Origin: Comamonas sp.
Lineage (GTDB): Bacteria > Pseudomonadota > Gammaproteobacteria > Burkholderiales > Burkholderiaceae_C
Assembly: GCA_028690035.1 (NCBI GenBank)
Contig: JAQVCA010000004.1
Location: forward strand, 1 to 64,000
Reading direction: 5' to 3'
Length of the DNA stretch: 64,000 nucleotides
Shown: positions 1-64,000 of the stretch, piece after piece
Layout of the letters: every line of letters begins with the position of its first letter
Numbering within the stretch: position 1 is the stretch's first letter
Position numbers and translations under genes: made by a program
The notes under the pieces: generated by a model
Told to the model about the DNA's origin: nothing
The model's database searches: none
Seen by the model: only the letters and a program-made list of their open reading frames with translations

Positions 1-121
1 GCAGCAAAACAGACCGCTTTAGCAGCGGTGTCGCGCCTTATATCCCCGCGCAAGTGCGGCGGCGTTGCCTTGGGGCCGTTCCGGCCTGCGCAATTGGACG
101 GGGTTTTACGGCGCAGAGGAT
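1..121. other. Window edge, no gene recognised
   Basis: I see no convincing coding region here. The open frames in this stretch look like chance frames in GC-rich DNA. The stretch lies beyond the terminator of the Sel1-repeat gene, so it probably belongs to the neighbouring transcription unit outside the window. Confidence 0.4.
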
Positions 122-140
122 AAAAAACCCACTGCTGGGT
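122..140 (-). terminator. Intrinsic terminator of the Sel1-repeat gene
   Basis: Read on the minus strand this is a 5-bp stem ACCCA/TGGGT with a 4-nt loop followed by a run of six T. It starts 28 bp after the stop of the minus-strand Sel1-repeat gene. The stem is short, but the T-run and the position fit. Confidence 0.6.
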
Positions 141-167
141 GGCGGCAGGTGGTGCTGTTACCCAGGA

Positions 168-770
168 TCAGTGCGGGCGCCAGTGAAAAACGGCGGTGCG
201 CGCCGATGTGCGCTGCACATGGGTCAGCTGCGCGCCCAGGCGGTCGCGCTCTTTGACGGCTTGGTGGTTGCCCCAAACGCCTTCGCTGGCTAGGCAGTAC
301 CAAAAATAGGCTTCGGTGGGGTCTTTGCTCAGGCCCAGGCCATGCTCGTACATGGCACCCACTTTGAGCTGGGCGTGCTGGTAGCCGCTTTCTGCGGCCT
401 GGAGCATCCAGTGCGCGGCCTGGAGGTTGCTGCGCGGCACGCCCTTGCCATGCAGGTACAGCAGCGCCAACTCTAGCTGTGCGCGCGGGTCGCCTTCTTC
501 GGCGGCACGACCCAACCACAGCGCCGCTTGCTGCGCATCGCGTTCCACGCCCTGGCTTTGCAGGTAGCGCTGCGCCAGCTGGTATTGGGCCGCGACATAG
601 CCCAGCTCGGCATAGGCGCGCAGCTCAGACAGGCCGGTGCCTCCTTGCTGGATGAATTCGGTGCGCTCGGGCTCGTGAAAAAGCGCTGGGACAGGTTGCG
701 CTTGGGCCGTTCCCGCCAGGGTCAGCACCAAGGTCAGCGTCAACCCGCAGGCGTGGGCAGTGGTGTGCAT
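168..770 (-). CDS. Sel1-repeat (TPR-like) periplasmic protein
   Basis: This is a 200-residue protein with an N-terminal signal peptide (hydrophobic residues 8-24, likely cleavage after AQA). Sel1-like repeats follow from about residue 50 to 165. Two typical helices can be read: AAQYQLAQRYLQSQGVERDA at 55-75 and AQLELALLYLHGKGVPRSN near 97-115. A third repeat has GAMYEHGLGLSKDPTEAYFW. Sel1 repeats form alpha-solenoids that bind partner proteins; the partner here is unknown. The signal peptide places it in the periplasm. It is transcribed alone and ends at its own terminator. The domain call is firm, but no specific function can be given. Confidence 0.8.
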   Translation of the reverse strand: MHTTAHACGLTLTLVLTLAGTAQAQPVPALFHEPERTEFIQQGGTGLSELRAYAELGYVAAQYQLAQRYLQSQGVERDAQQAALWLGRAAEEGDPRAQLELALLYLHGKGVPRSNLQAAHWMLQAAESGYQHAQLKVGAMYEHGLGLSKDPTEAYFWYCLASEGVWGNHQAVKERDRLGAQLTHVQRTSARTAVFHWRPH

Positions 771-911
771 GCATGTATCTCCCGTTGAACGCCTGGTTCC
801 TGCGCTGGGCCTGGAACATGCCGGGTGGGGTGGTCAATGACAGAGATGGCCAGTCTAGCCATACACGCCACCACACAGCAGCTAGAAAAGACGGGGGATT
901 CGGCACCAAAA

Positions 912-938
912 CCACCGCTGGTGCTACCAGCGAGGTGG
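912..938 (-). terminator. Terminator of the upstream chemoreceptor gene
   Basis: This is a hairpin with arms CCACCGCTGG and CCAGCG(A)GGTGG, one bulged base and a 5-nt loop. On the minus strand it begins 4 nt after the chemoreceptor stop and is followed by four T. This fits rho-independent termination of the minus-strand gene. Confidence 0.6.
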
Positions 939-941
939 GAT

Positions 942-2933
942 TCAGTGTGGCAGAGCAGGGCGCGACGCGTGCTGGCGGGCGCCGCTGCGGTAGGGGTCTT
1001 GACCTTGGTGGTCGTTGAACACCGCCACGGCCTGCACCAGCTCCTGGCTTTGGCTGTGCAAGTTGGTGGCGGCAGCGGCCATTTCTTCGACCAGTGCCGC
1101 GTTTTGCTGGGTCACATGGTCCATCTGGGTGATGGCCTCGCCCACCTGGGCCACGCCCGAGGCCTGCTGCTGGCTGGCGCTGCTGATGGCGGCGACGATG
1201 GTATTCACCTTCTGGATGGCGGCCTCCACCTCTTGCATGGTGTTGCCTGCGCGCTGGGCCAAGGCGTTGCCCTGGTCCATGCGCTGGACGCTGTCGGCAA
1301 TCAGGTGCTTGATTTCTTTGGCCGCCTCGGCACTGCGTCCGGCCAGGCTGCGCACTTCCGAGGCCACCACGGCAAAGCCACGCCCTTGCTCACCGGCGCG
1401 CGCTGCTTCCACGGCAGCGTTCAGCGCCAAGATGTTGGTCTGAAACGCAATGCCATCAATGACGCCGATGATGTCGCTCATGCGGCGGCTGCTGTCGTGG
1501 ATGCCCTGCATGGTCTGCACCACCTGGGCCACGACCTCGCCGCCCTCATGTGCCACCGTCTGCGCCGAGGCCGAGAGCTGGTGCGCCTGCTGGGCGCTGT
1601 CGGCGTTGTGGCGCACGGTGGCGCTGAGCTGCTCCATCGAGGCCGCCGTCTGCTCCAGCGCGCTGGCCTGGCTTTCGGTGCGGCCCGACAGGTCCTGGTT
1701 GCCCTGGGCGATTTCGGCACTGGCCAGGGCCACGCTGTCGGCGCTCTGGCGCACCTGGGCAATGACAGGGCGCAGGCGCGCGCGCATTTGTTGCTGGGCG
1801 GCGATGAGCTCGCCGACCTCGCTGCGGTCGATGGGCAGGTCCTCGCCGCTCAAGTCGCCGTTGGCCACCGCTTCGGCCAGCCCGATGGCCTGGCGCATCG
1901 GCACCGTGATGGAGCGCACAAACACCATGGCCAGTGCCACGGTGGCACCCAGTACCAGCACCATCACCGCGATCAGGGTCATGAACTGGTTGCGCTGCGC
2001 GCGCACATCGGCACGCAGGCGCTGGGCCAGCAGCTCGGAGCCACGGCTGTTGACTTTGTTCACCTCGGTGATGGCCTGAGTCAACTTGCCAAAGTACTCG
2101 GTGGCGGAGTACTGCAGCAGGTCGATGTCCAGCACCTCGGCCTGCGCCAAGGCCAGGCCTTGCTCGGTCAGTTGTGCAGCCAGCCGCACCTCTTTTTCTA
2201 GGTTCTGCGCGTACTCGGGGTTGAGTGCCATGGCCCGACCGATTGAACGCACCGCCTGCTGGTACAGCTCGTTGGTGCGGCTGATCAGGGCGCGAAAGCG
2301 TCCGCGTTCATCCACGCCGATGAAGGCCTGCGTCAAGTAGCCAGCACCCAGGCCACGCAGCTGGGCCAGACCTTCGTTGAACTGGGGCGCCTGCACCAGC
2401 GTGGCTTGCAGCAGCGCAACGTTGGCCATGTGGCGGCTCGATTGCAGGCTATAGGCAACCAGCAGCTCTTCATTCATGACCATCAGGTCGTTCACAAAGC
2501 CCGTGTGGCGCGCAAAGCTGTCGGGCATGTTGATCTGTTCATTGGCCACCAGCTGCTCCAGCGCCAGCCACTTTTTTTGCAAGGCGTGCAAGGCATCGAG
2601 CTGGGCCTGGGGTGTGGCCGACTGCTGCAATGCCTCCAAGGTCTGCGCCAAGGCGGTGTTGACCGCATCGCGCGCAGCCAAGCGGCGTTGCTTCATCTCG
2701 GCGTTGCCCGCCAGCATGCCCGCCGACAGGCCCCGATGTACCTGAATGCGCTCGACGACGGTGCTCAGCGCAATCAGCGCGGGCATGCCGTCGGCTTGGC
2801 GCTTGGCCTGGGCCACGCTGTCCACGCTCATTTGCAGATACAAAAAGGTGGGCACGGCCGTCGTGGCCAGCACGACGACGCCGAGCAGCAAAAATTTCTG
2901 GGCCAGGCGCAGTTGGGTCAGCCAGCGCAGCAT
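942..2933 (-). CDS. Methyl-accepting chemotaxis protein
   Basis: This is a 663-residue chemoreceptor. It has an N-terminal membrane helix (about 8-30), a helical periplasmic sensor region carrying [12 protein letters not shown] (similar to nitrate/nitrite-sensing-type sensors), and a second membrane helix near 320-345. A HAMP linker ([10 protein letters not shown]) follows, then a long coiled-coil signalling domain. The hairpin tip reads [20 protein letters not shown], the CheA/CheW contact site. No C-terminal CheR/CheB pentapeptide is visible. I chose ATG at 2933 because AAGGA lies 5 nt upstream; an ATG at 2939 and longer frames are possible. The ligand is unknown. A second receptor with an almost identical tip lies at 38.0-40.0 kb. 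Confidence 0.93.
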
Positions 2934-3079
2934 AAGCATCCTTGGGGGCAAAAGGTGAAAAGACGGAAGTGCCCAGAGTATAGGCAACGCGCACCCTGTG
3001 CTTTTCCAAGAAATTTAAGTGCTTGTACTGAAAAAGTTGTCAGCGTAACCCTGTGTGGCCGACTTTTATTGCTATAAAT

Positions 3080-3163
3080 TAATTAGCTGCTTGCGCTTTA
3101 CTGGAAAGGATTTCAATACTTATTTGCATGAAAACTCTTGTATATAAAGCGGTAGCAGCTATC
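3080..3163. repeat. Dispersed palindrome copy 1 (long form)
   Basis: The left end reads AGCTGC-TTGCGCTTTACTGG and the right end AAAGCGGTAGCAGCT. Between them lies an internal GGATTTCA/TGAAAACTC partial stem. The element fills the gap after the ptsI stop and can act as its terminator. It belongs to the repeat family described in the findings. Confidence 0.7.
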
Positions 3164-3165
3164 TT

Positions 3166-4902
3166 TTATGAACTGGCATGCAGTTGCGCTTCAGGATCAT
3201 TGGCCACCAGCACCTGTTGCGCCCAGGGGGCCAGCTTGCGTGTGTCGGCGCGCAGCACTTCTTGCTTGATGGTGAGCAGCTGTGCCGGGTGCATGGAAAA
3301 ACTGCGCAGCCCCAGGCCCAGCAGCAGGCGCGTCATGCTGGGGTCCCCGGCCATCTCGCCGCACACGCTCACCGATTTGCCGCGTGCCTGGGCCGCTGCG
3401 ATCACCTGGGCGATCAGTTGCAGCACGGCCGGGTGCAGCGGGTCGTAGAGGTGGGCGACCTCTTCGTCGGCACGGTCGATGGCCAGCGTGTACTGGATCA
3501 GGTCGTTGGTGCCCAGCGAGACAAAGTCAAAGTACTGCAGGAACACATCGACCATGAGCGCAGCGGCGGGCACCTCGATCATGGCGCCCAGCTGCACCGC
3601 GCCGTAGGGCTGGCCGCGCTGCTGCAGCTCCTGGCGCGCCTGTTCCACCAGGGCCAGGGTCTGCAGGATTTCGTGGCGGTGCGCCATCATGGGGAACATC
3701 AGCTTCACCGGGCCGTGGCTGGCCGCGCGCAGCACGGCACGCAGCTGTACGCGGAACATGGATGGCTCGGCCAAGCTCCAGCGGATGGCGCGCAGCCCCA
3801 GCGCGGGGTTGAGGATCACGTCGCGACCATGGCGCTCCAGCGGCTTGTCGGCGCCGATGTCGATGGTGCGGATCGTCAGGGGGCGGCCCTGCATGCCTTC
3901 GACGGCGGCCAGATAGGCCTGGTACTGCTCTTGCTCGTCGGGCAGTTGGCCATCGCGTCCCATGAACAGAAATTCGCTGCGAAACAGTCCCACGCCATCG
4001 GCCCCGGCCTGCACGGCGCTGGCAGCGTCGGTCGGTTGCTCGATGTTGGCCAGCAGCTCAATGTTCTGGCCATCCATGGTCAGTGCTGGGGCATGGCGCA
4101 GGCGTGCCAGGCGCTCGCGCTCCAGGGCGACCTGGCGCTGGCGGAAGCGGTACTCCTCCAGCATCGCGGGCGAGGGATCGACCAGCACGATGCCCGCATC
4201 GCCATCGACGATAAGCCAGTCGTCCTGGCGGATGAGCTGGTGCGCCTGCCGTGCGCCGACCACGGCAGGAATGTCCATGCTGCGCGCCACGATGGCGGTG
4301 TGGCTGGTCTTGCCCCCAACCGAGGTGATAAAGCCGGCAAACACGCTGCGTTTGAATTGCAGCATGTCGGCGGGTGACAGGTCTTGTGCCACCAGGATCA
4401 GTGTGTCGCTGCTGTCGCTGGCGCCAGCGCTGGTGCGGCCCTGCAGGGCCGCAGGACAGGCTTGGCCGCGCATGTGACGCAGGATGCGATCGACGATTTG
4501 CTCCAGGTCGGCTTTGCGCTCGCGCAGGTAGGGGTCGTCCATTTCATCGAACTGGCGCGCCACCTGCTCCAGCTGCGTAACCAGCGCCCATTCGGCGTTG
4601 TAGCGCCGCTCGACAATCCACTGGTCAATGCCGTGGCTGAGCACTTCGTCCTGCAGCAGCATGAGGTGGACGTCCAGCAGTGCGGCCAATTCGGCAGGGG
4701 CGTCGGCGGGCAGCTCGTCGGACAGGCGCTGCAGCTCGTGCGCCACCGCATCGCGCGCGCGCTGGGCGCGGGCGAGTTCATCGGGGACTTGCTCGGGCTG
4801 GATGAAGTAGTGGCGCACCTCGGTGCGGCTGCCCGCAATCACGACGGCACGCCCAATGGCGATGCCGCGCGCAACCGCCAGACCATGCAGGGAGAAGGTC
4901 AT
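3166..4902 (-). CDS. ptsI: Phosphoenolpyruvate-protein phosphotransferase (PTS enzyme I)
   Basis: Enzyme I takes phosphate from phosphoenolpyruvate on an active-site histidine and passes it to HPr in the cytosol. The 578-residue length matches the family. The swivelling domain holds GGKTSHTAIVARS with the catalytic His at residue 201. The C-terminal TIM-barrel carries the PEP-binding stretch GADGVGLFRSEFLFM and the conserved VSVCGEMAGDP. The gene starts 5 bp after ptsH and ends the EIIA-HPr-EI operon. No EIIB or EIIC is present in the window, so the phosphate flow is likely regulatory. Confidence 0.97.
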   Translation of the reverse strand: MTFSLHGLAVARGIAIGRAVVIAGSRTEVRHYFIQPEQVPDELARAQRARDAVAHELQRLSDELPADAPAELAALLDVHLMLLQDEVLSHGIDQWIVERRYNAEWALVTQLEQVARQFDEMDDPYLRERKADLEQIVDRILRHMRGQACPAALQGRTSAGASDSSDTLILVAQDLSPADMLQFKRSVFAGFITSVGGKTSHTAIVARSMDIPAVVGARQAHQLIRQDDWLIVDGDAGIVLVDPSPAMLEEYRFRQRQVALERERLARLRHAPALTMDGQNIELLANIEQPTDAASAVQAGADGVGLFRSEFLFMGRDGQLPDEQEQYQAYLAAVEGMQGRPLTIRTIDIGADKPLERHGRDVILNPALGLRAIRWSLAEPSMFRVQLRAVLRAASHGPVKLMFPMMAHRHEILQTLALVEQARQELQQRGQPYGAVQLGAMIEVPAAALMVDVFLQYFDFVSLGTNDLIQYTLAIDRADEEVAHLYDPLHPAVLQLIAQVIAAAQARGKSVSVCGEMAGDPSMTRLLLGLGLRSFSMHPAQLLTIKQEVLRADTRKLAPWAQQVLVANDPEAQLHASS

Positions 4903-4907
4903 GCTGT

Positions 4908-5177
4908 TTACTGGCCTTCGCCAAACTTGTCTTGGATCAGCGCCACCAGCGCGGTCATGGCTTCGGCTTCTTGGGGGCCGTCGGTTTCCAGCACCACCTG
5001 GCTACCTAAGCCCGCCGCCAGCATCATCACGCCCATGATACTTTTGGCGTTGATGCGCCGCTCGCCCTTGCTCATCCAGACATCGCAGCGAAAGCTGCCC
5101 GCCAGCTTGGTGAGTTTGGCCGAGGCTCGGGCGTGTAGGCCCAGCTTGTTGGTGATGGTGATTTCTTGTTTCAGCAT
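4908..5177 (-). CDS. ptsH: Phosphocarrier protein HPr
   Basis: This 89-residue HPr relays phosphate from enzyme I to EIIA proteins. The enzyme I site LGLHARASAKL has His at exactly residue 15. The regulatory serine in NAKSIMGVMML is at exactly residue 46, the residue that HPr kinase/phosphorylase modifies. An hprK gene lies at 17.6 kb, so both modifications are plausible in this organism. The ATG at 5177 was chosen over longer upstream frames because it gives the canonical N-terminus and residue numbering. It lies 68 bp after the EIIA gene and 5 bp before ptsI. Confidence 0.97.
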   Translation of the reverse strand: MLKQEITITNKLGLHARASAKLTKLAGSFRCDVWMSKGERRINAKSIMGVMMLAAGLGSQVVLETDGPQEAEAMTALVALIQDKFGEGQ

Positions 5178-5245
5178 AGGAATCGGAATTTGGGTCGGAA
5201 CCTGGATGGGGAATCTGGAGTGATCAGAGCGCTGGGTATCCGCGC

Positions 5246-5659
5246 TTACGCCTGCCCATTGGCATCGCGCAGCAACAGGCCGTTGTGTCCACCTTCCAGG
5301 GCGCGCTGGGCCCATTGGGGCAGCGCTTCGTGGCGGTAGGCCATGGCGCGCAGCAGCATGGGCAGGTTCACTCCGGCCAGCAAGGGCCAGCCCTGCGCCT
5401 GCGCCAGCTGCTGGGCGACGTTGCTGGGGGTGGCACCCCAGACATCGGTCAGCACCAGACAGGGCGCGCCAGCGCTGCGCGCGGCCAGCTGTAGAGCGCG
5501 TTGCAAGGTGGCCTCCGGGGGCTCGTCAGCGGGGACATCCACGGCCTGTACAAACTCGGGGGCATCGGTAAAGACGTGGGCGGCGCAGTCCAGCAAGGCA
5601 CTGGCCAGGGGCGCGTGGGCCAGCAGGAGCACATGCCCGGGAAGGGAGGAGGCGTTCAT
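5246..5659 (-). CDS. PTS EIIA component, mannose family
   Basis: This is a 137-residue domain of the EIIA(Man) family. The presumed phospho-acceptor His15 lies in HVLLLAHAPLASALL, and the family motif VLTDVWGATPSNVAQQLA is near residues 91-108. It stands first in the order EIIA-ptsH-ptsI on the minus strand. Such stand-alone EIIA(Man) proteins with HPr and EI are usual in betaproteobacteria that lack a mannose permease, where a regulatory role is assumed. No EIIB/C/D is nearby. Confidence 0.88.
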   Translation of the reverse strand: MNASSLPGHVLLLAHAPLASALLDCAAHVFTDAPEFVQAVDVPADEPPEATLQRALQLAARSAGAPCLVLTDVWGATPSNVAQQLAQAQGWPLLAGVNLPMLLRAMAYRHEALPQWAQRALEGGHNGLLLRDANGQA

Positions 5660-5710
5660 GGGGGGTTATTGTCCGGGCACCGCGCCATCGCGGCGGTGCG
5701 TGAGGGGGAT

Positions 5711-6289
5711 TTATTCGTCCAGCAGCACCAGATGGTCAAAAAATTGCTTGGCCAGTTCATGGTTGGGCTTGGGGGCATAGATCACGGCGTGAATGATGCG
5801 CGCCTTGCGGCCTTCCTGGCGCGCAAACCAAACACCGTGGGTGGTCATGGTCCAGCCTGCGGCGCCTTCACCCTCGACGGTGGCCTGGATGGAGCGCGAC
5901 AGCGGCATGGCGCCGGCGGGCACAAAGGGCGCGCCGCTTTTGCTGTTTTTGCCATCGACGGCCTTGAGCTTGCTCAGCACGGCCGCCTGCCAGAAGGCCA
6001 GCGCATCGTCGGCGCGCTCGGCATCTTCGAGCAGCCAGTGCGAAAGGGCGTAGGTGGAATCGACGGCATCGCAGCCCATCATGCTCACCATGACCTTGCC
6101 ATCGCCCGTACCAAAATCGACGGGCGTGCGCGCCACTTCGGGCTCGCAGGGAAAGTAGGCCAGCATGCGCGCCTCGTTCAAACGCACTTCGCGCCAAGGC
6201 AGCTCCGGGGTCTTTTCGCTGCAGGCCACCAGCAGACCCAGGCAGCAGGCGGCCAGTGCACAAGGCAGAAGTTTCCAGTGTTTCAGCAT
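5711..6289 (-). CDS. Putative lipoprotein of unknown function
   Basis: This is a 192-residue protein with a lipoprotein signal peptide: a hydrophobic stretch ends in the lipobox LLVACS, so Cys23 is the probable lipid anchor. The mature part has no domain I recognise. The ATG at 6289 was chosen because it begins directly with the signal peptide. It is on the same strand as the PTS genes, 51 bp upstream of the EIIA gene, and could be the first gene of that transcript. It is divergent from the TlpA-like gene. Confidence 0.75.
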   Translation of the reverse strand: MLKHWKLLPCALAACCLGLLVACSEKTPELPWREVRLNEARMLAYFPCEPEVARTPVDFGTGDGKVMVSMMGCDAVDSTYALSHWLLEDAERADDALAFWQAAVLSKLKAVDGKNSKSGAPFVPAGAMPLSRSIQATVEGEGAAGWTMTTHGVWFARQEGRKARIIHAVIYAPKPNHELAKQFFDHLVLLDE

Positions 6290-6435
6290 GGCTGGATTAT
6301 CGGCAGGCGCAGCGGCCAGAACAGGCGAACTTTCCCTTTGTCGGGCCACTCCATGGCCTGGCTTGCACCAGCGCAAGCCCCAAGCACCCAGGCAAGCGAC
6401 CTGGGCACTGCATCTCTGAGCACAATCGCCCCACC

Positions 6436-6939
6436 ATGAAAACCAAACACGCCCTTCTCAGTCTTGCCCTGGCCGCTTTTGTCGCCCTGGGTGCCTATGT
6501 GTACTGGGGCGAGGCCACCCAGCCCGCGCCCCAGACGTCGTTCCTGCTGCTCGATGGCAGCAGCACCAGCACCCAGGCGTTGCAAGGCAAGGTCACGCTG
6601 GTCAACTTTTGGGCCACCAGCTGCACCACCTGTGTGGCCGAGATGCCCGACATCGCCGCCACCTACAACAAGTACAAAGACCAGGGCTACGACACTCTAG
6701 CCGTGGCCATGCAGTACGACCCGCCGCAGTACGTGCTCAATTTCGCCCAGTCGCGCCAGCTGCCCTTCAAGGTGGCGCTGGACAACACCGGCGCCGTGGC
6801 CAAGGCCTGGGGCGATATCCAGATCACGCCCACCACCTACCTGGTGAACAAGCGCGGCCATATCGTCAAAACCTACGTGGGCGCGCCCAATTTCGAGGAG
6901 CTGCACCGCCTGATCGAGCAGCTGCTGGCCGAGGCATAG
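6436..6939 (+). CDS. TlpA-family thiol-disulfide oxidoreductase
   Basis: This is a 167-residue protein with one N-terminal membrane anchor (residues 4-24) and a periplasmic thioredoxin fold. The redox site TSCTTC sits after VTLVNFWA. The cis-proline loop ITPTTYLVNKRGHIV is near residue 135. Proteins of this family reduce or isomerise disulfides in the periplasm, often for cytochrome c assembly. The next genes encode a cytochrome c' and a cytochrome b561, which fits but does not prove that role. The gene ends at a strong hairpin shared with the convergent cytochrome gene. Confidence 0.85.
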   Translation: MKTKHALLSLALAAFVALGAYVYWGEATQPAPQTSFLLLDGSSTSTQALQGKVTLVNFWATSCTTCVAEMPDIAATYNKYKDQGYDTLAVAMQYDPPQYVLNFAQSRQLPFKVALDNTGAVAKAWGDIQITPTTYLVNKRGHIVKTYVGAPNFEELHRLIEQLLAEA

Positions 6940-6975
6940 CGCCCTGCTGTCGCGCAGACCATTGCCCAAAAAGAC

Positions 6976-7007
6976 AAGGCCGGATTTCTTCATGAAATCC
7001 GGCCTTT
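6976..7007. terminator. Bidirectional terminator
   Basis: Arms of 13 bp (AAGGCCGGATTTC and GAAATCCGGCCTT) enclose a 5-nt loop. The hairpin lies between the convergent TlpA-like gene and the cytochrome c' gene and can serve both. Confidence 0.8.
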
Positions 7008-7013
7008 GCGCCT

Positions 7014-7034
7014 ATTTAGAAAGCGTGAGCAGCT
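7014..7034. repeat. Dispersed palindrome copy 2 (half element)
   Basis: Only the right end of the family is seen, AAAGCGTGAGCAGCT. It lies in the convergent gap before the cytochrome c' stop. Confidence 0.45.
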
Positions 7035-7070
7035 CGCTTTTCAATAGCAAGCGATCACGGGGTCACAGCA

Positions 7071-7529
7071 TCACTTGTTCTTGTAGGCGTCGTGGCAGCT
7101 TTTGCAGGTCTGGGCCGCAGGGCCAAACGCGGCTTTGAGCTTGTCCAGATCACCCGACTTGGCCGCTGCCACCAGCTTGCCCGCTTCGGTGTGGAACTGC
7201 TGCTGCTTCTCGTCGAACTGGGCTTTTTCTTTCCAGATGGCGGGCTTGGCCTTGCCGCCCTCGGTACCGGGGCCAAAGGCGGCCCAGGGCAGGTTGGCTA
7301 CGGCGGCGAGCACGTCGGCATGCTCGGCAGCGGCCTTGGCATCGTAGGGGGCCTTGTTGTTGGCCATGGCGCCCAGCGCGCTGAAATGGTGCCCGGCGAT
7401 GGCAAATGCGCTTTGGCGGTACTTGATGGCATCTTCTGCCTTGCCAAAGCTTTGCTGTGCCGAAGCGGCGCCGGTGAACAGAACGGCAGCACCTGCCAGG
7501 GCCGTGGCGGCCAGAGTTTTGAGTCGCAT
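7071..7529 (-). CDS. cycP: Cytochrome c'
   Basis: This is a 152-residue periplasmic haem protein. A signal peptide (cleavage after ASAQ) is followed by a four-helix-bundle cytochrome. The haem motif CKSCH is at residues 142-146, near the C-terminus, as in the class II cytochrome c' family. Such proteins bind NO or CO on a five-coordinate haem and protect against nitrosative stress. The gene is divergent from a cytochrome b561 gene (161 bp apart), a frequent pairing. Family assignment is firm; the physiological role is inferred. Confidence 0.93.
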   Translation of the reverse strand: MRLKTLAATALAGAAVLFTGAASAQQSFGKAEDAIKYRQSAFAIAGHHFSALGAMANNKAPYDAKAAAEHADVLAAVANLPWAAFGPGTEGGKAKPAIWKEKAQFDEKQQQFHTEAGKLVAAAKSGDLDKLKAAFGPAAQTCKSCHDAYKNK

Positions 7530-7690
7530 GAGGAACTTCCTTTGCTGGTTGAGAATCGAGGTCGGTTATAACTCTTGTCGCCGCGTGGATAAAAGCGCCA
7601 CGCCGTAGTTCCCAGTTTTACTTGTTTTTACGCTGCTTTACGTTGTTTTGGCGCACCCTGCGTCCCTCTAAACCCCGACCATTGTTTGCC

Positions 7691-8374
7691 ATGAATACCT
7701 CCACCCGTTTGCGCATCTGGGATCTTCCCACCCGTTTGTTCCACTGGCTGCTGGTGGTGGGCATGGTGGCCCTGCTGGTGACCAGCAAGATCGGCGGAGA
7801 CGCGATGGCCTGGCACCTGCGCCTGGGCCAAGGGGTGCTGGCGCTGCTGGTGTTTCGCGTGCTGTGGGGCGTGGTGGGTGGGTATTGGTCGCGCTTCCTG
7901 ACCTTTGTGCCCAGCCCACAGCGCCTGCTGGCCTACCTGCGTGGCCAGGGCACTGTGCGCGATGAGGTCGGACACAACCCACTGGGTGCGCTGTCGGTGC
8001 TCGGGATGCTGGGCATCATCGGGCTGCAGGTGTTCACAGGATTGCTGACCGATGATGAAATTTTTTATGCGGGGCCGCTGACGGGGCTGGTGTCGGGCGA
8101 TACGGTGGCCTGGGCCACAACGTGGCACAAAACCTGGGGGCAGTGGCTGCTGCTGGGTGCGATTGCCCTGCATGTGCTGGCGCTGGTGTTTTACAGCGTG
8201 GTGCAGAAGAAAAAACTGGTTCCAGCCATGGTGCATGGCGACAAGGAAGCCGTGCCCGCCGGGGTGCCCGCCAGCCGCGATGGCTGGACACAGCGCCTGC
8301 TGGCCTTGGTGGTGCTGGCCGTGGGCGCCGGTGCGGCGTGGTGGGTGTGGCAGCTGGGTGGCCCAGGGTTTTAA
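7691..8374 (+). CDS. Cytochrome b561-type membrane protein
   Basis: This is a 227-residue integral membrane protein with four main hydrophobic helices plus a fifth near the C-terminus (residues 205-222). Haem-ligand histidines are seen in TRLFHWLLVVGM and in later helices (TTWHKTWGQ, IALHVLAL). The family carries electrons between quinones and periplasmic cytochromes. The ATG at 7691 puts the first helix about 12 residues in; a longer frame to 7622 is unlikely. The divergent cytochrome c' gene is its likely electron partner. Confidence 0.88.
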   Translation: MNTSTRLRIWDLPTRLFHWLLVVGMVALLVTSKIGGDAMAWHLRLGQGVLALLVFRVLWGVVGGYWSRFLTFVPSPQRLLAYLRGQGTVRDEVGHNPLGALSVLGMLGIIGLQVFTGLLTDDEIFYAGPLTGLVSGDTVAWATTWHKTWGQWLLLGAIALHVLALVFYSVVQKKKLVPAMVHGDKEAVPAGVPASRDGWTQRLLALVVLAVGAGAAWWVWQLGGPGF

Positions 8375-8444
8375 CGGGGCGCCGCGCTGGCTGGCCGATC
8401 GCTACACTTGCCGCGTGTGTTGAACTGCAGAAGATGACAAGGCT

Positions 8445-8942
8445 TTGACAGAGGAACATCCCCCCGTAGTGCTGCGCCATGCCGACAGCGCAGAAGAGTT
8501 GGCCGACGCGCGCATGCTCTTTGCTGAGTACGCCGACAGTCTGGATGTGGACTTGGGCTTTCAGTCCTTCGATGAGGAGCTGCGCGCCCTGCCCGCCGAG
8601 TACGCCGCGCCACGCGGTTGTCTGCTGGTGGCCTATGTGGGCCATACCCCGGCAGGCTGCTGCGCCCTGCGCCCGCTGGACAACAGCGACTACCCCAATG
8701 CTGCTGAAATGAAGCGCCTGTACGTGCGCAAGATGTTTCGTGGCTTTGGTCTGGGGCGCCAGCTGGCCGAGGCCACGCTGGATGCAGCACGGCTGGCCGG
8801 CTATGCGTGCGTGCTGCTGGACACCCTGGACGATATGGAATCTGCCCGCACGCTGTACGTGGAGCTGGGCTTTGAGGACATTCCGCCCTACTACCACAAC
8901 CCCGTCGTGGGGGCGCACTACCTGAAGGCGGACATTTTCTAG
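8445..8942 (+). CDS. GNAT family N-acetyltransferase
   Basis: This is a 165-residue GNAT enzyme. The acetyl-CoA site RKMFRGFGLGRQLAE is preceded by the beta-strand AEMKRLYV, and the C-terminal strand ARTLYVELGFEDIPPYY is typical. The acceptor substrate is unknown. The best frame begins with TTG at 8445; no ATG fits. The upstream AAGG is close to the start, so the start is uncertain. The gene ends 4 bp before the convergent mnmA stop. Confidence 0.85.
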   Translation: MTEEHPPVVLRHADSAEELADARMLFAEYADSLDVDLGFQSFDEELRALPAEYAAPRGCLLVAYVGHTPAGCCALRPLDNSDYPNAAEMKRLYVRKMFRGFGLGRQLAEATLDAARLAGYACVLLDTLDDMESARTLYVELGFEDIPPYYHNPVVGAHYLKADIF

Positions 8943-8946
8943 GCGC

Positions 8947-10086
8947 TCAGGCGAGCGTGCCCATGGTATCGACGGTATCCATGGCGGTGATGATGCCCCC
9001 GCCCAGGCACACCTCGCCGTCGTAGAGCACCGCACTTTGCCCGGGCGTCACCGCCCACTGCGGCTGCGCAGTGCAATCCAGCGCAAAGGCCGTGGCGCTG
9101 GTCTGCACCAGCTGCGTGCAGGCATCGGGCTGGCGGTAGCGCGTTTTGCTGCCGTAGCAGCCTGGCGCTGGCGGCGTGCCTGCCACCCAGCTGGCCTGGT
9201 CGGCCTGCACGTGGTGAGAAAGCAGCCAGGGGTGGTCGTGCCCCTGCACCACCACCAGGGTGTTGCGTGGCACATCCTTGCGTGCCACAAACCACGGGGC
9301 ATGCTCACCCGCGCCACGCGCGGCACCTTTTTCTTTGACGCCGCCAATGCCCAGGCCCGAGCGCTGGCCCAGGGTGTAAAAGCTCAGGCCCACATGCTGG
9401 CCCAGCTTGCGCCCCCGGTCATCGACGATGGGGCCCGGCTCTTTGCTGATGTAGCGGTTCAGAAAATCGCGGAATGGGCGCTCGCCAATGAAGCAAATGC
9501 CCGTGGAGTCTTTTTTCTTGGCGTTGGGCAGGCCAATTTCGGTGGCGATGCGCCGCACCTCGGTCTTGCACAGATGGCCAATGGGGAACATGGCTTTGGA
9601 GAGCTGCGCCTGGTTCAAGCGGTGCAGAAAGTAGCTTTGGTCTTTGTTGGCGTCCAGCCCTTTGAGCAGCTCGAACAAGCCGGTGTGCTCGTTTTGGCGC
9701 ACGCGGGCGTAGTGGCCCGTGGCGATCTTTTCTGCCCCCAGGCGCATGGCGTGGTCGAGGAAAGCTTTGAACTTGATCTCGGCGTTGCACAGCACATCGG
9801 GGTTGGGCGTGCGCCCGGCTTGGTACTCGCGCAGGAACTCGGCAAACACGCGGTCTTTGTAGTCCGCTGCAAAGTTCACATGCTCGATCTCGATGCCCAG
9901 CACATCGGCCACGCTGGCTGCATCCAGAAAATCCTGGCGGCTGGAGCAAAACTCCGAGTCGTCATCGTCTTCCCAGTTTTTCATGAAGATGCCGATGACC
10001 TCATGCCCTTGTTGCTTGAGCACATGGGCGGTCACAGCGGAATCCACACCGCCGGACAGACCGACGACTACGCGTTGCTTTTTCAT
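8947..10086 (-). CDS. mnmA: tRNA-specific 2-thiouridylase MnmA
   Basis: MnmA thiolates U34 of the tRNAs for Lys, Glu and Gln using ATP and relayed sulfur. The 379-residue protein has the PP-loop SGGVDS (residues 11-16). The catalytic Cys100 is in VLCNAEIKF and the second cysteine, Cys198, in [11 protein letters not shown] beta-barrel C-terminus follows. It overlaps the upstream channel gene by 4 bp (ATGA), so the two are translationally coupled. MnmE, the partner for the same wobble base, is encoded at 45.8 kb. Confidence 0.97.
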
Positions 10087-11279
10087 GGGGCAGGATTATC
10101 GGTTTTCACGTCGATCCGGCTGCCCAAGTCCGAGGAACGCTGGTACAGCGCCAGGCCAAATTGCGGCAGCATGCCAATCAGATGGTCCACAACCTGGCCC
10201 TGGATGCCCTCATAGTCCACCCAGGCGGTGACAGCGCTGAAGCAGTACAGCTGCAGCGGGATCCCCAGCGCGGTGGGCTCTTGCACGCGCACCATCAGCG
10301 TCATGCCAGGGGCTTTGCTGATCTGGGGATGGTTTTCCAGATAGGCCTGGGCGTAGGCGCGCAGCGCTGCCAGATTGGTGCAGGGGCCAGATGCCGCCTG
10401 AAAAAATTTTTGCAGCAGCGGCAATTGCTCCAGCACCGCCCGACGCTGGGGCGTCAGAAATTCCACCGTGGCCGCATCGATGGGCAGGGCGCGCAGGATG
10501 CGCCGTCCGCCGCTTTCCGACATGCCGCGCCAGTTTTTGAAGCTTTCGCTCATCAGCTTCCAGGTGGGAATGCTGGTGATGGTCTTGTCCCAGTTTTGCA
10601 CCTTGACGGTGTTCAGGTTGATCTCCACCACCGCACCATCGGCGTTTTCTTTGGGCATTTCAATCCAGTCGCCCACGCGCAGCATGTCGTTGCTGGCCAA
10701 CTGCACGCCGGCGACAAACGACAAAATCGTGTCCTTGAACACCAGCATCAGCACCGCCGACATCGCGCCCAAGCCCGACAGCAACAACAGCGGCGAACGA
10801 TCGAGCACCGTGGCTACCATGAGCAGCAGGCCCACCACCCAGGCCAGCAGCTTGCCCAGCTGCACATAGCTTTTGATGGAGCGCGTCGGGGTGGTCAGGG
10901 TGCCGTTGGCTGCGTCGTGGGCGATGTTGATCTGCGTGAGCAGCGCATGGATGGCGCGCACCACATGGTAGATGGTGAATGCGGCGGCCAGATTGTTCAG
11001 CCCCTGCAGCACCACCGAGGGCGTCTGCTGCAGAGCGTGGGTGCCCAGCTGCACCACCACCGAGGGCACAGCCCGCGCCAAGCGCAGCAGCACATCGTCG
11101 TGCAGCAACACCTGCGCCCAGCCCTGGGGCAGTGCCAAGCGCCAAGCCCGCATCGCACGCAGCAGCAACAGGCGCGCCACTAAACCCGCCAGCACCGCCA
11201 CCAGGGCCAGTGCCACCAATTCCACCGCCATCTTCGCCCAGGGCTGTAGCTCCTGGTACATCGTCCACCACCAATCCAA
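10083..11279 (-). CDS. MscS-family mechanosensitive channel, YbdG-like
   Basis: This is a 398-residue membrane protein with about five N-terminal transmembrane helices and an MscS core. The pore-lining region is followed by [20 protein letters not shown], then [18 protein letters not shown] and [15 protein letters not shown]. The last two segments are signatures of the YbdG/MscM branch. It releases solutes on hypoosmotic shock. It is divergent from leuS (101 bp apart) and overlaps mnmA by 4 bp downstream. The start ATG at 11279 gives the usual length. Confidence 0.9.
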
Positions 11280-11380
11280 AACGTACTCCCTTCACTGAAC
11301 ATGGGCGCCGACTGTGCAGCGCCTAAAATCAAACACTTTGCAGCACCCGAGCCTGCCCCGCCTCCCATTTTTCCAAAGCC

Positions 11381-14086
11381 ATGCAAGACAAATACAACCA
11401 CCTTGATGTTGAATCCGCCGCACAGGCCCACTGGTCGGCCCACGATGCCTACCGGGTGACTGAAGACCAAAACAAGAAAAAGTTCTACGCCTGCTCCATG
11501 TTGCCTTACCCCAGCGGCAAGCTGCACATGGGCCACGTGCGCAACTACACCATCAACGACATGCTTACGCGCCAGCTGCGCATGCAGGGCTACAACGTGT
11601 TGATGCCCATGGGTTGGGATGCCTTCGGTCTGCCTGCTGAAAACGCGGCCCTGAAAAACAAGGTGCCGCCAGCCAAGTGGACGTACGAAAATATTGCGTA
11701 CATGAAAAAGCAGATGCAGGCCATGGGTCTGGCCATCGACTGGAGCCGCGAAGTGGCCACCTGCGACCCCGAGTACTACAAATGGAACCAGTGGCTGTTC
11801 CTGAAGATGCTGGAAAAAGGCATTGCCTACCGCAAAACCCAGGTCGTGAACTGGGATCCGGTCGATCAGACCGTGCTGGCCAACGAGCAGGTGATTGATG
11901 GCCGCGGCTGGCGCACGGGCGCGCTGGTGGAAAAGCGCGAAATCCCCGGCTACTACCTGAAGATCACCGACTACGCACAAGAGTTGCTGGAGCACGTTCA
12001 GGTGGGCAACGACAAGGCCACTCTGACCGGCTGGCCCGACAAAGTGCGCCTGATGCAGGAAAACTGGATTGGCAAGAGCGCAGGGGTGCGTTTTGCCTTC
12101 ACGCACAACATCCAGAACGCCGCTGGCGAGCTGATCCAGGACGGCAAGATGTACGTCTTCACCACCCGCGCCGACACCATCATGGGCGTCACCTTCTGCG
12201 CCGTGGCACCTGAACACCCACTGGCCCTGCACGCTGCGGCGTCCAACGCCAAGCTGGCTGCATTCATCGAAGAATGCAAAAAAGGCGGCACGACTGAAGC
12301 CGAGCTGGCCGTTAAAGAAAAAGAAGGCATGCCCACGGGCCTGTTCGTCACGCACCCCCTCACCGGCGCGCAAGTCGAAGTGTGGGTGGGTAACTACGTG
12401 CTGATGAGCTATGGCGACGGCGCCGTGATGGGCGTACCCGCGCACGACGAGCGCGACTTTGCCTTTGCCAAGAAATACAACCTGCCCATTCAGCAAGTGG
12501 TGGCCGTGGAAGGTGAAACCTTCTCTACCGACGCATGGCAAGAGTGGTACGGCGACAAGCAAAAGTGCGTCTGCGTCAACTCCGGCGTGCTCGATGGCCT
12601 GACCCACAGCCAGGCCGTGGACAAAGTGGCCGAACTGGTCGCCGCCAAGGGGCTGGGCGAGAAGAAAACCACCTGGCGCCTGCGCGACTGGGGCATCAGC
12701 CGCCAGCGCTACTGGGGCACCCCCATCCCGATCATCCACTGCGAAGACTGCGGCCCTCAGCCCGTGCCGGAAAAAGACCTGCCCGTGGTGCTGCCGCAAG
12801 ACCTGGTGCCCGATGGCTCGGGCAACCCGCTGGTAAAAAGTGAAGCATTCCACGCAGGCGTGGTGTGCCCTTGCTGCGGGAAACCTGCTCGCCGCGAAAC
12901 CGACACCATGGACACTTTCGTGGACAGCTCGTGGTACTTCATGCGCTATTGCGACGCGCAAAACCACGATGCCATGGTGGCTGGCGGCAGCGACTACTGG
13001 ATGCCCATGGACCAGTACATCGGTGGCATTGAACACGCCATCCTGCACCTGCTGTACGCACGCTTCTGGACCAAGGTGATGCGCGATCTGGGATTGGTGA
13101 AAGTGGACGAGCCCTTCACCAAGCTGCTCACGCAGGGCATGGTGCTCAACCACATCTACAGCCGCCGCACCGCCAAGGGCGCCAAGGAATACTTCTGGCC
13201 CAAGGATGTGGAGCATGTGTTCGACGACTCCGGCAAGATCATCGGCGCCAAGCTCAAGGTGGAAGTGGACAGCGCCGACGGCATGCTGCCCGTGGGTACC
13301 GCCATTGACTACGAGGGCGTGGGCACCATGTCCAAGTCCAAGAACAACGGTGTTGATCCGCAAGACCTGATCGAAAAGTACGGTGCCGACACCGCGCGCC
13401 TGTACACCATGTTCACCTCACCCCCAGAGCTGACGCTGGAGTGGAACGACGCCGCCGTGGAAGGCAGCTATCGCTTCCTGCGCCGCGTGTACCACTTTGG
13501 CCACAAGCTGCTGGGTCTGAACTACACCGCCGCCATTGAGGCAGCGCTGGGCGCGGACAGCCTGGACGATGTGGCATTCGATGCCCCGGCCAAGGCGCTG
13601 CGCCTGGAGGTGCACACCGTGCTCAAGCAGGTGGACTACGACTACCAGCGCATGCAGTACAACACCGTGGTTTCGGGCGCGATGAAGATGCTCAACGCGC
13701 TGGAAGGCTTCAAGGGCCTGGACAGTGCCGCTGGACAGATTGCCGCCATCGAAGGCTTTGGCATTTTGCTGCGCGTGCTCTACCCCGCTACGCCGCACTT
13801 GGCACATGTGCTGTGGAAGGAGCTGGGCTACGCCAACAAGCAGGGCGATCTGCTGGATGCGCGCTGGCCCCAGGTCGATGCCAAGGCGCTGGAGCAAGAC
13901 GAGCTGGAGCTGGTGCTGCAAATCAACGGCAAGCTGCGTGGCAGCGTGCGTGTGCCCGCCAGCGCCGACAAGGCTGAGATCGAGCGCCTGGCCCTGGCCA
14001 GCGAAGACGCACAAAAACACGTGCAGGGCGCCACGCCGAAAAAAGTCGTGGTTGTGCCTGGGCGCCTGGTCAACATCGTGGTCTAA
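11381..14086 (+). CDS. leuS: Leucine-tRNA ligase
   Basis: The enzyme charges tRNA(Leu). The 901-residue protein has the class I HIGH variant HMGH at 49-52 ([15 protein letters not shown]). The CP1 editing domain lies in the middle ([13 protein letters not shown]), and the KMSKS loop [10 protein letters not shown] near residue 650. An anticodon-binding domain and a small C-terminal domain follow. It is the first gene of leuS-lptE-holA, with gaps of 14 and 12 bp. No T-box or leucine leader peptide is evident in the 101 bp upstream. Confidence 0.99.
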
Positions 14087-14100
14087 GCGCAGGGGCTGCC

Positions 14101-14622
14101 ATGCACAAACGCACCTTGCTCTCTGCTCTGGCGCTGGCGCCGCTGGCCGTGCTGCTGCCCGGCTGCGGCTTTCAGCTGCGCGGCGCGGCGCACTACCCCT
14201 TTGCCTCGCTGTACCTGCAGGCGCCAGATGGCTCGGAGCTAGGGCGTACCGTGCTGCGCCAGCTGGCGGCCAGCAGTCCCGATCTGCGCCTGATCCTCAA
14301 CCCCGAAGAGCGCACCCAGGCCGCCGTGGTGCTGCACCTGCAGGGCGAACGCCACGAGCGCGTGGTGCTGGCCAAGACCGTCTCTGGCCAGGTGCGCGAG
14401 CTGCAGCTGCGCATGCATGTGCGCTTTCAGCTGCTGGGGCGCGACGGCAACGTTTGGATTGAAAGCACCGAAATCAGCCAGCAAGCCGACATGAGCTACA
14501 GCGAAACGCTGACGCTGGCCAAAGAAGACGAAGAGGCCAGCCTGATGCGCAGCATGCGCCAGGACATCGCGCAGCAGCTGCTGCGCCGCTTGGCGCTGGT
14601 GCAACCACCAGCGGCCAGCTAG
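14101..14622 (+). CDS. lptE: LPS-assembly lipoprotein LptE
   Basis: LptE plugs the LptD barrel that inserts lipopolysaccharide in the outer membrane. The 173-residue protein has a lipoprotein signal with lipobox LLPGC (Cys22) followed at once by GFQLRG, the family hallmark. Downstream regions SLYLQAPDGSELGRTVL and QADMSYSETLTLAKEDEE fit the family. It is placed between leuS and holA, the order seen across proteobacteria. Confidence 0.95.
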   Translation: MHKRTLLSALALAPLAVLLPGCGFQLRGAAHYPFASLYLQAPDGSELGRTVLRQLAASSPDLRLILNPEERTQAAVVLHLQGERHERVVLAKTVSGQVRELQLRMHVRFQLLGRDGNVWIESTEISQQADMSYSETLTLAKEDEEASLMRSMRQDIAQQLLRRLALVQPPAAS

Positions 14623-14634
14623 GCGACGGGGCCC

Positions 14635-15717
14635 ATGCAACTGGCCTTGGAGCAACTGGGCGCGCATCTGGCCCAGGGCGTGCGCCCTCTGTACACGCTG
14701 CACGGCGATGAGCCGCTGCAGCAGCAAGAGGCGGCCGATGCCATCCGCGCTGCCGCCCGTGCGGCGGGCTACACCGAGCGCAGCGTGCACACCGTGCAAG
14801 GCGCGCATTTCGACTGGAGCAGTCTGCTGGCGGCGGGCAGCGCGCTGAGCCTGTTTGCCGACCGGCAGATCCTGGACATCCGCATCCCCAGCGGCAAGCC
14901 CGGGGGCAAGGAGGGGGCGGCTGCGTTGGCGCAGCTGGCCACCCAAGCGGGCAGCGCGCCGGACACGCTGACCCTGATCCAGCTGCCGCGCCTGGATGCC
15001 GCCAGCAAAAAAACCGCTTGGTTCACGGCGCTGGATGCGCACGGCATCCATATCCCCATCCACCCCATCGAGCGCGACAAGCTGCCCGCCTGGATTGCCC
15101 AGCGCCTCAAAGCGCAGGGCCAGCAGGTGGCCGCCGGGCAGGAAGGGCAGCGCAGTCTGGCCTTTTTTGCCGACCGGGTGGAGGGCAACCTGCTGGCCGC
15201 GCACCAAGAGATCCAGAAGCTGGGCCTGCTTTATCCGCCGGGCGCGCTGAGTCTGGCGCAGATCGAACAGGCCGTGCTCAACGTGGCGCGCTACGACGTG
15301 TTCAAGCTGTCGGAGGCGGTGCTCAGCGGCGATCTGGCGCGCAGCACGCGCATGCTCGATGGCCTGCAGGCCGAAGGCGTGGCCGAGGTGCTGGTGCACT
15401 GGACGCTGGCCGAAGACATTCGCAACCTGCAGCGTGCGCGCAGTGCGCTGGATGCGGGCCAGCCCCTGGCGGTGGCACTGCGCCAGCTGCGCATCTGGGG
15501 GGCCAAAGAGCAGCTGTTTGCGCGCTTGCTGCCCGGGGCACGTCCGACCGCGCTGGCCAAGCTGTTGCTGGCGGCGCACCAGGTGGATGGCATCGTCAAA
15601 GGCCTGCACATGCCGGGCTGGCCGCCGCAGCCCTGGCCGGCGCTGCACCAACTGGTGGGCGAGATGGTGCGCGCGCTGCACCCCCGCCCCGCTTCGGGCA
15701 CCCGCACGGGCAGATAG
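14635..15717 (+). CDS. holA: DNA polymerase III subunit delta
   Basis: Delta is the clamp-opening wrench of the DNA polymerase III clamp loader. The 360-residue protein has the usual N-terminal RPLYTLHGDEPLQQQEAADA, a degenerate P-loop fold, and the C-terminal collar domain (WTLAEDIRNLQRA, LAKLLLAAHQVDGIVKG). It is the last gene of leuS-lptE-holA. The dnaN clamp it acts on is encoded at 52 kb. Confidence 0.96.
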   Translation: MQLALEQLGAHLAQGVRPLYTLHGDEPLQQQEAADAIRAAARAAGYTERSVHTVQGAHFDWSSLLAAGSALSLFADRQILDIRIPSGKPGGKEGAAALAQLATQAGSAPDTLTLIQLPRLDAASKKTAWFTALDAHGIHIPIHPIERDKLPAWIAQRLKAQGQQVAAGQEGQRSLAFFADRVEGNLLAAHQEIQKLGLLYPPGALSLAQIEQAVLNVARYDVFKLSEAVLSGDLARSTRMLDGLQAEGVAEVLVHWTLAEDIRNLQRARSALDAGQPLAVALRQLRIWGAKEQLFARLLPGARPTALAKLLLAAHQVDGIVKGLHMPGWPPQPWPALHQLVGEMVRALHPRPASGTRTGR

Positions 15718-15726
15718 CGGACAAAT

Positions 15727-15818
15727 AAAATAAGAGCTGCCAACGCTGAATGGGCAAGGTTTTTGACCTGCTTTTGGCTTAAAAACCTTGCTGCATCAGC
15801 GATAGCAGCTCTTATTTT
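15727..15818. repeat. Dispersed palindrome copy 3 (long form), also a bidirectional terminator
   Basis: Outer arms of 14 bp (AAAATAAGAGCTGC and its complement) lie at 15727-15740 and 15805-15818. Nested arms are CGCTGA/TCAGCG and GCAAGGTTTTT/AAAAACCTTGC. The central loop contains CTTTTGGCTT. It sits between convergent holA and purC and probably terminates both. Confidence 0.85.
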
Positions 15819-15832
15819 GCGAGTGCTGGATC

Positions 15833-16753
15833 TTAGGCGGTCAAGCGTTGCAGGGCTTCACGGTACTTGGCGGCGGTTTTTTCCACCACCTCTTGGGGCA
15901 CGCGCGGCGCGGGGGCTTTTTTGTCCCACAGCTTGCCGTTGACCTTGGCTTGCTCCAGCCAGTCGCGCACAAACTGTTTGTCGTAGCTGGGCGGATTGGC
16001 GCCGCTGGTCAGCGCGTCTTGGTAGCCCTCCACGGGCCAGTAGCGCGAGCTGTCGGGCGTGAGCACCTCGTCCATCAGCACCAAGGTGCCGTCCTGGGTC
16101 AGGCCAAACTCGAACTTGGTGTCGGCAATGATCATGCCTTTTTCCAGGGCAATGGCCGCCGCTTCGGTGTACAGGCGCAGTGCCGTATCGCGGATTTGCG
16201 CGGCCAGTTTTTCACCGACCATTTCCACGGTGCGCGCGTAGGTGATGTTTTCGTCGTGGTCACCGACCTCGGCCTTGGCCGCCGGGGTATAGATCGGCTC
16301 GGGCAACTTGGCCGCGTTGGTCAGGCCTGGGGGCAGAGGCACGCCGCACACCGACTGACTTGCTTGGTATTCCTTCCAGCCGCTGCCCGCCAAGTAGCCG
16401 CGCACCACGGCTTCGATCAGCACGGGCTGCAGGCGCTGCACCAGCATGGAGCGGCCTTGCACCTGGGGCACTTCTTCGGGGGTGACCACGCTTTCGGGGG
16501 CCTCGCCGGTCAGGTGGTTGGGGCAGATGTGGCCCAGCTTGTCGAACCAGAACAGCGCCATTTGCGTGAGCAGGACACCCTTGCCGGGGATGGGTTCGCC
16601 CATGATGACGTCAAAGGCCGACAAGCGATCGCTGGCCACCATCAGGATGCGGTCATCGCCCACTGCGTAGTTGTCACGCACCTTGCCGCGAGCCAGCAGA
16701 GGCAACGAGGAAATGTTGGAGGTGTGCAAGGCACTAGAGCTGGGCTGGGTCAT
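15833..16753 (-). CDS. purC: SAICAR synthetase (phosphoribosylaminoimidazole-succinocarboxamide synthase)
   Basis: PurC joins CAIR and aspartate with ATP in purine synthesis. The 306-residue length is that of the longer bacterial/fungal-type enzyme. Motifs seen are [30 protein letters not shown], and the signature [17 protein letters not shown]. The ATG at 16753 gives the family N-terminus; upstream in-frame residues do not look coding. PurE and PurK, which make its substrate, are encoded at 43.1-44.7 kb. Confidence 0.97.
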
Positions 16754-17018
16754 GGCAGGCAAACAAAGGGATGAAGGGTATGGATCGGACAATAGAATGA
16801 ACCGCCCACGACGCAAGCGCACAGAGCGGCCAAACCGGTCATTCTAGTGGCCCCAGCCCCGATCGGTTGTGGGCATGGATACGACAGAGCCCTGTCCAAT
16901 CCTCGGGAAAGTCCGACTTGTGGTTGCAATTAACTGCGTTTGGGTACATTCTCGCCCCTTGGTCGCCCGCAGGGGGGCCTTTTCCATTTGTACGCGTGCA
17001 GCATTAATGACGGAATCC

Positions 17019-17495
17019 ATGAATCGCCTTGCCTCCATCTTGCCGTCCACCCAGGTTCTCGTGGGTGTGGACGCCACCAGCAAAAAACGCGCCTTCGAAG
17101 AGGCAGGTTTGTTGTTTGAGGGTTTGCACGGCCTCTCGCGCGCCCTGATTACCGACAGCCTGTTTGCGCGCGAGCGTCTGGGCTCCACCGGTCTGGGGCA
17201 TGGCGTGGCCATCCCGCATGGCCGCATCAAAGGCCTCAAAGCGCCCATGGCGGCGGTGTTCCAACTGGCGCGCGCCATTGGTTTTGATGCACCCGATGAG
17301 CAACCCGTCAGCCTGCTGATCTTTTTGCTCGTGCCCGAGGCCGCCACCCAGCAGCACTTGGAAGTGCTCTCCGAGATCGCCGAGCTGCTGAGCAACAGCA
17401 ACCTGCGCGAGTCGCTAAAGAGCACCACCGATGCCGCCGACCTGCACGCGCTGATCGCCAACTGGCAACCATCGGCTGCCGCCAGCGCCAGCTAA
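17019..17495 (+). CDS. ptsN: PTS nitrogen-regulatory EIIA (EIIA-Ntr)
   Basis: This is a 158-residue EIIA of the fructose/mannitol family. The phospho-acceptor is His67 in [15 protein letters not shown], and a second family segment is [20 protein letters not shown]. It is a regulatory protein linked to nitrogen, potassium and carbon status. A start at 17007 (four residues longer) is equally possible. A GC hairpin (16961-16979) followed by four T lies in the leader. HprK is encoded next, the usual betaproteobacterial order; the common upstream hpf and rpoN are absent. Confidence 0.94.
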
Positions 17496-17505
17496 ACCCG
17501 CACCG

Positions 17506-17534
17506 GCCCGCTGCCCTTTGGGCTGCGGGCTTTT
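17506..17534 (+). terminator. Terminator between ptsN and hprK
   Basis: Stem GCCCGC/GCGGGC with one T-T mismatch and an inner GCCC/GGGC, a 3-nt loop and four T. It starts 10 bp after the ptsN stop and may reduce transcription into hprK. Confidence 0.65.
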
Positions 17535-17569
17535 GCGTTTCGATTTCTGACCTTCATCCACCGACTGCC

Positions 17570-18535
17570 ATGCGCCACAAAGCCATCAACGCCGACAAAC
17601 TGTTCGACGCCTTTCGCGACTCCCTGGCATGGCAATGGCAAGCCGGTCACGGTAACCCGGAGCGCCGTTTCGATGAGATGGCCGTGCGCTCGGCGCGCTC
17701 AGGCGCGGATCTGGTCGGTTACCTGAACTACATCCATCCCTACCGCCTGCAGGTGCTGGGTGAACGCGAGATTGCCTATCTGACCAACGCCACCGAGGCC
17801 GATTGCGAGCGTCGCGTGGCGCGCATCACCAGCTTGGAGCCGCCGGTGCTGGTGCTGGCCGATGGGCAGAGCGCGCCACCTCAGCTCATCGCCATGTGCG
17901 AGCGCGCGCACATCCCGTTGTTTGCCACCACCGAGGCGGCATCCTTTGTCATCGACGTGCTGCGTGCCTACCTGTCCAAACACTTTGCCGATCGCACCAC
18001 CGTACACGGCGTGTTTATGGACATTCTGGGCATGGGAGTGCTCATCACCGGCGAGTCGGGCCTGGGCAAGAGCGAACTGGGCCTGGAGCTGATCACGCGC
18101 GGCCATGGCTTGGTGGCCGACGATGCGGTGGATCTGTACCGCATCAATCAGGCCACCATCGAAGGCAAATGCCCTGAGCTGCTGCAGAACCTGCTGGAGG
18201 TGCGCGGCATTGGCCTGTTGGATATTCGCGCCATCTTTGGCGAGACGGCGGTGCGCCGCAAGATGCGCCTCAAGCTGATCGTGCATCTGGTGCGCAAGGA
18301 AACCATGGAGCGCGACTACGAGCGCATGCCACAAGAGCCGCTGACGCAGGACGTGCTGGGCGTGCCGGTGCACAAGGTGGTGGTGCAGGTGGTGGCCGGG
18401 CGCAACATGGCCGTGCTGGTGGAGGCCGCTGTGCGCAGCACCATCTTGCGCCTGCGTGGCATCGATACCTACCAAGAGTTTGTAGAGCGCCACCGCCAAG
18501 CCATGGAGCGGGACATGGCGCTGGGCGCCTCGTAA
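17570..18535 (+). CDS. hprK: HPr kinase/phosphorylase
   Basis: HprK phosphorylates and dephosphorylates HPr on Ser46. The 321-residue hexameric enzyme has Walker [10 protein letters not shown] (161-169) and the conserved TVHGVFMDI with a catalytic His146. The signature [18 protein letters not shown] and the C-terminal motif [16 protein letters not shown] are present. The substrate HPr, with Ser46 intact, is encoded at 5.0 kb. In this group of bacteria hprK often follows ptsN, as here. Confidence 0.97.
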
Positions 18536-18569
18536 TCGTTTTTGCAGGGGCTGCAGCGGCCCCTGTGCA

Positions 18570-18998
18570 TCAGGCGTTGTTTTTCTTGAGGCAGGCCGCG
18601 CACAGCCCATACAACGACATAGAGTGGTCTTGGATGCTCCAGCCGCGTTGCTGCGCCACCATTTGCTGGCGCTTTTCGATTTCGGGATCGTAAAACTCTT
18701 CCACCTTGTCGCAGCTGGTGCAGATCAGGTGGTCGTGGTGCTGGCCTTCGTTGAGTTCGTACACCGCTTTGGCGCCCTCAAAGTTGCTGCGCAGCAAGAT
18801 GCCGGCTTGCTCAAACTGCATCAGCACGCGGTACACCGTGGCCAGGCCAATATCCGAACGTTCACCGAGCAGTACGCGAAACACGTCCTCGGCGGTCATG
18901 TGGCGCTGCTTGGTGGTCTGGAAAATCTCCAAGATTTTCAAACGCGGCAAAGTGGCCTTCAGGCCGGTACTTTTGAGGTTGTCGATGTTGTTTTGCAT
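18570..18998 (-). CDS. fur: Ferric uptake regulator Fur
   Basis: This is a 142-residue iron-responsive repressor. An N-terminal winged helix ([23 protein letters not shown]) is followed by a dimerisation domain with metal-binding [10 protein letters not shown] and the second CAAC pair near the end. It is divergent from bamE, with only 36 bp between the start codons, so the promoters overlap. This fur/bamE arrangement is common in betaproteobacteria. Confidence 0.97.
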
Positions 18999-19034
18999 AC
19001 AATGTCCCGGATCATATCTGTCCCTGTATTTCCT

Positions 19035-19619
19035 ATGTCTGTATCAGATCGTTGCCGCTTGCCGCTGGCCCTAGCCTTTGTCGTGCCACTCACCCTGGGG
19101 TTGGCGGCGTGCAGCAGCGTTGGCGACGCTACGCGCAGTACCTTGCACAAGCTCACGCCCTACAAGGTCGAGGTGGTGCAGGGCAATTTTGTCTCCCGAG
19201 AGCAAGTACGTGTGCTGCAGCGCGGCATGAGCCGACAGCAAGTGCGTGAAATACTGGGCACTCCTTTGCTGACCAGTGTGTTCCACGCCGACCGCTGGGA
19301 TTACGTCTTCACCATCAAGCGCCAGGGCGTGCCTGAGCAAGAGCGTAGATTGACCGTGTTCTTTGATGGCGACCATTTCGACCGCGCCCAAGGCGATGAG
19401 ATGCCCTCCGAGTCCGAGTTCGTGGCCACCTTAGACCCCCTGGGTACCTCCCGGGGCAAGCTCAAAATACCGCCGCTGGAGGCCACGCCCGAGCAACTGG
19501 CCAAGCACCCCAGCCATCAAGAGCAGCAGGCCAAGCAGCGTGCCCATAGCGGCGTCAGTGGCGCTGCCACGGCTGCGGGCGGTGGTGCGCGCAGCTACCC
19601 CCCGCTGGAACGTAATTAG
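19035..19619 (+). CDS. bamE: Outer membrane assembly factor BamE
   Basis: BamE is a lipoprotein of the BAM complex that folds outer-membrane proteins. The 194-residue protein has a lipoprotein signal with Cys26 in LGLAACSS and the SmpA/OmlA domain. Family segments are [31 protein letters not shown] and [13 protein letters not shown]. The C-terminal tail after residue 150 is low-complexity and longer than in E. coli. The ATG at 19035 begins the signal peptide. It is divergent from fur and 56 bp upstream of dapB. Confidence 0.95.
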
Positions 19620-19675
19620 GCGTTTGTCCCTGTTCCGTTCTCTCGTTCTCCCGTTCACTTTTTCTTCGCACCACG

Positions 19676-20488
19676 ATGACCACCCCTTTTCGCGTTGCCG
19701 TTGCCGGCGCCAGTGGCCGCATGGGCCGCATGCTCATTGAAGCCATCCACCACAGCCCCGATTGCCAGCTGAGCGCCGCCCTGGATGTGCCCGGCAGCCC
19801 CAGCCTGGGCCAGGATGCCAGCGCCTTTTTGGGCCACCACAGCGGCGTGGCCATTGAAAGCGATGTGCGCGCCGCTTTGGCCAAGGCCGACTTTCTCATC
19901 GACTTCACCCGCCCGGCGGGCACGCTGGCCCACCTGCAGGTGTGTGCCGAGCTGGGCGTGAAGACCGTCATTGGCACCACCGGCTTCAGCGAGGAAGAAA
20001 AAGCCCAGATCGCCACTGCCGCCGCCCAGGCCGCCGTGGTGTTCGCACCCAACATGAGCGTGGGCGTGAACGTCACGCTCAAGCTGCTGGAGCTGACCGC
20101 CCAGGCGCTGCCCATGCTGGACTACGACATCGAGATCATCGAGGCGCACCACCACCACAAGGTGGATGCGCCCTCGGGCACGGCGCTGAAGATGGGTGAA
20201 GTCATCGCCCAGGCCCAAGGCACCGCCCTGGACGAGCGCGCTGTGTACGAGCGCTATGGCCACACCGGCGCGCGCCAGCCTGGCACCATCGGCTTTGCCA
20301 CCGTGCGCGGTGGCGACATCGTGGGCGACCACACCGTGCTGTTTGCGGGCACGGGCGAGCGCATCGAAATCACGCACAAAGCCTCCAGCCGTGCCGGTTA
20401 CGCCCAGGGCAGTCTGCAGGCCGTGCGCTTTCTGGCGCAGCAAGGCACGGGCCTGTTCGATATGTTCGACGTGCTCAGGCTGCGCTAG
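19676..20488 (+). CDS. dapB: 4-hydroxy-tetrahydrodipicolinate reductase
   Basis: DapB catalyses an NAD(P)H-dependent step of diaminopimelate and lysine synthesis. The 270-residue protein has the nucleotide-binding GASGRMGRM (residues 11-19). The catalytic signature [15 protein letters not shown] is at 156-170. Length and domain order match the family. It lies downstream of bamE and ends at a strong terminator. Confidence 0.98.
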
Positions 20489-20534
20489 AACGGTCATTGC
20501 CCAACCCAGCCTGCGCTGCTGGGCCCAGGGCATC

Positions 20535-20573
20535 AAAAAATCCCGCCTCGGCACTGGCCTAGCGGGTTTTTTT
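20535..20573. terminator. Bidirectional terminator after dapB
   Basis: Stem CCCGC/GCGGG flanked by six A on the left and seven T on the right. It lies between convergent dapB and the FAD-dependent oxidoreductase gene, whose stop codon it overlaps. Confidence 0.8.
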
Positions 20574-22302
20574 ATGCCTGCAGCAAAGCCCGCGCCACGG
20601 CTTCGCCCACTTTGATGCCATCGACCCCCGCCGAGAGAATGCCGCCCGCGTAGCCTGCGCCTTCGCCTGCGGGGAACAGGCCGGGGGTGTTGAGGCTTTG
20701 GAAGTCGTCGCCCCGGTCAATGCGCAGGGGCGAGGAGGTGCGCGTTTCCACGCCGGTGAGCAGGGCTTCGGGCATGTCGTAGCCCTTGATCTTGCGGCCC
20801 ATGGCGGGCAGCGCCTCGCGCAGCGCGGCAATGGCGTAGCTGGGCAGGGCCGTGCTCAGGTCGCCCAGGGCGATGCCGGGGCGGTACGAAGGCTGCACGC
20901 TGCCCAGCGCGCTGGAGGGGCGCCCAGCCAGAAAGTCGCCCACCAACTGCGCCGGGGCACTGTAGTTGCTGCCGCCCAGCACATAGGCCTGCGCCTCCCA
21001 CTGGTGCTGCAAGGCGATGCCCGCCAGCGGATGCACCTGCCCGTGCGGCTGCGGGCCGTGGCCCAGGCCATCGCCCAGGGCGCGCTGCAGTGCGGCTTCG
21101 TCTTGCGGATAGTCCTCGGGCGCAATGCCCACGACAAAGCCTGCGTTCGCGTTGCGTTCGGCACGGGAGTACTGGCTCATGCCGTTGGTCACCACCAGGC
21201 CGGGGGCGCTGGTGGCAGCCACCACAGTTCCGCCTGGGCACATGCAAAAGCTATAAACCGAGCGGCCATTGCTGGCGTGGTACACGAGCTTGTAGTCGGC
21301 AGCACCCAGCAGCAGGTGGCCTGCGTCGCGGCCCCAACGCGCTTGGTCAATCACGCTTTGCGGGTGCTCAATGCGAAACCCCACCGAGAACGGCTTGGCC
21401 TGCATCTGCACGCCCAGGCGGTAGAGCATGGCAAAGCTGTCGCGCGCGCTGTGGCCCAGCGCCAGCACGGCGTGGCGCGTGGGCAGCACGTGCTCTTGCC
21501 CGCTGGCCAGATCGCGCACGCGCAGCGCCCGCAGGTGGCGCTGCGCGTCCAGCTCCACGGCCTCCACGCGCTGGCTAAAACGTACCTCACCACCCAGGGC
21601 AATGATTTGGGCACGCATGTTTTCCACCATCTTCACCAGGCGGAAGGTGCCAATGTGCGGGTGGGCGGCGTACAAAATTTCGGGCGGCGCACCGGCATCG
21701 ACAAACTCTTGCAGCACCTTGCGCCCCAGGTGGCGCGGGTCTTTGATCTGGCTGTAGAGCTTGCCGTCGGAAAACGTCCCGGCGCCGCCTTCCCCAAACT
21801 GCACGTTGCTTTCGGGGTTGAGCTGGCGCTGGCGCCACAGGCCCCAGGTGTCTTGCGTGCGCTCGCGCACGGCCTTGCCGCGCTCGAGCACGATGGGCTT
21901 GAAGCCCATTTGCGCCAGTACCAGCGCGGCAAAAATGCCGCAGGGGCCAAAGCCCACCACCACGGGGCGCTCGGCCAGCGTGGCCGGGGCCTGCACGGGC
22001 GGCTGCCAGGCCATGTCGGGCGTGGGCTGGATGTGCGGGTGCTGGGCGTGCTGCGCCAGCAAAGCAGCTTCTTGGCCAGGGTCGGCCAGTTGCACATCGA
22101 CGATGTACACCGCCTGCACGCCCGCGCGGCGCGCATCGAAACTGCGCTTGAACACCTGCAGCTGGGCAATGGCGCTGTCAGGCACGCCCAGGGCCTGGGC
22201 AGCCAGGGTGTGCAGCTGGGCCAGGGGGTGGATTTCGCTGTGGTCTTCGGGGTGCTGCTGCACGGCAGCCAGGGGAATTTTTAACTCTGAGAGGCGGATC
22301 AT
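20572..22302 (-). CDS. NAD(P)/FAD-dependent oxidoreductase of unknown substrate
   Basis: This is a 576-residue flavoprotein. A Rossmann dinucleotide-binding site reads VVGFGPCGIFAALVLAQMGF near residue 115, followed by LERGKAVRERTQDTWGLW. Further conserved blocks are NVQFGEGGAGTFSDGKLY, the Cys-containing FCMCPGGTVVAATSAPG, and the C-terminal FPAGEGAGYAGGILSAGVDG. This pattern is that of the uncharacterised FAD-dependent dehydrogenases of the COG2509 type. ATG at 22302 was preferred; an extra 23 residues upstream look non-coding. The physiological substrate is not known. Confidence 0.85.
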   Translation of the reverse strand: MIRLSELKIPLAAVQQHPEDHSEIHPLAQLHTLAAQALGVPDSAIAQLQVFKRSFDARRAGVQAVYIVDVQLADPGQEAALLAQHAQHPHIQPTPDMAWQPPVQAPATLAERPVVVGFGPCGIFAALVLAQMGFKPIVLERGKAVRERTQDTWGLWRQRQLNPESNVQFGEGGAGTFSDGKLYSQIKDPRHLGRKVLQEFVDAGAPPEILYAAHPHIGTFRLVKMVENMRAQIIALGGEVRFSQRVEAVELDAQRHLRALRVRDLASGQEHVLPTRHAVLALGHSARDSFAMLYRLGVQMQAKPFSVGFRIEHPQSVIDQARWGRDAGHLLLGAADYKLVYHASNGRSVYSFCMCPGGTVVAATSAPGLVVTNGMSQYSRAERNANAGFVVGIAPEDYPQDEAALQRALGDGLGHGPQPHGQVHPLAGIALQHQWEAQAYVLGGSNYSAPAQLVGDFLAGRPSSALGSVQPSYRPGIALGDLSTALPSYAIAALREALPAMGRKIKGYDMPEALLTGVETRTSSPLRIDRGDDFQSLNTPGLFPAGEGAGYAGGILSAGVDGIKVGEAVARALLQA

Positions 22303-22360
22303 GCGGGCAGGATAGCACTGGCGCAGCACCAACACAGCCTGGACAGACTCTGCCGTGAAA

Positions 22361-22418
22361 TTTATAGCCAAAAACGGCTTTCAGCCTTATGCAGCAAGCG
22401 CAAGCAGCTATATAAAAA
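22361..22418. repeat. Dispersed palindrome copy 4
   Basis: The right end GCAAGCGCAAGCAGCTAT is well conserved; the left end is degenerate (TATAGCCAAAAACGGC). It lies just downstream of the J-domain protein gene on the minus strand. Confidence 0.6.
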
Positions 22419-22419
22419 C

Positions 22420-23574
22420 TCAGGAATCCTGGGCCTTTTGCCCGTGGCGCTGGGCCTTGATCCAGGCTTTGAGCCCCTGTGGATCGGTCTGCAGCGCGCG
22501 CATCGTGTCCTGCAGGTGCAGGCTGTCTTGGCGCAGCTGCTGCAGGTGGGCGCGCAGCAGTTTGCGCAACGCGCTGGGTTTGCTCGACCCCGGCAGCCAG
22601 GGCAACAGCTGCGCACGCAGCGACTGCACCTCGGCCTGCAGCTCTTGGAGCTGGACGGTGAGGAGGTGGCGGTAGTGCTGCAGGCGTTCCTCGCTGGCGC
22701 GGGCCAGGTGGGCAGCATCGATGTGTTCTATCTCCAGCTGCAGCTGCAGCAGCTCCAGCAGTTGCTGGTCGGCATAGGCCTGGTTGGCGCGCTGCATCAG
22801 CACGGTTTTGCGCGCCCGCTCGGCGGGGTCGGACTCGCGATCGGGGTGCAGGGCGCTGGCCAGTTTGCGGTACACCGCGCGCACCGACTGGCTGGCCTGC
22901 TGCGCCGCTGCCTGCGCTTGGCGCTCCTGGGCGCTGGGCTTGCGCTGGCGCGCCCGGTGGTGGGCAGCGCGTGCGGCCTCGGCCTGGGCTTGCTGGGCCT
23001 GCCACTGGGCTTCTTGCTGCTCGGCGTAGCGCTGCAGGGCCTCGGGGTCGTTCAGATCGGGATCGGAGTCGCTCTCCATGTCCACGCCTTGCGCAGCCTC
23101 CTGGCTGGGCGTGGCTGGGGGCGTGCCGCGTCCGCGCCCCTGGGGGATAGGGGCGTTGGTGGGGGCATAGTGCTGGTGCAGCGCCGTCATGGCCGCAGCG
23201 GTGGCCGGGTCTTGCGCCGCCTGGGCCAGATCGGCCGCCATGCGCGCCAGCGCGTCGGCCAGCGTGGCACGGTCGGCCTTGCTCAGGTCTGGGCGCGCGT
23301 AGGCGGTGTCCAGCCAGTGCAGGTACTCGGACAGCAGCGCCTGAAAGGCACGCAGCGCAGGCAGCAGCTCTTGCGCATAACGGCGGCGGTAGTCTTGCTG
23401 CGCCTGCTGCCACTGCGCCAGCAACGCGCGCTGGGCGGCGATCTGCTGGATGAGGGTGTTGAACTGTTGCTGCTGCGCTCCCAACGGCGTGCCATCGGCT
23501 GGGATGGGAATGTGCGGCAGCTCGGTCACCGAGGATGTGGGTATGGGCGCGGGGGTGGTTGCGGTCGAGGACAT
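22420..23574 (-). CDS. J-domain protein with coiled-coil flanks
   Basis: This is a 384-residue, Gln- and Ala-rich protein. A J-domain core is visible near residues 230-285: SVRAVYRKLASALHPDRE carries the Hsp70-activating HPD at 243-245, and ANQAYADQQLLELLQLQLE follows. The N-terminal 140 residues and the C-terminal 90 are predicted helical or coiled coil. There is no zinc-finger or DnaJ C-terminal domain, so this is a class III J protein. It is likely a co-chaperone of DnaK with an unknown client. The start at 23574 was chosen since earlier in-frame residues overlap the sucD terminator. Confidence 0.75.
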   Translation of the reverse strand: MSSTATTPAPIPTSSVTELPHIPIPADGTPLGAQQQQFNTLIQQIAAQRALLAQWQQAQQDYRRRYAQELLPALRAFQALLSEYLHWLDTAYARPDLSKADRATLADALARMAADLAQAAQDPATAAAMTALHQHYAPTNAPIPQGRGRGTPPATPSQEAAQGVDMESDSDPDLNDPEALQRYAEQQEAQWQAQQAQAEAARAAHHRARQRKPSAQERQAQAAAQQASQSVRAVYRKLASALHPDRESDPAERARKTVLMQRANQAYADQQLLELLQLQLEIEHIDAAHLARASEERLQHYRHLLTVQLQELQAEVQSLRAQLLPWLPGSSKPSALRKLLRAHLQQLRQDSLHLQDTMRALQTDPQGLKAWIKAQRHGQKAQDS

Positions 23575-23593
23575 AGGCAGACCGTACAAGAGA

Positions 23594-23622
23594 AAACCCC
23601 GCAGGTCGTCCCAGCGGGGTTT
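23594..23622 (-). terminator. Terminator of sucCD
   Basis: Perfect 9-bp arms AAACCCCGC/GCGGGGTTT with an 11-nt loop, followed by T-rich sequence on the minus strand. It separates sucD from the J-domain protein gene on the same strand. Confidence 0.8.
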
Positions 23623-23629
23623 CAATAAG

Positions 23630-23674
23630 TAGAGCTACTCACGCTTGCCTGGCAAGCGTTTGGGGCTGTTTTTA
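23630..23674. repeat. Dispersed palindrome copy 5 (short form)
   Basis: AGAGCTACTC is followed by the perfect hairpin ACGCTTGCC-T-GGCAAGCGT (23641-23659) and a GGGGCTGTTTTT tail. It starts at the 3' end of sucD, overlapping its stop codon. Confidence 0.65.
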
Positions 23675-24574
23675 TGCTTTTTTCAGCAGACCTTGCAGCA
23701 GGCGGCCCATTTCGGAAGGGTTGCGGGTGATGGTGAAACCGCATTCTTCCATGATGGCCAGCTTGGCATCGGCGGTGTCGGCACCGCCCGAGATCAGCGC
23801 GCCGGCGTGGCCCATGCGCTTGCCGGCCGGAGCGGTCACGCCAGCGATAAAGCCCACGATGGGTTTCTTCATGTTGGCCTTGCACCACTGGGCCGCTTCG
23901 GCTTCGTCGGGGCCGCCGATTTCGCCAATCATGATCACGGCGTCGGTATCGGGGTCGTCGTTGAAGGCGCGCATCACGTCGATGTGCTTCAGGCCGTTGA
24001 TGGGGTCACCACCAATGCCCACGGCGCTCGACTGGCCAATGCCCAGCTCAGACAGTTGGGCCACGGCTTCGTAGGTCAGCGTGCCGGAGCGGCTGACCAC
24101 GCCCACGCGGCCTTTGCGGTGGATGTGGCCGGGCATGATGCCGATTTTGATTTCATCGGGCGTAATCAGGCCGGGGCAGTTGGGGCCCAGCAGCAGGGTT
24201 TCTTTGCCGCCAGCGGCCACTTTGGCGCGCATTTTGTTGCGCACTTCCAGCATGTCGCGCACGGGGATGCCTTCGGTGATGCAAATCGCCAGGTCCAGGT
24301 CGGCCTCGACGGCTTCCCAGATGGCAGCAGCGGCACCGGCTGGGGGCACGTAGATCACGGAGACGGTAGCGCCAGTTTCTTTGGCTGCGTCTTTGACCGA
24401 ACCAAAAATGGGGATGTCAAAAATGCGCTCGCCCGCTTTTTTGGGGTTCACACCGGCGACAAAGCAATTTTTGCCGTTGGCGTACTCTTGGCATTTTTCC
24501 GTGTGGAACTGGCCGGTTTTACCGGTGATGCCCTGGGTGATGACTTTGGTGTCTTTATTAATAAAGATAGACAT
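23672..24574 (-). CDS. sucD: Succinate-CoA ligase, alpha subunit
   Basis: SucD carries the catalytic phosphohistidine of succinyl-CoA synthetase in the TCA cycle. The 300-residue protein has a CoA-binding N-terminal domain (MSIFINKDTKVITQGITG), GPNCPG and VSRSGTLTYEAV. The active His is in GKRMGHAGALISGG near residue 253. It lies 26 bp after sucC and ends at a repeat copy and a strong terminator. Confidence 0.98.
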   Translation of the reverse strand: MSIFINKDTKVITQGITGKTGQFHTEKCQEYANGKNCFVAGVNPKKAGERIFDIPIFGSVKDAAKETGATVSVIYVPPAGAAAAIWEAVEADLDLAICITEGIPVRDMLEVRNKMRAKVAAGGKETLLLGPNCPGLITPDEIKIGIMPGHIHRKGRVGVVSRSGTLTYEAVAQLSELGIGQSSAVGIGGDPINGLKHIDVMRAFNDDPDTDAVIMIGEIGGPDEAEAAQWCKANMKKPIVGFIAGVTAPAGKRMGHAGALISGGADTADAKLAIMEECGFTITRNPSEMGRLLQGLLKKA

Positions 24575-24600
24575 GGTCTTGTTTCTCTTTCCTGGGCGGG

Positions 24601-25761
24601 TTACTTAACGGCGGCCACGATTTTGGTGGCGGCTTCGGCCATGGTGTCGGCAGCGATGATGGGCAGACCCGAATCCTTGAGGATTTGCTTGCCCAGCTCT
24701 TCGTTGGTGCCCTTCATGCGCACGACCAGCGGCACGCTCAGGTTCACGGCCTTGCAGGCGGTGACCACGCCGGTGGCGATGGTGTCGCAGCGCATGATGC
24801 CGCCGAAGATGTTGACCAGGATGCCCTTGACTTCGGGGTTCTTGAGCATGATCTTGAAGGCTTCGGTCACTTTTTCTGCCGTGGCACCGCCGCCCACGTC
24901 CAAGAAGTTGGCCGGCTCGCCGCCGAACAGCTTGATGGTGTCCATGGTGGCCATGGCCAGACCGGCGCCGTTCACCAGGCAGCCGATGTTGCCGTCCAGC
25001 GAGATGTAGGCCAGATCGAACTTGGAGGCTTCGATTTCAGCAGGGTCTTCTTCGTCCAGGTCGCGCAGGGCCACGATTTCGGGGTGGCGGAACAGGGCGT
25101 TGGCGTCAAAGTTGAACTTGGCGTCCAGGGCCATCAGGTCGCCCTTGGAGTCGCAGTTCAGGGGGTTGATTTCCACCAGCGACGCATCGGTGTCCATGTA
25201 GCACTTGTAGATGTTGGCAAACAGCGCCACGGCCTGGTCGATGGACTTGCCTTCCAGACCGATGGCAGCAGCCACTTTGCGCGATTGCGCTTCGGTGATG
25301 CCGGTCAGGGGGTCGATCATCTCGGTGATGATCTTTTCGGGGGTGGAGTGGGCTACTTCCTCGATGTCCATACCGCCTTCACTCGAAGCGATCAGGGCAA
25401 CCTTCTGGGTTGCGCGGTCGGTCACCAAAGACACATACAGCTCGTTCTTGATGTCGGCGCCGTCTTCGATGTACAGGCGACGCACTTTTTGGCCTTCAGG
25501 GCCGGTTTGGTGCGTGACCAGTTGCATACCCAGGATTTGTTCAGACAGAGCTTTCACATCGTCCAGGGATTTGGCAACTTTCACGCCGCCGCCCTTACCA
25601 CGGCCACCGGCGTGGATCTGGGCCTTGACCACCCACACGGGGCCACCCAGCTTTTGAGCAGCTTCCACAGCTTCTTGCACGGTGAAAGCGGCAATGCCAC
25701 GGGGTACGGGCACGCCAAACTGACGCAAGATTTCCTTGCCTTGGTATTCATGAATTTTCAT
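24601..25761 (-). CDS. sucC: Succinate-CoA ligase, beta subunit
   Basis: SucC gives nucleotide specificity and binds succinate in succinyl-CoA synthetase. The 386-residue protein begins [20 protein letters not shown] and has an ATP-grasp domain ([19 protein letters not shown]). The C-terminal [14 protein letters not shown] and [12 protein letters not shown] motifs are present. The ATG at 25761 is the canonical start. First gene of sucCD. Confidence 0.98.
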
Positions 25762-26063
25762 GCGTGTTTGTCTCTCAGTAACGGAGGAGGGAATGCCCGC
25801 GATTTCGCCCGCTGCAGGCCCAAAGACAGACGCTTGACAACAGGTCGCACAAAGTGCAAAGCATGGCAGCCGCAGAATGTACCACGCAGCCCCCGCACAG
25901 ACCGACACACATTTAGGCCGAGCCTACTTATAACCTTAAGTAGAAACCATGATCCCACACGCCCCAGCCTGCCATGCTGCACGACAATGCGGCCTGGGTC
26001 TGGCGCGCCGCCGCCCGCACCTTTCTTTCACCTCAGAACCCCTGAACCCAAGGGCACGCACCC
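25762..26063. other. Divergent intergenic region sucC-argC, no gene
   Basis: No coding region is convincing in these 302 bp. A 7-bp-arm inverted repeat lies at 25924-25943 (CTACTTA, 6-nt spacer, TAAGTAG) and contains TTATAA on the minus strand. It may mark a promoter or operator for sucCD or argC. Confidence 0.4.
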
Positions 26064-26996
26064 ATGTACAAAATTTTTATCGATGGTGAAGCCGGTACCA
26101 CCGGCCTGCAAATTCGTGAACGCCTGGACGGCATGGCTGGCATCGAGCTGGTCAGCATCGCCCCGGAGCTGCGCAAAGACCCTGCTGCCAAGCGCGCGCT
26201 GATCGCCACGGTGGATGTGGTCATCCTGTGCCTGCACGACGATGCCGCGCGCGAAACGACCGCGCTGGTCGATGCCATCACCGCTGAAACGGGCAAGGCC
26301 ATCAAAATCATCGATGCTTCCACCGCGCACCGCGTGGCGCCCGACTGGGTCTATGGCTTTGCCGAGCTGGCCCAAGGTCAGCTGGAAGCGGTGAAGAATG
26401 CCACGCGCGTCTCCAACCCCGGCTGCTACGCCACCGGCGCGATTGCGCTGCTGCGCCCGCTGGTCGATGCCGGTCTGGTGCCAGCCGACCATCCGCTGGC
26501 GCTGCCTGCGGTGTCGGGCTACTCGGGCGGTGGCCGCACCATGATCGAGGCCTATGAGGCCGGTACCGCCGCGCCGCACGAGGCCTATGCGCTGGGCCTG
26601 GCGCACAAACATATCCCCGAAATCCTGCGCTACACCGGCCTCTCCCGCCGCCCCATCTTTATTCCTGCGGTGGGCAATTTCCGTCAGGGCATGCTGGTGG
26701 AGCTGCCGCTGCACCTCGATACCCTGCCCGGTCAGCCCAGTGTGGCCGATGTGCACAACGTACTGGCCCAACACTACGCACGCACCAACACCCCCGATCA
26801 GTGGGTGCAAGTGCTGCCCGCCACGGATGACGCCAAGCTGGCCGCCGACACCTTGGCCGACACCAACCGCCTGGAGCTGCGCGTGTTCGGCAACGACACC
26901 TACCGCCAAGCGGTGCTGATTGCCCGTCTGGACAACCTGGGCAAGGGCGCCAGCGGTGCTGCCGTGCAGAACCTGAAAATCATGCTGGGCTTGTAA
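26064..26996 (+). CDS. argC: N-acetyl-gamma-glutamyl-phosphate reductase (short type)
   Basis: ArgC reduces N-acetylglutamyl phosphate in arginine synthesis. The 310-residue protein belongs to the shorter ArgC type. It begins [20 protein letters not shown], and the catalytic Cys121 is in [11 protein letters not shown] conserved [11 protein letters not shown] and the later [10 protein letters not shown] are seen. It is monocistronic, with a repeat copy just downstream. Confidence 0.95.
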
Positions 26997-27013
26997 TTGG
27001 CTTGGCTATTTTG

Positions 27014-27057
27014 ATAGCTGCTAGCGCTTACCCAGTAAGCTCTGGTGCCACTTTTTA
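27014..27057. repeat. Dispersed palindrome copy 6 (short form)
   Basis: TAGCTGCTAGCGCTTACCCA is followed by GTAAGCTCTGGTGCCACTTTTT. It fills the gap between the argC stop and the M20 peptidase start and can form the argC terminator. Confidence 0.7.
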
Positions 27058-27066
27058 TTGAAAATC

Positions 27067-28525
27067 ATGAACGCCACCACCCTCGATACCACCCAAGCTC
27101 TGGCGCAAGTGAGCGCACAGTGGGACCGCAGCATCCTGCCCCAGCTCAAAGACTACATTGCCATTGCGGCCAAGTCGCCCATGTTTGCGCCGGATTGGCA
27201 GCAGCAGGGCCTGCTGGAGCAGGTGGTGCGCAATGCGGCGTCTTGGGTGGAGGCGCAAAAAGTGGCCGGTCTGCGCCTAGAGATCGTGCGCCTGCCTGGG
27301 CGCACGCCGCTGCTGTTTTTTGAAGTGGAGGGCACCCAGCCCAACGCCAATGCTGCCAGCAGCCCCACAGTGCTGATGTACGGCCACCTGGACAAGCAGC
27401 CTGAGTTCGACGGCTGGCGCAGCCACCTGGGGCCATGGACACCGGTGCTGGAAGGCGACCGGCTCTATGGCCGTGGCGGTGCAGACGATGGCTACGCGGT
27501 TTACGCCAGCATCGCCGCCATTCAGGCACTGAAGGCGCAAAACGTCCCGCATCCGCGCATCGTCGGCCTGATTGAAACCAGCGAGGAAAGCGGCTCGGGC
27601 GACTTGCTGCCTTACATCGACGTGCTCAAGCCCCGTCTGGGCGATGTGGCGCTGGTGATTTGCCTGGACAGCGGCGCGGGCAATTACGACCAGCTGTGGC
27701 TCACCACCAGCTTGCGCGGCATGGCCAGCGGCACGCTGAAAGTGCAAATCCTCACCGAGGGCGTGCACTCGGGCGATGCCTCGGGCGTGGTGCCTTCGTC
27801 GTTTCGCATCCTGCGCCAAGTGCTCGATCGTCTGGAAGACAGTGCCACCGGGCGCGTGCTGCCCGCGAGCTTTCACTGCGCCATTCCTGAGGAGCGCGTT
27901 GCACAGGCACAAGCCACGGCCGCCATCCTGGGCGCACCACGATTGCGGAGGCTCCACGCTGTTTGCGCTGCCCACCACGCAGGACCCGGTGCAGGCTTTG
28001 CTCAAACGCACCTGGGAGCCTACGCTGTCGGTCACTGGCGCCGAAGGCCTACCCGCTTTGCAAAATGCTGGCAATGTGCTGCGGCCCTACACAGCGTTCC
28101 AGCTCAGTTTGCGGTTGCCACCCTTGGTCGATGCCGCCGCCTGTGTGCAAGCGCTGAAAACGTTGCTGGAAGACAACTCCCCCTATCAGGCCAAGGTGAC
28201 GTGGGAAGGTGTATCGAGCGCCAATGGCTGGAATGCGCCGGGCATGACGCCCTGGTTTGAGCACGCGCTGCACGCGGCCAGCCGCGCCCACTTTGGCGCC
28301 GATTGCGGCTATATCGGCCAAGGCGGCACGATTCCGCTGATGAACATGCTCAGCCAAGGCTTTCCGCGTGCGCAGATGATGGTCTGCGGCGTGCTGGGGC
28401 CGCAAAGCAACGCCCACGGCCCCAACGAGTTCTTGCATGTACCCTATGCCAAGAAGCTCACCGCCGCTGTGGCGCAGGTGATTGCCGCCATGCCGGTGGC
28501 GGGCGCGCTGCAGCAGGCGGCTTGA
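27067..28525 (+). pseudogene. M20-family metallopeptidase, interrupted by a frameshift
   Basis: Two overlapping frames together make one M20 dipeptidase/deacylase of about 486 residues. The first frame (from 27067) has metal ligands in YGHLDKQPE, GRGGADDGYA, TSEESGSGD and CLDSGAGNYD. It loses homology after AQATAAILGA near 27935. The second frame picks up with DCGGSTLFALPTT and runs to 28525, including the final ligand in SNAHGPNEFLHVPYAKK. All ligands survive across the two frames, so the damage is a single small indel, or a sequence error. As read, the product is truncated and probably inactive. Confidence 0.85.
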
Positions 28526-28537
28526 AGGTACCGGGCT

Positions 28538-29710
28538 TTACAGCGCGGCGGTGAGGATGCGCCGCGCTGCGGCGGCGTCCAGGTCGCGGTGCTCGCCCAG
28601 CGCGGTCATGCCGTGGGCTTCTAGGTTGGCCACCACGGCGTCCACCGCCTCGGCACCCAGGCCGTAGGCGCTCAGGCGCGTGGGCACGCCCAGGCTCTCG
28701 AAGAAGGCGCGGGTGCGCTCAATGGCGGCGGTGATGCGCGCTTCTTCATCGCCCGCTGCCTCGCCCAGGCCCCACACGCGCGTGGCGTACTGCAGCAGCT
28801 TGGCGCGCTTGGGCACGCGGCGCTCGTGCAGCAAGCTGGGCAGCACCAGCGCCAGGGTGCGGCCATGGTCAATGCCGTACAGCGCCGTCAGCTCATGGCC
28901 AATCATGTGCGTGGCCCAGTCTTGCGGCACGCCCGAGCCGATCATGCCGTTGATGGCCCAGGTGGCGGCCCACACCATGTTGGCGCGGTCGGTGTAGTCA
29001 GGTTGCTCGGGCGCGGCCACGATGCGCGGCCCCACCTCCAGCAGCTCCATGAGCAGGCCTTCGGCAAAGCGGTCTTGCACGCCGCCGCCCACCGGGTAGG
29101 TCAGGTACTGCTCGGTGGTGTGGACAAAGGCATCGACCACGCCATTGGCCAGCTGCTTGAGCGGCAGGGTGTAGGTTTTGGTGGGGTCGAGCACCGAGAA
29201 CTGCGGGTAACAGTGCGGGCTGCTGAAGGCGCGCTTGAAGCCCTGGCCGTGGTGGGTGATGACGCTGCCGCTGTTCATCTCCGAGCCCGTGGCGGGCAAG
29301 GTGAGCACGCTGCCAAAAGGCAGGGCGCGTTCAATGGTGCGCCCACGCTGCTCCACCAGCGTCCACGGATCGCCCTCGGTGTAGAGCGCGGCGGCGGCAA
29401 TGAATTTGGCGGCGTCAATCACCGAACCACCGCCCACGGCCAGCAAAAAGTCGGCACCGTGCGCGCGCACCTGCTCCACGGCACGCAGGCAGGTTTCGTA
29501 GTGCGGGTTGGGTTCAATACCGCTGAACGTGGCGTGGCTGCGCGCGCCCAGCGCCTGGCGCACCTCGGCCAGGGTGCCGGTTTTCTCGGCGCTGGCACCG
29601 CCCACCAGAATCAGCACCCGCGCGTTGGCAGGCACGAGGGTGGCCAGATCGGCAATGCGCCCCTGACCAAACGCGATGCGGGTAGGGTTGTGGAAATCGA
29701 AATTCTGCAT
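28538..29710 (-). CDS. Iron-type alcohol dehydrogenase, YqhD-like aldehyde reductase
   Basis: This is a 390-residue group III (iron-type) dehydrogenase. It closely follows E. coli YqhD, an NADPH-dependent aldehyde reductase, in length and motifs. The N-terminus is MQNFDFHNPTRIAFGQGRI, the nucleotide loop GGGSVIDAAKF. Metal ligands are in GVVDAFVHTTEQ and MIGHELTALYGIDHGRTLA, and the end is EHGMTALGEHRDL. It probably detoxifies short aldehydes. The ATG at 29710 matches the YqhD start. It is convergent with the broken M20 gene. Confidence 0.9.
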   Translation of the reverse strand: MQNFDFHNPTRIAFGQGRIADLATLVPANARVLILVGGASAEKTGTLAEVRQALGARSHATFSGIEPNPHYETCLRAVEQVRAHGADFLLAVGGGSVIDAAKFIAAAALYTEGDPWTLVEQRGRTIERALPFGSVLTLPATGSEMNSGSVITHHGQGFKRAFSSPHCYPQFSVLDPTKTYTLPLKQLANGVVDAFVHTTEQYLTYPVGGGVQDRFAEGLLMELLEVGPRIVAAPEQPDYTDRANMVWAATWAINGMIGSGVPQDWATHMIGHELTALYGIDHGRTLALVLPSLLHERRVPKRAKLLQYATRVWGLGEAAGDEEARITAAIERTRAFFESLGVPTRLSAYGLGAEAVDAVVANLEAHGMTALGEHRDLDAAAARRILTAAL

Positions 29711-29779
29711 GGCAAACCTTTCAGGGAAGCGAGAACAAGGCCCGCAGCGTACCGCGTTGCGCGCGACCTGGAAGGCCAC

Positions 29780-29866
29780 CTACATATTGGCCGCTGCCAG
29801 CACTTCGGCCAGGTCGGTCAGGCCCAGCAGCACCTTCTCGATGCCGTCTTGGCGCAGCGTTTTCAT
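29780..29866 (-). pseudogene. Relic of the C-terminus of a GspE/PilB-type secretion ATPase
   Basis: The minus strand reads MKTLRQDGIEKVLLGLTDLA and continues for eight residues to a stop, 28 residues in all. The pattern LRQDGxxKVxxGxTxxxEV is the extreme C-terminus of type II secretion/type IV pilus ATPases of the GspE family. Nothing else of the protein is present; upstream sequence belongs to the barstar gene. It is most likely a scar of a deletion or rearrangement. The assignment rests on a short segment. Confidence 0.5.
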
Positions 29867-29896
29867 CCCGGATAGAAGGGAAAAAGCCCATACCGG

Positions 29897-30352
29897 TCAT
29901 AGGTACGAATAGAAACAGCGAAAGGACACCTGATGCTCCCCCCAAAAGTCGGCCGCATCGCGAAAGCAGTCGATGAATTGCTCGCGCAAGTCCTTGTCGA
30001 ACTTGGCCGTGAGCGGCACCTGATCAAGCACGACCACGAACCCCGGCTGCTGCCCGGCGTTGTGCAGGCTATCGGTCAGGCAGTCGTAGAGCGCATCGAA
30101 GTTTTTGCCGTAGTGCGGCGGAAAATGAAACTGCTGGCCCACCTGCTCCAGCACCTCGGCGCGCGTGTGCGCTTGGGCCAAATGGGCATAGAGAAAATGC
30201 TGCCCACTGGCCACGGCGGCCTGTTGCAGCTCAGGGATGCGAAAGGCCCGGATGGACTGCACCACCTGCGGTGGCACGGCACGCAGCAGCGCATCGGCAG
30301 GCTCGGTCAGTGCAGCGGGCTGGGTGGACGGGGCAGGCGAGGACTGGGTCAT
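29897..30352 (-). CDS. Barstar-family ribonuclease inhibitor
   Basis: This is a 151-residue cytosolic protein without a signal peptide. The C-terminal two thirds is the barstar domain. FPPHYGKNFDALYDCLTD aligns with the RNase-contact helix of Bacillus barstar (YGENLDALWDCLTG), including the two acidic contact residues. It follows the secreted RNase gene by 57 bp on the same strand and so protects the cell from that enzyme. The first 60 residues are an extra N-terminal part of unknown role. Confidence 0.88.
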   Translation of the reverse strand: MTQSSPAPSTQPAALTEPADALLRAVPPQVVQSIRAFRIPELQQAAVASGQHFLYAHLAQAHTRAEVLEQVGQQFHFPPHYGKNFDALYDCLTDSLHNAGQQPGFVVVLDQVPLTAKFDKDLREQFIDCFRDAADFWGEHQVSFRCFYSYL

Positions 30353-30409
30353 GACAAGAAGCGTTCCAAACAGCAAAAGAGGCCGTGCATGTACAGGCAG
30401 GCACAGCCC

Positions 30410-30853
30410 TCAAGGTGCGATACGGCGAAAGCTGGCGTAGTGGTCGGCGGTGTAGTAGCAGGCATCGGGGCGGGTCGGCTGCCAGCCACCACAGACAATG
30501 CGCCGCGCGCCCCGGCTGCGCTCACGCGGGGTTTTGACGGTGTACTCGCGGTAGTAGCCGCGCTTTTCCTTGGGCAGCAGGCGCTCGCGATTGCCAAACA
30601 CGGTGCCATCCTTGTCGTAGGGGAAAGGGCCACCTTCCAGGATACGCTTGTAGGTCGTGCGCGCCTGCACGGGCAGCTCGGCCAGAGCCACGCTGTCTTG
30701 CTCGACCGGAGCCGACAGAAAGGCACCCGCCTGTAGGGGCGCGCCCGCGCCCAGCAGCACGGCTGCTGCCAAACAGGCGGCGCGCCAGCGCTGCCCCAGG
30801 GTGGCCATGGGCGCGCCACACAAGGCGCGCAGCATGCGGCGGGGCCCGGCCAT
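30410..30853 (-). CDS. Secreted guanyl-specific ribonuclease (RNase N1/T1/Sa family)
   Basis: This is a 147-residue protein with a signal peptide (hydrophobic residues 25-40). The mature part is a microbial RNase: GGPFPYDKDGTVFGNRE, YYREYTVKTPRERSRGARRI and YTADHYASF match RNase Sa. The catalytic residues are in place (Glu103, Arg114, Arg118, His138 in this numbering). It cuts RNA after G outside the cytoplasm. Its ATG overlaps the maeB stop by one base (TGATG), implying translational coupling. A shorter start at 30808 is possible. The barstar inhibitor gene follows. Confidence 0.9.
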   Translation of the reverse strand: MAGPRRMLRALCGAPMATLGQRWRAACLAAAVLLGAGAPLQAGAFLSAPVEQDSVALAELPVQARTTYKRILEGGPFPYDKDGTVFGNRERLLPKEKRGYYREYTVKTPRERSRGARRIVCGGWQPTRPDACYYTADHYASFRRIAP

Positions 30854-33189
30854 CAGCGCACGCCGTTGGCATCGGCCACGGTCAGGGCCGTCATGTTCAC
30901 AATGCGGCGCACGGTGGCACTGGGCGTGAGGATATGCACCGGACGATCGGCGCCCAGCAGGATAGGGCCGATGGCAATGCCGCCGCCCGCAGCCTGTTTG
31001 AGCAGGTTGTAAGAGATATTGGCCGCATCGATGTTGGGCAGCACCAGCAAGTTGGCATCGCCTTGCAGGGTGCTGCGCGGCATCAGCTCGCGGCGCGCCT
31101 TGCCGTCCAAGGCCACGTCGCCGTGCATTTCGCCATCGACTTCCAGCCAGGGCGCCTGCACACGCAGCAGCTCCAGCGTCTGGCGCATCTTGACGGCGCT
31201 GGGCTGGTTGCTCGAGCCAAAGTTGCTGTGCGACAGCAGCGCCACCTTGGGCTGGATGCCAAAGCGGCGAATTTCCTCAGCGGCCATGATGGTGATCTCG
31301 GCCAGCTGCTCGGCGCTGGGGTCGTAGTTGACATGCGTATCCACAATGAACACCTGGCGCTCAGGCAGCAGCAGGCAATTCATACAGGCGTAGGTGTGCG
31401 CCGAGGGGCTGCGGCCAATCACCTGATCGATGTAGTGCAGGTGCAGGCTGGTCGAACCCCAGGTGCCGCAGATCAGACCATCAACCTCACCACGGTGCAG
31501 CAGCATGGAGCCAATCAGCGTCAGGCGCCGGCGCATCTCCACCTTGGCGATGGCTGCGGTTACGCCCTTGCGCTCGGCGATCTGGTGGTAGGTCTGCCAG
31601 AACTCGCGGTAGCGCGGATCGTTTTCAACGTTGACCACGTCGTAGTCCACACCTTCCTGCAGACGCAGGCCAAACTTATGGATGCGCTGGGCAATCACCG
31701 CTGGGCGGCCAATCAGCGTAGGGCGTGCAATGCGCTCATCCACCACGATCTGTGCCGAGCGCAGGATGCGCTCTTCCTCGCCCTCGGCGTAGGCGATGCG
31801 CTTTTTGCTGGCCTTCTTTGCTGCCATGACGATGGGTTTCATCAGCGTGCCTGAGGCATAGACAAAGGTCTTGAGCTGCTCACGGTAAGCGGCCATGTCG
31901 GCAATAGGGCGCAGGGCCACGCCGCATTCGGCAGCGGCCTGGGCCACCGCGGGGGCCACGATGAGCATCAGGCGCGGATCGAACGGTTTGGGGATCAGGT
32001 ACTCGGGGCCAAAGTCCAGCGACTGGCCCGCGTAGGCGGCGGCCACCTCCTCGCTTTGCTCGGCTTGGGCCAGCTCGGCAATGGCGTGGACGGCGGCCAC
32101 TTCCATCTCTTTGGTGATGGTGGTGGCGCCACAGTCCAGCGCCCCACGGAAGATGTACGGGAAGCACAGCACGTTGTTCACCTGGTTGGGATAGTCCGTG
32201 CGACCCGTGGCCATGATGGCATCGTCGCGCACGGCCTTGACATCCTCGGGCAGGATTTCGGGTGTGGGGTTGGCCAGCGCAAAAATAATGGGCTTGGCGG
32301 CCATGGTGGCCACCATCTCTTTTTTCAGCACATTGCCTGCCGACAGGCCCAGAAAGGCATCGGCGCCCTCAATCACCTGGCCCAGCGTGCGCAGCTCGGT
32401 CTTTTGCGCGTACACAGCCTTGTCGTCGTCCATCAGCTCGGTGCGTCCTTCATAAACCACCCCGGCCAGGTCGGTGACGAATACGTTCTCGCGCTTGAGG
32501 CCCAGCACCACCAGCAAATTCAGGCAGGCCAACGCCGCTGCCCCCGCGCCCGAGGCCACCAGTTTGATCTCATCGATCCTCTTGCCCGCTACCTTCAGCG
32601 CGTTAACCATGGCCGCAGCCACGGTGATGGCCGTGCCGTGCTGGTCGTCGTGGAACACGGGGATATTCAGGCGCTTGCGCAGCTCGCGCTCCACGTAGAA
32701 GCAGTCGGGCGCCTTGATGTCTTCCAGGTTGATCGCGCCAAAGGTCGGCTCCAGCGCGGCGATCACTTCGACCAGTTTTTGCGGGTCTTTTTCGTTGATC
32801 TCGATGTCGAACACATCCACGCCAGCGAACTTCTTGAACAGCACGCCCTTACCTTCCATCACCGGTTTGGAGGCCAGCGCACCGATGTCGCCCAGGCCCA
32901 GCACCGCCGTACCGTTGGTGATCACGGCCACCAGATTGCCCCGGCTGGTGTATTTGAAAGCAGCGCTCGGATCCTTGACGATCTCCTCACACGGCGCGGC
33001 CACGCCCGGCGAGTAAGCCAGTGCCAAATCGTGCTGATTGGCCATGGGCTTGGTGGCGTGGATGGCCACTTTGCCGGGCTTGGGGAACTGGTGGTATTCC
33101 AGCGCCGCTTGGTGCAACAAGGCGCGTTTGTCGATCAGGGCGGGGGGCACGGAGGTCGGATTCTGGGGCTGGGTCGGGTCTTGGGACAT
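30853..33189 (-). CDS. maeB: NADP-dependent malic enzyme with phosphotransacetylase-like domain
   Basis: MaeB decarboxylates malate to pyruvate with NADP. The 778-residue protein has an N-terminal malic enzyme domain ([33 protein letters not shown]). From about residue 440 a phosphate-acetyltransferase-like domain follows, which senses acetyl-CoA in other MaeB enzymes. The ATG at 33189 was chosen because the upstream frame shows no family similarity. Its stop codon overlaps the start of the secreted RNase gene. Confidence 0.96.
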
Positions 33190-33393
33190 GGTCAACTCAC
33201 AAACGGTGCAGAGCGCGTGCTGCACCAGCAAAGCCACCCAAGCTGGCCACAGCCAGCGCGGGCATGAAAATTCAAGCGAAGAAAAACGGCCAAAATTTGA
33301 GAGCACACATTGTAGGGGGCCGCTGCATCAACGCGCTGCCACTCGGGTGCTAGCGCAAGAGGCGCTGTACCACGCCGCTGCACCATCGCCATA

Positions 33394-33933
33394 ATGGAGC
33401 GCATGAGCATTGCCCCCCCTCCTCCTGCCTGGGCGGTTCGCCCACTGACCGCTGGCGATGTGGATCGCCTGCTGCACATCCAAACCATCACCTACGGCAC
33501 CGGTCTGCAAGAGAGCCGCGATGTCTTTGCCCGGCGTCTGGCCTGCGCGCACCAGTGCTCGATAGGCATCGCCAGCCAGCGCGATGACCGGCTGCTGGCC
33601 TACCTGGTGGCGTGCTGGGCCGCGTTTGGCCATGTCACGCCGCTGCACGGCGACTTCGATGCACCGCCCGAGCGTGGCCGCGTGTTGTACATCCACGACA
33701 TCGCTGTGCTGCCCGATCTGGCCGGTCAAGGGGTCGCACAGCGCCTAATCGGCCACCTGCTGGCCCAGGCACGTCGGCAGCACGTGCGCCAGGCCGCGCT
33801 GGTGGCGGTGCAAGGCTCCATGCCCTTTTGGCGACGCCTGGGCTTTGCCGAGCACACACTGACCAATGCCACCGAGCTGGGCCACCTGCGCAGTTATGGC
33901 CCTGGCGCGGTGTTTATGAGCACGGCACTGTAG
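33394..33933 (+). CDS. GNAT family N-acetyltransferase
   Basis: This 179-residue protein has a complete GNAT fold. The beta4 strand LYIHDIAVLPDLAGQGVAQR includes the acetyl-CoA loop, and PFWRRLGF near the C-terminus is typical. The acceptor is unknown. Two start codons fit: ATG at 33394 and ATG at 33403, the latter with a nearby GGAG. It is divergent from maeB (204 bp) and followed 93 bp later by a Nudix hydrolase gene. Confidence 0.85.
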   Translation: MERMSIAPPPPAWAVRPLTAGDVDRLLHIQTITYGTGLQESRDVFARRLACAHQCSIGIASQRDDRLLAYLVACWAAFGHVTPLHGDFDAPPERGRVLYIHDIAVLPDLAGQGVAQRLIGHLLAQARRQHVRQAALVAVQGSMPFWRRLGFAEHTLTNATELGHLRSYGPGAVFMSTAL

Positions 33934-34026
33934 GCAGGGTTGCCCGCGTCCACACGCGCGCAAGTCCCACTGCCTGAGGGGGACTTACACACGCCCGCCA
34001 CACAGCGCCCTAGATAATGCCGGGCC

Positions 34027-34539
34027 ATGCCCAATCGCTGGAAACCCAATGTCACCGTGGCGGCCATCGTGGAGCGCGCACAGCGCTTTCTGTTGGTGGA
34101 GGAGCAGACCTCGGACGGTCTGCGCCTGAACACCCCTGCCGGTCACCTCGACCCCGCCGAAACGCCCATCCAAGCCTGCGTGCGCGAGGTGCTGGAAGAG
34201 GCGGCCTACGACTTCACGCCCACGGCGCTGGTGGGCATCTACATGAACCGCTTTGTGCGCACGCGCACCGGCTCGGACATCACCTACCTGCGCTTTGCCT
34301 TCAGCGGCGAGCTGGGCACGCACCACGCCCAGCGCCTGCTCGATCACGGCATCGTGCGCACCCTGTGGCTGACGGTGGAAGAAATCCAGGCCCAGGCGCA
34401 GCTGCTGCGCAGCCCCATGGTGTTGCAGTCGATTGGCGACTATCTGGCCGGGCAGCGCTTTGGCCTGGGGCTGATCCATGCCGATGCCAGCATCTTCTCC
34501 AGCCCCTTGCCCCAGCCCACGCTGGAAGCAGCGGCCTAG
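34027..34539 (+). CDS. nudJ: Nudix hydrolase, NudJ-like
   Basis: This is a 170-residue Nudix enzyme. The Nudix box is GHLDPAETPIQACVREVLEE with the REVLEE core; an Ala replaces the usual Gly after it. The N-terminus KPNVTVAAIVERAQRFLLVE is typical of NudJ, a phosphatase acting on thiamin pyrophosphates and nucleoside di- and triphosphates. The substrate here is inferred from family only. The gene ends at repeat copy 7. Confidence 0.85.
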   Translation: MPNRWKPNVTVAAIVERAQRFLLVEEQTSDGLRLNTPAGHLDPAETPIQACVREVLEEAAYDFTPTALVGIYMNRFVRTRTGSDITYLRFAFSGELGTHHAQRLLDHGIVRTLWLTVEEIQAQAQLLRSPMVLQSIGDYLAGQRFGLGLIHADASIFSSPLPQPTLEAAA

Positions 34540-34565
34540 CCCCCCGAAAAAATAAGCATAAAAAA

Positions 34566-34612
34566 TGGCGCTTACCCTTGCTGGGCAAGCGCCACCAGCT
34601 ATTTTTTTAATT
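34566..34612. repeat. Dispersed palindrome copy 7 (short form), bidirectional terminator
   Basis: TGGCGCTTACCC pairs with GGGCAAGCGCCA (34566-34594), followed by CCAGCTATTTTTTT. It lies between the convergent Nudix and thioredoxin genes and looks like a terminator for both. Confidence 0.75.
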
Positions 34613-35563
34613 CAGCGCCATGCTCAATTTGCGGCGGTAGCTGTTGAGCAAGGCCGTGACCTCGTCTTGCTCGGCCGCGCTTTTGCCCAACAGCTCAATG
34701 CCGCCGGCGCTCTTGCCGGGCACGGCGTCTTGCTTTTTGGGCTTGGCCGGGGCCAGCAGCTCCAGCACAGCCACAAACAGCTTGCGCGCGGCTTGGTCGT
34801 TCCAGGTTTTGTCGCGCATGATGATTTCCAGCAGCTCGTCCATGCACTGCGTCCAGTAACCGGCGGCGGCCAGCAGCTGGGCTTTGGCAAAGCGCGTGTC
34901 AAAGTCGCGCTTGTTGTGCGCGATGGCGGCATCGAACTGCTCCAACGGCCACTGCGCACGGGCATCGGTGTCGGCAAACTGAATGCACTGCAGCCACTCT
35001 TTGAGGGCCGCAAAACGCTGCGGCTGCGGAATGCGCTTGAGTGGCTCTTGCAGCAAGCTGGCGGCTTCCTCGGCGCCACCGCTGGCAATCAGCAGGCGCA
35101 CGTAGTCAAAGCGCGCATCGTCGTTGCTGGGGTCGGCGGCCACGGCTTCGGCCAGTTTTTGCAGGGCGGCGTCGGTGTCCCCGGCTTGCATCAGCTGCTG
35201 GGCTTCTTCGGCCTCCGCCTCGGCGTGCAGGGCATCTTCGCTGGGCAGGTGCTTGTCCAGGAAGGCGCGCACCTGGCCCTCCGTCTGTGCGCCCATAAAG
35301 CCATCGACCGGGCGGCCACCGATCATCAAGATGCAGGTGGGCACGCTGCGGATGCCAAACATGGCGGCAATCTGCTGGTTGGCGTCCACATCGACCTTGG
35401 CCAAGGTGAAACGGCCTGCGTAGTCGGTCTCCAGCTTCTCCAGCGTGGGCACCAGGGTTTTGCATGGGCCACACCAGGTGGCCCAAAAATCCACCAGCAC
35501 CGGCGTCTGCATGGAGGCGGCAACCACCTCGGTTTCAAAATTTTCTAGGGTGACGTCGATCAT
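34607..35563 (-). CDS. Thioredoxin-TPR co-chaperone (CnoX/YbbN type)
   Basis: This is a 318-residue protein. Residues 1-105 are a thioredoxin domain (VDFWATWCGPCKTLVPTL, cis-Pro in SVPTCILM) with an intact CGPC. The rest is a TPR-like helical domain (QQLMQAGDTDAALQKLAEAV, KAQLLAAAGYW). The layout matches CnoX/YbbN, which holds oxidised clients for DnaK and GroEL. The ATG at 35563 gives the standard N-terminus. It faces the ABC-ATPase gene with about 90 bp between starts. Confidence 0.9.
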   Translation of the reverse strand: MIDVTLENFETEVVAASMQTPVLVDFWATWCGPCKTLVPTLEKLETDYAGRFTLAKVDVDANQQIAAMFGIRSVPTCILMIGGRPVDGFMGAQTEGQVRAFLDKHLPSEDALHAEAEAEEAQQLMQAGDTDAALQKLAEAVAADPSNDDARFDYVRLLIASGGAEEAASLLQEPLKRIPQPQRFAALKEWLQCIQFADTDARAQWPLEQFDAAIAHNKRDFDTRFAKAQLLAAAGYWTQCMDELLEIIMRDKTWNDQAARKLFVAVLELLAPAKPKKQDAVPGKSAGGIELLGKSAAEQDEVTALLNSYRRKLSMALN

Positions 35564-35654
35564 GATCCAACTCCTGCAACAAGCAGCCCGGCCAGAGCGG
35601 GCAGAATGCCGCGATTCTCCCGCATATTGCGGTGCCACTTCGCTGGAGCACAGT

Positions 35655-36644
35655 GTGATCGACGTCTCGGATCTGGTCTTTGAATACCCCAGCCATCGGG
35701 CCTTGGATGGCATTGGCCTGCACATTGCACGCGGCAGCGTCACCGCGCTGGTCGGCCCCAATGGCGCAGGCAAATCCACCCTGCTGCGCTGCCTGGCCGG
35801 GCTGGAGCAGCCGCTGTCGGGCCAGATTCGGGTGCATGGCCTCGATGTGGCCACACAGCCGCGCCAAGTCCACCGCCATCTGGGCTATCTGTCCGATTTT
35901 TTTGGCCTGTACGAACGCCTGACAGTGGCCCAAGGCCTGGAATATGCCGCCCGCGCCACGGGCCTGCCCCCCCACGTGGCACAGACGCGGGTGGCCCAGG
36001 TGGCGCAGCAGCTGGACCTGCTGCCCTTGCTGCAGCGCCTGCCCAGCCAGCTGTCGCGCGGCCAGCGCCAGCGGCTGGCCATTGGGCAGGCCATCGTTCA
36101 CCAACCCGCCGTGCTGCTGCTGGACGAACCTGCCAGCGGCCTCGACCCCGAAGCCCGCGCCAGCTTGGCGCAGCTGATGCGCCAGCTGCAGGCCCAGGGC
36201 ATGACGCTGATCGTCTCTAGCCACATCCTGAGCGAGCTGGACGAGTACTGCACGCACATTCTGGCGCTGCGCGCTGGCCGCATCGAAAGCCATGCCCCCT
36301 TGCAGCCCGAGCACCATGGCACGCAGCAAGACCTGCAGCTGTTTCGCATCGAGCTGGCGCATGCCGCCCCCAGCGCGCAGTGGCACGCCTGGCTGGACGC
36401 CAGTGGCCTGCCCGAGCAACCGGCCAGCGCCCCCAATGCCCCACACCTGCCCGCAGGCACCCACACCCATACAGACACCGACACCCAGCTGCTGTGGCTG
36501 CCGCGTGCGGCGCCCGCCCGCGCGGCGCTGCTGGCGCACTGGGTGCAGCGGGGCATGCCCGTGGCGGCGCTGGCAGCGCAGCGCACCCGCCTGCAGCAGC
36601 ACTACATCGGCCAGCCCGCTGGCACAGAAAGATCGGCGACATGA
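35655..36644 (+). CDS. ABC transporter ATP-binding protein
   Basis: This is a 329-residue ATPase: Walker A GPNGAGKST, signature QLSRGQRQR, Walker B AVLLLDEPASGLD, and the switch His in IVSSHILSELDEYC. A 100-residue C-terminal extension follows. I chose GTG at 35655 because GGAG lies 6 nt upstream and the protein then begins MIDVSDLVFEYP, the usual start. The in-frame ATG at 35562 would overlap the thioredoxin start on the other strand. It overlaps the permease gene by 4 bp. Confidence 0.88.
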   Translation: MIDVSDLVFEYPSHRALDGIGLHIARGSVTALVGPNGAGKSTLLRCLAGLEQPLSGQIRVHGLDVATQPRQVHRHLGYLSDFFGLYERLTVAQGLEYAARATGLPPHVAQTRVAQVAQQLDLLPLLQRLPSQLSRGQRQRLAIGQAIVHQPAVLLLDEPASGLDPEARASLAQLMRQLQAQGMTLIVSSHILSELDEYCTHILALRAGRIESHAPLQPEHHGTQQDLQLFRIELAHAAPSAQWHAWLDASGLPEQPASAPNAPHLPAGTHTHTDTDTQLLWLPRAAPARAALLAHWVQRGMPVAALAAQRTRLQQHYIGQPAGTERSAT

Positions 36645-37987
36645 ACAACCCTGAATTTCAGCGCCAGCTCTGGCTCAACTGGCGCCCCAGCCTGGTGCTG
36701 TGGACGCTGCTGCTGTGCAGCCTGATCCTGGCGCTGCCCTTGGTTTTGTCCGATGCCCACGAACGCCTGGCCAACCTGGGTCTGACGGCAGTCTTTGGCC
36801 TGTGGGCCAGCACCACGGGGTACGCCAGCGTGCTGGCCGCACGCAGCCTGAGCGAGGAAGTGCGCCAGCACACCTGGGACTGGCAGCGCCTGTCGGCCCT
36901 CACCCCCTGGCAAATGGCCTGGGGCAAGCTGCTGGGCGCCACGGTGCCCGCCTGGCTGTACGCCGCCTTGTTTGGCGTGACCAGCGTCGTGGCCGCCTCG
37001 GTGTGGGAGCTGCTGTGGGGCGCACACCGCGCCTGGCACCTGCTGATGCTGGCCGTGCTGTGGGGCTTGGCCGCCCAGGCCTGGGCCATGAATGCGGTGC
37101 TGGTGCGCTGGCACGCCGGGCCGTGGCAGCAGCGCAGTCTGTGGCTGCTGGCGCTGATCGGTTTGCCCTTGGTGCTGGGGCTGGTGCGCGCCCTGCCCTC
37201 GCCCGAACACCACCCCTGGTGGGGCTGGGACTTGGGCGCCTGGGGCTTGGCGTACGTGCTGGGCCTTGCCGCCTGCGGACTGGGCCTGCTGGCCCTGTGG
37301 CGCCAGCTGTGCGAGCGCCTGGATGTGCCCACCCTGCCCTGGGCCTGGCCCGTGGGGCTGGTGGTGGCCGGGGTGGCCAGCGCCGGGGTCTGGCACACGC
37401 AGGCTGCCGCGCTGTGGCCGCACCTGGCGGGCTGGGCCTTGGTGGCCACCGCCTTCATTGGCCTGCAGCACATGGCGGGCCATGCCCGCGCCTGGCGTCA
37501 GGTGCAGTGGGGGCTGCAGCAGCGGCGCTGGCGCAGCGCTTGGCAGGCACTGCCCCTGTGGCCCATCAGCTGGTTGCTGGCGCTGCTGGCATCGGCCATC
37601 GCCTGGAGCCAGTCCAGCACCACCACGGTGGGCTGGTGGCTGCTGCTGGCCTGCGCGCAGCTGCTGCGCGAGGGGCTGATCCTGACCGGCTTTGCCCTGC
37701 AGGCCCAGCGTTGGAAATCGCCCGTGGCCGTCTTCACCGTGACCTGGCTGGTCATCAACCTGGTGCTGCCCCTGCTGGCCCTGGGCACAGCGGGCAACGC
37801 CGCCGCTGCAGCGCTGCAACCCCTGGCGGTGCTGGTCGGCGATGTGGCCCCACCGGGCACCTTGCCGCGCCCCTGGGCCTGGGTGGCCCTGGGCGCACAG
37901 CTGGCGCTGGCCTGCCTGTGGGTGGGGTGGGCTGCACGCCATCGCATACCCCCGTCCCCGTCGTTTTTGAAGGCCGATGGGGGTTAA
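36641..37987 (+). CDS. ABC transporter membrane protein
   Basis: This is a 448-residue polytopic membrane protein with roughly 10-12 hydrophobic helices. Its start overlaps the stop of the ATPase gene (ATGA), so the two form one exporter. Near the N-terminus is the ABC-2-like stretch EEVRQHTWDWQRLSALTPWQ, and a Trp-rich set of helices follows. The substrate cannot be told from the sequence. The chemoreceptor gene begins 54 bp downstream. Confidence 0.8.
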   Translation: MNNPEFQRQLWLNWRPSLVLWTLLLCSLILALPLVLSDAHERLANLGLTAVFGLWASTTGYASVLAARSLSEEVRQHTWDWQRLSALTPWQMAWGKLLGATVPAWLYAALFGVTSVVAASVWELLWGAHRAWHLLMLAVLWGLAAQAWAMNAVLVRWHAGPWQQRSLWLLALIGLPLVLGLVRALPSPEHHPWWGWDLGAWGLAYVLGLAACGLGLLALWRQLCERLDVPTLPWAWPVGLVVAGVASAGVWHTQAAALWPHLAGWALVATAFIGLQHMAGHARAWRQVQWGLQQRRWRSAWQALPLWPISWLLALLASAIAWSQSSTTTVGWWLLLACAQLLREGLILTGFALQAQRWKSPVAVFTVTWLVINLVLPLLALGTAGNAAAAALQPLAVLVGDVAPPGTLPRPWAWVALGAQLALACLWVGWAARHRIPPSPSFLKADGG

Positions 37988-38041
37988 CACCCACTACACT
38001 GTATTTTTTCATTTCTGCACAGAAACAAATAGGAAACGGCT

Positions 38042-40006
38042 ATGCAAGTTGCGACAGTGGGTGGGCAAACGCATGCAAAAGCAAACGATAGCAACGCCGG
38101 TCTGAGTTGGCACGCCGTATCCCTGCGGGTGCGCGTTTTCTTGGTGGCCTCACTGGCGCTCACGGTGGTGGTGGTGCTGGTGGTATTGCTGCAGTCCTCC
38201 CTGGTGCGCCACGAACAAATCGCGCGCATGCAAGAGCAAGAGCTGCCCACGCAGCTGCGTGAAATTGCCGCCAGCGTGCAAGCGCGCCTGAACCTGGCGA
38301 TTGCGGGCTCCGAAGCCCTGGCCAACCACACCCAGGTGCAGGCCTGGATTGCCCAGGGCGCACCCGAAGCAGACCTGCCCGGCATCCATGCCGTCATGGC
38401 GCGCAGCCAGCGCTCGCTCAATGCCAACGCCGTGTTTCTGGCCGTGCAGCTGCCCGAGGGCGTGCGCTACTACCACTACCAGGACGACAAGCTGCAAGCG
38501 CGCTCCATGTCCTCCAGCGACACCACCGACCAGTGGTACTTTGGCTTTGTACAGCGCCGCGGCACATTCGAGCTGAATCTGGACAGCAACCCCTTGAGCA
38601 AAAACCTGCTCATGTACATCAACTACCGTGGCGAGACCAACACCGCCGGTGGCGCACCCGCACTGGTGGCCGGGGGCGGCATGGGCATGGAGCAGCTGGC
38701 CACCATGATCCGCGACTACAAAGTGGGCAACGCCGGTGGCGTCATGCTGGTGCGTGCCGACGGGCTGGTCGATGTCCACCCCGACAGCGCCCAAAGCGGC
38801 AAACTCAACCTGCGCGAGCAGGCCGGTTTTGCCCCTCTGCTGGCCAACGACTGGCAACAGGCGCGCCAGCAACTGGTGGTGCTGGAAAGCAAGCTCAACG
38901 GCGTGCCCACCTACCTGGCCGCGCTCTACCTGCCCGACCTGCAGCGCTTTCTGGTCGCCCACCTGCCCGTGCACGAAGTGACCGACAACGTCGCACGCAC
39001 CCAATGGATCGCCCTGATCGCTGGTGGCGTGCTGCTGTTCCTGGGCCTGGGCCTGCTCTACCCCCTGTCGGCGCAGCTGATGCGCCCGCTCAACAGCCTG
39101 CAGCGCCAGCTGGCCCAGGTCACGCAAAGCCTGGACTTGAGCGTGCGCCTGCACACCAGCGACCGCGCCGAGATCGGGGGCATGTGCCACCAGCTCAACG
39201 ACTTCATCGAGCGCCTGCACAGCGTCTTCACCGGCATGAGCCATGCGGTCGAGGGCATCTACAGCCGCGCAGGCAACATCGCCCATGGCAACAGCGAGCT
39301 GTCCGGGCGCACCCACACCCAGGCGGCGGCGCTGGAAGAATCGGCCGCTGGCATGCAGCAGCTGGCCACCTCGGTGCAGCACAACGCCGACAGCGCGCGC
39401 CAGGCCAGCGCCCTCACCCTCAACGCCGCACAGGTGGCGCAAGAGGGGGGGCAGGTCATGGAGCACATGGTGCAGAACATGGACGCCATCGAGCAAAGCT
39501 CCAAGCGCATTGGCGACATCGTGGGCGTGATCGACAGCATTGCCTTCCAGACCAACATCCTGGCGCTGAACGCCGCCGTCGAAGCCGCCCGCGCCGGAGA
39601 GCAAGGCCGGGGCTTTGCCGTGGTGGCCGCTGAGGTGCGCAACCTGGCCGGGCGCTCCTCGGAAGCCGCGCGCGAGATTCGCCAGCTCATCCAAGAATCC
39701 ACCCAGCGCGTGCACTCTGGCTCCGAGCGCGCCGCAGAAGCCGGGCGCACCATGCAAGACATCGTGCAGGCCGTGCAGCGCGTCTCCTCCCTGATGCAGG
39801 CCATTGCCGACGCCTCGCAAGAACAGGCCCAAGGCATCGTCAGCCTGACCGAAGCCACCAACCAGGTCGAAGGCCTGACGCAGCAAAACGCCAACCTGGT
39901 GCTGGAAGTGGCCAACGCCGCCAACGCCCTGGAAAGCGAAGCCACACAGCTGCACACCCTGATGGTCACTTTCCGCCTCGTGGCCAACGACAGCGCTGCG
40001 CCGTAA
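38042..40006 (+). CDS. Methyl-accepting chemotaxis protein with large periplasmic sensor
   Basis: This 654-residue receptor has one membrane helix near 30-52 and another near 325-345. Between them lies a roughly 270-residue sensor of dCache-like layout ([40 protein letters not shown]). A HAMP region and signalling domain follow, with tip [20 protein letters not shown]. There is no CheR pentapeptide at the end. The last 45 bp of the gene (39962-40006) recur at 42924-42968, beyond the restriction-modification gene. Confidence 0.93.
39962..40006 (+). repeat. 45-bp direct repeat, left copy (3' end of chemoreceptor gene)
   Basis: Identical to 42924-42968. It encodes [14 protein letters not shown] and the stop codon. 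Identity ends exactly at the TAA on the right and at the ATG on the left. Confidence 0.95.
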
Positions 40007-40020
40007 GCGGCAACCGGGTC

Positions 40021-40048
40021 ACGCCGATTTTTTAAGAAAAATCGGCGT
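40021..40048. terminator. Perfect 12-bp hairpin after the chemoreceptor gene
   Basis: ACGCCGATTTTT pairs with AAAAATCGGCGT around a 4-nt loop. It lies 14 bp past the stop codon and is a good terminator in the plus direction only if the internal T-run suffices. It is also the left edge of the inserted segment. Confidence 0.55.
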
Positions 40049-40049
40049 C

Positions 40050-40090
40050 TAACGCTTATGCAGAAAGCGTGAGTAGCTCTTTTTTTAAGA
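40050..40090. repeat. Dispersed palindrome copy 8
   Basis: AACGCTTATGCAG is followed by AAAGCGTGAGTAGCTCTTTTTTT. It lies just inside the left edge of the restriction-modification segment, in the same orientation as copy 9. Confidence 0.6.
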
Positions 40091-40178
40091 GTATGTAAAC
40101 GGATGGGCATGCGCCGCACGGCACCGGTACACCCGCCGATGCCGCTGTGCGCTCATGGTGAACGCTCACGGCTAACGA

Positions 40179-42578
40179 CTAACGCAAAAAACCCAAGCTG
40201 AACACCTGGGGTTGCAGCTTCTCCGTCAGGGCTTGGTAGGCGCTCTCGAACGGGCCAAAGTTCACGGGCGCGGTGTCGCCGCTGGAATTGCGTGCTTTGA
40301 GCGCGTTGCGAATTTGGTACCAGCCAACATCGGGGCGGTTGAGCTTGTATTCATCGCGCACGGTGCGTGCATCGGTGTAAGCAAAGTAGGCTTGCCACAA
40401 GGTGCGACCGGCATCCAATACCGCCTGCGCCTCGGCGGACAAGGGCTTGTCGGCCAGGTACTGCACCATGAAGTCGGACTCGAAGCGGTCTGGGGCGCCC
40501 ACTTCGGCTTCGGTGAAGGGGATGAAATGGTTGACCAGCGACCAGGTTTTGCCGTTCCATTCGAGGCCGTTGGCGCCTGCCGTTCGGTTGCAACGGTTGA
40601 ACAGCATCCAGATCAGGCAATCGTTTTTAAATTCTTCGGTGAGCGGCTCGGTGGGCTGTAGAAACTGATCGCGGTCGTTGAGCCAATTGGGTCTGACTGC
40701 ACGGCGCATGGCAAAGACTACGGCGGCTTGCCAAAGGTTTTCTGGAGTGATGAAAAAGCCGCGCGCACTGCCATATCCAGAGGAAAAAATGACGGTCTGT
40801 TGTTCAGCGTGCTGCAAATCGTTTCCACCGGACAGCATGTAAGCAATCGCACCATCCGCCCATTTCGTTCCTCTCAAATCTTTGGTGGCGGTAGCAGGAA
40901 TGACGGCATTTTTCAAAGGAACAACTGCAACATTGTTTGTTTTTGGCCGAACAAACCACTCACTGAGACACTGAGTGCTTGGCACGTTAAAGAAGACCTT
41001 TTCACCGATAGCTTGAGCATCTTTGTCGAGCACTTCAGCACGAATTTCCGTGATAGGCATCTTCGAATTTTGGTCAGTTTTCCAGACCAAAAACCCAATT
41101 GGAAACTTTCCGCTCAGTCCATCAAAAGCCTGGTTATGCACCACAAAGCCACCCAAATATCGCGCGTTCCATGCAGCCCGAAACTTTGCAAGGGTAGGCG
41201 CATTCACATACTTCAAAGTGCTAAACATCGCCAAAGTGGCCGTGGGCATTTCTTGTGCAATTCGTGCCACAAACTGCATAAATAGCTCATTACTGGCCCT
41301 GCCGTAATCGGCCATTGCTCGGGCAGCAAATTTTGTTTTTGCTACGCCTGACTTGTTTTCTGCGCCAACCAATCCTGTGGAAATGTTCTCAAAATTCGTT
41401 GCCTCCGCATACGGCGGATTGATCAGCACCAAAATCTTTTTCCCCGCCGCCATCGCATCGCGCAGCCCCTGCGGCACCTTGTTGGTCAGGCTGTAGTCGA
41501 TCTTGCCGTCGTCGGTAATGTCGTCGTTCAGGTAGTCGTACTGAAAACGCTGCGCCGCCACGCAGGTTTTGGTGGCGCGCATCACGTCAATGTCGGCCTG
41601 ATCCAGCGTGCTCATATAAATGTTGCGCGGATTGCTGTGCTTAACCTCCAGGTTGCCCACGCCGCAGCACATATCCCACACGATGTATTCGCGCTGCCAG
41701 TTCTTGCCCAGCGTTTCAGTCAGCTTGTCGTAGGCTTTATCCACCACATGCAGCGGCGTGTAATACGCGCCTTTGAAGCTGCGCTCATCCACCGGAATCA
41801 GGTTATCGCGGCGCTCCAGCAGGTAATTGCGGTATTCGGATTTGGGCGGTTTGTGGTAAATCGCCCAGAACTGGCGGTAGCCCTCTTTATTGCCCAGCTC
41901 GTACATTTTTCCGCCCAAGCTAAACACCGGCGCACCATTTTTGTGCAGCAATTCGGCGGGCAAATTGGCGTGGGTGGACACGGTGCCGTCGTGCATGATG
42001 TCCGCAAAAAACAGCAGCGCGTAATCTTCTTCGGCCACGCCCGCAATCTCGCGGCCAATCATCGCCACCCATTTATCAAACACCTGTTTCAAGTTATCGG
42101 GTGTGATTTGCGTGCGAATAATGTCGCCCGAGCGAATGGCCGCTTTAACAGTAGCCACAAACTCATCTTCGTGCGTCGAAATTTTGAACGAGACAAAGTG
42201 CGTGCCGATATGGGCCGATATGGTGTCCAGCGCCTCTTGGGTGTACTGGCTGGCAGATTTACCCCATTTGACGGTTTTTTTAGCCAAAAATGGCAGAACA
42301 TCTGCCGTTTTCATAATGGCGGCTTTTTCTGTATCGATCACCGCCAAAAATGGCGGCAGCGCCTCGCCCGCATTCAACGCCACCTGCACGTAATGCAGCA
42401 GCTGCGTAAACATGGCGTAGCTGGAGTTTCTGCCGGTGTCTTTGGCCTCAAACCATATTTCTTGGGTCTGAATATCGATCAAGCCCTTGGTGTAGCTTTT
42501 CAGGCCCAAGGCTTTGATGTACGCATCTTTAACGTCTTCTTCGCTCTTGGCGGCTTTTAATTGGGTGTAGAGGCTCAC
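40179..42578 (-). CDS. Single-chain restriction-modification enzyme (type IIG-like)
   Basis: A 799-residue protein. The N-terminal part has a PD-(D/E)XK nuclease signature, GLIDIQTQEIWFEAKD (Asp35, Glu44, Lys46). The adenine methyltransferase part has GAYYTP (motif X, 271-276), VWDMCCGVGNLE (motif I, near 303) and LINPPYAE (motif IV, 388-391). The C-terminal 350 residues probably hold target recognition. One chain thus could cut and methylate the same DNA site. GTG at 42578 begins VSLYTQLKAAKSEEDV; a TTG at 42662 is less likely. The sequence is visibly more AT-rich than its neighbours. No separate S or R gene accompanies it. Confidence 0.85.
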   Translation of the reverse strand: MSLYTQLKAAKSEEDVKDAYIKALGLKSYTKGLIDIQTQEIWFEAKDTGRNSSYAMFTQLLHYVQVALNAGEALPPFLAVIDTEKAAIMKTADVLPFLAKKTVKWGKSASQYTQEALDTISAHIGTHFVSFKISTHEDEFVATVKAAIRSGDIIRTQITPDNLKQVFDKWVAMIGREIAGVAEEDYALLFFADIMHDGTVSTHANLPAELLHKNGAPVFSLGGKMYELGNKEGYRQFWAIYHKPPKSEYRNYLLERRDNLIPVDERSFKGAYYTPLHVVDKAYDKLTETLGKNWQREYIVWDMCCGVGNLEVKHSNPRNIYMSTLDQADIDVMRATKTCVAAQRFQYDYLNDDITDDGKIDYSLTNKVPQGLRDAMAAGKKILVLINPPYAEATNFENISTGLVGAENKSGVAKTKFAARAMADYGRASNELFMQFVARIAQEMPTATLAMFSTLKYVNAPTLAKFRAAWNARYLGGFVVHNQAFDGLSGKFPIGFLVWKTDQNSKMPITEIRAEVLDKDAQAIGEKVFFNVPSTQCLSEWFVRPKTNNVAVVPLKNAVIPATATKDLRGTKWADGAIAYMLSGGNDLQHAEQQTVIFSSGYGSARGFFITPENLWQAAVVFAMRRAVRPNWLNDRDQFLQPTEPLTEEFKNDCLIWMLFNRCNRTAGANGLEWNGKTWSLVNHFIPFTEAEVGAPDRFESDFMVQYLADKPLSAEAQAVLDAGRTLWQAYFAYTDARTVRDEYKLNRPDVGWYQIRNALKARNSSGDTAPVNFGPFESAYQALTEKLQPQVFSLGFLR

Positions 42579-42668
42579 GGTAGGGTCTCGCAGATCAATA
42601 AATAAAGGGGCAAGCAGAAAATGGGCATTATTTTGGCTGGGTTTGCACTGTACCAAATTCAACCAAAT

Positions 42669-42714
42669 CAGCTTCTAGCCCTTACCCAGCAAGCGCGAGC
42701 AGCTCTTTTTTTTA
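42669..42714. repeat. Dispersed palindrome copy 9
   Basis: AGCTTCTAGCCCTTACCCAG is followed by CAAGCGCGAGCAGCTCTTTTTTTT. It lies upstream of the restriction-modification gene and is the only copy not at a gene 3' end in the present order. Confidence 0.65.
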
Positions 42715-42923
42715 GCACCCCCAGCGGGCTGGGGCTCATAAGAGGCCTGCTTGGCTGAGCATCCACAAGTTGGCAATAAAGTTGGCAAGCAACTTAGAAA
42801 AATAGCCATAAAAATAATTAAAAACAAAGAGTTATCAGCAACGCAAACTTGGCGAATGATGGCGCTCCACAGATCACTCCATCGGGTGAAAAAGACACCT
42901 TCCTGCAACAGCACCACCACCTC
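42715..42923. other. AT-rich right arm of the restriction-modification segment
   Basis: About 200 bp with an AT-rich core (42785-42840). Short frames exist on both strands, but none has a recognisable product. It may carry the promoter of the minus-strand restriction-modification gene. The plus frame entering the repeat reads [16 protein letters not shown], a fusion of unrelated sequence to the chemoreceptor tail. Confidence 0.4.
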
Positions 42924-42968
42924 ATGGTCACTTTCCGCCTCGTGGCCAACGACAGCGCTGCGCCGTAA
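42924..42968 (+). repeat. 45-bp direct repeat, right copy
   Basis: Identical to 39962-40006. It restores the chemoreceptor 3' end including the stop codon but has no chemoreceptor gene in front of it. It marks the right border of the inserted segment. Confidence 0.95.
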
Positions 42969-43017
42969 AATCTGCGGCTTTGCCGCTTTGGCGGTTGTTC
43001 TTCCCCTGCGCCAGCAC

Positions 43018-43057
43018 GCGCGCTCAGCGTCTTTAGACGCCCTGGGCGCGCTTTTTT
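43018..43057 (+). terminator. Strong hairpin with T-run in the purE leader
   Basis: Nested arms GCGCGC and GCGTC pair with GACGC and GCGCGC around loop TTTA, followed by six T. It ends 11 bp before the purE start codon. It may end upstream transcripts or act as an attenuator of purEK. Confidence 0.7.
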
Positions 43058-43068
43058 ACTTTCACACT

Positions 43069-43566
43069 ATGCAAGCAGCCATCCAAGTTGGTGTGGTCAT
43101 GGGCTCCAGCAGCGACTGGGACACCATGCAGCACGCCGTTGCCATCCTCCAGCAATTCGGTATCGCGTTTGAGGCGCAGGTGGTCTCGGCCCACCGCATG
43201 CCCGACGACATGTTCCGCTACGCCGAAGCGGCCGCCGAGCGCGGCCTCAAGGCCATCATTGCGGGCGCGGGCGGCGCAGCCCACCTGCCCGGCATGATTG
43301 CGGCCAAAACCCCCGTGCCCGTGCTGGGCGTGCCCGTGGCCAGCCGCCATCTGCAGGGTGTGGATTCGCTGCACAGCATTGTGCAAATGCCCAAGGGCGT
43401 GCCCGTGGCCACGTTTGCCATTGGCCAAGCCGGGGCGGCCAATGCCGCGCTGTTTGCCGTGGCGCTGCTGGCCAACGAAGACCCGGCCCTGCGCGCCCAG
43501 CTCAATGCCTTCCGCGCCGAGCAGACCGAAGCGGCGCGCGCCATGACTTTGCCGGTGAACGCATGA
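43069..43566 (+). CDS. purE: N5-carboxyaminoimidazole ribonucleotide mutase
   Basis: PurE converts N5-CAIR to CAIR in purine synthesis. The 165-residue protein has [16 protein letters not shown] near the N-terminus, the conserved SAHRMPD, and [15 protein letters not shown] at 43069 is canonical; no clear ribosome binding site precedes it, only a T-run from the leader hairpin. The gene overlaps purK by 4 bp. PurC, the next enzyme, is encoded at 15.8 kb. Confidence 0.97.
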
Positions 43567-44735
43567 GCGCCCCTGACTCGCCCGTGATCCTGCCCGGCGC
43601 GACGCTGGGCGTACTGGGGGGCGGCCAGCTGGGCCGCATGTTTGCCCACGCGGCGCAGGCCATGGGCTATTTCACCGCCGTGCTCGACCCCGATGCCACC
43701 AGCCCTGCAGGGCGCATCAGCCACCAGCACATTCGCAGCGGCTACAGCGACGCACACGGCCTGGCCGAGCTGGCCCGCGTCTGCGCCGCCGTCACCACCG
43801 AGTTTGAAAACGTGCCCGCTGCCAGCCTGAACCAGCTGGCGCAGACCCTGCCGGTCGCGCCCGCCGGGTCGGCGGTGGCCATTGCCCAAGACCGCGCCGC
43901 CGAAAAGGCCCACTTTGTGCGCTGCGGCGTGCCCGTAGCGCCGCACGCCGTGATCGAAACGCCCGAGCAACTGGCGGCAGTGCCCGCCGACCTGCTGCCC
44001 GGCATTTTGAAAACCGCCCGCATGGGCTACGACGGCAAGGGCCAGGTGCGCGTCAAGACTTTGGAAGAACTGGCCCAGGCCTGGGATGAGCTGGGCCGCG
44101 TGGCCTGCGTGCTGGAAAAAATGCTGCCCCTGGCGCACGAGTGCTCCGTCATCGTCGCCCGTGGCCGCGATGGCCAGATCGTGCACCTGCCGGTGCAGCG
44201 CAATCTGCACCGCGATGGCATTCTGGCCGTGACCGAGGTGTATGAAGGAAATTTGCCTTCAGCCCAAGCCCAGCAAGCGCTGGCAGCTGCCAAATCGGTA
44301 GCAGAAGGCCTGCAGTATGTGGGCGTGCTGTGCGTCGAGTTTTTTGTGCTGCAAGACGGCAGCCTGGTGGTCAATGAGATCGCCCCACGCCCACACAACA
44401 GCGGCCACTACAGCCAAAACGGCTGCGATGTCTCGCAGTTTGAGCTGCAGGTGCGTTGCATGACCGGCCTGCCGCTGGTGCAGCCGCGCCTGCACAGCGC
44501 CAGCATCATGCTCAACCTGCTGGGCGATTTGTGGTTCAAAGACAGCGACACCGCCCAGACGCCCGCATGGGATCAGGTGCTGGCGCTGCCCGGCTGCCAC
44601 CTGCACCTGTACGGCAAGGTCGAGGCCAAGCGCGCGCGCAAGATGGGGCACCTGAACATCACCGCCGCTACGCCCGCGCAGGCGCGCGCCACGGCGCTGC
44701 AGGCTGCCACCATTTTGGGCATCGAGGCGTTTTGA
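43563..44735 (+). CDS. purK: 5-(carboxyamino)imidazole ribonucleotide synthase
   Basis: PurK makes N5-CAIR from AIR, bicarbonate and ATP for PurE. The 390-residue ATP-grasp protein has [33 protein letters not shown] and [15 protein letters not shown]. Its ATG overlaps the purE stop. TsaC starts 2 bp after its stop, so the three genes likely share a transcript. Confidence 0.97.
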
Positions 44736-44737
44736 GC

Positions 44738-45736
44738 ATGATTCTGGACGGCCAGCAGGCTTCTTCCATCCAGGCCGCGGCCCAGGCACTGGCGCAAGGG
44801 CGCCTGCTGGGCCTGCCCACCGAAACCGTGTATGGCCTGGCCGCCGACAGCGACAACGATGCCGCCGTGGCGCAAATTTTTGCCGCCAAGGGGCGTCCGG
44901 CCAACCACCCGCTGATCGTGCATGTGGCCAACGCCCAGGCCATCACGCGCTATGCCCAAGAAGTGCCGCTGTTTGCGCAGCAGCTCATCGATGCGTTCTG
45001 GCCCGGCCCGCTCACCGTGATCCTGCCGCGCCTGCCCGGTGCCGCCAATGCTTCCACCGGCGGGCAAGACAGCGTGGGCCTGCGCTGCCCCTCGCATCCG
45101 GTGGCACAGGCCGTGCTCAAGGCCTGCCAGCAGCTAACCCCGCCCGTCTGGGGCGTGTCCGCGCCCAGCGCCAACCCATTTGGGCGCGTTAGCCCGACCA
45201 CGGCGCAGCATGTGGCCGCCGAGTTCGGCGACGACCTGCTCGTGCTTGATGGCGGCGCCTGCGCAGTCGGGATTGAATCGACCATCGTGGACTGCACGCG
45301 CGGCGTGCCCGTGCTGCTGCGCCCCGGCGCTATCACGCGCGACGACATCGAACGTGCCTGCGGCCAGCGCCCGCTCTCTAAAGAAGAGCTGTCCACGCAG
45401 GCCCCACGGGCCTCAGGCACGCTTTTGGCCCACTATGCCCCCAACGCCAAGGTGCGTTTGATGGAGACCCGGCAGCTCCAGGCGGCGCTGGACATCCTGG
45501 GCCCGGATGCCCCGGCACTGGCCATCTACCACCGCAGCCCCTTGCGCAGCACAGCGCGCCAGCTGCAGCTGCGCGCCATGCCTGCCAGCGCCGCAGACGC
45601 TGCACGCCAGCTGTTTGGCGACCTGCGCGCGCTGGACGCCCTGGGCGTGCCGTTGATCTGGGTGGAAACCCCGCCCGACAGCGCCGACTGGGAAGGCGTG
45701 CGCGACCGCCTGCAGCGCGCCGCAGCGGCGGGTTAA
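44738..45736 (+). CDS. tsaC: L-threonylcarbamoyladenylate synthase (Sua5 type)
   Basis: The enzyme makes threonylcarbamoyl-AMP from Thr, bicarbonate and ATP for the t6A37 modification of tRNA. The 332-residue protein has the YrdC domain (GRLLGLPTETVYGLAADS, KGRPANHPLIVHV, SAPSANPFGRVSPT, GIESTIVDC). A C-terminal Sua5 domain follows (ASGTLLAHYAPNAKV), so it is the long Sua5 form. TsaB of the same pathway is encoded at 60.8 kb. It is convergent with mnmE. Confidence 0.95.
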   Translation: MILDGQQASSIQAAAQALAQGRLLGLPTETVYGLAADSDNDAAVAQIFAAKGRPANHPLIVHVANAQAITRYAQEVPLFAQQLIDAFWPGPLTVILPRLPGAANASTGGQDSVGLRCPSHPVAQAVLKACQQLTPPVWGVSAPSANPFGRVSPTTAQHVAAEFGDDLLVLDGGACAVGIESTIVDCTRGVPVLLRPGAITRDDIERACGQRPLSKEELSTQAPRASGTLLAHYAPNAKVRLMETRQLQAALDILGPDAPALAIYHRSPLRSTARQLQLRAMPASAADAARQLFGDLRALDALGVPLIWVETPPDSADWEGVRDRLQRAAAAG

Positions 45737-45789
45737 GTAGTACCTGCGTACCGCTCAGCGCAGGCGCGCCCTGGCGTCGCCTTGCGCCC

Positions 45790-47205
45790 TCACTTGCCGA
45801 TGCAAAAGCTGCTGAAGATCACGCCCAGCAGGTCGTCCGAGGTGAACTCGCCCGTGATGGCGCCAAGATGGTTGTGCGCCAGACGCAGCTCTTCGGCCAG
45901 CAGGTCTAGGGCCGGCGTCGGGCTTTGCAGCTGCGCGTGCGCTTCTTGCAGGTGGGCCTGCGTGGCTTGCAGCGCTTCGACGTGGCGCGCGCGGGCGATG
46001 TACAGGCCTTCGGCAGCCGATTGCCAGCCGGCAATTTCCAGCAAGCGCTGGCGCAGGGCATCCAAGCCTTCGCCCAGCTTGGCCGACAGCAGCAGGCCAT
46101 CTTGCACCGATGGTTCGGCGTTCAGCGTGGGCGCCGCATCGGCCTTGTTCCACACATGCAGCACGGGCACGCTCTGGGGCAGCTTTTGCGCGAGCACGCG
46201 GGCAATGTCGGCATCGGCGCTGCGGTAGTCCTGGGCATCCTGGCGCGTCAGGTCGTGCAAAAACAGCACGGCATCGGCGCGGGCGATTTCTTCCCAGGCG
46301 CGTTCGATGCCAATGCGCTCGACGGCGTCGTCGCTTTCGCGCAGACCAGCGGTGTCGATCACATGCAGCGGCACGCCGTTGATCTGGATGGTTTCCTGCA
46401 CCTTGTCGCGCGTGGTGCCCGCAATCGGGGTGACGATGGCAAGCTCCGCCCCGGCCAGGGCGTTGAGCAGCGAGCTTTTGCCCGCATTGGGCTGCCCAGC
46501 AATCACCACCTTGATGCCCTCGCGCAGCAGCGCGCCTTGCTGGGTGCGGGTGAGCACCACGTCCAGTTGCGTTTGCAGGCGCTCAAGCTGGCCCCAGGCA
46601 TCGGCCTGCTGCAAAAAATCGATTTCTTCTTCGGGGAAGTCCAGCGTGGCTTCGACCAGCATGCGCAGGTGGATCAGCGCATCGCGCAAGGTGGTGATCT
46701 CGCGCGAGAAGTCGCCCGACAGCGACCGGCTGGCGCTGCGTGCGGCGGCGGCGGTGCTGGCGTCGATCAGGTCGGCAATGGCTTCGGCCTGGGCCAGGTC
46801 GATCTTGTCGTTAAAGAAAGCGCGCTCGGTGAACTCGCCGGGCTGGGCCAGGCGCAGCGCAGGCAGCACGGGCTGGTCATCGGCGCCGCGCTCCTGCGCC
46901 GCTTCCAGGCAGCGCGCCAGCAGCAGTTGCAGCACCACGGGGCCGCCGTGCGCTTGCAGCTCCAGCACGTCTTCGCCGGTGTAGCTGTGCGGGCCGGGGA
47001 AGTACAGCGCCAGACCGTGGTCCAGCGGGGCGCCTTGGGCGTCGGGGAAGGGCAGGTAAGTGGCTTCGCGCGCGCGCAGATCGCGCCCGAGCAGGTGGCG
47101 CACAAAGCCGGCGAGCTGGCGGCCCGAAACGCGCACCATGCCCACCGCCCCGCGTCCGGGTGCAGTGGCAATGGCAACGATGGGATCGTGGTGGCGTGCA
47201 AGCAT
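45790..47205 (-). CDS. mnmE: tRNA modification GTPase MnmE
   Basis: MnmE with MnmG modifies U34 of several tRNAs. The 471-residue protein has the tetrahydrofolate-binding N-terminal domain ([20 protein letters not shown]), a central G domain (P-loop [12 protein letters not shown] at 238-249, later DTAGLRES) and the C-terminal FCIGK with the catalytic Cys. It is downstream of yidC on the minus strand, the usual order near the origin. Confidence 0.98.
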
Positions 47206-47236
47206 GGGGGCCTCGGTCGGAAGTCAGGGTGTTATG

Positions 47237-47330
47237 AAAAAAAGAGCTGGTTGCGCTTATCTGGTAAAGATTTCATGATGTTTTTGGCTTGAAATCTTTG
47301 CCAGATAAGCGGCAGCAGCTATGCTTTATG
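47237..47330. repeat. Dispersed palindrome copy 10 (long form)
   Basis: Ends are AGAGCTGGTTGCGCTTATCTGG and CCAGATAAGCGGCAGCAGCT. The nested stem is AAAGATTTCA/TGAAATCTTT, and the loop contains TTTTTGGCTT, also seen in copy 3. It lies downstream of yidC on the minus strand. Confidence 0.8.
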
Positions 47331-47380
47331 AAACGACAATGGCCGCATCAAGCGGCCATTGGATCATGCGGGGGCAAGAC

Positions 47381-49072
47381 TTATTTGCTGTCTGGCGCCG
47401 GATGCTTTTTGAACGGATGGTTGAACTGCGGTGGCACCCCCATCCGCACGTTGATGACCCACTGCTGGGCAATCGACAGGATGTTGTTGGTGAGCCAGTA
47501 CAGCACCAGGCCAGCCGGGAACATGAAGAACATGAAGCTGAACATCAGCGGCATGAGCCACATCAGCTTGGCCTGCATGGGATCGGGTGGCACGGGGTTG
47601 AGCGCCACTTGCAGCAGCGAGGACAGGCCCATCAGCACCGGCAGGATGTACAGCGGGTCTTTGGCCGACAGGTCGGTGATCCACAAAATCCAGGGCGCTT
47701 GGCGAATCTCTACGCTGGACAGCAGCACCCAGTACAGCGCGATGAACACCGGAATCTGGATCATGATCGGCAGGCAGCCGCCCAGCGGATTGACTTTTTC
47801 TTCGCGGTAGATGCGCATCATCTCTTGCTGCATCTGCTGGGGTTTGTCCTTGAGGCGCTCGCGCATTTCTTGCAGGCGCGGGCCCAGGGCCTTCATCTTG
47901 GCCATGCTGGCGTAGGCCTTGGCGTTGAGCCAGTAGAAGGCGATTTTCAGCAGCAGCACCAGGCCGACGATGGCCCAGCCCCAGTTGCCCAGCACGTCGT
48001 GGATGGCGTCCAGCAGCCAGTACAGGGGCTTGGCCAGGATGGTGAACATGCCGTAGTCCTTGACCAGCTCCAAGCCGGGGGCCAGGCTTTCCATCATCTT
48101 TTCTTCTTGCGGGCCGATGAACAAGCGCGCTTCTTCGCTCTTGCTTTGGCCCGGCTCGATGGTGCCCAAACTGGTGATCATGCCGGCGGTGTAGAACTTG
48201 TCGTCCAGCTTGCGCGCAAAGTTCTCGCGCTCAACGCCCTGGGCCAGCAACCAGGCGCTGGCAAAGTAGTGCTGCACCATGGCCACGTAGCCGTTGTCGG
48301 CGTTCTTCTCAAACGTGGCTTTGCCTTTGTCCAGATCGGCAAATTCCACCTTCTGGTACTTGCTCGCTTCGCTGTAAAAGGCCGGGCCGGTGAAGGTCGA
48401 GTAGAAGGCGTTGCCGCCATCGAGCGGCATGTTGTCACGCATCAGCTGCAGGTACAGCTGGGGGTTGATGCTCTGGCCGCTGGTGTTGATGATTTCATGC
48501 TTGACGCCAATGTCGTAGGCGCCGCGGCGCAGCGTCAAGGTTTTGACCAGCTTGACGCCATCCATCTCGGGCGACTCCAGGCGCACCGTCAGGCTGTCTT
48601 GGCCCTCTTGGAGGGTGCGCGCGCCGGGCTGCAGCTGCATCACGGTTTTGTGCGTGGGGTAGTTGCCGCCAATCAGGCCGGTTTGCGCCAGGTAGCTGTG
48701 CTCGGGCGTGTCCTGCAGCAGCACCACGGGCTGGCTGCGGTCGTTGTCGGCGGCGTAGTCCAGCAGCTCGGTGCGCACCACGGTGCCGCCGCGCGTGTCC
48801 AGCGTCAGGCGCAGCACATCGGTGCTCAGGGTGATGCGCTCGCTGGCCGCAGCGGCCTCGGCGCCGCCCGCCGCCAGGGCCGCAGCGCTGGCGCTGGCCG
48901 TGGGAGCGGGCACGCCGTCGGCCTGGGCCGCCGGTGCGCCTGCAGGCGCGCTGGCCGTGGGAGCAGGGAAGAAGGTGGCAGGCTTGCCATTGTGGATTTG
49001 CCAGTTGTCCCAGAGCATGATCAGGGAGAAGGCAAACACCACCCACAAAATGGTGCGGCGAATATCGGTCAT
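47381..49072 (-). CDS. yidC: Membrane protein insertase YidC
   Basis: YidC inserts and folds inner-membrane proteins, alone or with SecYEG. The 563-residue protein has an N-terminal membrane helix (RTILWVVFAFSLIMLWDNW) and a large periplasmic domain to about residue 350. The conserved five-helix core follows, with QEMMRIYREEKVNPLGGCLP and a charged C-terminus. Its start overlaps the yidD stop by 4 bp. Confidence 0.98.
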   Translation of the reverse strand: MTDIRRTILWVVFAFSLIMLWDNWQIHNGKPATFFPAPTASAPAGAPAAQADGVPAPTASASAAALAAGGAEAAAASERITLSTDVLRLTLDTRGGTVVRTELLDYAADNDRSQPVVLLQDTPEHSYLAQTGLIGGNYPTHKTVMQLQPGARTLQEGQDSLTVRLESPEMDGVKLVKTLTLRRGAYDIGVKHEIINTSGQSINPQLYLQLMRDNMPLDGGNAFYSTFTGPAFYSEASKYQKVEFADLDKGKATFEKNADNGYVAMVQHYFASAWLLAQGVERENFARKLDDKFYTAGMITSLGTIEPGQSKSEEARLFIGPQEEKMMESLAPGLELVKDYGMFTILAKPLYWLLDAIHDVLGNWGWAIVGLVLLLKIAFYWLNAKAYASMAKMKALGPRLQEMRERLKDKPQQMQQEMMRIYREEKVNPLGGCLPIMIQIPVFIALYWVLLSSVEIRQAPWILWITDLSAKDPLYILPVLMGLSSLLQVALNPVPPDPMQAKLMWLMPLMFSFMFFMFPAGLVLYWLTNNILSIAQQWVINVRMGVPPQFNHPFKKHPAPDSK

Positions 49073-49386
49073 GAGGACTTCTTGCGAGAGGAAGACGGAG
49101 AAGACGAAGCCGGAGGCGAGGGCGAGGACAGGTCAGCGCGATCGAGCAAACGACGAAAGAGCCGTGGCGCCACCTCGGGCACGGGATCGTGCCCCCCGGC
49201 ACACCAGGGGTGGCAGCGCAGCAGGCGGCAGGCCGTCAGGTAGCTGCCCGTGGCCGCACCGTGCTGCTGCAGCGCCTGCAGGCTGTAGGCCGAGCAGGTG
49301 GGCTCAAACCGGCAGCTCGAACCCAGCCAAGGGCTTAAAAAATAGCGGTAGCCACGCACCAGGCCCATGAGCAGCGCGCGCATCAT
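49069..49386 (-). CDS. yidD: Membrane protein insertion efficiency factor YidD
   Basis: This is a 105-residue small membrane-associated protein. The family core GYRYFLSPWLGSSCRFEPTC, then SAYSLQALQQHG and RCHPWCAGGHDPVP, is complete. The C-terminal tail is Ser/Pro-rich and longer than usual. It assists YidC-dependent insertion. It overlaps rnpA upstream and yidC downstream, each by 4 bp. Confidence 0.95.
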   Translation of the reverse strand: MMRALLMGLVRGYRYFLSPWLGSSCRFEPTCSAYSLQALQQHGAATGSYLTACRLLRCHPWCAGGHDPVPEVAPRLFRRLLDRADLSSPSPPASSSPSSSRKKSS

Positions 49387-49901
49387 GGCGCTGGCTCCTG
49401 CATGGCAGGGGCCGATAGCGCTGTCGGCAGGCCAGCGCTGCGCTGACGCAGCGCATAGCCAAACAGACGCTGCAATTCGGCGCGCACCGCTTGGCGCAGC
49501 GGCTCTGAGCTGGCGCTGACAAATTGCTTGCGGCTGAATTCGGCACGCAGGCGCACCACGTAGGCCGACCCGGCAGGCAGCTGCGCGGCAAAGTCGTTGG
49601 CCACGGCATACACCTGACGGCGCAGCAGATGGCGCGTCACCGAGCGGCGCGCCCAGCGTTTAGGCACCAGCGGGCCCAGCCAGAGGCTGTCGCTGGCACG
49701 GATGCCCCCCGCAACGACAAACAGGGCCTGCGGCATGGCGCCGGGCCCTGAGGTGTCTTGGCAAAGCGGGGCAACAGGAGTCGGTGCTGCGCCAGACGCT
49801 GCGGTCAACGCTAGGCGGTGCAGCACAAAATGCGGCGTGCGCGCGCACACGCCTCCTGCCATCACCGCCTGAAACTGTGCACGCGTTTTCAGCCGCTGCA
49901 T
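49383..49901 (-). CDS. rnpA: Ribonuclease P protein component
   Basis: RnpA is the protein subunit of RNase P, which matures tRNA 5' ends. The signature appears as KRWARRSVTRHLLRRQVY. At 172 residues it is longer than the usual 110-130; a Pro/Ala-rich stretch of about 30 residues sits between the N-terminal strand (FVLHRLAL) and LGPLVPKR. ATG at 49901 begins MQRLKTRAQFQAV. It overlaps yidD by 4 bp and follows rpmH by 83 bp. Confidence 0.93.
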   Translation of the reverse strand: MQRLKTRAQFQAVMAGGVCARTPHFVLHRLALTAASGAAPTPVAPLCQDTSGPGAMPQALFVVAGGIRASDSLWLGPLVPKRWARRSVTRHLLRRQVYAVANDFAAQLPAGSAYVVRLRAEFSRKQFVSASSEPLRQAVRAELQRLFGYALRQRSAGLPTALSAPAMQEPAP

Positions 49902-49984
49902 GGTTGCTGTTGCCTGCGCGGGCGCAGACAAGAAAACCGGGGAAATGGAAAGGAACGGAGCCAGGCGTTAGCCAAGCTGTCGCC

Positions 49985-50119
49985 TTAGACGGCCAAGCGC
50001 TTGCGGCCCTTGGCGCGGCGTGCGTTGATCACGGCACGGCCACCTTTGGTCTTCATGCGCACCAGGAAACCATGGGTGCGAGCGCGGCGGATTTTGGAGG
50101 GCTGGTAAGTGCGTTTCAT
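49985..50119 (-). CDS. rpmH: 50S ribosomal protein L34
   Basis: This 44-residue basic protein reads [20 protein letters not shown] through to KGRKRLAV, the complete L34. It is the first gene of the minus-strand block rpmH-rnpA-yidD-yidC that leaves the origin. It has a well-formed promoter at 50200-50228. Confidence 0.98.
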
Positions 50120-50199
50120 GATGCAGTTCCTTGAAAAAGTTCAGTTATTTGGTTGGCAGACAGGCCAGATCACCCTGAACACATTCAGGGAAACCCGCG

Positions 50200-50228
50200 A
50201 TTATCTCAGTGTTGGGCATTGGTTGCAA
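50200..50228 (-). promoter_or_regulatory. Promoter of rpmH
   Basis: On the minus strand TTGCAA (50223-50228) and GATAAT (50200-50205) are separated by exactly 17 bp. The transcript would begin near 50193 with a perfect hairpin CCCTGAA/TTCAGGG (50173-50190). Confidence 0.65.
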
Positions 50229-50324
50229 TCAACTTGCAAATTTCGTCCACAATACGCCTCCTTTTGCGCTGCGCGGCAGCCCCTGGCATGCCCTACGGCA
50301 ACGCCACGGCAGGCACAGGCGGAT

Positions 50325-50353
50325 TTGTGGATAACTTCTTGAAAAGCTACAAT
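50325..50353 (+). promoter_or_regulatory. Promoter of dnaA with overlapping DnaA box
   Basis: TTGTGG (50325-50330) and TACAAT (50348-50353) are 17 bp apart. The perfect DnaA box at 50326-50334 covers the -35 element, and a second box (50376-50384) lies just past the start point. This arrangement suggests that DnaA represses its own gene. Confidence 0.6.
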
Positions 50354-50404
50354 CTGCCCCTTTTGCCCCTTCCTTCTATCCACATTGTGAGCAGTACACC
50401 CCCC

Positions 50405-51859
50405 ATGACCGAGGAGTCCCTCCATAACGCAGGCCAAGGTCTGTGGCTGGCCTGCGTTGAACAGCTCAGTCAGGATTTGCCCGAGCAGCAGTTCAACACC
50501 TGGATCAAGCCCCTGACCGCGACGGTGGCGGAAGACTTTTCCAAGGTCACGGTCTATGTGGCCAATCGCTTCAAGCTCGATTGGATCCGCGCCCAGTACG
50601 CCGGGCGCATTGCTGCATTGCTGGAAGCGCTCTATGGCCAGAGCGTCACGCTGGAGCTGGCCATTGCCCAGCGCGAAACGGTCACGCGCACCTATGTGCG
50701 CCCCTCGGCGGGGGCGGCGGCCGCTACGTCGCCCGCCACAGCGCTGGGCGGCGGCCCGGCCCATCAGCACCCGGCGGCGCACCACCACTCAGCCCCTGAG
50801 CCCGTGGCGGTGGTTGAGCAGGCGCAGGTGCCGGTGTTTCGCACCCGATTGAATCCGGCGCTGACCTTCGACACGCTGGTCGAAGGCTCGGCCAACCGCA
50901 TGGCCCGCGCTGCGGCATTGCATGTGGCCGGGGCGCCGGGGCAGCTGTACAACCCCCTGTTTATTTACGGCGGCGTGGGCCTGGGGAAAACCCACCTGAT
51001 GCACGCTGTGGGCAACAAGCTGATTGCCGACCGGCCCGAGGCCAAGGTGCTCTACATCCACGCCGAGCAATTCATCTCGGACGTGGTCAAGGCCTACCAG
51101 CGCAAGACCTTTGATGAGTTCAAGCACTACTACCACTCGCTGGATTTGCTGCTCATCGACGACGTGCAGTTCATCGCCAACAAAGACCGCACGCAGGAAG
51201 AATTTTTCAACGCTTTTGAGGCGCTGCTGGCCAAGAAGAGCCACATCGTCATGACCAGCGACACCTACCCCAAGGGTCTGGCCAACATCCATGAACGCCT
51301 GGTCTCGCGTTTCGACTCCGGCCTGACGGTGGCCATTGAGCCGCCGGAGCTGGAAATGCGTGTGGCCATTCTGATCAACAAGGCGCGCGCCGAGAACGCC
51401 GAGATGCCCGAAGAAGTCGCCTTCTTTGTGGCCAAAAACGTGCGCTCCAACGTGCGTGAGCTGGAGGGTGCGCTGCGCAAAATTTTGGCGTACTCGCGCT
51501 TCAACCAGAAGGAAGTCTCCATCCAGTTGGCGCGCGAGGCGCTGCGCGATCTGCTCAGCATCCAAAACCGCCAGATCAGCGTGGAAAACATCCAAAAAAC
51601 CGTGGCCGATTACTACAAGATCAAAGTCGCGGACATGTACAGCAAAAAGCGCCCGGCCAGCATTGCGCGCCCGCGCCAGATTGCCATGTACCTGGCCAAA
51701 GAGCTGACGCAAAAAAGCCTGCCCGAAATCGGGGAACTGTTTGGCGGGCGCGACCACACCACGGTGCTGCACGCGGTGCGCAAAATTGCCGCCGAGCGCC
51801 TGCAGCTGACCGAGCTCAACCAACAACTGCACGTGCTGGAGCAAACGCTCAAGGGCTAA
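50405..51859 (+). CDS. dnaA: Chromosomal replication initiator protein DnaA
   Basis: DnaA binds oriC boxes and opens the origin. The 484-residue protein has domain I ([20 protein letters not shown]) and a Pro/Ala/His-rich linker (about 90-150). The AAA+ domain follows ([27 protein letters not shown]), then the DNA-binding domain IV ([29 protein letters not shown]). ATG at 50405 gives the canonical N-terminus; longer frames run into the origin region. Confidence 0.99.
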
Positions 51860-51949
51860 GCGCCCGGTCTGGAGCGCTCTGGCATCGCGGCAAAATCCAT
51901 TCTTTCAGCGATCAACGACCAACGATCACGCACCCCACCTGAGGCAGAC

Positions 51950-53071
51950 ATGATTCTTTTCAAAACCACCCAAGATAAAGTGCTGGCCGTACTGCAATCG
52001 GTGTGCGGCATTGTGGAGCGGCGCCACACCATGCCCATTTTGGCCAACGTGCTGGTGCACAAGGTGGGCAACGCCGTGCAGCTGACCACCAGCGATCTGG
52101 AAATCCAGATCCGCACCACCGCCGAGCTGGGCGGTGATGAAGGCGACTTTGCCACCACCGTGGGCGCGCGCAAGCTCATCGACATCCTGAAAACCATGCC
52201 GGGCGATCAGACCGTGGCCTTGGAATCGCAACAGGACAAGCTGATTTTGAAAGGCGGCAAAAGCCGCTTCACCCTGCAGTCGCTGCCCGCGCCGGACTTT
52301 CCGCTGGTGCAGGAAGCGCCCAACTTTGGCCCCCTGTTCAGCGTGCCGCAAAAAACGCTCAAAGACCTGATGCAGCAGGTCTCGTTTGCCATGGCGGTGC
52401 AGGACATTCGCTATTACCTCAACGGCATTTTGTTTGTCGCCGAAGGCAGCACCCTGAGTTTGGTGGCCACCGACGGCCACCGCCTGGCCTGGGCCAGCGC
52501 GCAGCTGGATGTGGAAGTGGCCAGCAAGCAAGAAGTGATCCTGCCGCGCAAGACCGTGCTGGAGCTGCAGCGCCTGCTCTCGGACAGCAGCGGCGACAAC
52601 GCGCCGCGCATCGGCCTGCAATTTGCCAGCAACCAGGCCAAGTTCAGCTTTGGTGGCATGGAGTTCGTGAGCAAACTGGTCGAGGGCAAATTCCCCGACT
52701 ACCAGCGCGTCATCCCCCAGAACCACCACCGCACCATCGTGCTGGGCCGCGCGCCACTGCTGGCCAGCCTGCAGCGCACCGCCATCATGACCAGCGACAA
52801 ATTCAAGGGCGTGAGCCTGACGCTGGCGCCCGGCAGCCTGCGCGTGGCCAGCAACAACGCCGAGCAAGAAGAAGCCACCGACGAGCTGGATGTGGCCTAC
52901 GACGGCCCGGACATCCACATTGGCTTCAACGTTGGCTACCTGATCGACGTGCTGGCCAATATGGGCCAGGAGATGGTGCAGATCAACCTGCTGGACAGCA
53001 ACAGCTCGGCCTTGATCACCGTGCCCGGCAACGACAACTTCAAGTACGTGGTCATGCCCATGCGCATTTGA
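51950..53071 (+). CDS. dnaN: DNA polymerase III sliding clamp (beta subunit)
   Basis: The 373-residue clamp has three similar domains that form a ring as a dimer. It begins MILFKTTQDKVLAVLQSVCG. Typical segments are RRHTMPILANVLV, LVATDGHRLAWAS and the end NFKYVVMPMRI. It lies 90 bp after dnaA, in the standard dnaA-dnaN-gyrB order. Confidence 0.99.
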   Translation: MILFKTTQDKVLAVLQSVCGIVERRHTMPILANVLVHKVGNAVQLTTSDLEIQIRTTAELGGDEGDFATTVGARKLIDILKTMPGDQTVALESQQDKLILKGGKSRFTLQSLPAPDFPLVQEAPNFGPLFSVPQKTLKDLMQQVSFAMAVQDIRYYLNGILFVAEGSTLSLVATDGHRLAWASAQLDVEVASKQEVILPRKTVLELQRLLSDSSGDNAPRIGLQFASNQAKFSFGGMEFVSKLVEGKFPDYQRVIPQNHHRTIVLGRAPLLASLQRTAIMTSDKFKGVSLTLAPGSLRVASNNAEQEEATDELDVAYDGPDIHIGFNVGYLIDVLANMGQEMVQINLLDSNSSALITVPGNDNFKYVVMPMRI

Positions 53072-53083
53072 CGCATAAAAAAC

Positions 53084-53172
53084 CATAGCTGCCAGCGCTT
53101 GCTGGCATTTGTTTTTACATAGTTTTTACGATAAAACGTATATATAGCAAGCGCGAAAGCTCTTTTATATAT
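53084..53172. repeat. Dispersed palindrome copy 11, between dnaN and gyrB
   Basis: TAGCTGCCAGCGCTTGCTGGC forms a 6-bp hairpin (53091-53106) with a T-run, a good dnaN terminator. The right end is AGCAAGCGCGAAAGCTCTTTTA. The AT-rich middle (53118-53150) could hold the gyrB promoter. Confidence 0.65.
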
Positions 53173-53174
53173 AG

Positions 53175-55772
<2,598 letters not shown>

Positions 55773-55783
55773 TTTCTTCAAAA

Positions 55784-55845
55784 ATTAGAGCTGCTAGCGC
55801 TTGCCAGATAAGGCTTGGAGCCACAAAAGGCTCCAAGCTTTTTTT
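55784..55845. repeat. Dispersed palindrome copy 12 with gyrB terminator
   Basis: The left end AGAGCTGCTAGCGCTTGCCAGATAA is intact. The right end has been replaced by a 10-bp hairpin GCTTGGAGCC/GGCTCCAAGC with a 6-nt loop and seven T (55813-55845). It separates gyrB from the convergent YqhA gene. Confidence 0.75.
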
Positions 55846-55860
55846 CAGCGTTGTGTCGCT

Positions 55861-56487
55861 TTAATGGTGCCCCGCATGGCTGCTGTGAATCAGCTTGTCG
55901 GTATAGGCAATGGCCAGGGCACTGAACAAGAAGGCCACGTGGATGATGGTTTGCCACATCAGCACTTTGGCGTCGGAGTTGCCCGCGTTGATGAAGGTCT
56001 TGAGCAGGTGGATGGAGCTGATGCCAATGATCGACAGCGCCAGCTTGACCTTGAGCACCGAGGCGTTGACGTGGTCCAGCCATTCGGGCTGATCGGGGTG
56101 GCTGTCCAGGCCCAGGCGGCTCACAAAGGTTTCGTAGCCGCCCACGATCACCATGATCAGCAGGTTGGAGATCATGACCACATCGATCAGCGCCAGCACG
56201 ACCAGCATGATGATGGTTTCATTCAGGCCCGTCAGCGGCCTGTCGGGTGTGTAGCCAATGTTGTTGACCAACGCTTGCAAGTCAGCCTGGTTGCCAAAGG
56301 CCGCACCAATCAGGTGCCACAACTCGACCAGAAAGAGCCAGACGTACACGCCTTGCGCGGCAATCAGCCCCAGGTAGAGCGGCAGCTGCAGCCAGCGGCT
56401 GGCAAAAATCAGACTGGGCAGGGGGCGCATGGGCGACGCAGCAGGTGTGCCTGCGGGTGACTTGGGAGAGGGGTCTGAGGAGGCCAT
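55861..56487 (-). CDS. YqhA family (UPF0114) membrane protein
   Basis: This is a 208-residue protein with four transmembrane helices. The family segments [40 protein letters not shown] and [18 protein letters not shown] are clear. The function of UPF0114 is unknown. An internal start at 56430 would remove the charged 19-residue N-terminus. It is convergent with gyrB and divergent from the antiporter gene. Confidence 0.88.
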
Positions 56488-56629
56488 AAAGGGTAGAGAT
56501 CAATGGGTTGCAGAACCTGCACGCAAAGGCGGCAGGGCGGCGATTCTAGGGACATCTTGTGTCCGGCACTGGTAAAAAACGCAGAGGTCCAGCCCACCCA
56601 CCCGGCATGGCAAAGCCCGCACTGTGGGG

Positions 56630-56658
56630 GCGTTGCAACGCTGGACGCTCTCTATAAT
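56630..56658 (+). promoter_or_regulatory. Promoter and palindrome upstream of the antiporter leader
   Basis: A perfect TATAAT lies at 56653-56658. Upstream is TTGCAA (56633-56638), 14 bp away, within a perfect 12-bp palindrome GCGTTGCAACGC (56630-56641). The spacing is short for a -35, so the palindrome may be an operator instead. The transcript would start near 56664. Confidence 0.55.
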
Positions 56659-56662
56659 CGCC

Positions 56663-56739
56663 CGCTGGGTGGCACGCCATAGGGGCATGCCAGGACAGCA
56701 GCGAAGGTCGGGCCGCCTCGCTGCTTTTTTACGTCCTGC
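56663..56739 (+). promoter_or_regulatory. Riboswitch-like attenuator leader of the Na+/H+ antiporter gene
   Basis: About 75 nt between the promoter and the start codon. A hairpin TGGCA-GCC/GGC-TGCCA (56670-56692) is closed by CGCTG/CAGCG (56663-56667 with 56699-56703). The second strand of that closing stem is also the left arm of an intrinsic terminator (56698-56704 with 56718-56724, six T). The two folds exclude each other. CAGGAC (56691-56696) can also pair with GTCCTG just before the ATG. The ligand is unknown. Confidence 0.6.
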
Positions 56740-58008
56740 ATGTCTATGTTTCCTGTCCCCATGGAATGGATCGCCGCATCCGTTTTTGCTATCGCCCTCG
56801 TCCACACTTTTGCCGCCAAGCAGCTCGAGCGCCTGTCCCACCGTTTTCCCCGCCACGCCGGACTGTTTCACCTGCTGGGTGAGGTTGAGGTGGTGTTTGG
56901 CTTTTGGGCGATGGTGCTGATCGTGCTCATGGCCCTGACCTCGGGCAGCCATGCGGCCCTGCACTACGCCGAAACGCGCAATTACACCGAGCCGCTGTTT
57001 GTGTTTGTGGTGATGGTGATTGCCGCCTCCAAGCCCGTGCTGGCCACGGTGGTGTCGTGGGTGAACGGCATCGCCCGGCTCATGCCCCTGCCCACGCCAT
57101 TGGCCACCGCCTGGCTGGGTCTGGCAGGCGTGCCGCTGCTGGGCTCACTGATCACCGAACCGGCCGCCATGACGATTGCGGCTCTGATGCTGGGCACACA
57201 GATTTTTCGTCCCCATGTCCCCGAAGGGCTGAAGTACCTGGCGCTGGGTGTGCTGTTTGTGAACATCTCGATCGGTGGCACGCTGACTTCCTACGCCGCA
57301 CCCCCGGTGCTGATGGTGGCCAGCACCTGGCAGTGGGACAGCGTCTTCATGTTCACCACCTTCGGCTGGAAGGCTGCGCTGGCCGTGCTCACCAACGCCA
57401 GCGTGGCCTGCTTTTTGCTGCGCACGCACCTGCGCCCCACTTTGCCAGGCAACGAAGATTTGCCCGCTCCGGCGCGCGTGCCGCTGGCCGTGGTCGTGGT
57501 GCATCTGGCGCTGCTGGCCGGGGTGGTGCTGTGCGCCCACCATCCGGTGATTTTTCTGGGGCTATTTTTGCTGTTTCTGGGCTTTACCCAGGCCTATGAA
57601 CAGCACCAAAGCCCGCTCATCCTGAAAGAAGCACTGCTGGTGGGCTTTTTCCTGGCCGGTCTGGTAGTGCTGGGCGGCATGCAGCAGTGGTGGTTGCAGC
57701 CGGTGGTGGCGGGCCTGGAGCCGCTGGCCCTGTTTGCGGGTGCGGTGGGCCTGACGGCCATCACCGACAACGCGGCGCTGACGTATCTGGGCTCTTTGAT
57801 CGTGGGCATTTCCGACGAGGCCAAGTACATGCTGGTGGCCGGTGCGGTCGCTGGTGGCGGTTTGACCGTGATTGCCAACGCACCCAATCCTGCGGGGGTG
57901 GCTTTGCTCAAACGCGGCTTTGCCGATGAAACGGTGGGCGCTGCTGGGCTGCTGCTGGGGGCTTTGGCCCCGACGGTGGTGGCCATGGCAGCATTCATGC
58001 TGCTTTGA
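56740..58008 (+). CDS. Putative Na+/H+ antiporter
   Basis: This is a 422-residue membrane protein with about 11-12 helices. It fits the putative Na+/H+ antiporter family known in betaproteobacteria (DUF1504 type). Conserved polar membrane motifs are SLITEPAAMTIAALML, SIGGTLTSYAAPPVLM, AITDNAALTYLG and VIANAPNPAGVALLKR. The TDNAALTYLG and NAPNPAG blocks resemble ion-binding broken helices of ion transporters. ATG at 56740 has no clear ribosome site; a second ATG is two codons later. A structured leader precedes it. Confidence 0.8.
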   Translation: MSMFPVPMEWIAASVFAIALVHTFAAKQLERLSHRFPRHAGLFHLLGEVEVVFGFWAMVLIVLMALTSGSHAALHYAETRNYTEPLFVFVVMVIAASKPVLATVVSWVNGIARLMPLPTPLATAWLGLAGVPLLGSLITEPAAMTIAALMLGTQIFRPHVPEGLKYLALGVLFVNISIGGTLTSYAAPPVLMVASTWQWDSVFMFTTFGWKAALAVLTNASVACFLLRTHLRPTLPGNEDLPAPARVPLAVVVVHLALLAGVVLCAHHPVIFLGLFLLFLGFTQAYEQHQSPLILKEALLVGFFLAGLVVLGGMQQWWLQPVVAGLEPLALFAGAVGLTAITDNAALTYLGSLIVGISDEAKYMLVAGAVAGGGLTVIANAPNPAGVALLKRGFADETVGAAGLLLGALAPTVVAMAAFMLL

Positions 58009-58033
58009 CTGTGCCCCTGGAACCCACAGCCGC

Positions 58034-59185
58034 TCAACCGACAAAGCGCCCGCTGTTGCCCAGCACGCCCAGGTCGATATAGCGCGAGCCCACAAACGGG
58101 GGCTGGCCGCCGTAGTCCACGACAAAGCCGCCCAGATCAAAATTGCGAATGCTGGCCAGCGCCGCGCGCAGGCGGATGGGGGCCGGGTCTTTGCCCACGC
58201 GGCGCAGGCCGTCAATGAGCACGCGGGCGTTGATGTAGGCCTCCAGGCTGGCCGACGAAAACTCTTGGTGGCCAATGGCGCGCATGGCCGCTTGGTAGTC
58301 GCGCACCACGGCGCTCTTGCCCTTGTCCGGGTCGGGCACGATGGTGGTCACGGCCACACCGCTGGCCGCCCCGTCCAGCTTCAGCCCGTGCAGGGTCACA
58401 CTCAGGCCTGCGATCAGCACACCGGGCAGCTGTTGTTTGATGCCGCGCACCATGTCCAGCGAAGGCGTGCCCGCCGTGGCCAGCAGCACGGCCGAGGGAC
58501 GTGCCTGCTTGAGCACTTGCAGCACCTGGGCCTGGTTGTCGCCGCGCACATTCAGTGCCACTTCGGCGGCCATGCTGGCGTTGTTTTTTTGCATTTCGGC
58601 TATGGCCACTTGGTGCATTTCGCGGCCATAGCCGTTGTCCAGATACACCACAGCAATGCCCTTGAGGCCCATACCCACCAGGCGCTGCACCAGGCGCTGC
58701 ATCTCCTCGGTGTAGCCCGCGCGCACGTGGAACACATAGCGCTCGTCCTTGCGCAGCGAGGCAGCGCCGCTGATGGGCGCCACATGCGGGATGCCGGCGG
58801 TTTCGATCAGCGGGGTGATGGCGGTGTTGTTCGCCGTGCCCACGCAGGATAGAAAGGCCAGGGCACTGCCCTCTTGCAAAATTTTTTTCACATTGGCGAC
58901 GGTGCGCTCGGGCTCGTAGCCGTCATCGACCAGCGCCAGCTTGAGCTGGCGGCCATGCACCCCGCCCTGAGCGTTGACCTGGGCAAAAGCTGCACCCGCG
59001 CCCTGCTCGATGGCCTGACCAAATCCAGCCAGCGTGCCGGTCAGCGCCAGTGAGCTGGCGATGGTGATGCGCTGATCGGTCACGCCCGGTGCCGTCTCCT
59101 GGGCATGGCCGGTCATGGCCCAAGTGGGCACCGCCATGCCCATCGCCGCCTGGGTCAGACGGGAAATAAATCGACGACGCAGCAT
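58034..59185 (-). CDS. ABC transporter substrate-binding protein, LivK type
   Basis: This is a 383-residue periplasmic binding protein of the branched-chain amino acid family. It has an RRRF-containing, Tat-like signal peptide ending near GHAQ. The mature fold has ITIASSLALTGTLAGFGQAI, FAQVNAQGGVHGRQLKLALVD and TANNTAITPLIETAGIPHVAP. No LivFGHM genes are next to it, so it is an orphan receptor or serves a transporter elsewhere. The ligand is unknown. Confidence 0.9.
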   Translation of the reverse strand: MLRRRFISRLTQAAMGMAVPTWAMTGHAQETAPGVTDQRITIASSLALTGTLAGFGQAIEQGAGAAFAQVNAQGGVHGRQLKLALVDDGYEPERTVANVKKILQEGSALAFLSCVGTANNTAITPLIETAGIPHVAPISGAASLRKDERYVFHVRAGYTEEMQRLVQRLVGMGLKGIAVVYLDNGYGREMHQVAIAEMQKNNASMAAEVALNVRGDNQAQVLQVLKQARPSAVLLATAGTPSLDMVRGIKQQLPGVLIAGLSVTLHGLKLDGAASGVAVTTIVPDPDKGKSAVVRDYQAAMRAIGHQEFSSASLEAYINARVLIDGLRRVGKDPAPIRLRAALASIRNFDLGGFVVDYGGQPPFVGSRYIDLGVLGNSGRFVG

Positions 59186-59276
59186 GGTGTAGGGCCCTCC
59201 GGTAAATGCCTATAGTAGGCAGACGATTGTGCCCATTCTGCATAGAAAATGACAATTCATCCTCTCGGGGAAAGCC

Positions 59277-60767
59277 CTAGCGTGGGCGTGAACTGTCGTC
59301 CTGCGCCACCCAGTCCACCAAAGCATCCAGCGCCGGACGTGCGCTGCCCGCGTTGGCGTGGTTGATCAGTGCCACCAGCGCATAGCGCTGGCCGCTGGCC
59401 CCATCCACATACCCGGCCAGCGCATTGGCGTTGCGCAGCGAGCCGGTTTTCAAGTGCGCGTTGGCGCTGGCGCGGCTGCGCCGCAGCGTGCCATCCAGCC
59501 CAGCAATGGGCAGCGAAGACATGAACTCCGACATCACTGCCGAGCCCCAGGCCGTCTGCAGCATCTGCCCCAGGGCCTGGGCGCTGATGCTGGCCTCGCG
59601 GCTCAGGCCCGCGCCGTTGTCCACCTGCGGCACCGGCTCCTGTGGCCAGCGCTGCTGCCACCATTGGGCAATGGCCTGGCGCCCGGCGGCAAAGCTGCCT
59701 TCACCAGCGCGCTCTTTGCCCAGTGTGAGCAGCAGCTGCTGCGTCATCACGTTGTTGCTGTATTTGTTGATGTCGCGCACAACTTCGGCCAGCGCGGGCG
59801 AAACGCTTTCCCAGGCCGGTTGCAAATGTGTGGGCACCTGACCATCGCGCACCTGCCCGGTCAGCTGCCCGCCCAGGGCACGCCACATGCCTTCGATGGC
59901 GCGGTGGGCAAAGCGCTGTGGCTCGGCCAGCGCCACGGGCCAATTTTTATCGCCACAGCTGGCGGGGTAGGCACCACTCAGGCGCACCGCATCGGGCTGC
60001 GACCAGTCGGCCTGCAGGCTGGCGCGCCAATCGCCGCAGGCCGTGCCCGCCGGGGCCAGGGGCACGCTCTGGGGCAGGCGCACCCCCGCCAGCGGCAGCT
60101 CGTAGTGGATGCGTGCCACCCCGGCGGCCGGATCGGGCACAAAGCCCAGCACCTGGCTGTTGTAGTTGATGAGCAGCGCATCCGGCCCCACGTTGTAGGG
60201 GCGGTGCGGCTCGCCATCGAAGACCGCCGGATCGTGCGCCGCCAGAGCAAACGCGCTGCGATCGAGCACGATGTCGCCCACGATCACGCGCACGCCCAGG
60301 CCCTGCAGCCGCCCCAGCAGCAGCCACAGGCGCTCGGACACCAGCTTGGGATCGCCCACCCCCTGGATGTACACCGTGCCGCGAAAGGCACCGTCCTCAA
60401 TCACCCCGTCCAGATACACCGGCGTGCGCCAGGTGTAGGCCGGGCCCAACTGATCCAGCGCCGCGTAGGTGGTGACCAGCTTCATCACCGAGGCCGGATT
60501 GCGCTGCTCGCGGCTGCGCCAGGCCAGGCGCACCGGCTGGTGCGCATCCACCGGCGCGACGAACACCGACACCGCCTCGGACGGAATCTGCAGCCGCGCC
60601 AGCGCCGCCTGGACAGGCGCAGGCAGGCTCTGCGTGGCCGCAGGCGCAGTGGCCGCCGCCGCTACCGTCTGGGCCCCAACCCCCGGGGCCACCCCCAGTG
60701 CCAGACCACAGCCCAACCCCAGTCCCAGTCCCAGGCCCAGCGCATGAAAAAATCTTTGCATCGTCAT
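59277..60767 (-). CDS. dacB: D-alanyl-D-alanine carboxypeptidase/endopeptidase (PBP4)
   Basis: PBP4 trims peptidoglycan cross-links in the periplasm. The 496-residue protein has a signal peptide (a Gly/Leu repeat region then GVGAQ). The penicillin-binding motifs are SVMK (93-96, catalytic Ser), YSNN and KTGS. The middle holds the extra domains typical of class C PBPs. ATG at 60767 or 60761 both fit. It is divergent from tsaB. Confidence 0.95.
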   Translation of the reverse strand: MTMQRFFHALGLGLGLGLGCGLALGVAPGVGAQTVAAAATAPAATQSLPAPVQAALARLQIPSEAVSVFVAPVDAHQPVRLAWRSREQRNPASVMKLVTTYAALDQLGPAYTWRTPVYLDGVIEDGAFRGTVYIQGVGDPKLVSERLWLLLGRLQGLGVRVIVGDIVLDRSAFALAAHDPAVFDGEPHRPYNVGPDALLINYNSQVLGFVPDPAAGVARIHYELPLAGVRLPQSVPLAPAGTACGDWRASLQADWSQPDAVRLSGAYPASCGDKNWPVALAEPQRFAHRAIEGMWRALGGQLTGQVRDGQVPTHLQPAWESVSPALAEVVRDINKYSNNVMTQQLLLTLGKERAGEGSFAAGRQAIAQWWQQRWPQEPVPQVDNGAGLSREASISAQALGQMLQTAWGSAVMSEFMSSLPIAGLDGTLRRSRASANAHLKTGSLRNANALAGYVDGASGQRYALVALINHANAGSARPALDALVDWVAQDDSSRPR

Positions 60768-60832
60768 GGCGCGCAAGTGTAGAACGCCACCACGACCCCA
60801 GGCCGACAGCCCAGCGCCCATAATCCCCCCCT

Positions 60833-61540
60833 ATGCGATTGCTTGCCTTTGACACCAGCACCGACCAGATGTTTATTGCCGTGCAGCACGATGCCGCACT
60901 GTGGCAGTGGCAGGGCGCGGGCGGCCCCCAGGCGTCCACCCTGCTGATCCCCAAAATTCAAGAGGGTTTGGCGGCGGTTGGGCTTGCCATGTCTGCGCTG
61001 GACGCTATTGTTTTTGGACAAGGCCCCGGCTCTTTCACCGGCCTGCGCACGGCCTGCTCGGTCGCGCAGGGGCTGGCGCTGGGGGCCGATGTGCCGGTGC
61101 TGCCCGTGGACAGCCTGCTGGCCGTGGCGCACAGCGCGCACCAAGCCCACGGCTGCACCCAGGTGCTGGCCGTGCTGGATGCGCGCATGGGCGAGGTCTA
61201 CCACGCCCCCTACCACTGGGATGGCGTGCACTGGCAACGCACGGCAGCGCTGGGCCTGAGCGCCCCCGCCGCCGTGCAGCTGCCCCCGGGCTACACCCTG
61301 GCGGGCAATGCCCAGGCGGTGTACGCCGATCTGCTGCCCCAGGCGGCGCAGGTGGCGGCCCTGCCCACGGCGCTGGCCTTGCTGCAGCTGGCCCCGGCGC
61401 TGCTGGTGGCCGGGCAGGCCGTGGCCCCTGAGGAGGCCATGCCCACCTACATCCGCGACAAAGTGGCCCAAACCACCGCCGAACGCGCTGCCCTGGCCGC
61501 CGCCCGCAGCGCAGCAGCGGCAGCAGCGCCCCAGCCATGA
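60833..61540 (+). CDS. tsaB: tRNA threonylcarbamoyladenosine synthesis protein TsaB
   Basis: TsaB is the scaffold partner of TsaD in t6A37 formation. The 235-residue protein has the ASKHA fold: MRLLAFDTSTDQMFIAV, FGQGPGSFTGLRTACSVAQG and VLAVLDARMGEVYHA. A possible -10, CATAAT, lies at 60819-60824, so the message may be nearly leaderless. It overlaps rimI by 4 bp. TsaC is encoded at 44.7 kb. Confidence 0.96.
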   Translation: MRLLAFDTSTDQMFIAVQHDAALWQWQGAGGPQASTLLIPKIQEGLAAVGLAMSALDAIVFGQGPGSFTGLRTACSVAQGLALGADVPVLPVDSLLAVAHSAHQAHGCTQVLAVLDARMGEVYHAPYHWDGVHWQRTAALGLSAPAAVQLPPGYTLAGNAQAVYADLLPQAAQVAALPTALALLQLAPALLVAGQAVAPEEAMPTYIRDKVAQTTAERAALAAARSAAAAAAPQP

Positions 61541-62007
61541 CCACCCGTGCCCCCGCCGCGCCGCCGCGCCTACAGCCCCTGAGCGCCGACTGGCTGCCCG
61601 CCGTGGCCGCGCTGGATGCGCAGGCACAAGCCCACCCGTGGACGCTGCGCCAGTTCAGCGATGCGCTGGCCGCGGGCTACCACGCAGAGGTGCTGGTGCA
61701 CGCCAATGGCACGCTGCTGGGCTTTTTTATTGCCATGCAGGCACTCGATGAGGGGCATTTGCTGTGCATCAGCGTGGCCCCCGCGCACCAGGGCCAAGGG
61801 TATGGCCAGCGCCTGCTGCACGCGCTGCAGGACTGGGCCCAGCGCCAAGGCATCGCCTCACTGTGGTTGGAAGTGCGCGCCAGCAACGCGCGCGCGCAAG
61901 CGCTGTACACGCGCCACGGTTTTGAGGCCGTGGGCCAGCGCAAAAACTACTACCCCTGCGGCGCAGGCGCGCGCGAGGCGGCCATCGTCATGTGCCAGAC
62001 GCTATGA
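61537..62007 (+). CDS. rimI: Ribosomal protein S18 alanine N-acetyltransferase RimI
   Basis: This is a 156-residue GNAT enzyme. Family segments are LDAQAQAHPWTLRQFSDAL and ISVAPAHQGQGYGQRLLHAL (acetyl-CoA loop). The signature LWLEVRASNARAQALYTRHG and FEAVGQRKNYYP follow. It acetylates the N-terminus of ribosomal protein S18. It overlaps tsaB and the next gene by 4 bp each, forming a tight operon. Confidence 0.94.
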   Translation: MTTRAPAAPPRLQPLSADWLPAVAALDAQAQAHPWTLRQFSDALAAGYHAEVLVHANGTLLGFFIAMQALDEGHLLCISVAPAHQGQGYGQRLLHALQDWAQRQGIASLWLEVRASNARAQALYTRHGFEAVGQRKNYYPCGAGAREAAIVMCQTL

Positions 62008-62774
62008 GCCTGCACCTCGATGCGCGCCGCCGCGCCATGCTGGAAGAAATGGGCATCACCCTGTGGTGGCCCCAGACGCCCAGTGCCCCCGCCATGCCCA
62101 TGGCCACGGCCCCCGACCTGGCCGTCCACGCCCCCCCGGTGCCACGGCAGGCCCCCACACCACCAGCACCCCCACCCAGCGCCCCGGCGGCGCCGCGCGC
62201 TCGGCCTGCGGTCTCTACGCCCCCCCCCGGCGCTGCCAGCCCCGGCACCGACACCGATTCCCACCTGTGGCACATGGCCCCCTGGGTACAGCTCTTCCCG
62301 CAGGCCAGTGGCCCGGCCGAGGGCGGTGCCTGGCTCATCGTGCTGGAAAGCCCCAGCCCGCTCACGCCGCTGGCGGGCGATGTGGGCCAGCTGCTGCACA
62401 ACATGCTGCGCGCCCTGCGTCTGCACGAGCACCCGCAGGTCTGGCTGGCGGGCGTGCAGCGCCCCGACAGCAAAGCCCTGCCGATTGCGGGCAGCCTGGC
62501 CCCCGTCGATTGGCAGCCCCTGGCCACGCGCTGGCCGCAGGCGCTGGCCAGCGTGCAACCGGCACGCGTGCTCATCCTGGGGCAAAAAATTGCCCACACC
62601 CTGCTGCAGCGCCACGAGCCCGTGGGCCAGCTGCGCCTGCAGACGCATACGCTGGACGGCATCCCCACCGCCGTCAGCTACGACCCGGCCTACCTGCTGC
62701 GCGCCGCGCACGCCAAACCCAACGCCTGGGCCGATCTGTGCCGCGCCTGGCATCTGGGCCGATCGGCAGCATAA
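62004..62774 (+). CDS. Uracil-DNA glycosylase-like protein, degenerate
   Basis: A 256-residue protein whose first 90 residues are a Pro/Ala linker. The C-terminal part follows the fold of family 4/5-like uracil-DNA glycosylases. Expected motifs are degraded: the usual GEAPG is replaced by VLESPSP, the PFVG region by LTPLAGDVGQLLHNML, and HPS/HPAYLLR by DPAYLLRAAHAKPNAW, with the key His changed to Asp. No cysteine cluster for an iron-sulfur centre is visible. It sits third in tsaB-rimI-UDG-like, a position often held by this family in Burkholderiales. Catalytic activity is doubtful. Confidence 0.7.
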   Translation: MSLHLDARRRAMLEEMGITLWWPQTPSAPAMPMATAPDLAVHAPPVPRQAPTPPAPPPSAPAAPRARPAVSTPPPGAASPGTDTDSHLWHMAPWVQLFPQASGPAEGGAWLIVLESPSPLTPLAGDVGQLLHNMLRALRLHEHPQVWLAGVQRPDSKALPIAGSLAPVDWQPLATRWPQALASVQPARVLILGQKIAHTLLQRHEPVGQLRLQTHTLDGIPTAVSYDPAYLLRAAHAKPNAWADLCRAWHLGRSAA

Positions 62775-62874
62775 AAAAAATAGCTGCTCCCGCTTGAATT
62801 TATTGGATTTCAGGCACCAAACACTCTGAAATCCTTTATTTTCAAGCGAGAGCAGCTCCTATTTTAGGACTGCT
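62775..62874. repeat. Dispersed palindrome copy 13 (long form)
   Basis: AATAGCTGCTCCCGCTTGAA and TTCAAGCGAGAGCAGCT form the outer stem. GGATTTCA/TGAAATCC is the inner stem. It lies between the convergent UDG-like and yceI genes and is followed by CCTATTTT. Confidence 0.8.
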
Positions 62875-62893
62875 GCCCCAAACCTGGGCCGAC

Positions 62894-63130
62894 TTACTTG
62901 GCCACGGCTTCCAGCGACACGGTGATCGTCACCTCATCGCCCACGCCCGGGGCGTATTTACCGGCGTTGAATTCCGAGCGCTTGATGACGGTGCTGGCGT
63001 TGGCGCCAATGGCGTCCTTTTTCAGCATCGGGTGGGCCATGGCGGCAAAGTGGTTCACCTTCAGCGTCACGGGCTTGGTCACGCCTTTGATGGTCAGCTG
63101 GCCGGTCACTGCGTACTGGCCAGCGCCCAC
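62894..63130 (-). pseudogene. YceI-family protein, 5'-truncated
   Basis: Only the last 78 residues of a YceI lipocalin-like protein remain: GAGQYAVTGQLTIKGVTKPV, HPMLKKDAIGANAS, SEFNAGKYAPGVGDEVTI. The full family is about 190 residues with a signal peptide. Upstream in frame the similarity stops at the first Gly and a TAA follows within 16 codons. The junction lies against the promoter of the LysR gene. No start codon gives a complete domain, so this is a broken remnant. Confidence 0.8.
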
Positions 63131-63174
63131 GAATAGCGGACAATCGCCAAAATTTTATTGCAGGAGCAGCAACA

Positions 63175-64000
63175 ATGTCCCGCCTGGATGCCATGCAGCA
63201 ATTTGTGCGCGTTGCCGATTTGGGCAGCTTTGCCGCCGCCGCCCAGCAGCTGGGCGTGGCGCGCTCGGTGGTCACGCGGCGCATTGCTGCGCTGGAAGAG
63301 CACCTGGGCGTCAAGCTCATGGTGCGCACCACGCGCAAACTGACGCTGACCAGCGCAGGCGCCGCTTACCTGGAGCGCTGCCGCAGCATCTTGCAGGCGC
63401 TGGAAGACGCCGAAACCGAGGTCATGGCCGCCGGCCAGACGCCGCGCGGCCACATCCACATGGGTGTGCCGGTGAGCTTTGGCGTGCGCCGCATCGCGCC
63501 CCTGCTGGCGCAGTTTGCGGCCACCTACCCGCACATCACCTTGTCGCTGGACTTCAGCGACCGCACCAGCGACCTGATCGACGAGGCCATGGATCTGGCC
63601 ATCCGCGTCAGCGCCGAGCTGGCCCCCGGCATCGTGGCGCGCAAGCTGGGCAGCGCCCAGCTGCACACCGTGGCCGCGCCCTCGTACCTGGCGCGCCACG
63701 GCACGCCCCAGCACCCCAGCGAGCTGCAGCAGCACACCTGCCTGGGCTATTCGGGGCGCGCGCACAACCGGCCCCTGCAGTTCATGGTGGAGGGCAAGCT
63801 GCAATCGTTTTCCAGCCCGTACCCGCTGCAGGCCAACAACGGCGATGCCCTGGCCCAGGTGGCGCTGCAGGGCATGGGCATTGCGGTGCAGCCCGACTTC
63901 ATCGCGCAGGAGTACATCGACCGGGGCGCGCTGGTGCCCATCCTGGCCGACTTTGCACCCCCGCCCCTGGGCATCTACGCCGTGCTGCCCAGCAACCGCC
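63175..64000 (+). CDS. LysR-family transcriptional regulator (partial at window end)
   Basis: The first 275 residues of a LysR regulator. The winged helix-turn-helix is MSRLDAMQQFVRVADLGSFA then AAAQQLGVARSVVTRRIAAL. The effector domain follows with GVPVSFGVRRIAPLLAQF and VALQGMGIAVQPDFIAQEYI. AGGAG lies 8 nt before ATG 63175. About 25 more residues should lie beyond the window. Regulators of this type often control a divergent gene; here the divergent gene is a truncated yceI. Confidence 0.92.
   Translation, partial: MSRLDAMQQFVRVADLGSFAAAAQQLGVARSVVTRRIAALEEHLGVKLMVRTTRKLTLTSAGAAYLERCRSILQALEDAETEVMAAGQTPRGHIHMGVPVSFGVRRIAPLLAQFAATYPHITLSLDFSDRTSDLIDEAMDLAIRVSAELAPGIVARKLGSAQLHTVAAPSYLARHGTPQHPSELQQHTCLGYSGRAHNRPLQFMVEGKLQSFSSPYPLQANNGDALAQVALQGMGIAVQPDFIAQEYIDRGALVPILADFAPPPLGIYAVLPSNR

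Follow-up and report, generated by a model that had tools for sequence, protein, structure and literature searches.

The nhaA-I RNAs that have been tested are Li+-selective ON switches, and the class has been named Li+-I (White et al., 2022; PMC9646797). In the text of that paper it is suggested, as a speculation, that most Li+-I members work through the ribosome binding site, and pfam07399 is listed beside pfam06965 as NhaA proteins. The nhaA-I variants with terminators are described there from Deltaproteobacteria only; the one tested has C at one position where U is usual, and it responds to Na+ (Na+-II), and a triple array with terminators is placed upstream of nhaD, its ligand not being established in that text. 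A similar two-stem plan is ascribed in the same text to the Na+-I (DUF1646) riboswitch, which is likewise an ON switch (PMC9337991). The text of PMC11200750 has as its subject the proteins of the name nhaA-I.

In this work we analyzed a leader in a stretch of 64,000 nucleotides from Comamonas sp. (the window); its features are collected in Table 1. The window as a whole gave a single Rfam match at the gathering threshold, RF03057 (nhaA-I), on the plus strand (45.7 bits versus a gathering score of 37; model positions 1-55 of 55; E 4.7e-8 for a search of 401 bases). In a permissive search of 56500-56900, nhaA-I was the sole family at E ≤ 1, and the Rfam models for Na+-I (DUF1646), which differs from the window in this respect, and Li+-II (nhaA-II) gave no match at that level. 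Within the class this is not a high score (the top RF03057 score in the window's family is 57.4 bits), and the folding energy of 56650-56745 is only modestly low (z -2.28; 5 of 200 shuffles equally stable); the leader is taken to be more than chance because of the Rfam match, with its E of 7.6e-6 over 64 kb. An earlier note, made from the letters of the window, had proposed that a cation antiporter gene is preceded here by a riboswitch leader. The RF03057 match and the PF07399 gene bear this out, and of the classes that the note had listed for an Rfam check (nhaA-I, nhaA-II, DUF1646), nhaA-I was found, so that the leader, which the note had not managed to assign to a named Rfam class, does match one. 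The antiporter protein gave no NCBIfam match. The window shares with Li+-I, as described in the text of PMC9646797, the full-length model, the P1/P2 plan, the conserved core and the antiporter target (pfam07399 in that paper); it differs in its extended P2 with a T-run, and its YGNYY element and adjoining -10 box fall outside the Rfam model. We concluded that the leader is a genuine member of a described class, with novelty limited to details of the platform and of promoter placement. Very probably the PF07399 antiporter mRNA begins with a Li+-I (nhaA-I) riboswitch, which is most likely an ON switch that acts mainly on the translation start and is possibly aided by termination.

Table 1. Features of the antiporter leader and gene (window positions)
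Feature	Coordinates	Strand	Basis
-10 box TATAAT, 8 nt before GGGTG	56653..56658	+	letters; position-conserved in leaders
Li+-I (nhaA-I) riboswitch aptamer	56667..56720	+	RF03057, 45.7 bits, full model
P1, 56671-56678 with 56684-56691, one C-A mismatch (56675/56687)	56671..56691	+	Rfam alignment; covariation
P1-P2 linker including conserved AGG (56692-56694)	56692..56701	+	Rfam alignment
Extended P2, 56697-56704/56718-56725, then T-run 56725-56730, terminator-like	56697..56730	+	predicted -16.2 kcal/mol
P2 with bulged A, loop GGUCGGGCC and loop U at 56708	56701..56721	+	Rfam alignment; covariation
YGNYY element (CGTCC), +14..+18 after P2 strand GCC, possible P2-loop partner	56732..56736	+	offset conservation
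Start region, predicted partner 56683-56696 in ligand-free leader	56733..56745	+	folds of 56665-56745 and 56665-56775
Putative Na+/H+ antiporter gene, PF07399 (Na_H_antiport_3), 422 aa	56740..58008	+	616.4 bits, E 3.4e-185

For comparison, 168 distinct leaders were collected, 119 preceding a PF07399-type gene and 49 preceding other genes. The search pattern fixes GGG[TC]G, AGG and GGNCGGGCCNCC, and the invariance of these letters is therefore by construction. Nine covariance-model loci outside the pattern, every one with TCGGGCC in the loop, were omitted; L217 and L184 look doubtful. A start codon is present in 115 of the PF07399 leaders and lies within 60 nt in 103. Redundancy removal left 99 leaders, of which 97 were aligned (L214 and L216, with a long P1, were excluded). 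Among 80 protein-based loci, the first pattern located the motif within 500 nt upstream in 36 and not in 44. Over the 97 aligned leaders, 88.0% of the P1 and P2 cells were paired compared to 75.8% after shuffling, and the covariation score of the two stems was 0.336 versus 0.125 ± 0.009. Changes on both sides were seen in 11 of the 15 P1/P2 pairs (7 of 8 within P1), and one P2 pair alternates between A-U, C-G and U-A; four of the 15 are invariant and hence uninformative, the letters of three being partly set by the search pattern. The two-stem covarying aptamer is thereby shown, and so is a conserved core: the C preceding AGG in the linker is invariant (97/97) though the search pattern left it free, and the P2 loop U is found in 168/168 leaders at a position where the pattern permitted any base. 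A scan for further covarying column pairs was left unused; its z-values were inflated on invariant columns because the weights were not permuted along with the letters.

RF03057 was detected in 94 of 399 genomes of the window's family and in 47 of 53 genomes of its genus (48 matches, one below gathering), and the relatives are Burkholderiales. The coupling to an antiporter is strict within the genus: all 48 matches sit 34-314 bases upstream of an antiporter domain, NhaA (PF06965) in 31 cases and PF07399 in 17. The same 53 genomes contain PF06965 in 32 and PF07399 in 16 (31 with PF06965 only, 15 with PF07399 only, one with both, six with neither). The genomes with either antiporter are exactly the 47 with the riboswitch, and the six without the RNA have neither gene. 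In the genome with both genes (G787), the PF06965 gene is alone among genes of both kinds in having no aptamer upstream. The window's own genome carries one RF03057, one PF07399 and no PF06965. In some PF07399 leaders of the genus (L115, L187-L193, L195) the gene match begins about 100-120 nt past the aptamer and not about 25. One further leader (L164) has an RF03057 aptamer ahead of a PF03600 gene resembling NhaD (NF038006 above cut-off, TIGR00775 below).

The promoter also points to the aptamer. TANNNT occurs inside the 19 nt preceding GGGTG in 166/168 leaders, compared to 11/168 in a control stretch at -60..-41, and the gap between the two is 6-9 nt in at least 157 leaders (8 in the window). 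Transcription begins about seven bases after a -10 box. Given this placement of the box, the aptamer should be where transcription begins, and the transcript start is expected from the letters at about 56664-56667, inside the left arm of a closing stem proposed in the earlier note. A start downstream of 56700, which that note had named as a case against its own proposal, is not borne out: the conserved -10 box predicts the position just given. A sigma-70 promoter scan of 55500-58500 returned no site because a good -35 box is absent.

For the step from aptamer to gene we relied on predicted folds. In the ligand-free leader, 56733-56745 would be paired with a segment at about 56683-56696, made up of the 3' strand of P1 together with the linker, and the start codon would be masked, with P2 extended into a terminator-like stem inside this pairing; ligand binding would restore P1 and free the start codon. 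By analogy with the tested RNAs, rising Li+ would stabilise both aptamer stems and the linker as they stand in the bound fold, switching the exporter ON. The predicted energy of 56665-56775 is -46.7 kcal/mol for the free fold and -41.4 kcal/mol with the aptamer stems forced, and the unpaired probabilities of A, T and G at 56740-56742 are ∼0 in the former and 0.36, 0.45 and 0.82 in the latter; these values are in line with a translational ON switch, although GUCC (56733-56736) is still paired with the linker even when the aptamer is forced. The pairing CAGGAC (56691-56696)/GTCCTG (56733-56738) before the ATG at 56740, whose letters the earlier note had placed correctly, does form in the window's own predicted fold, whereas over 97 leaders it reaches 60.0% paired cells versus 60.4% after shuffling; it is not conserved family-wide and is kept as a prediction for the window only. 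Across 103 leaders, the start region does not favour any one partner (mean pairing values of 0.21 with the linker, 0.17 with P1 and 0.13 with the P2 loop). The linker and downstream sequence are more complementary with their own than with swapped partners (-8.23 versus -7.77 ± 0.17 kcal/mol; 3/1000 as low), a difference that we did not use as proof because relatedness was not removed, and the same test gave no such difference for the P2 loop and P1 (284/1000 and 83/1000 as low, respectively). SD-like strings are present in 18/103 PF07399 leaders (9.2 ± 2.6 after shuffling). The window has no clear Shine-Dalgarno sequence preceding the ATG at 56740, and in-frame ATGs lie downstream at 56746 and 56761; the true antiporter start is uncertain for these reasons.

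Control of the translation start is more likely than termination, termination being possible. A mainly transcriptional platform on the same aptamer, which we consider unlikely though worth weighing, would have the ligand-free linker and the P2 3' flank form an intrinsic terminator (56697-56730), and Li+ would dock the linker, keep P2 short and let the polymerase pass. Such a platform is suggested by the 8-pair bulged stem of -16.2 kcal/mol with the T-run behind it, and by the in-line probing changes of the class, which are strongest in the linker according to the text of PMC9646797. T-runs of at least 4 are found in 21/103 PF07399 leaders and T-runs of at least 6 in 6/103, above the column-wise shuffled levels of 11.5 ± 2.5 and 1.3 ± 1.1, in which relatedness remains. 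The extension pairs show some covariation (0.275 versus 0.188 ± 0.022 shuffled) with a weak excess of pairing (52.1% versus 46.8 ± 1.9). However, the extended stem is common to seven leaders, namely L001 (the window), L013, L205, L207, L221 and L229 of the window's genus and L171 of another genus, and a T-run of at least 4 follows in only 3/7 (L001, L171, L207); such a run is missing from 82/103 PF07399 leaders, P2 as such would be formed in the ligand-free and the bound state alike, and the text of PMC9646797 gives terminator-bearing members only from Deltaproteobacteria. The U-tract may matter in a minority of leaders. A terminator scan of 55500-58500 did not list the extended P2 stem, probably because of the bulge. 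The earlier note had described here a 7-bp terminator (GCAGCGA, 56698-56704; TCGCTGC, 56718-56724; six T, 56725-56730), and stem and T's are indeed in place; what it did not recognise is an aptamer stem, for this is the known P2 grown by 4-5 pairs into the linker. The genus also contains NhaA leaders (L113, L200, L201, L222) with a G+C-rich hairpin (GGGGCC-GCAA-GGCCCC or similar) and then three T between the aptamer and the ATG; in L114 the hairpin is present without the T's. The GGCCC of this hairpin complements GGGCC in the P2 loop, perhaps as another platform.

A second element lies 3' of the aptamer. In the 103 PF07399 leaders the P2 strand GCC is followed by GG at +4/+5 (74 and 88%), a T-rich stretch and C-G-N-C-C at +14..+18. 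YGNYY is found at the last offset in 76/119 PF07399 leaders compared to 6.0 ± 2.5 after shuffling, and other offsets from -8 to +8 give 0 to 14. Since its distance to the ATG varies, the element is tied to the aptamer. Leaders of other genes carry it at the same offset in 9/49 (2.1 ± 1.3 shuffled), with 11 at -3 and 9 at +6, and because these offsets give no fewer it is well supported only before PF07399. In the passages of PMC9646797 covered here, no conserved 3' element is described. The YGNYY letters complement GGUCG of the P2 loop and could pair with it, breaking P2 (an anti-P2 OFF state); the logic is that of the Na+-I riboswitch in kefB, where a terminator competes with P2 (PMC9337991). 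This pairing is formed in 84.6% of cells versus 31.9-66.6% for slid versions; shuffles give 84.6% too because the loop on the 5' side never varies, and covariation is therefore no proof. In the window it is imperfect and predicted to be unfavourable (-33.1 versus -46.7 kcal/mol), and we offer anti-P2 as an idea about the family, not as the mechanism of the window. A betaproteobacterial Li+-I platform beyond the Rfam model, in which YGNYY at a fixed distance would serve anti-P2 pairing and a P2-based intrinsic terminator would operate in some lineages including that of the window, seems doubtful to us as a whole.

We consider it very improbable that the RNA is a Na+-II-like variant, i.e., nhaA-I architecture plus a terminator with Na+ rather than Li+ as the ligand. 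The aptamer architecture is alike in the window and in Na+-II as described in the text of PMC9646797, and the terminator-like stem and the antiporter target would speak for such a variant. In contrast, the window has U and not C in the loop, at the position (56708) that we infer from that text to be position 54 of D. propionicus; if this is the position that White et al. changed, the U found in 168/168 leaders is the Li+-type letter, and the window and its relatives would be of the Li+ type. The Na+-II set described in that text is from Deltaproteobacterial hosts and precedes genes of unknown function, whereas the relatives here are Burkholderiales, the host is betaproteobacterial and the target is the PF07399 transporter gene.

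The fold of the earlier note, a closing stem CGCTG (56663-56667)/CAGCG (56699-56703) round a hairpin TGGCA (56670-56674)/TGCCA (56688-56692) and exclusive with the terminator, can be set aside almost with certainty: the letters are all where they were said to be and the five-pair complement is present, but over 97 leaders the closing stem has neither pairing (50.0% of cells versus 49.4 ± 0.7 shuffled) nor covariation in excess, its left arm falls at the predicted transcription start, and forcing it gives -24.9 versus -32.4 kcal/mol for the free fold of 56660-56730 (7.5 kcal/mol worse). The closing stem was dropped on these grounds. The hairpin exists, but it forms the base of the known P1. The covariation check on homologous leaders that the note had called for thus divided its pairings, P1 and P2 covarying and the closing stem and CAGGAC/GTCCTG not.

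With the leader read as a Li+-I riboswitch, an experimentally validated class accounts for it and is tied to PF07399, a family whose Pfam name says only "putative" antiporter. The same riboswitch precedes either gene and the two genes occur together in 1/47 genomes, which suggests that in cation defence the PF06965 and PF07399 transporters stand in for one another. If the platform with the YGNYY element and the P2-based terminator were true, lithium-type aptamers would terminate transcription outside Deltaproteobacteria, which is unreported in the text of White et al. (PMC9646797). The step from signal to gene is left there as speculation for most members, and the YGNYY element is a concrete target for tracing the signal from the aptamer to the gene.
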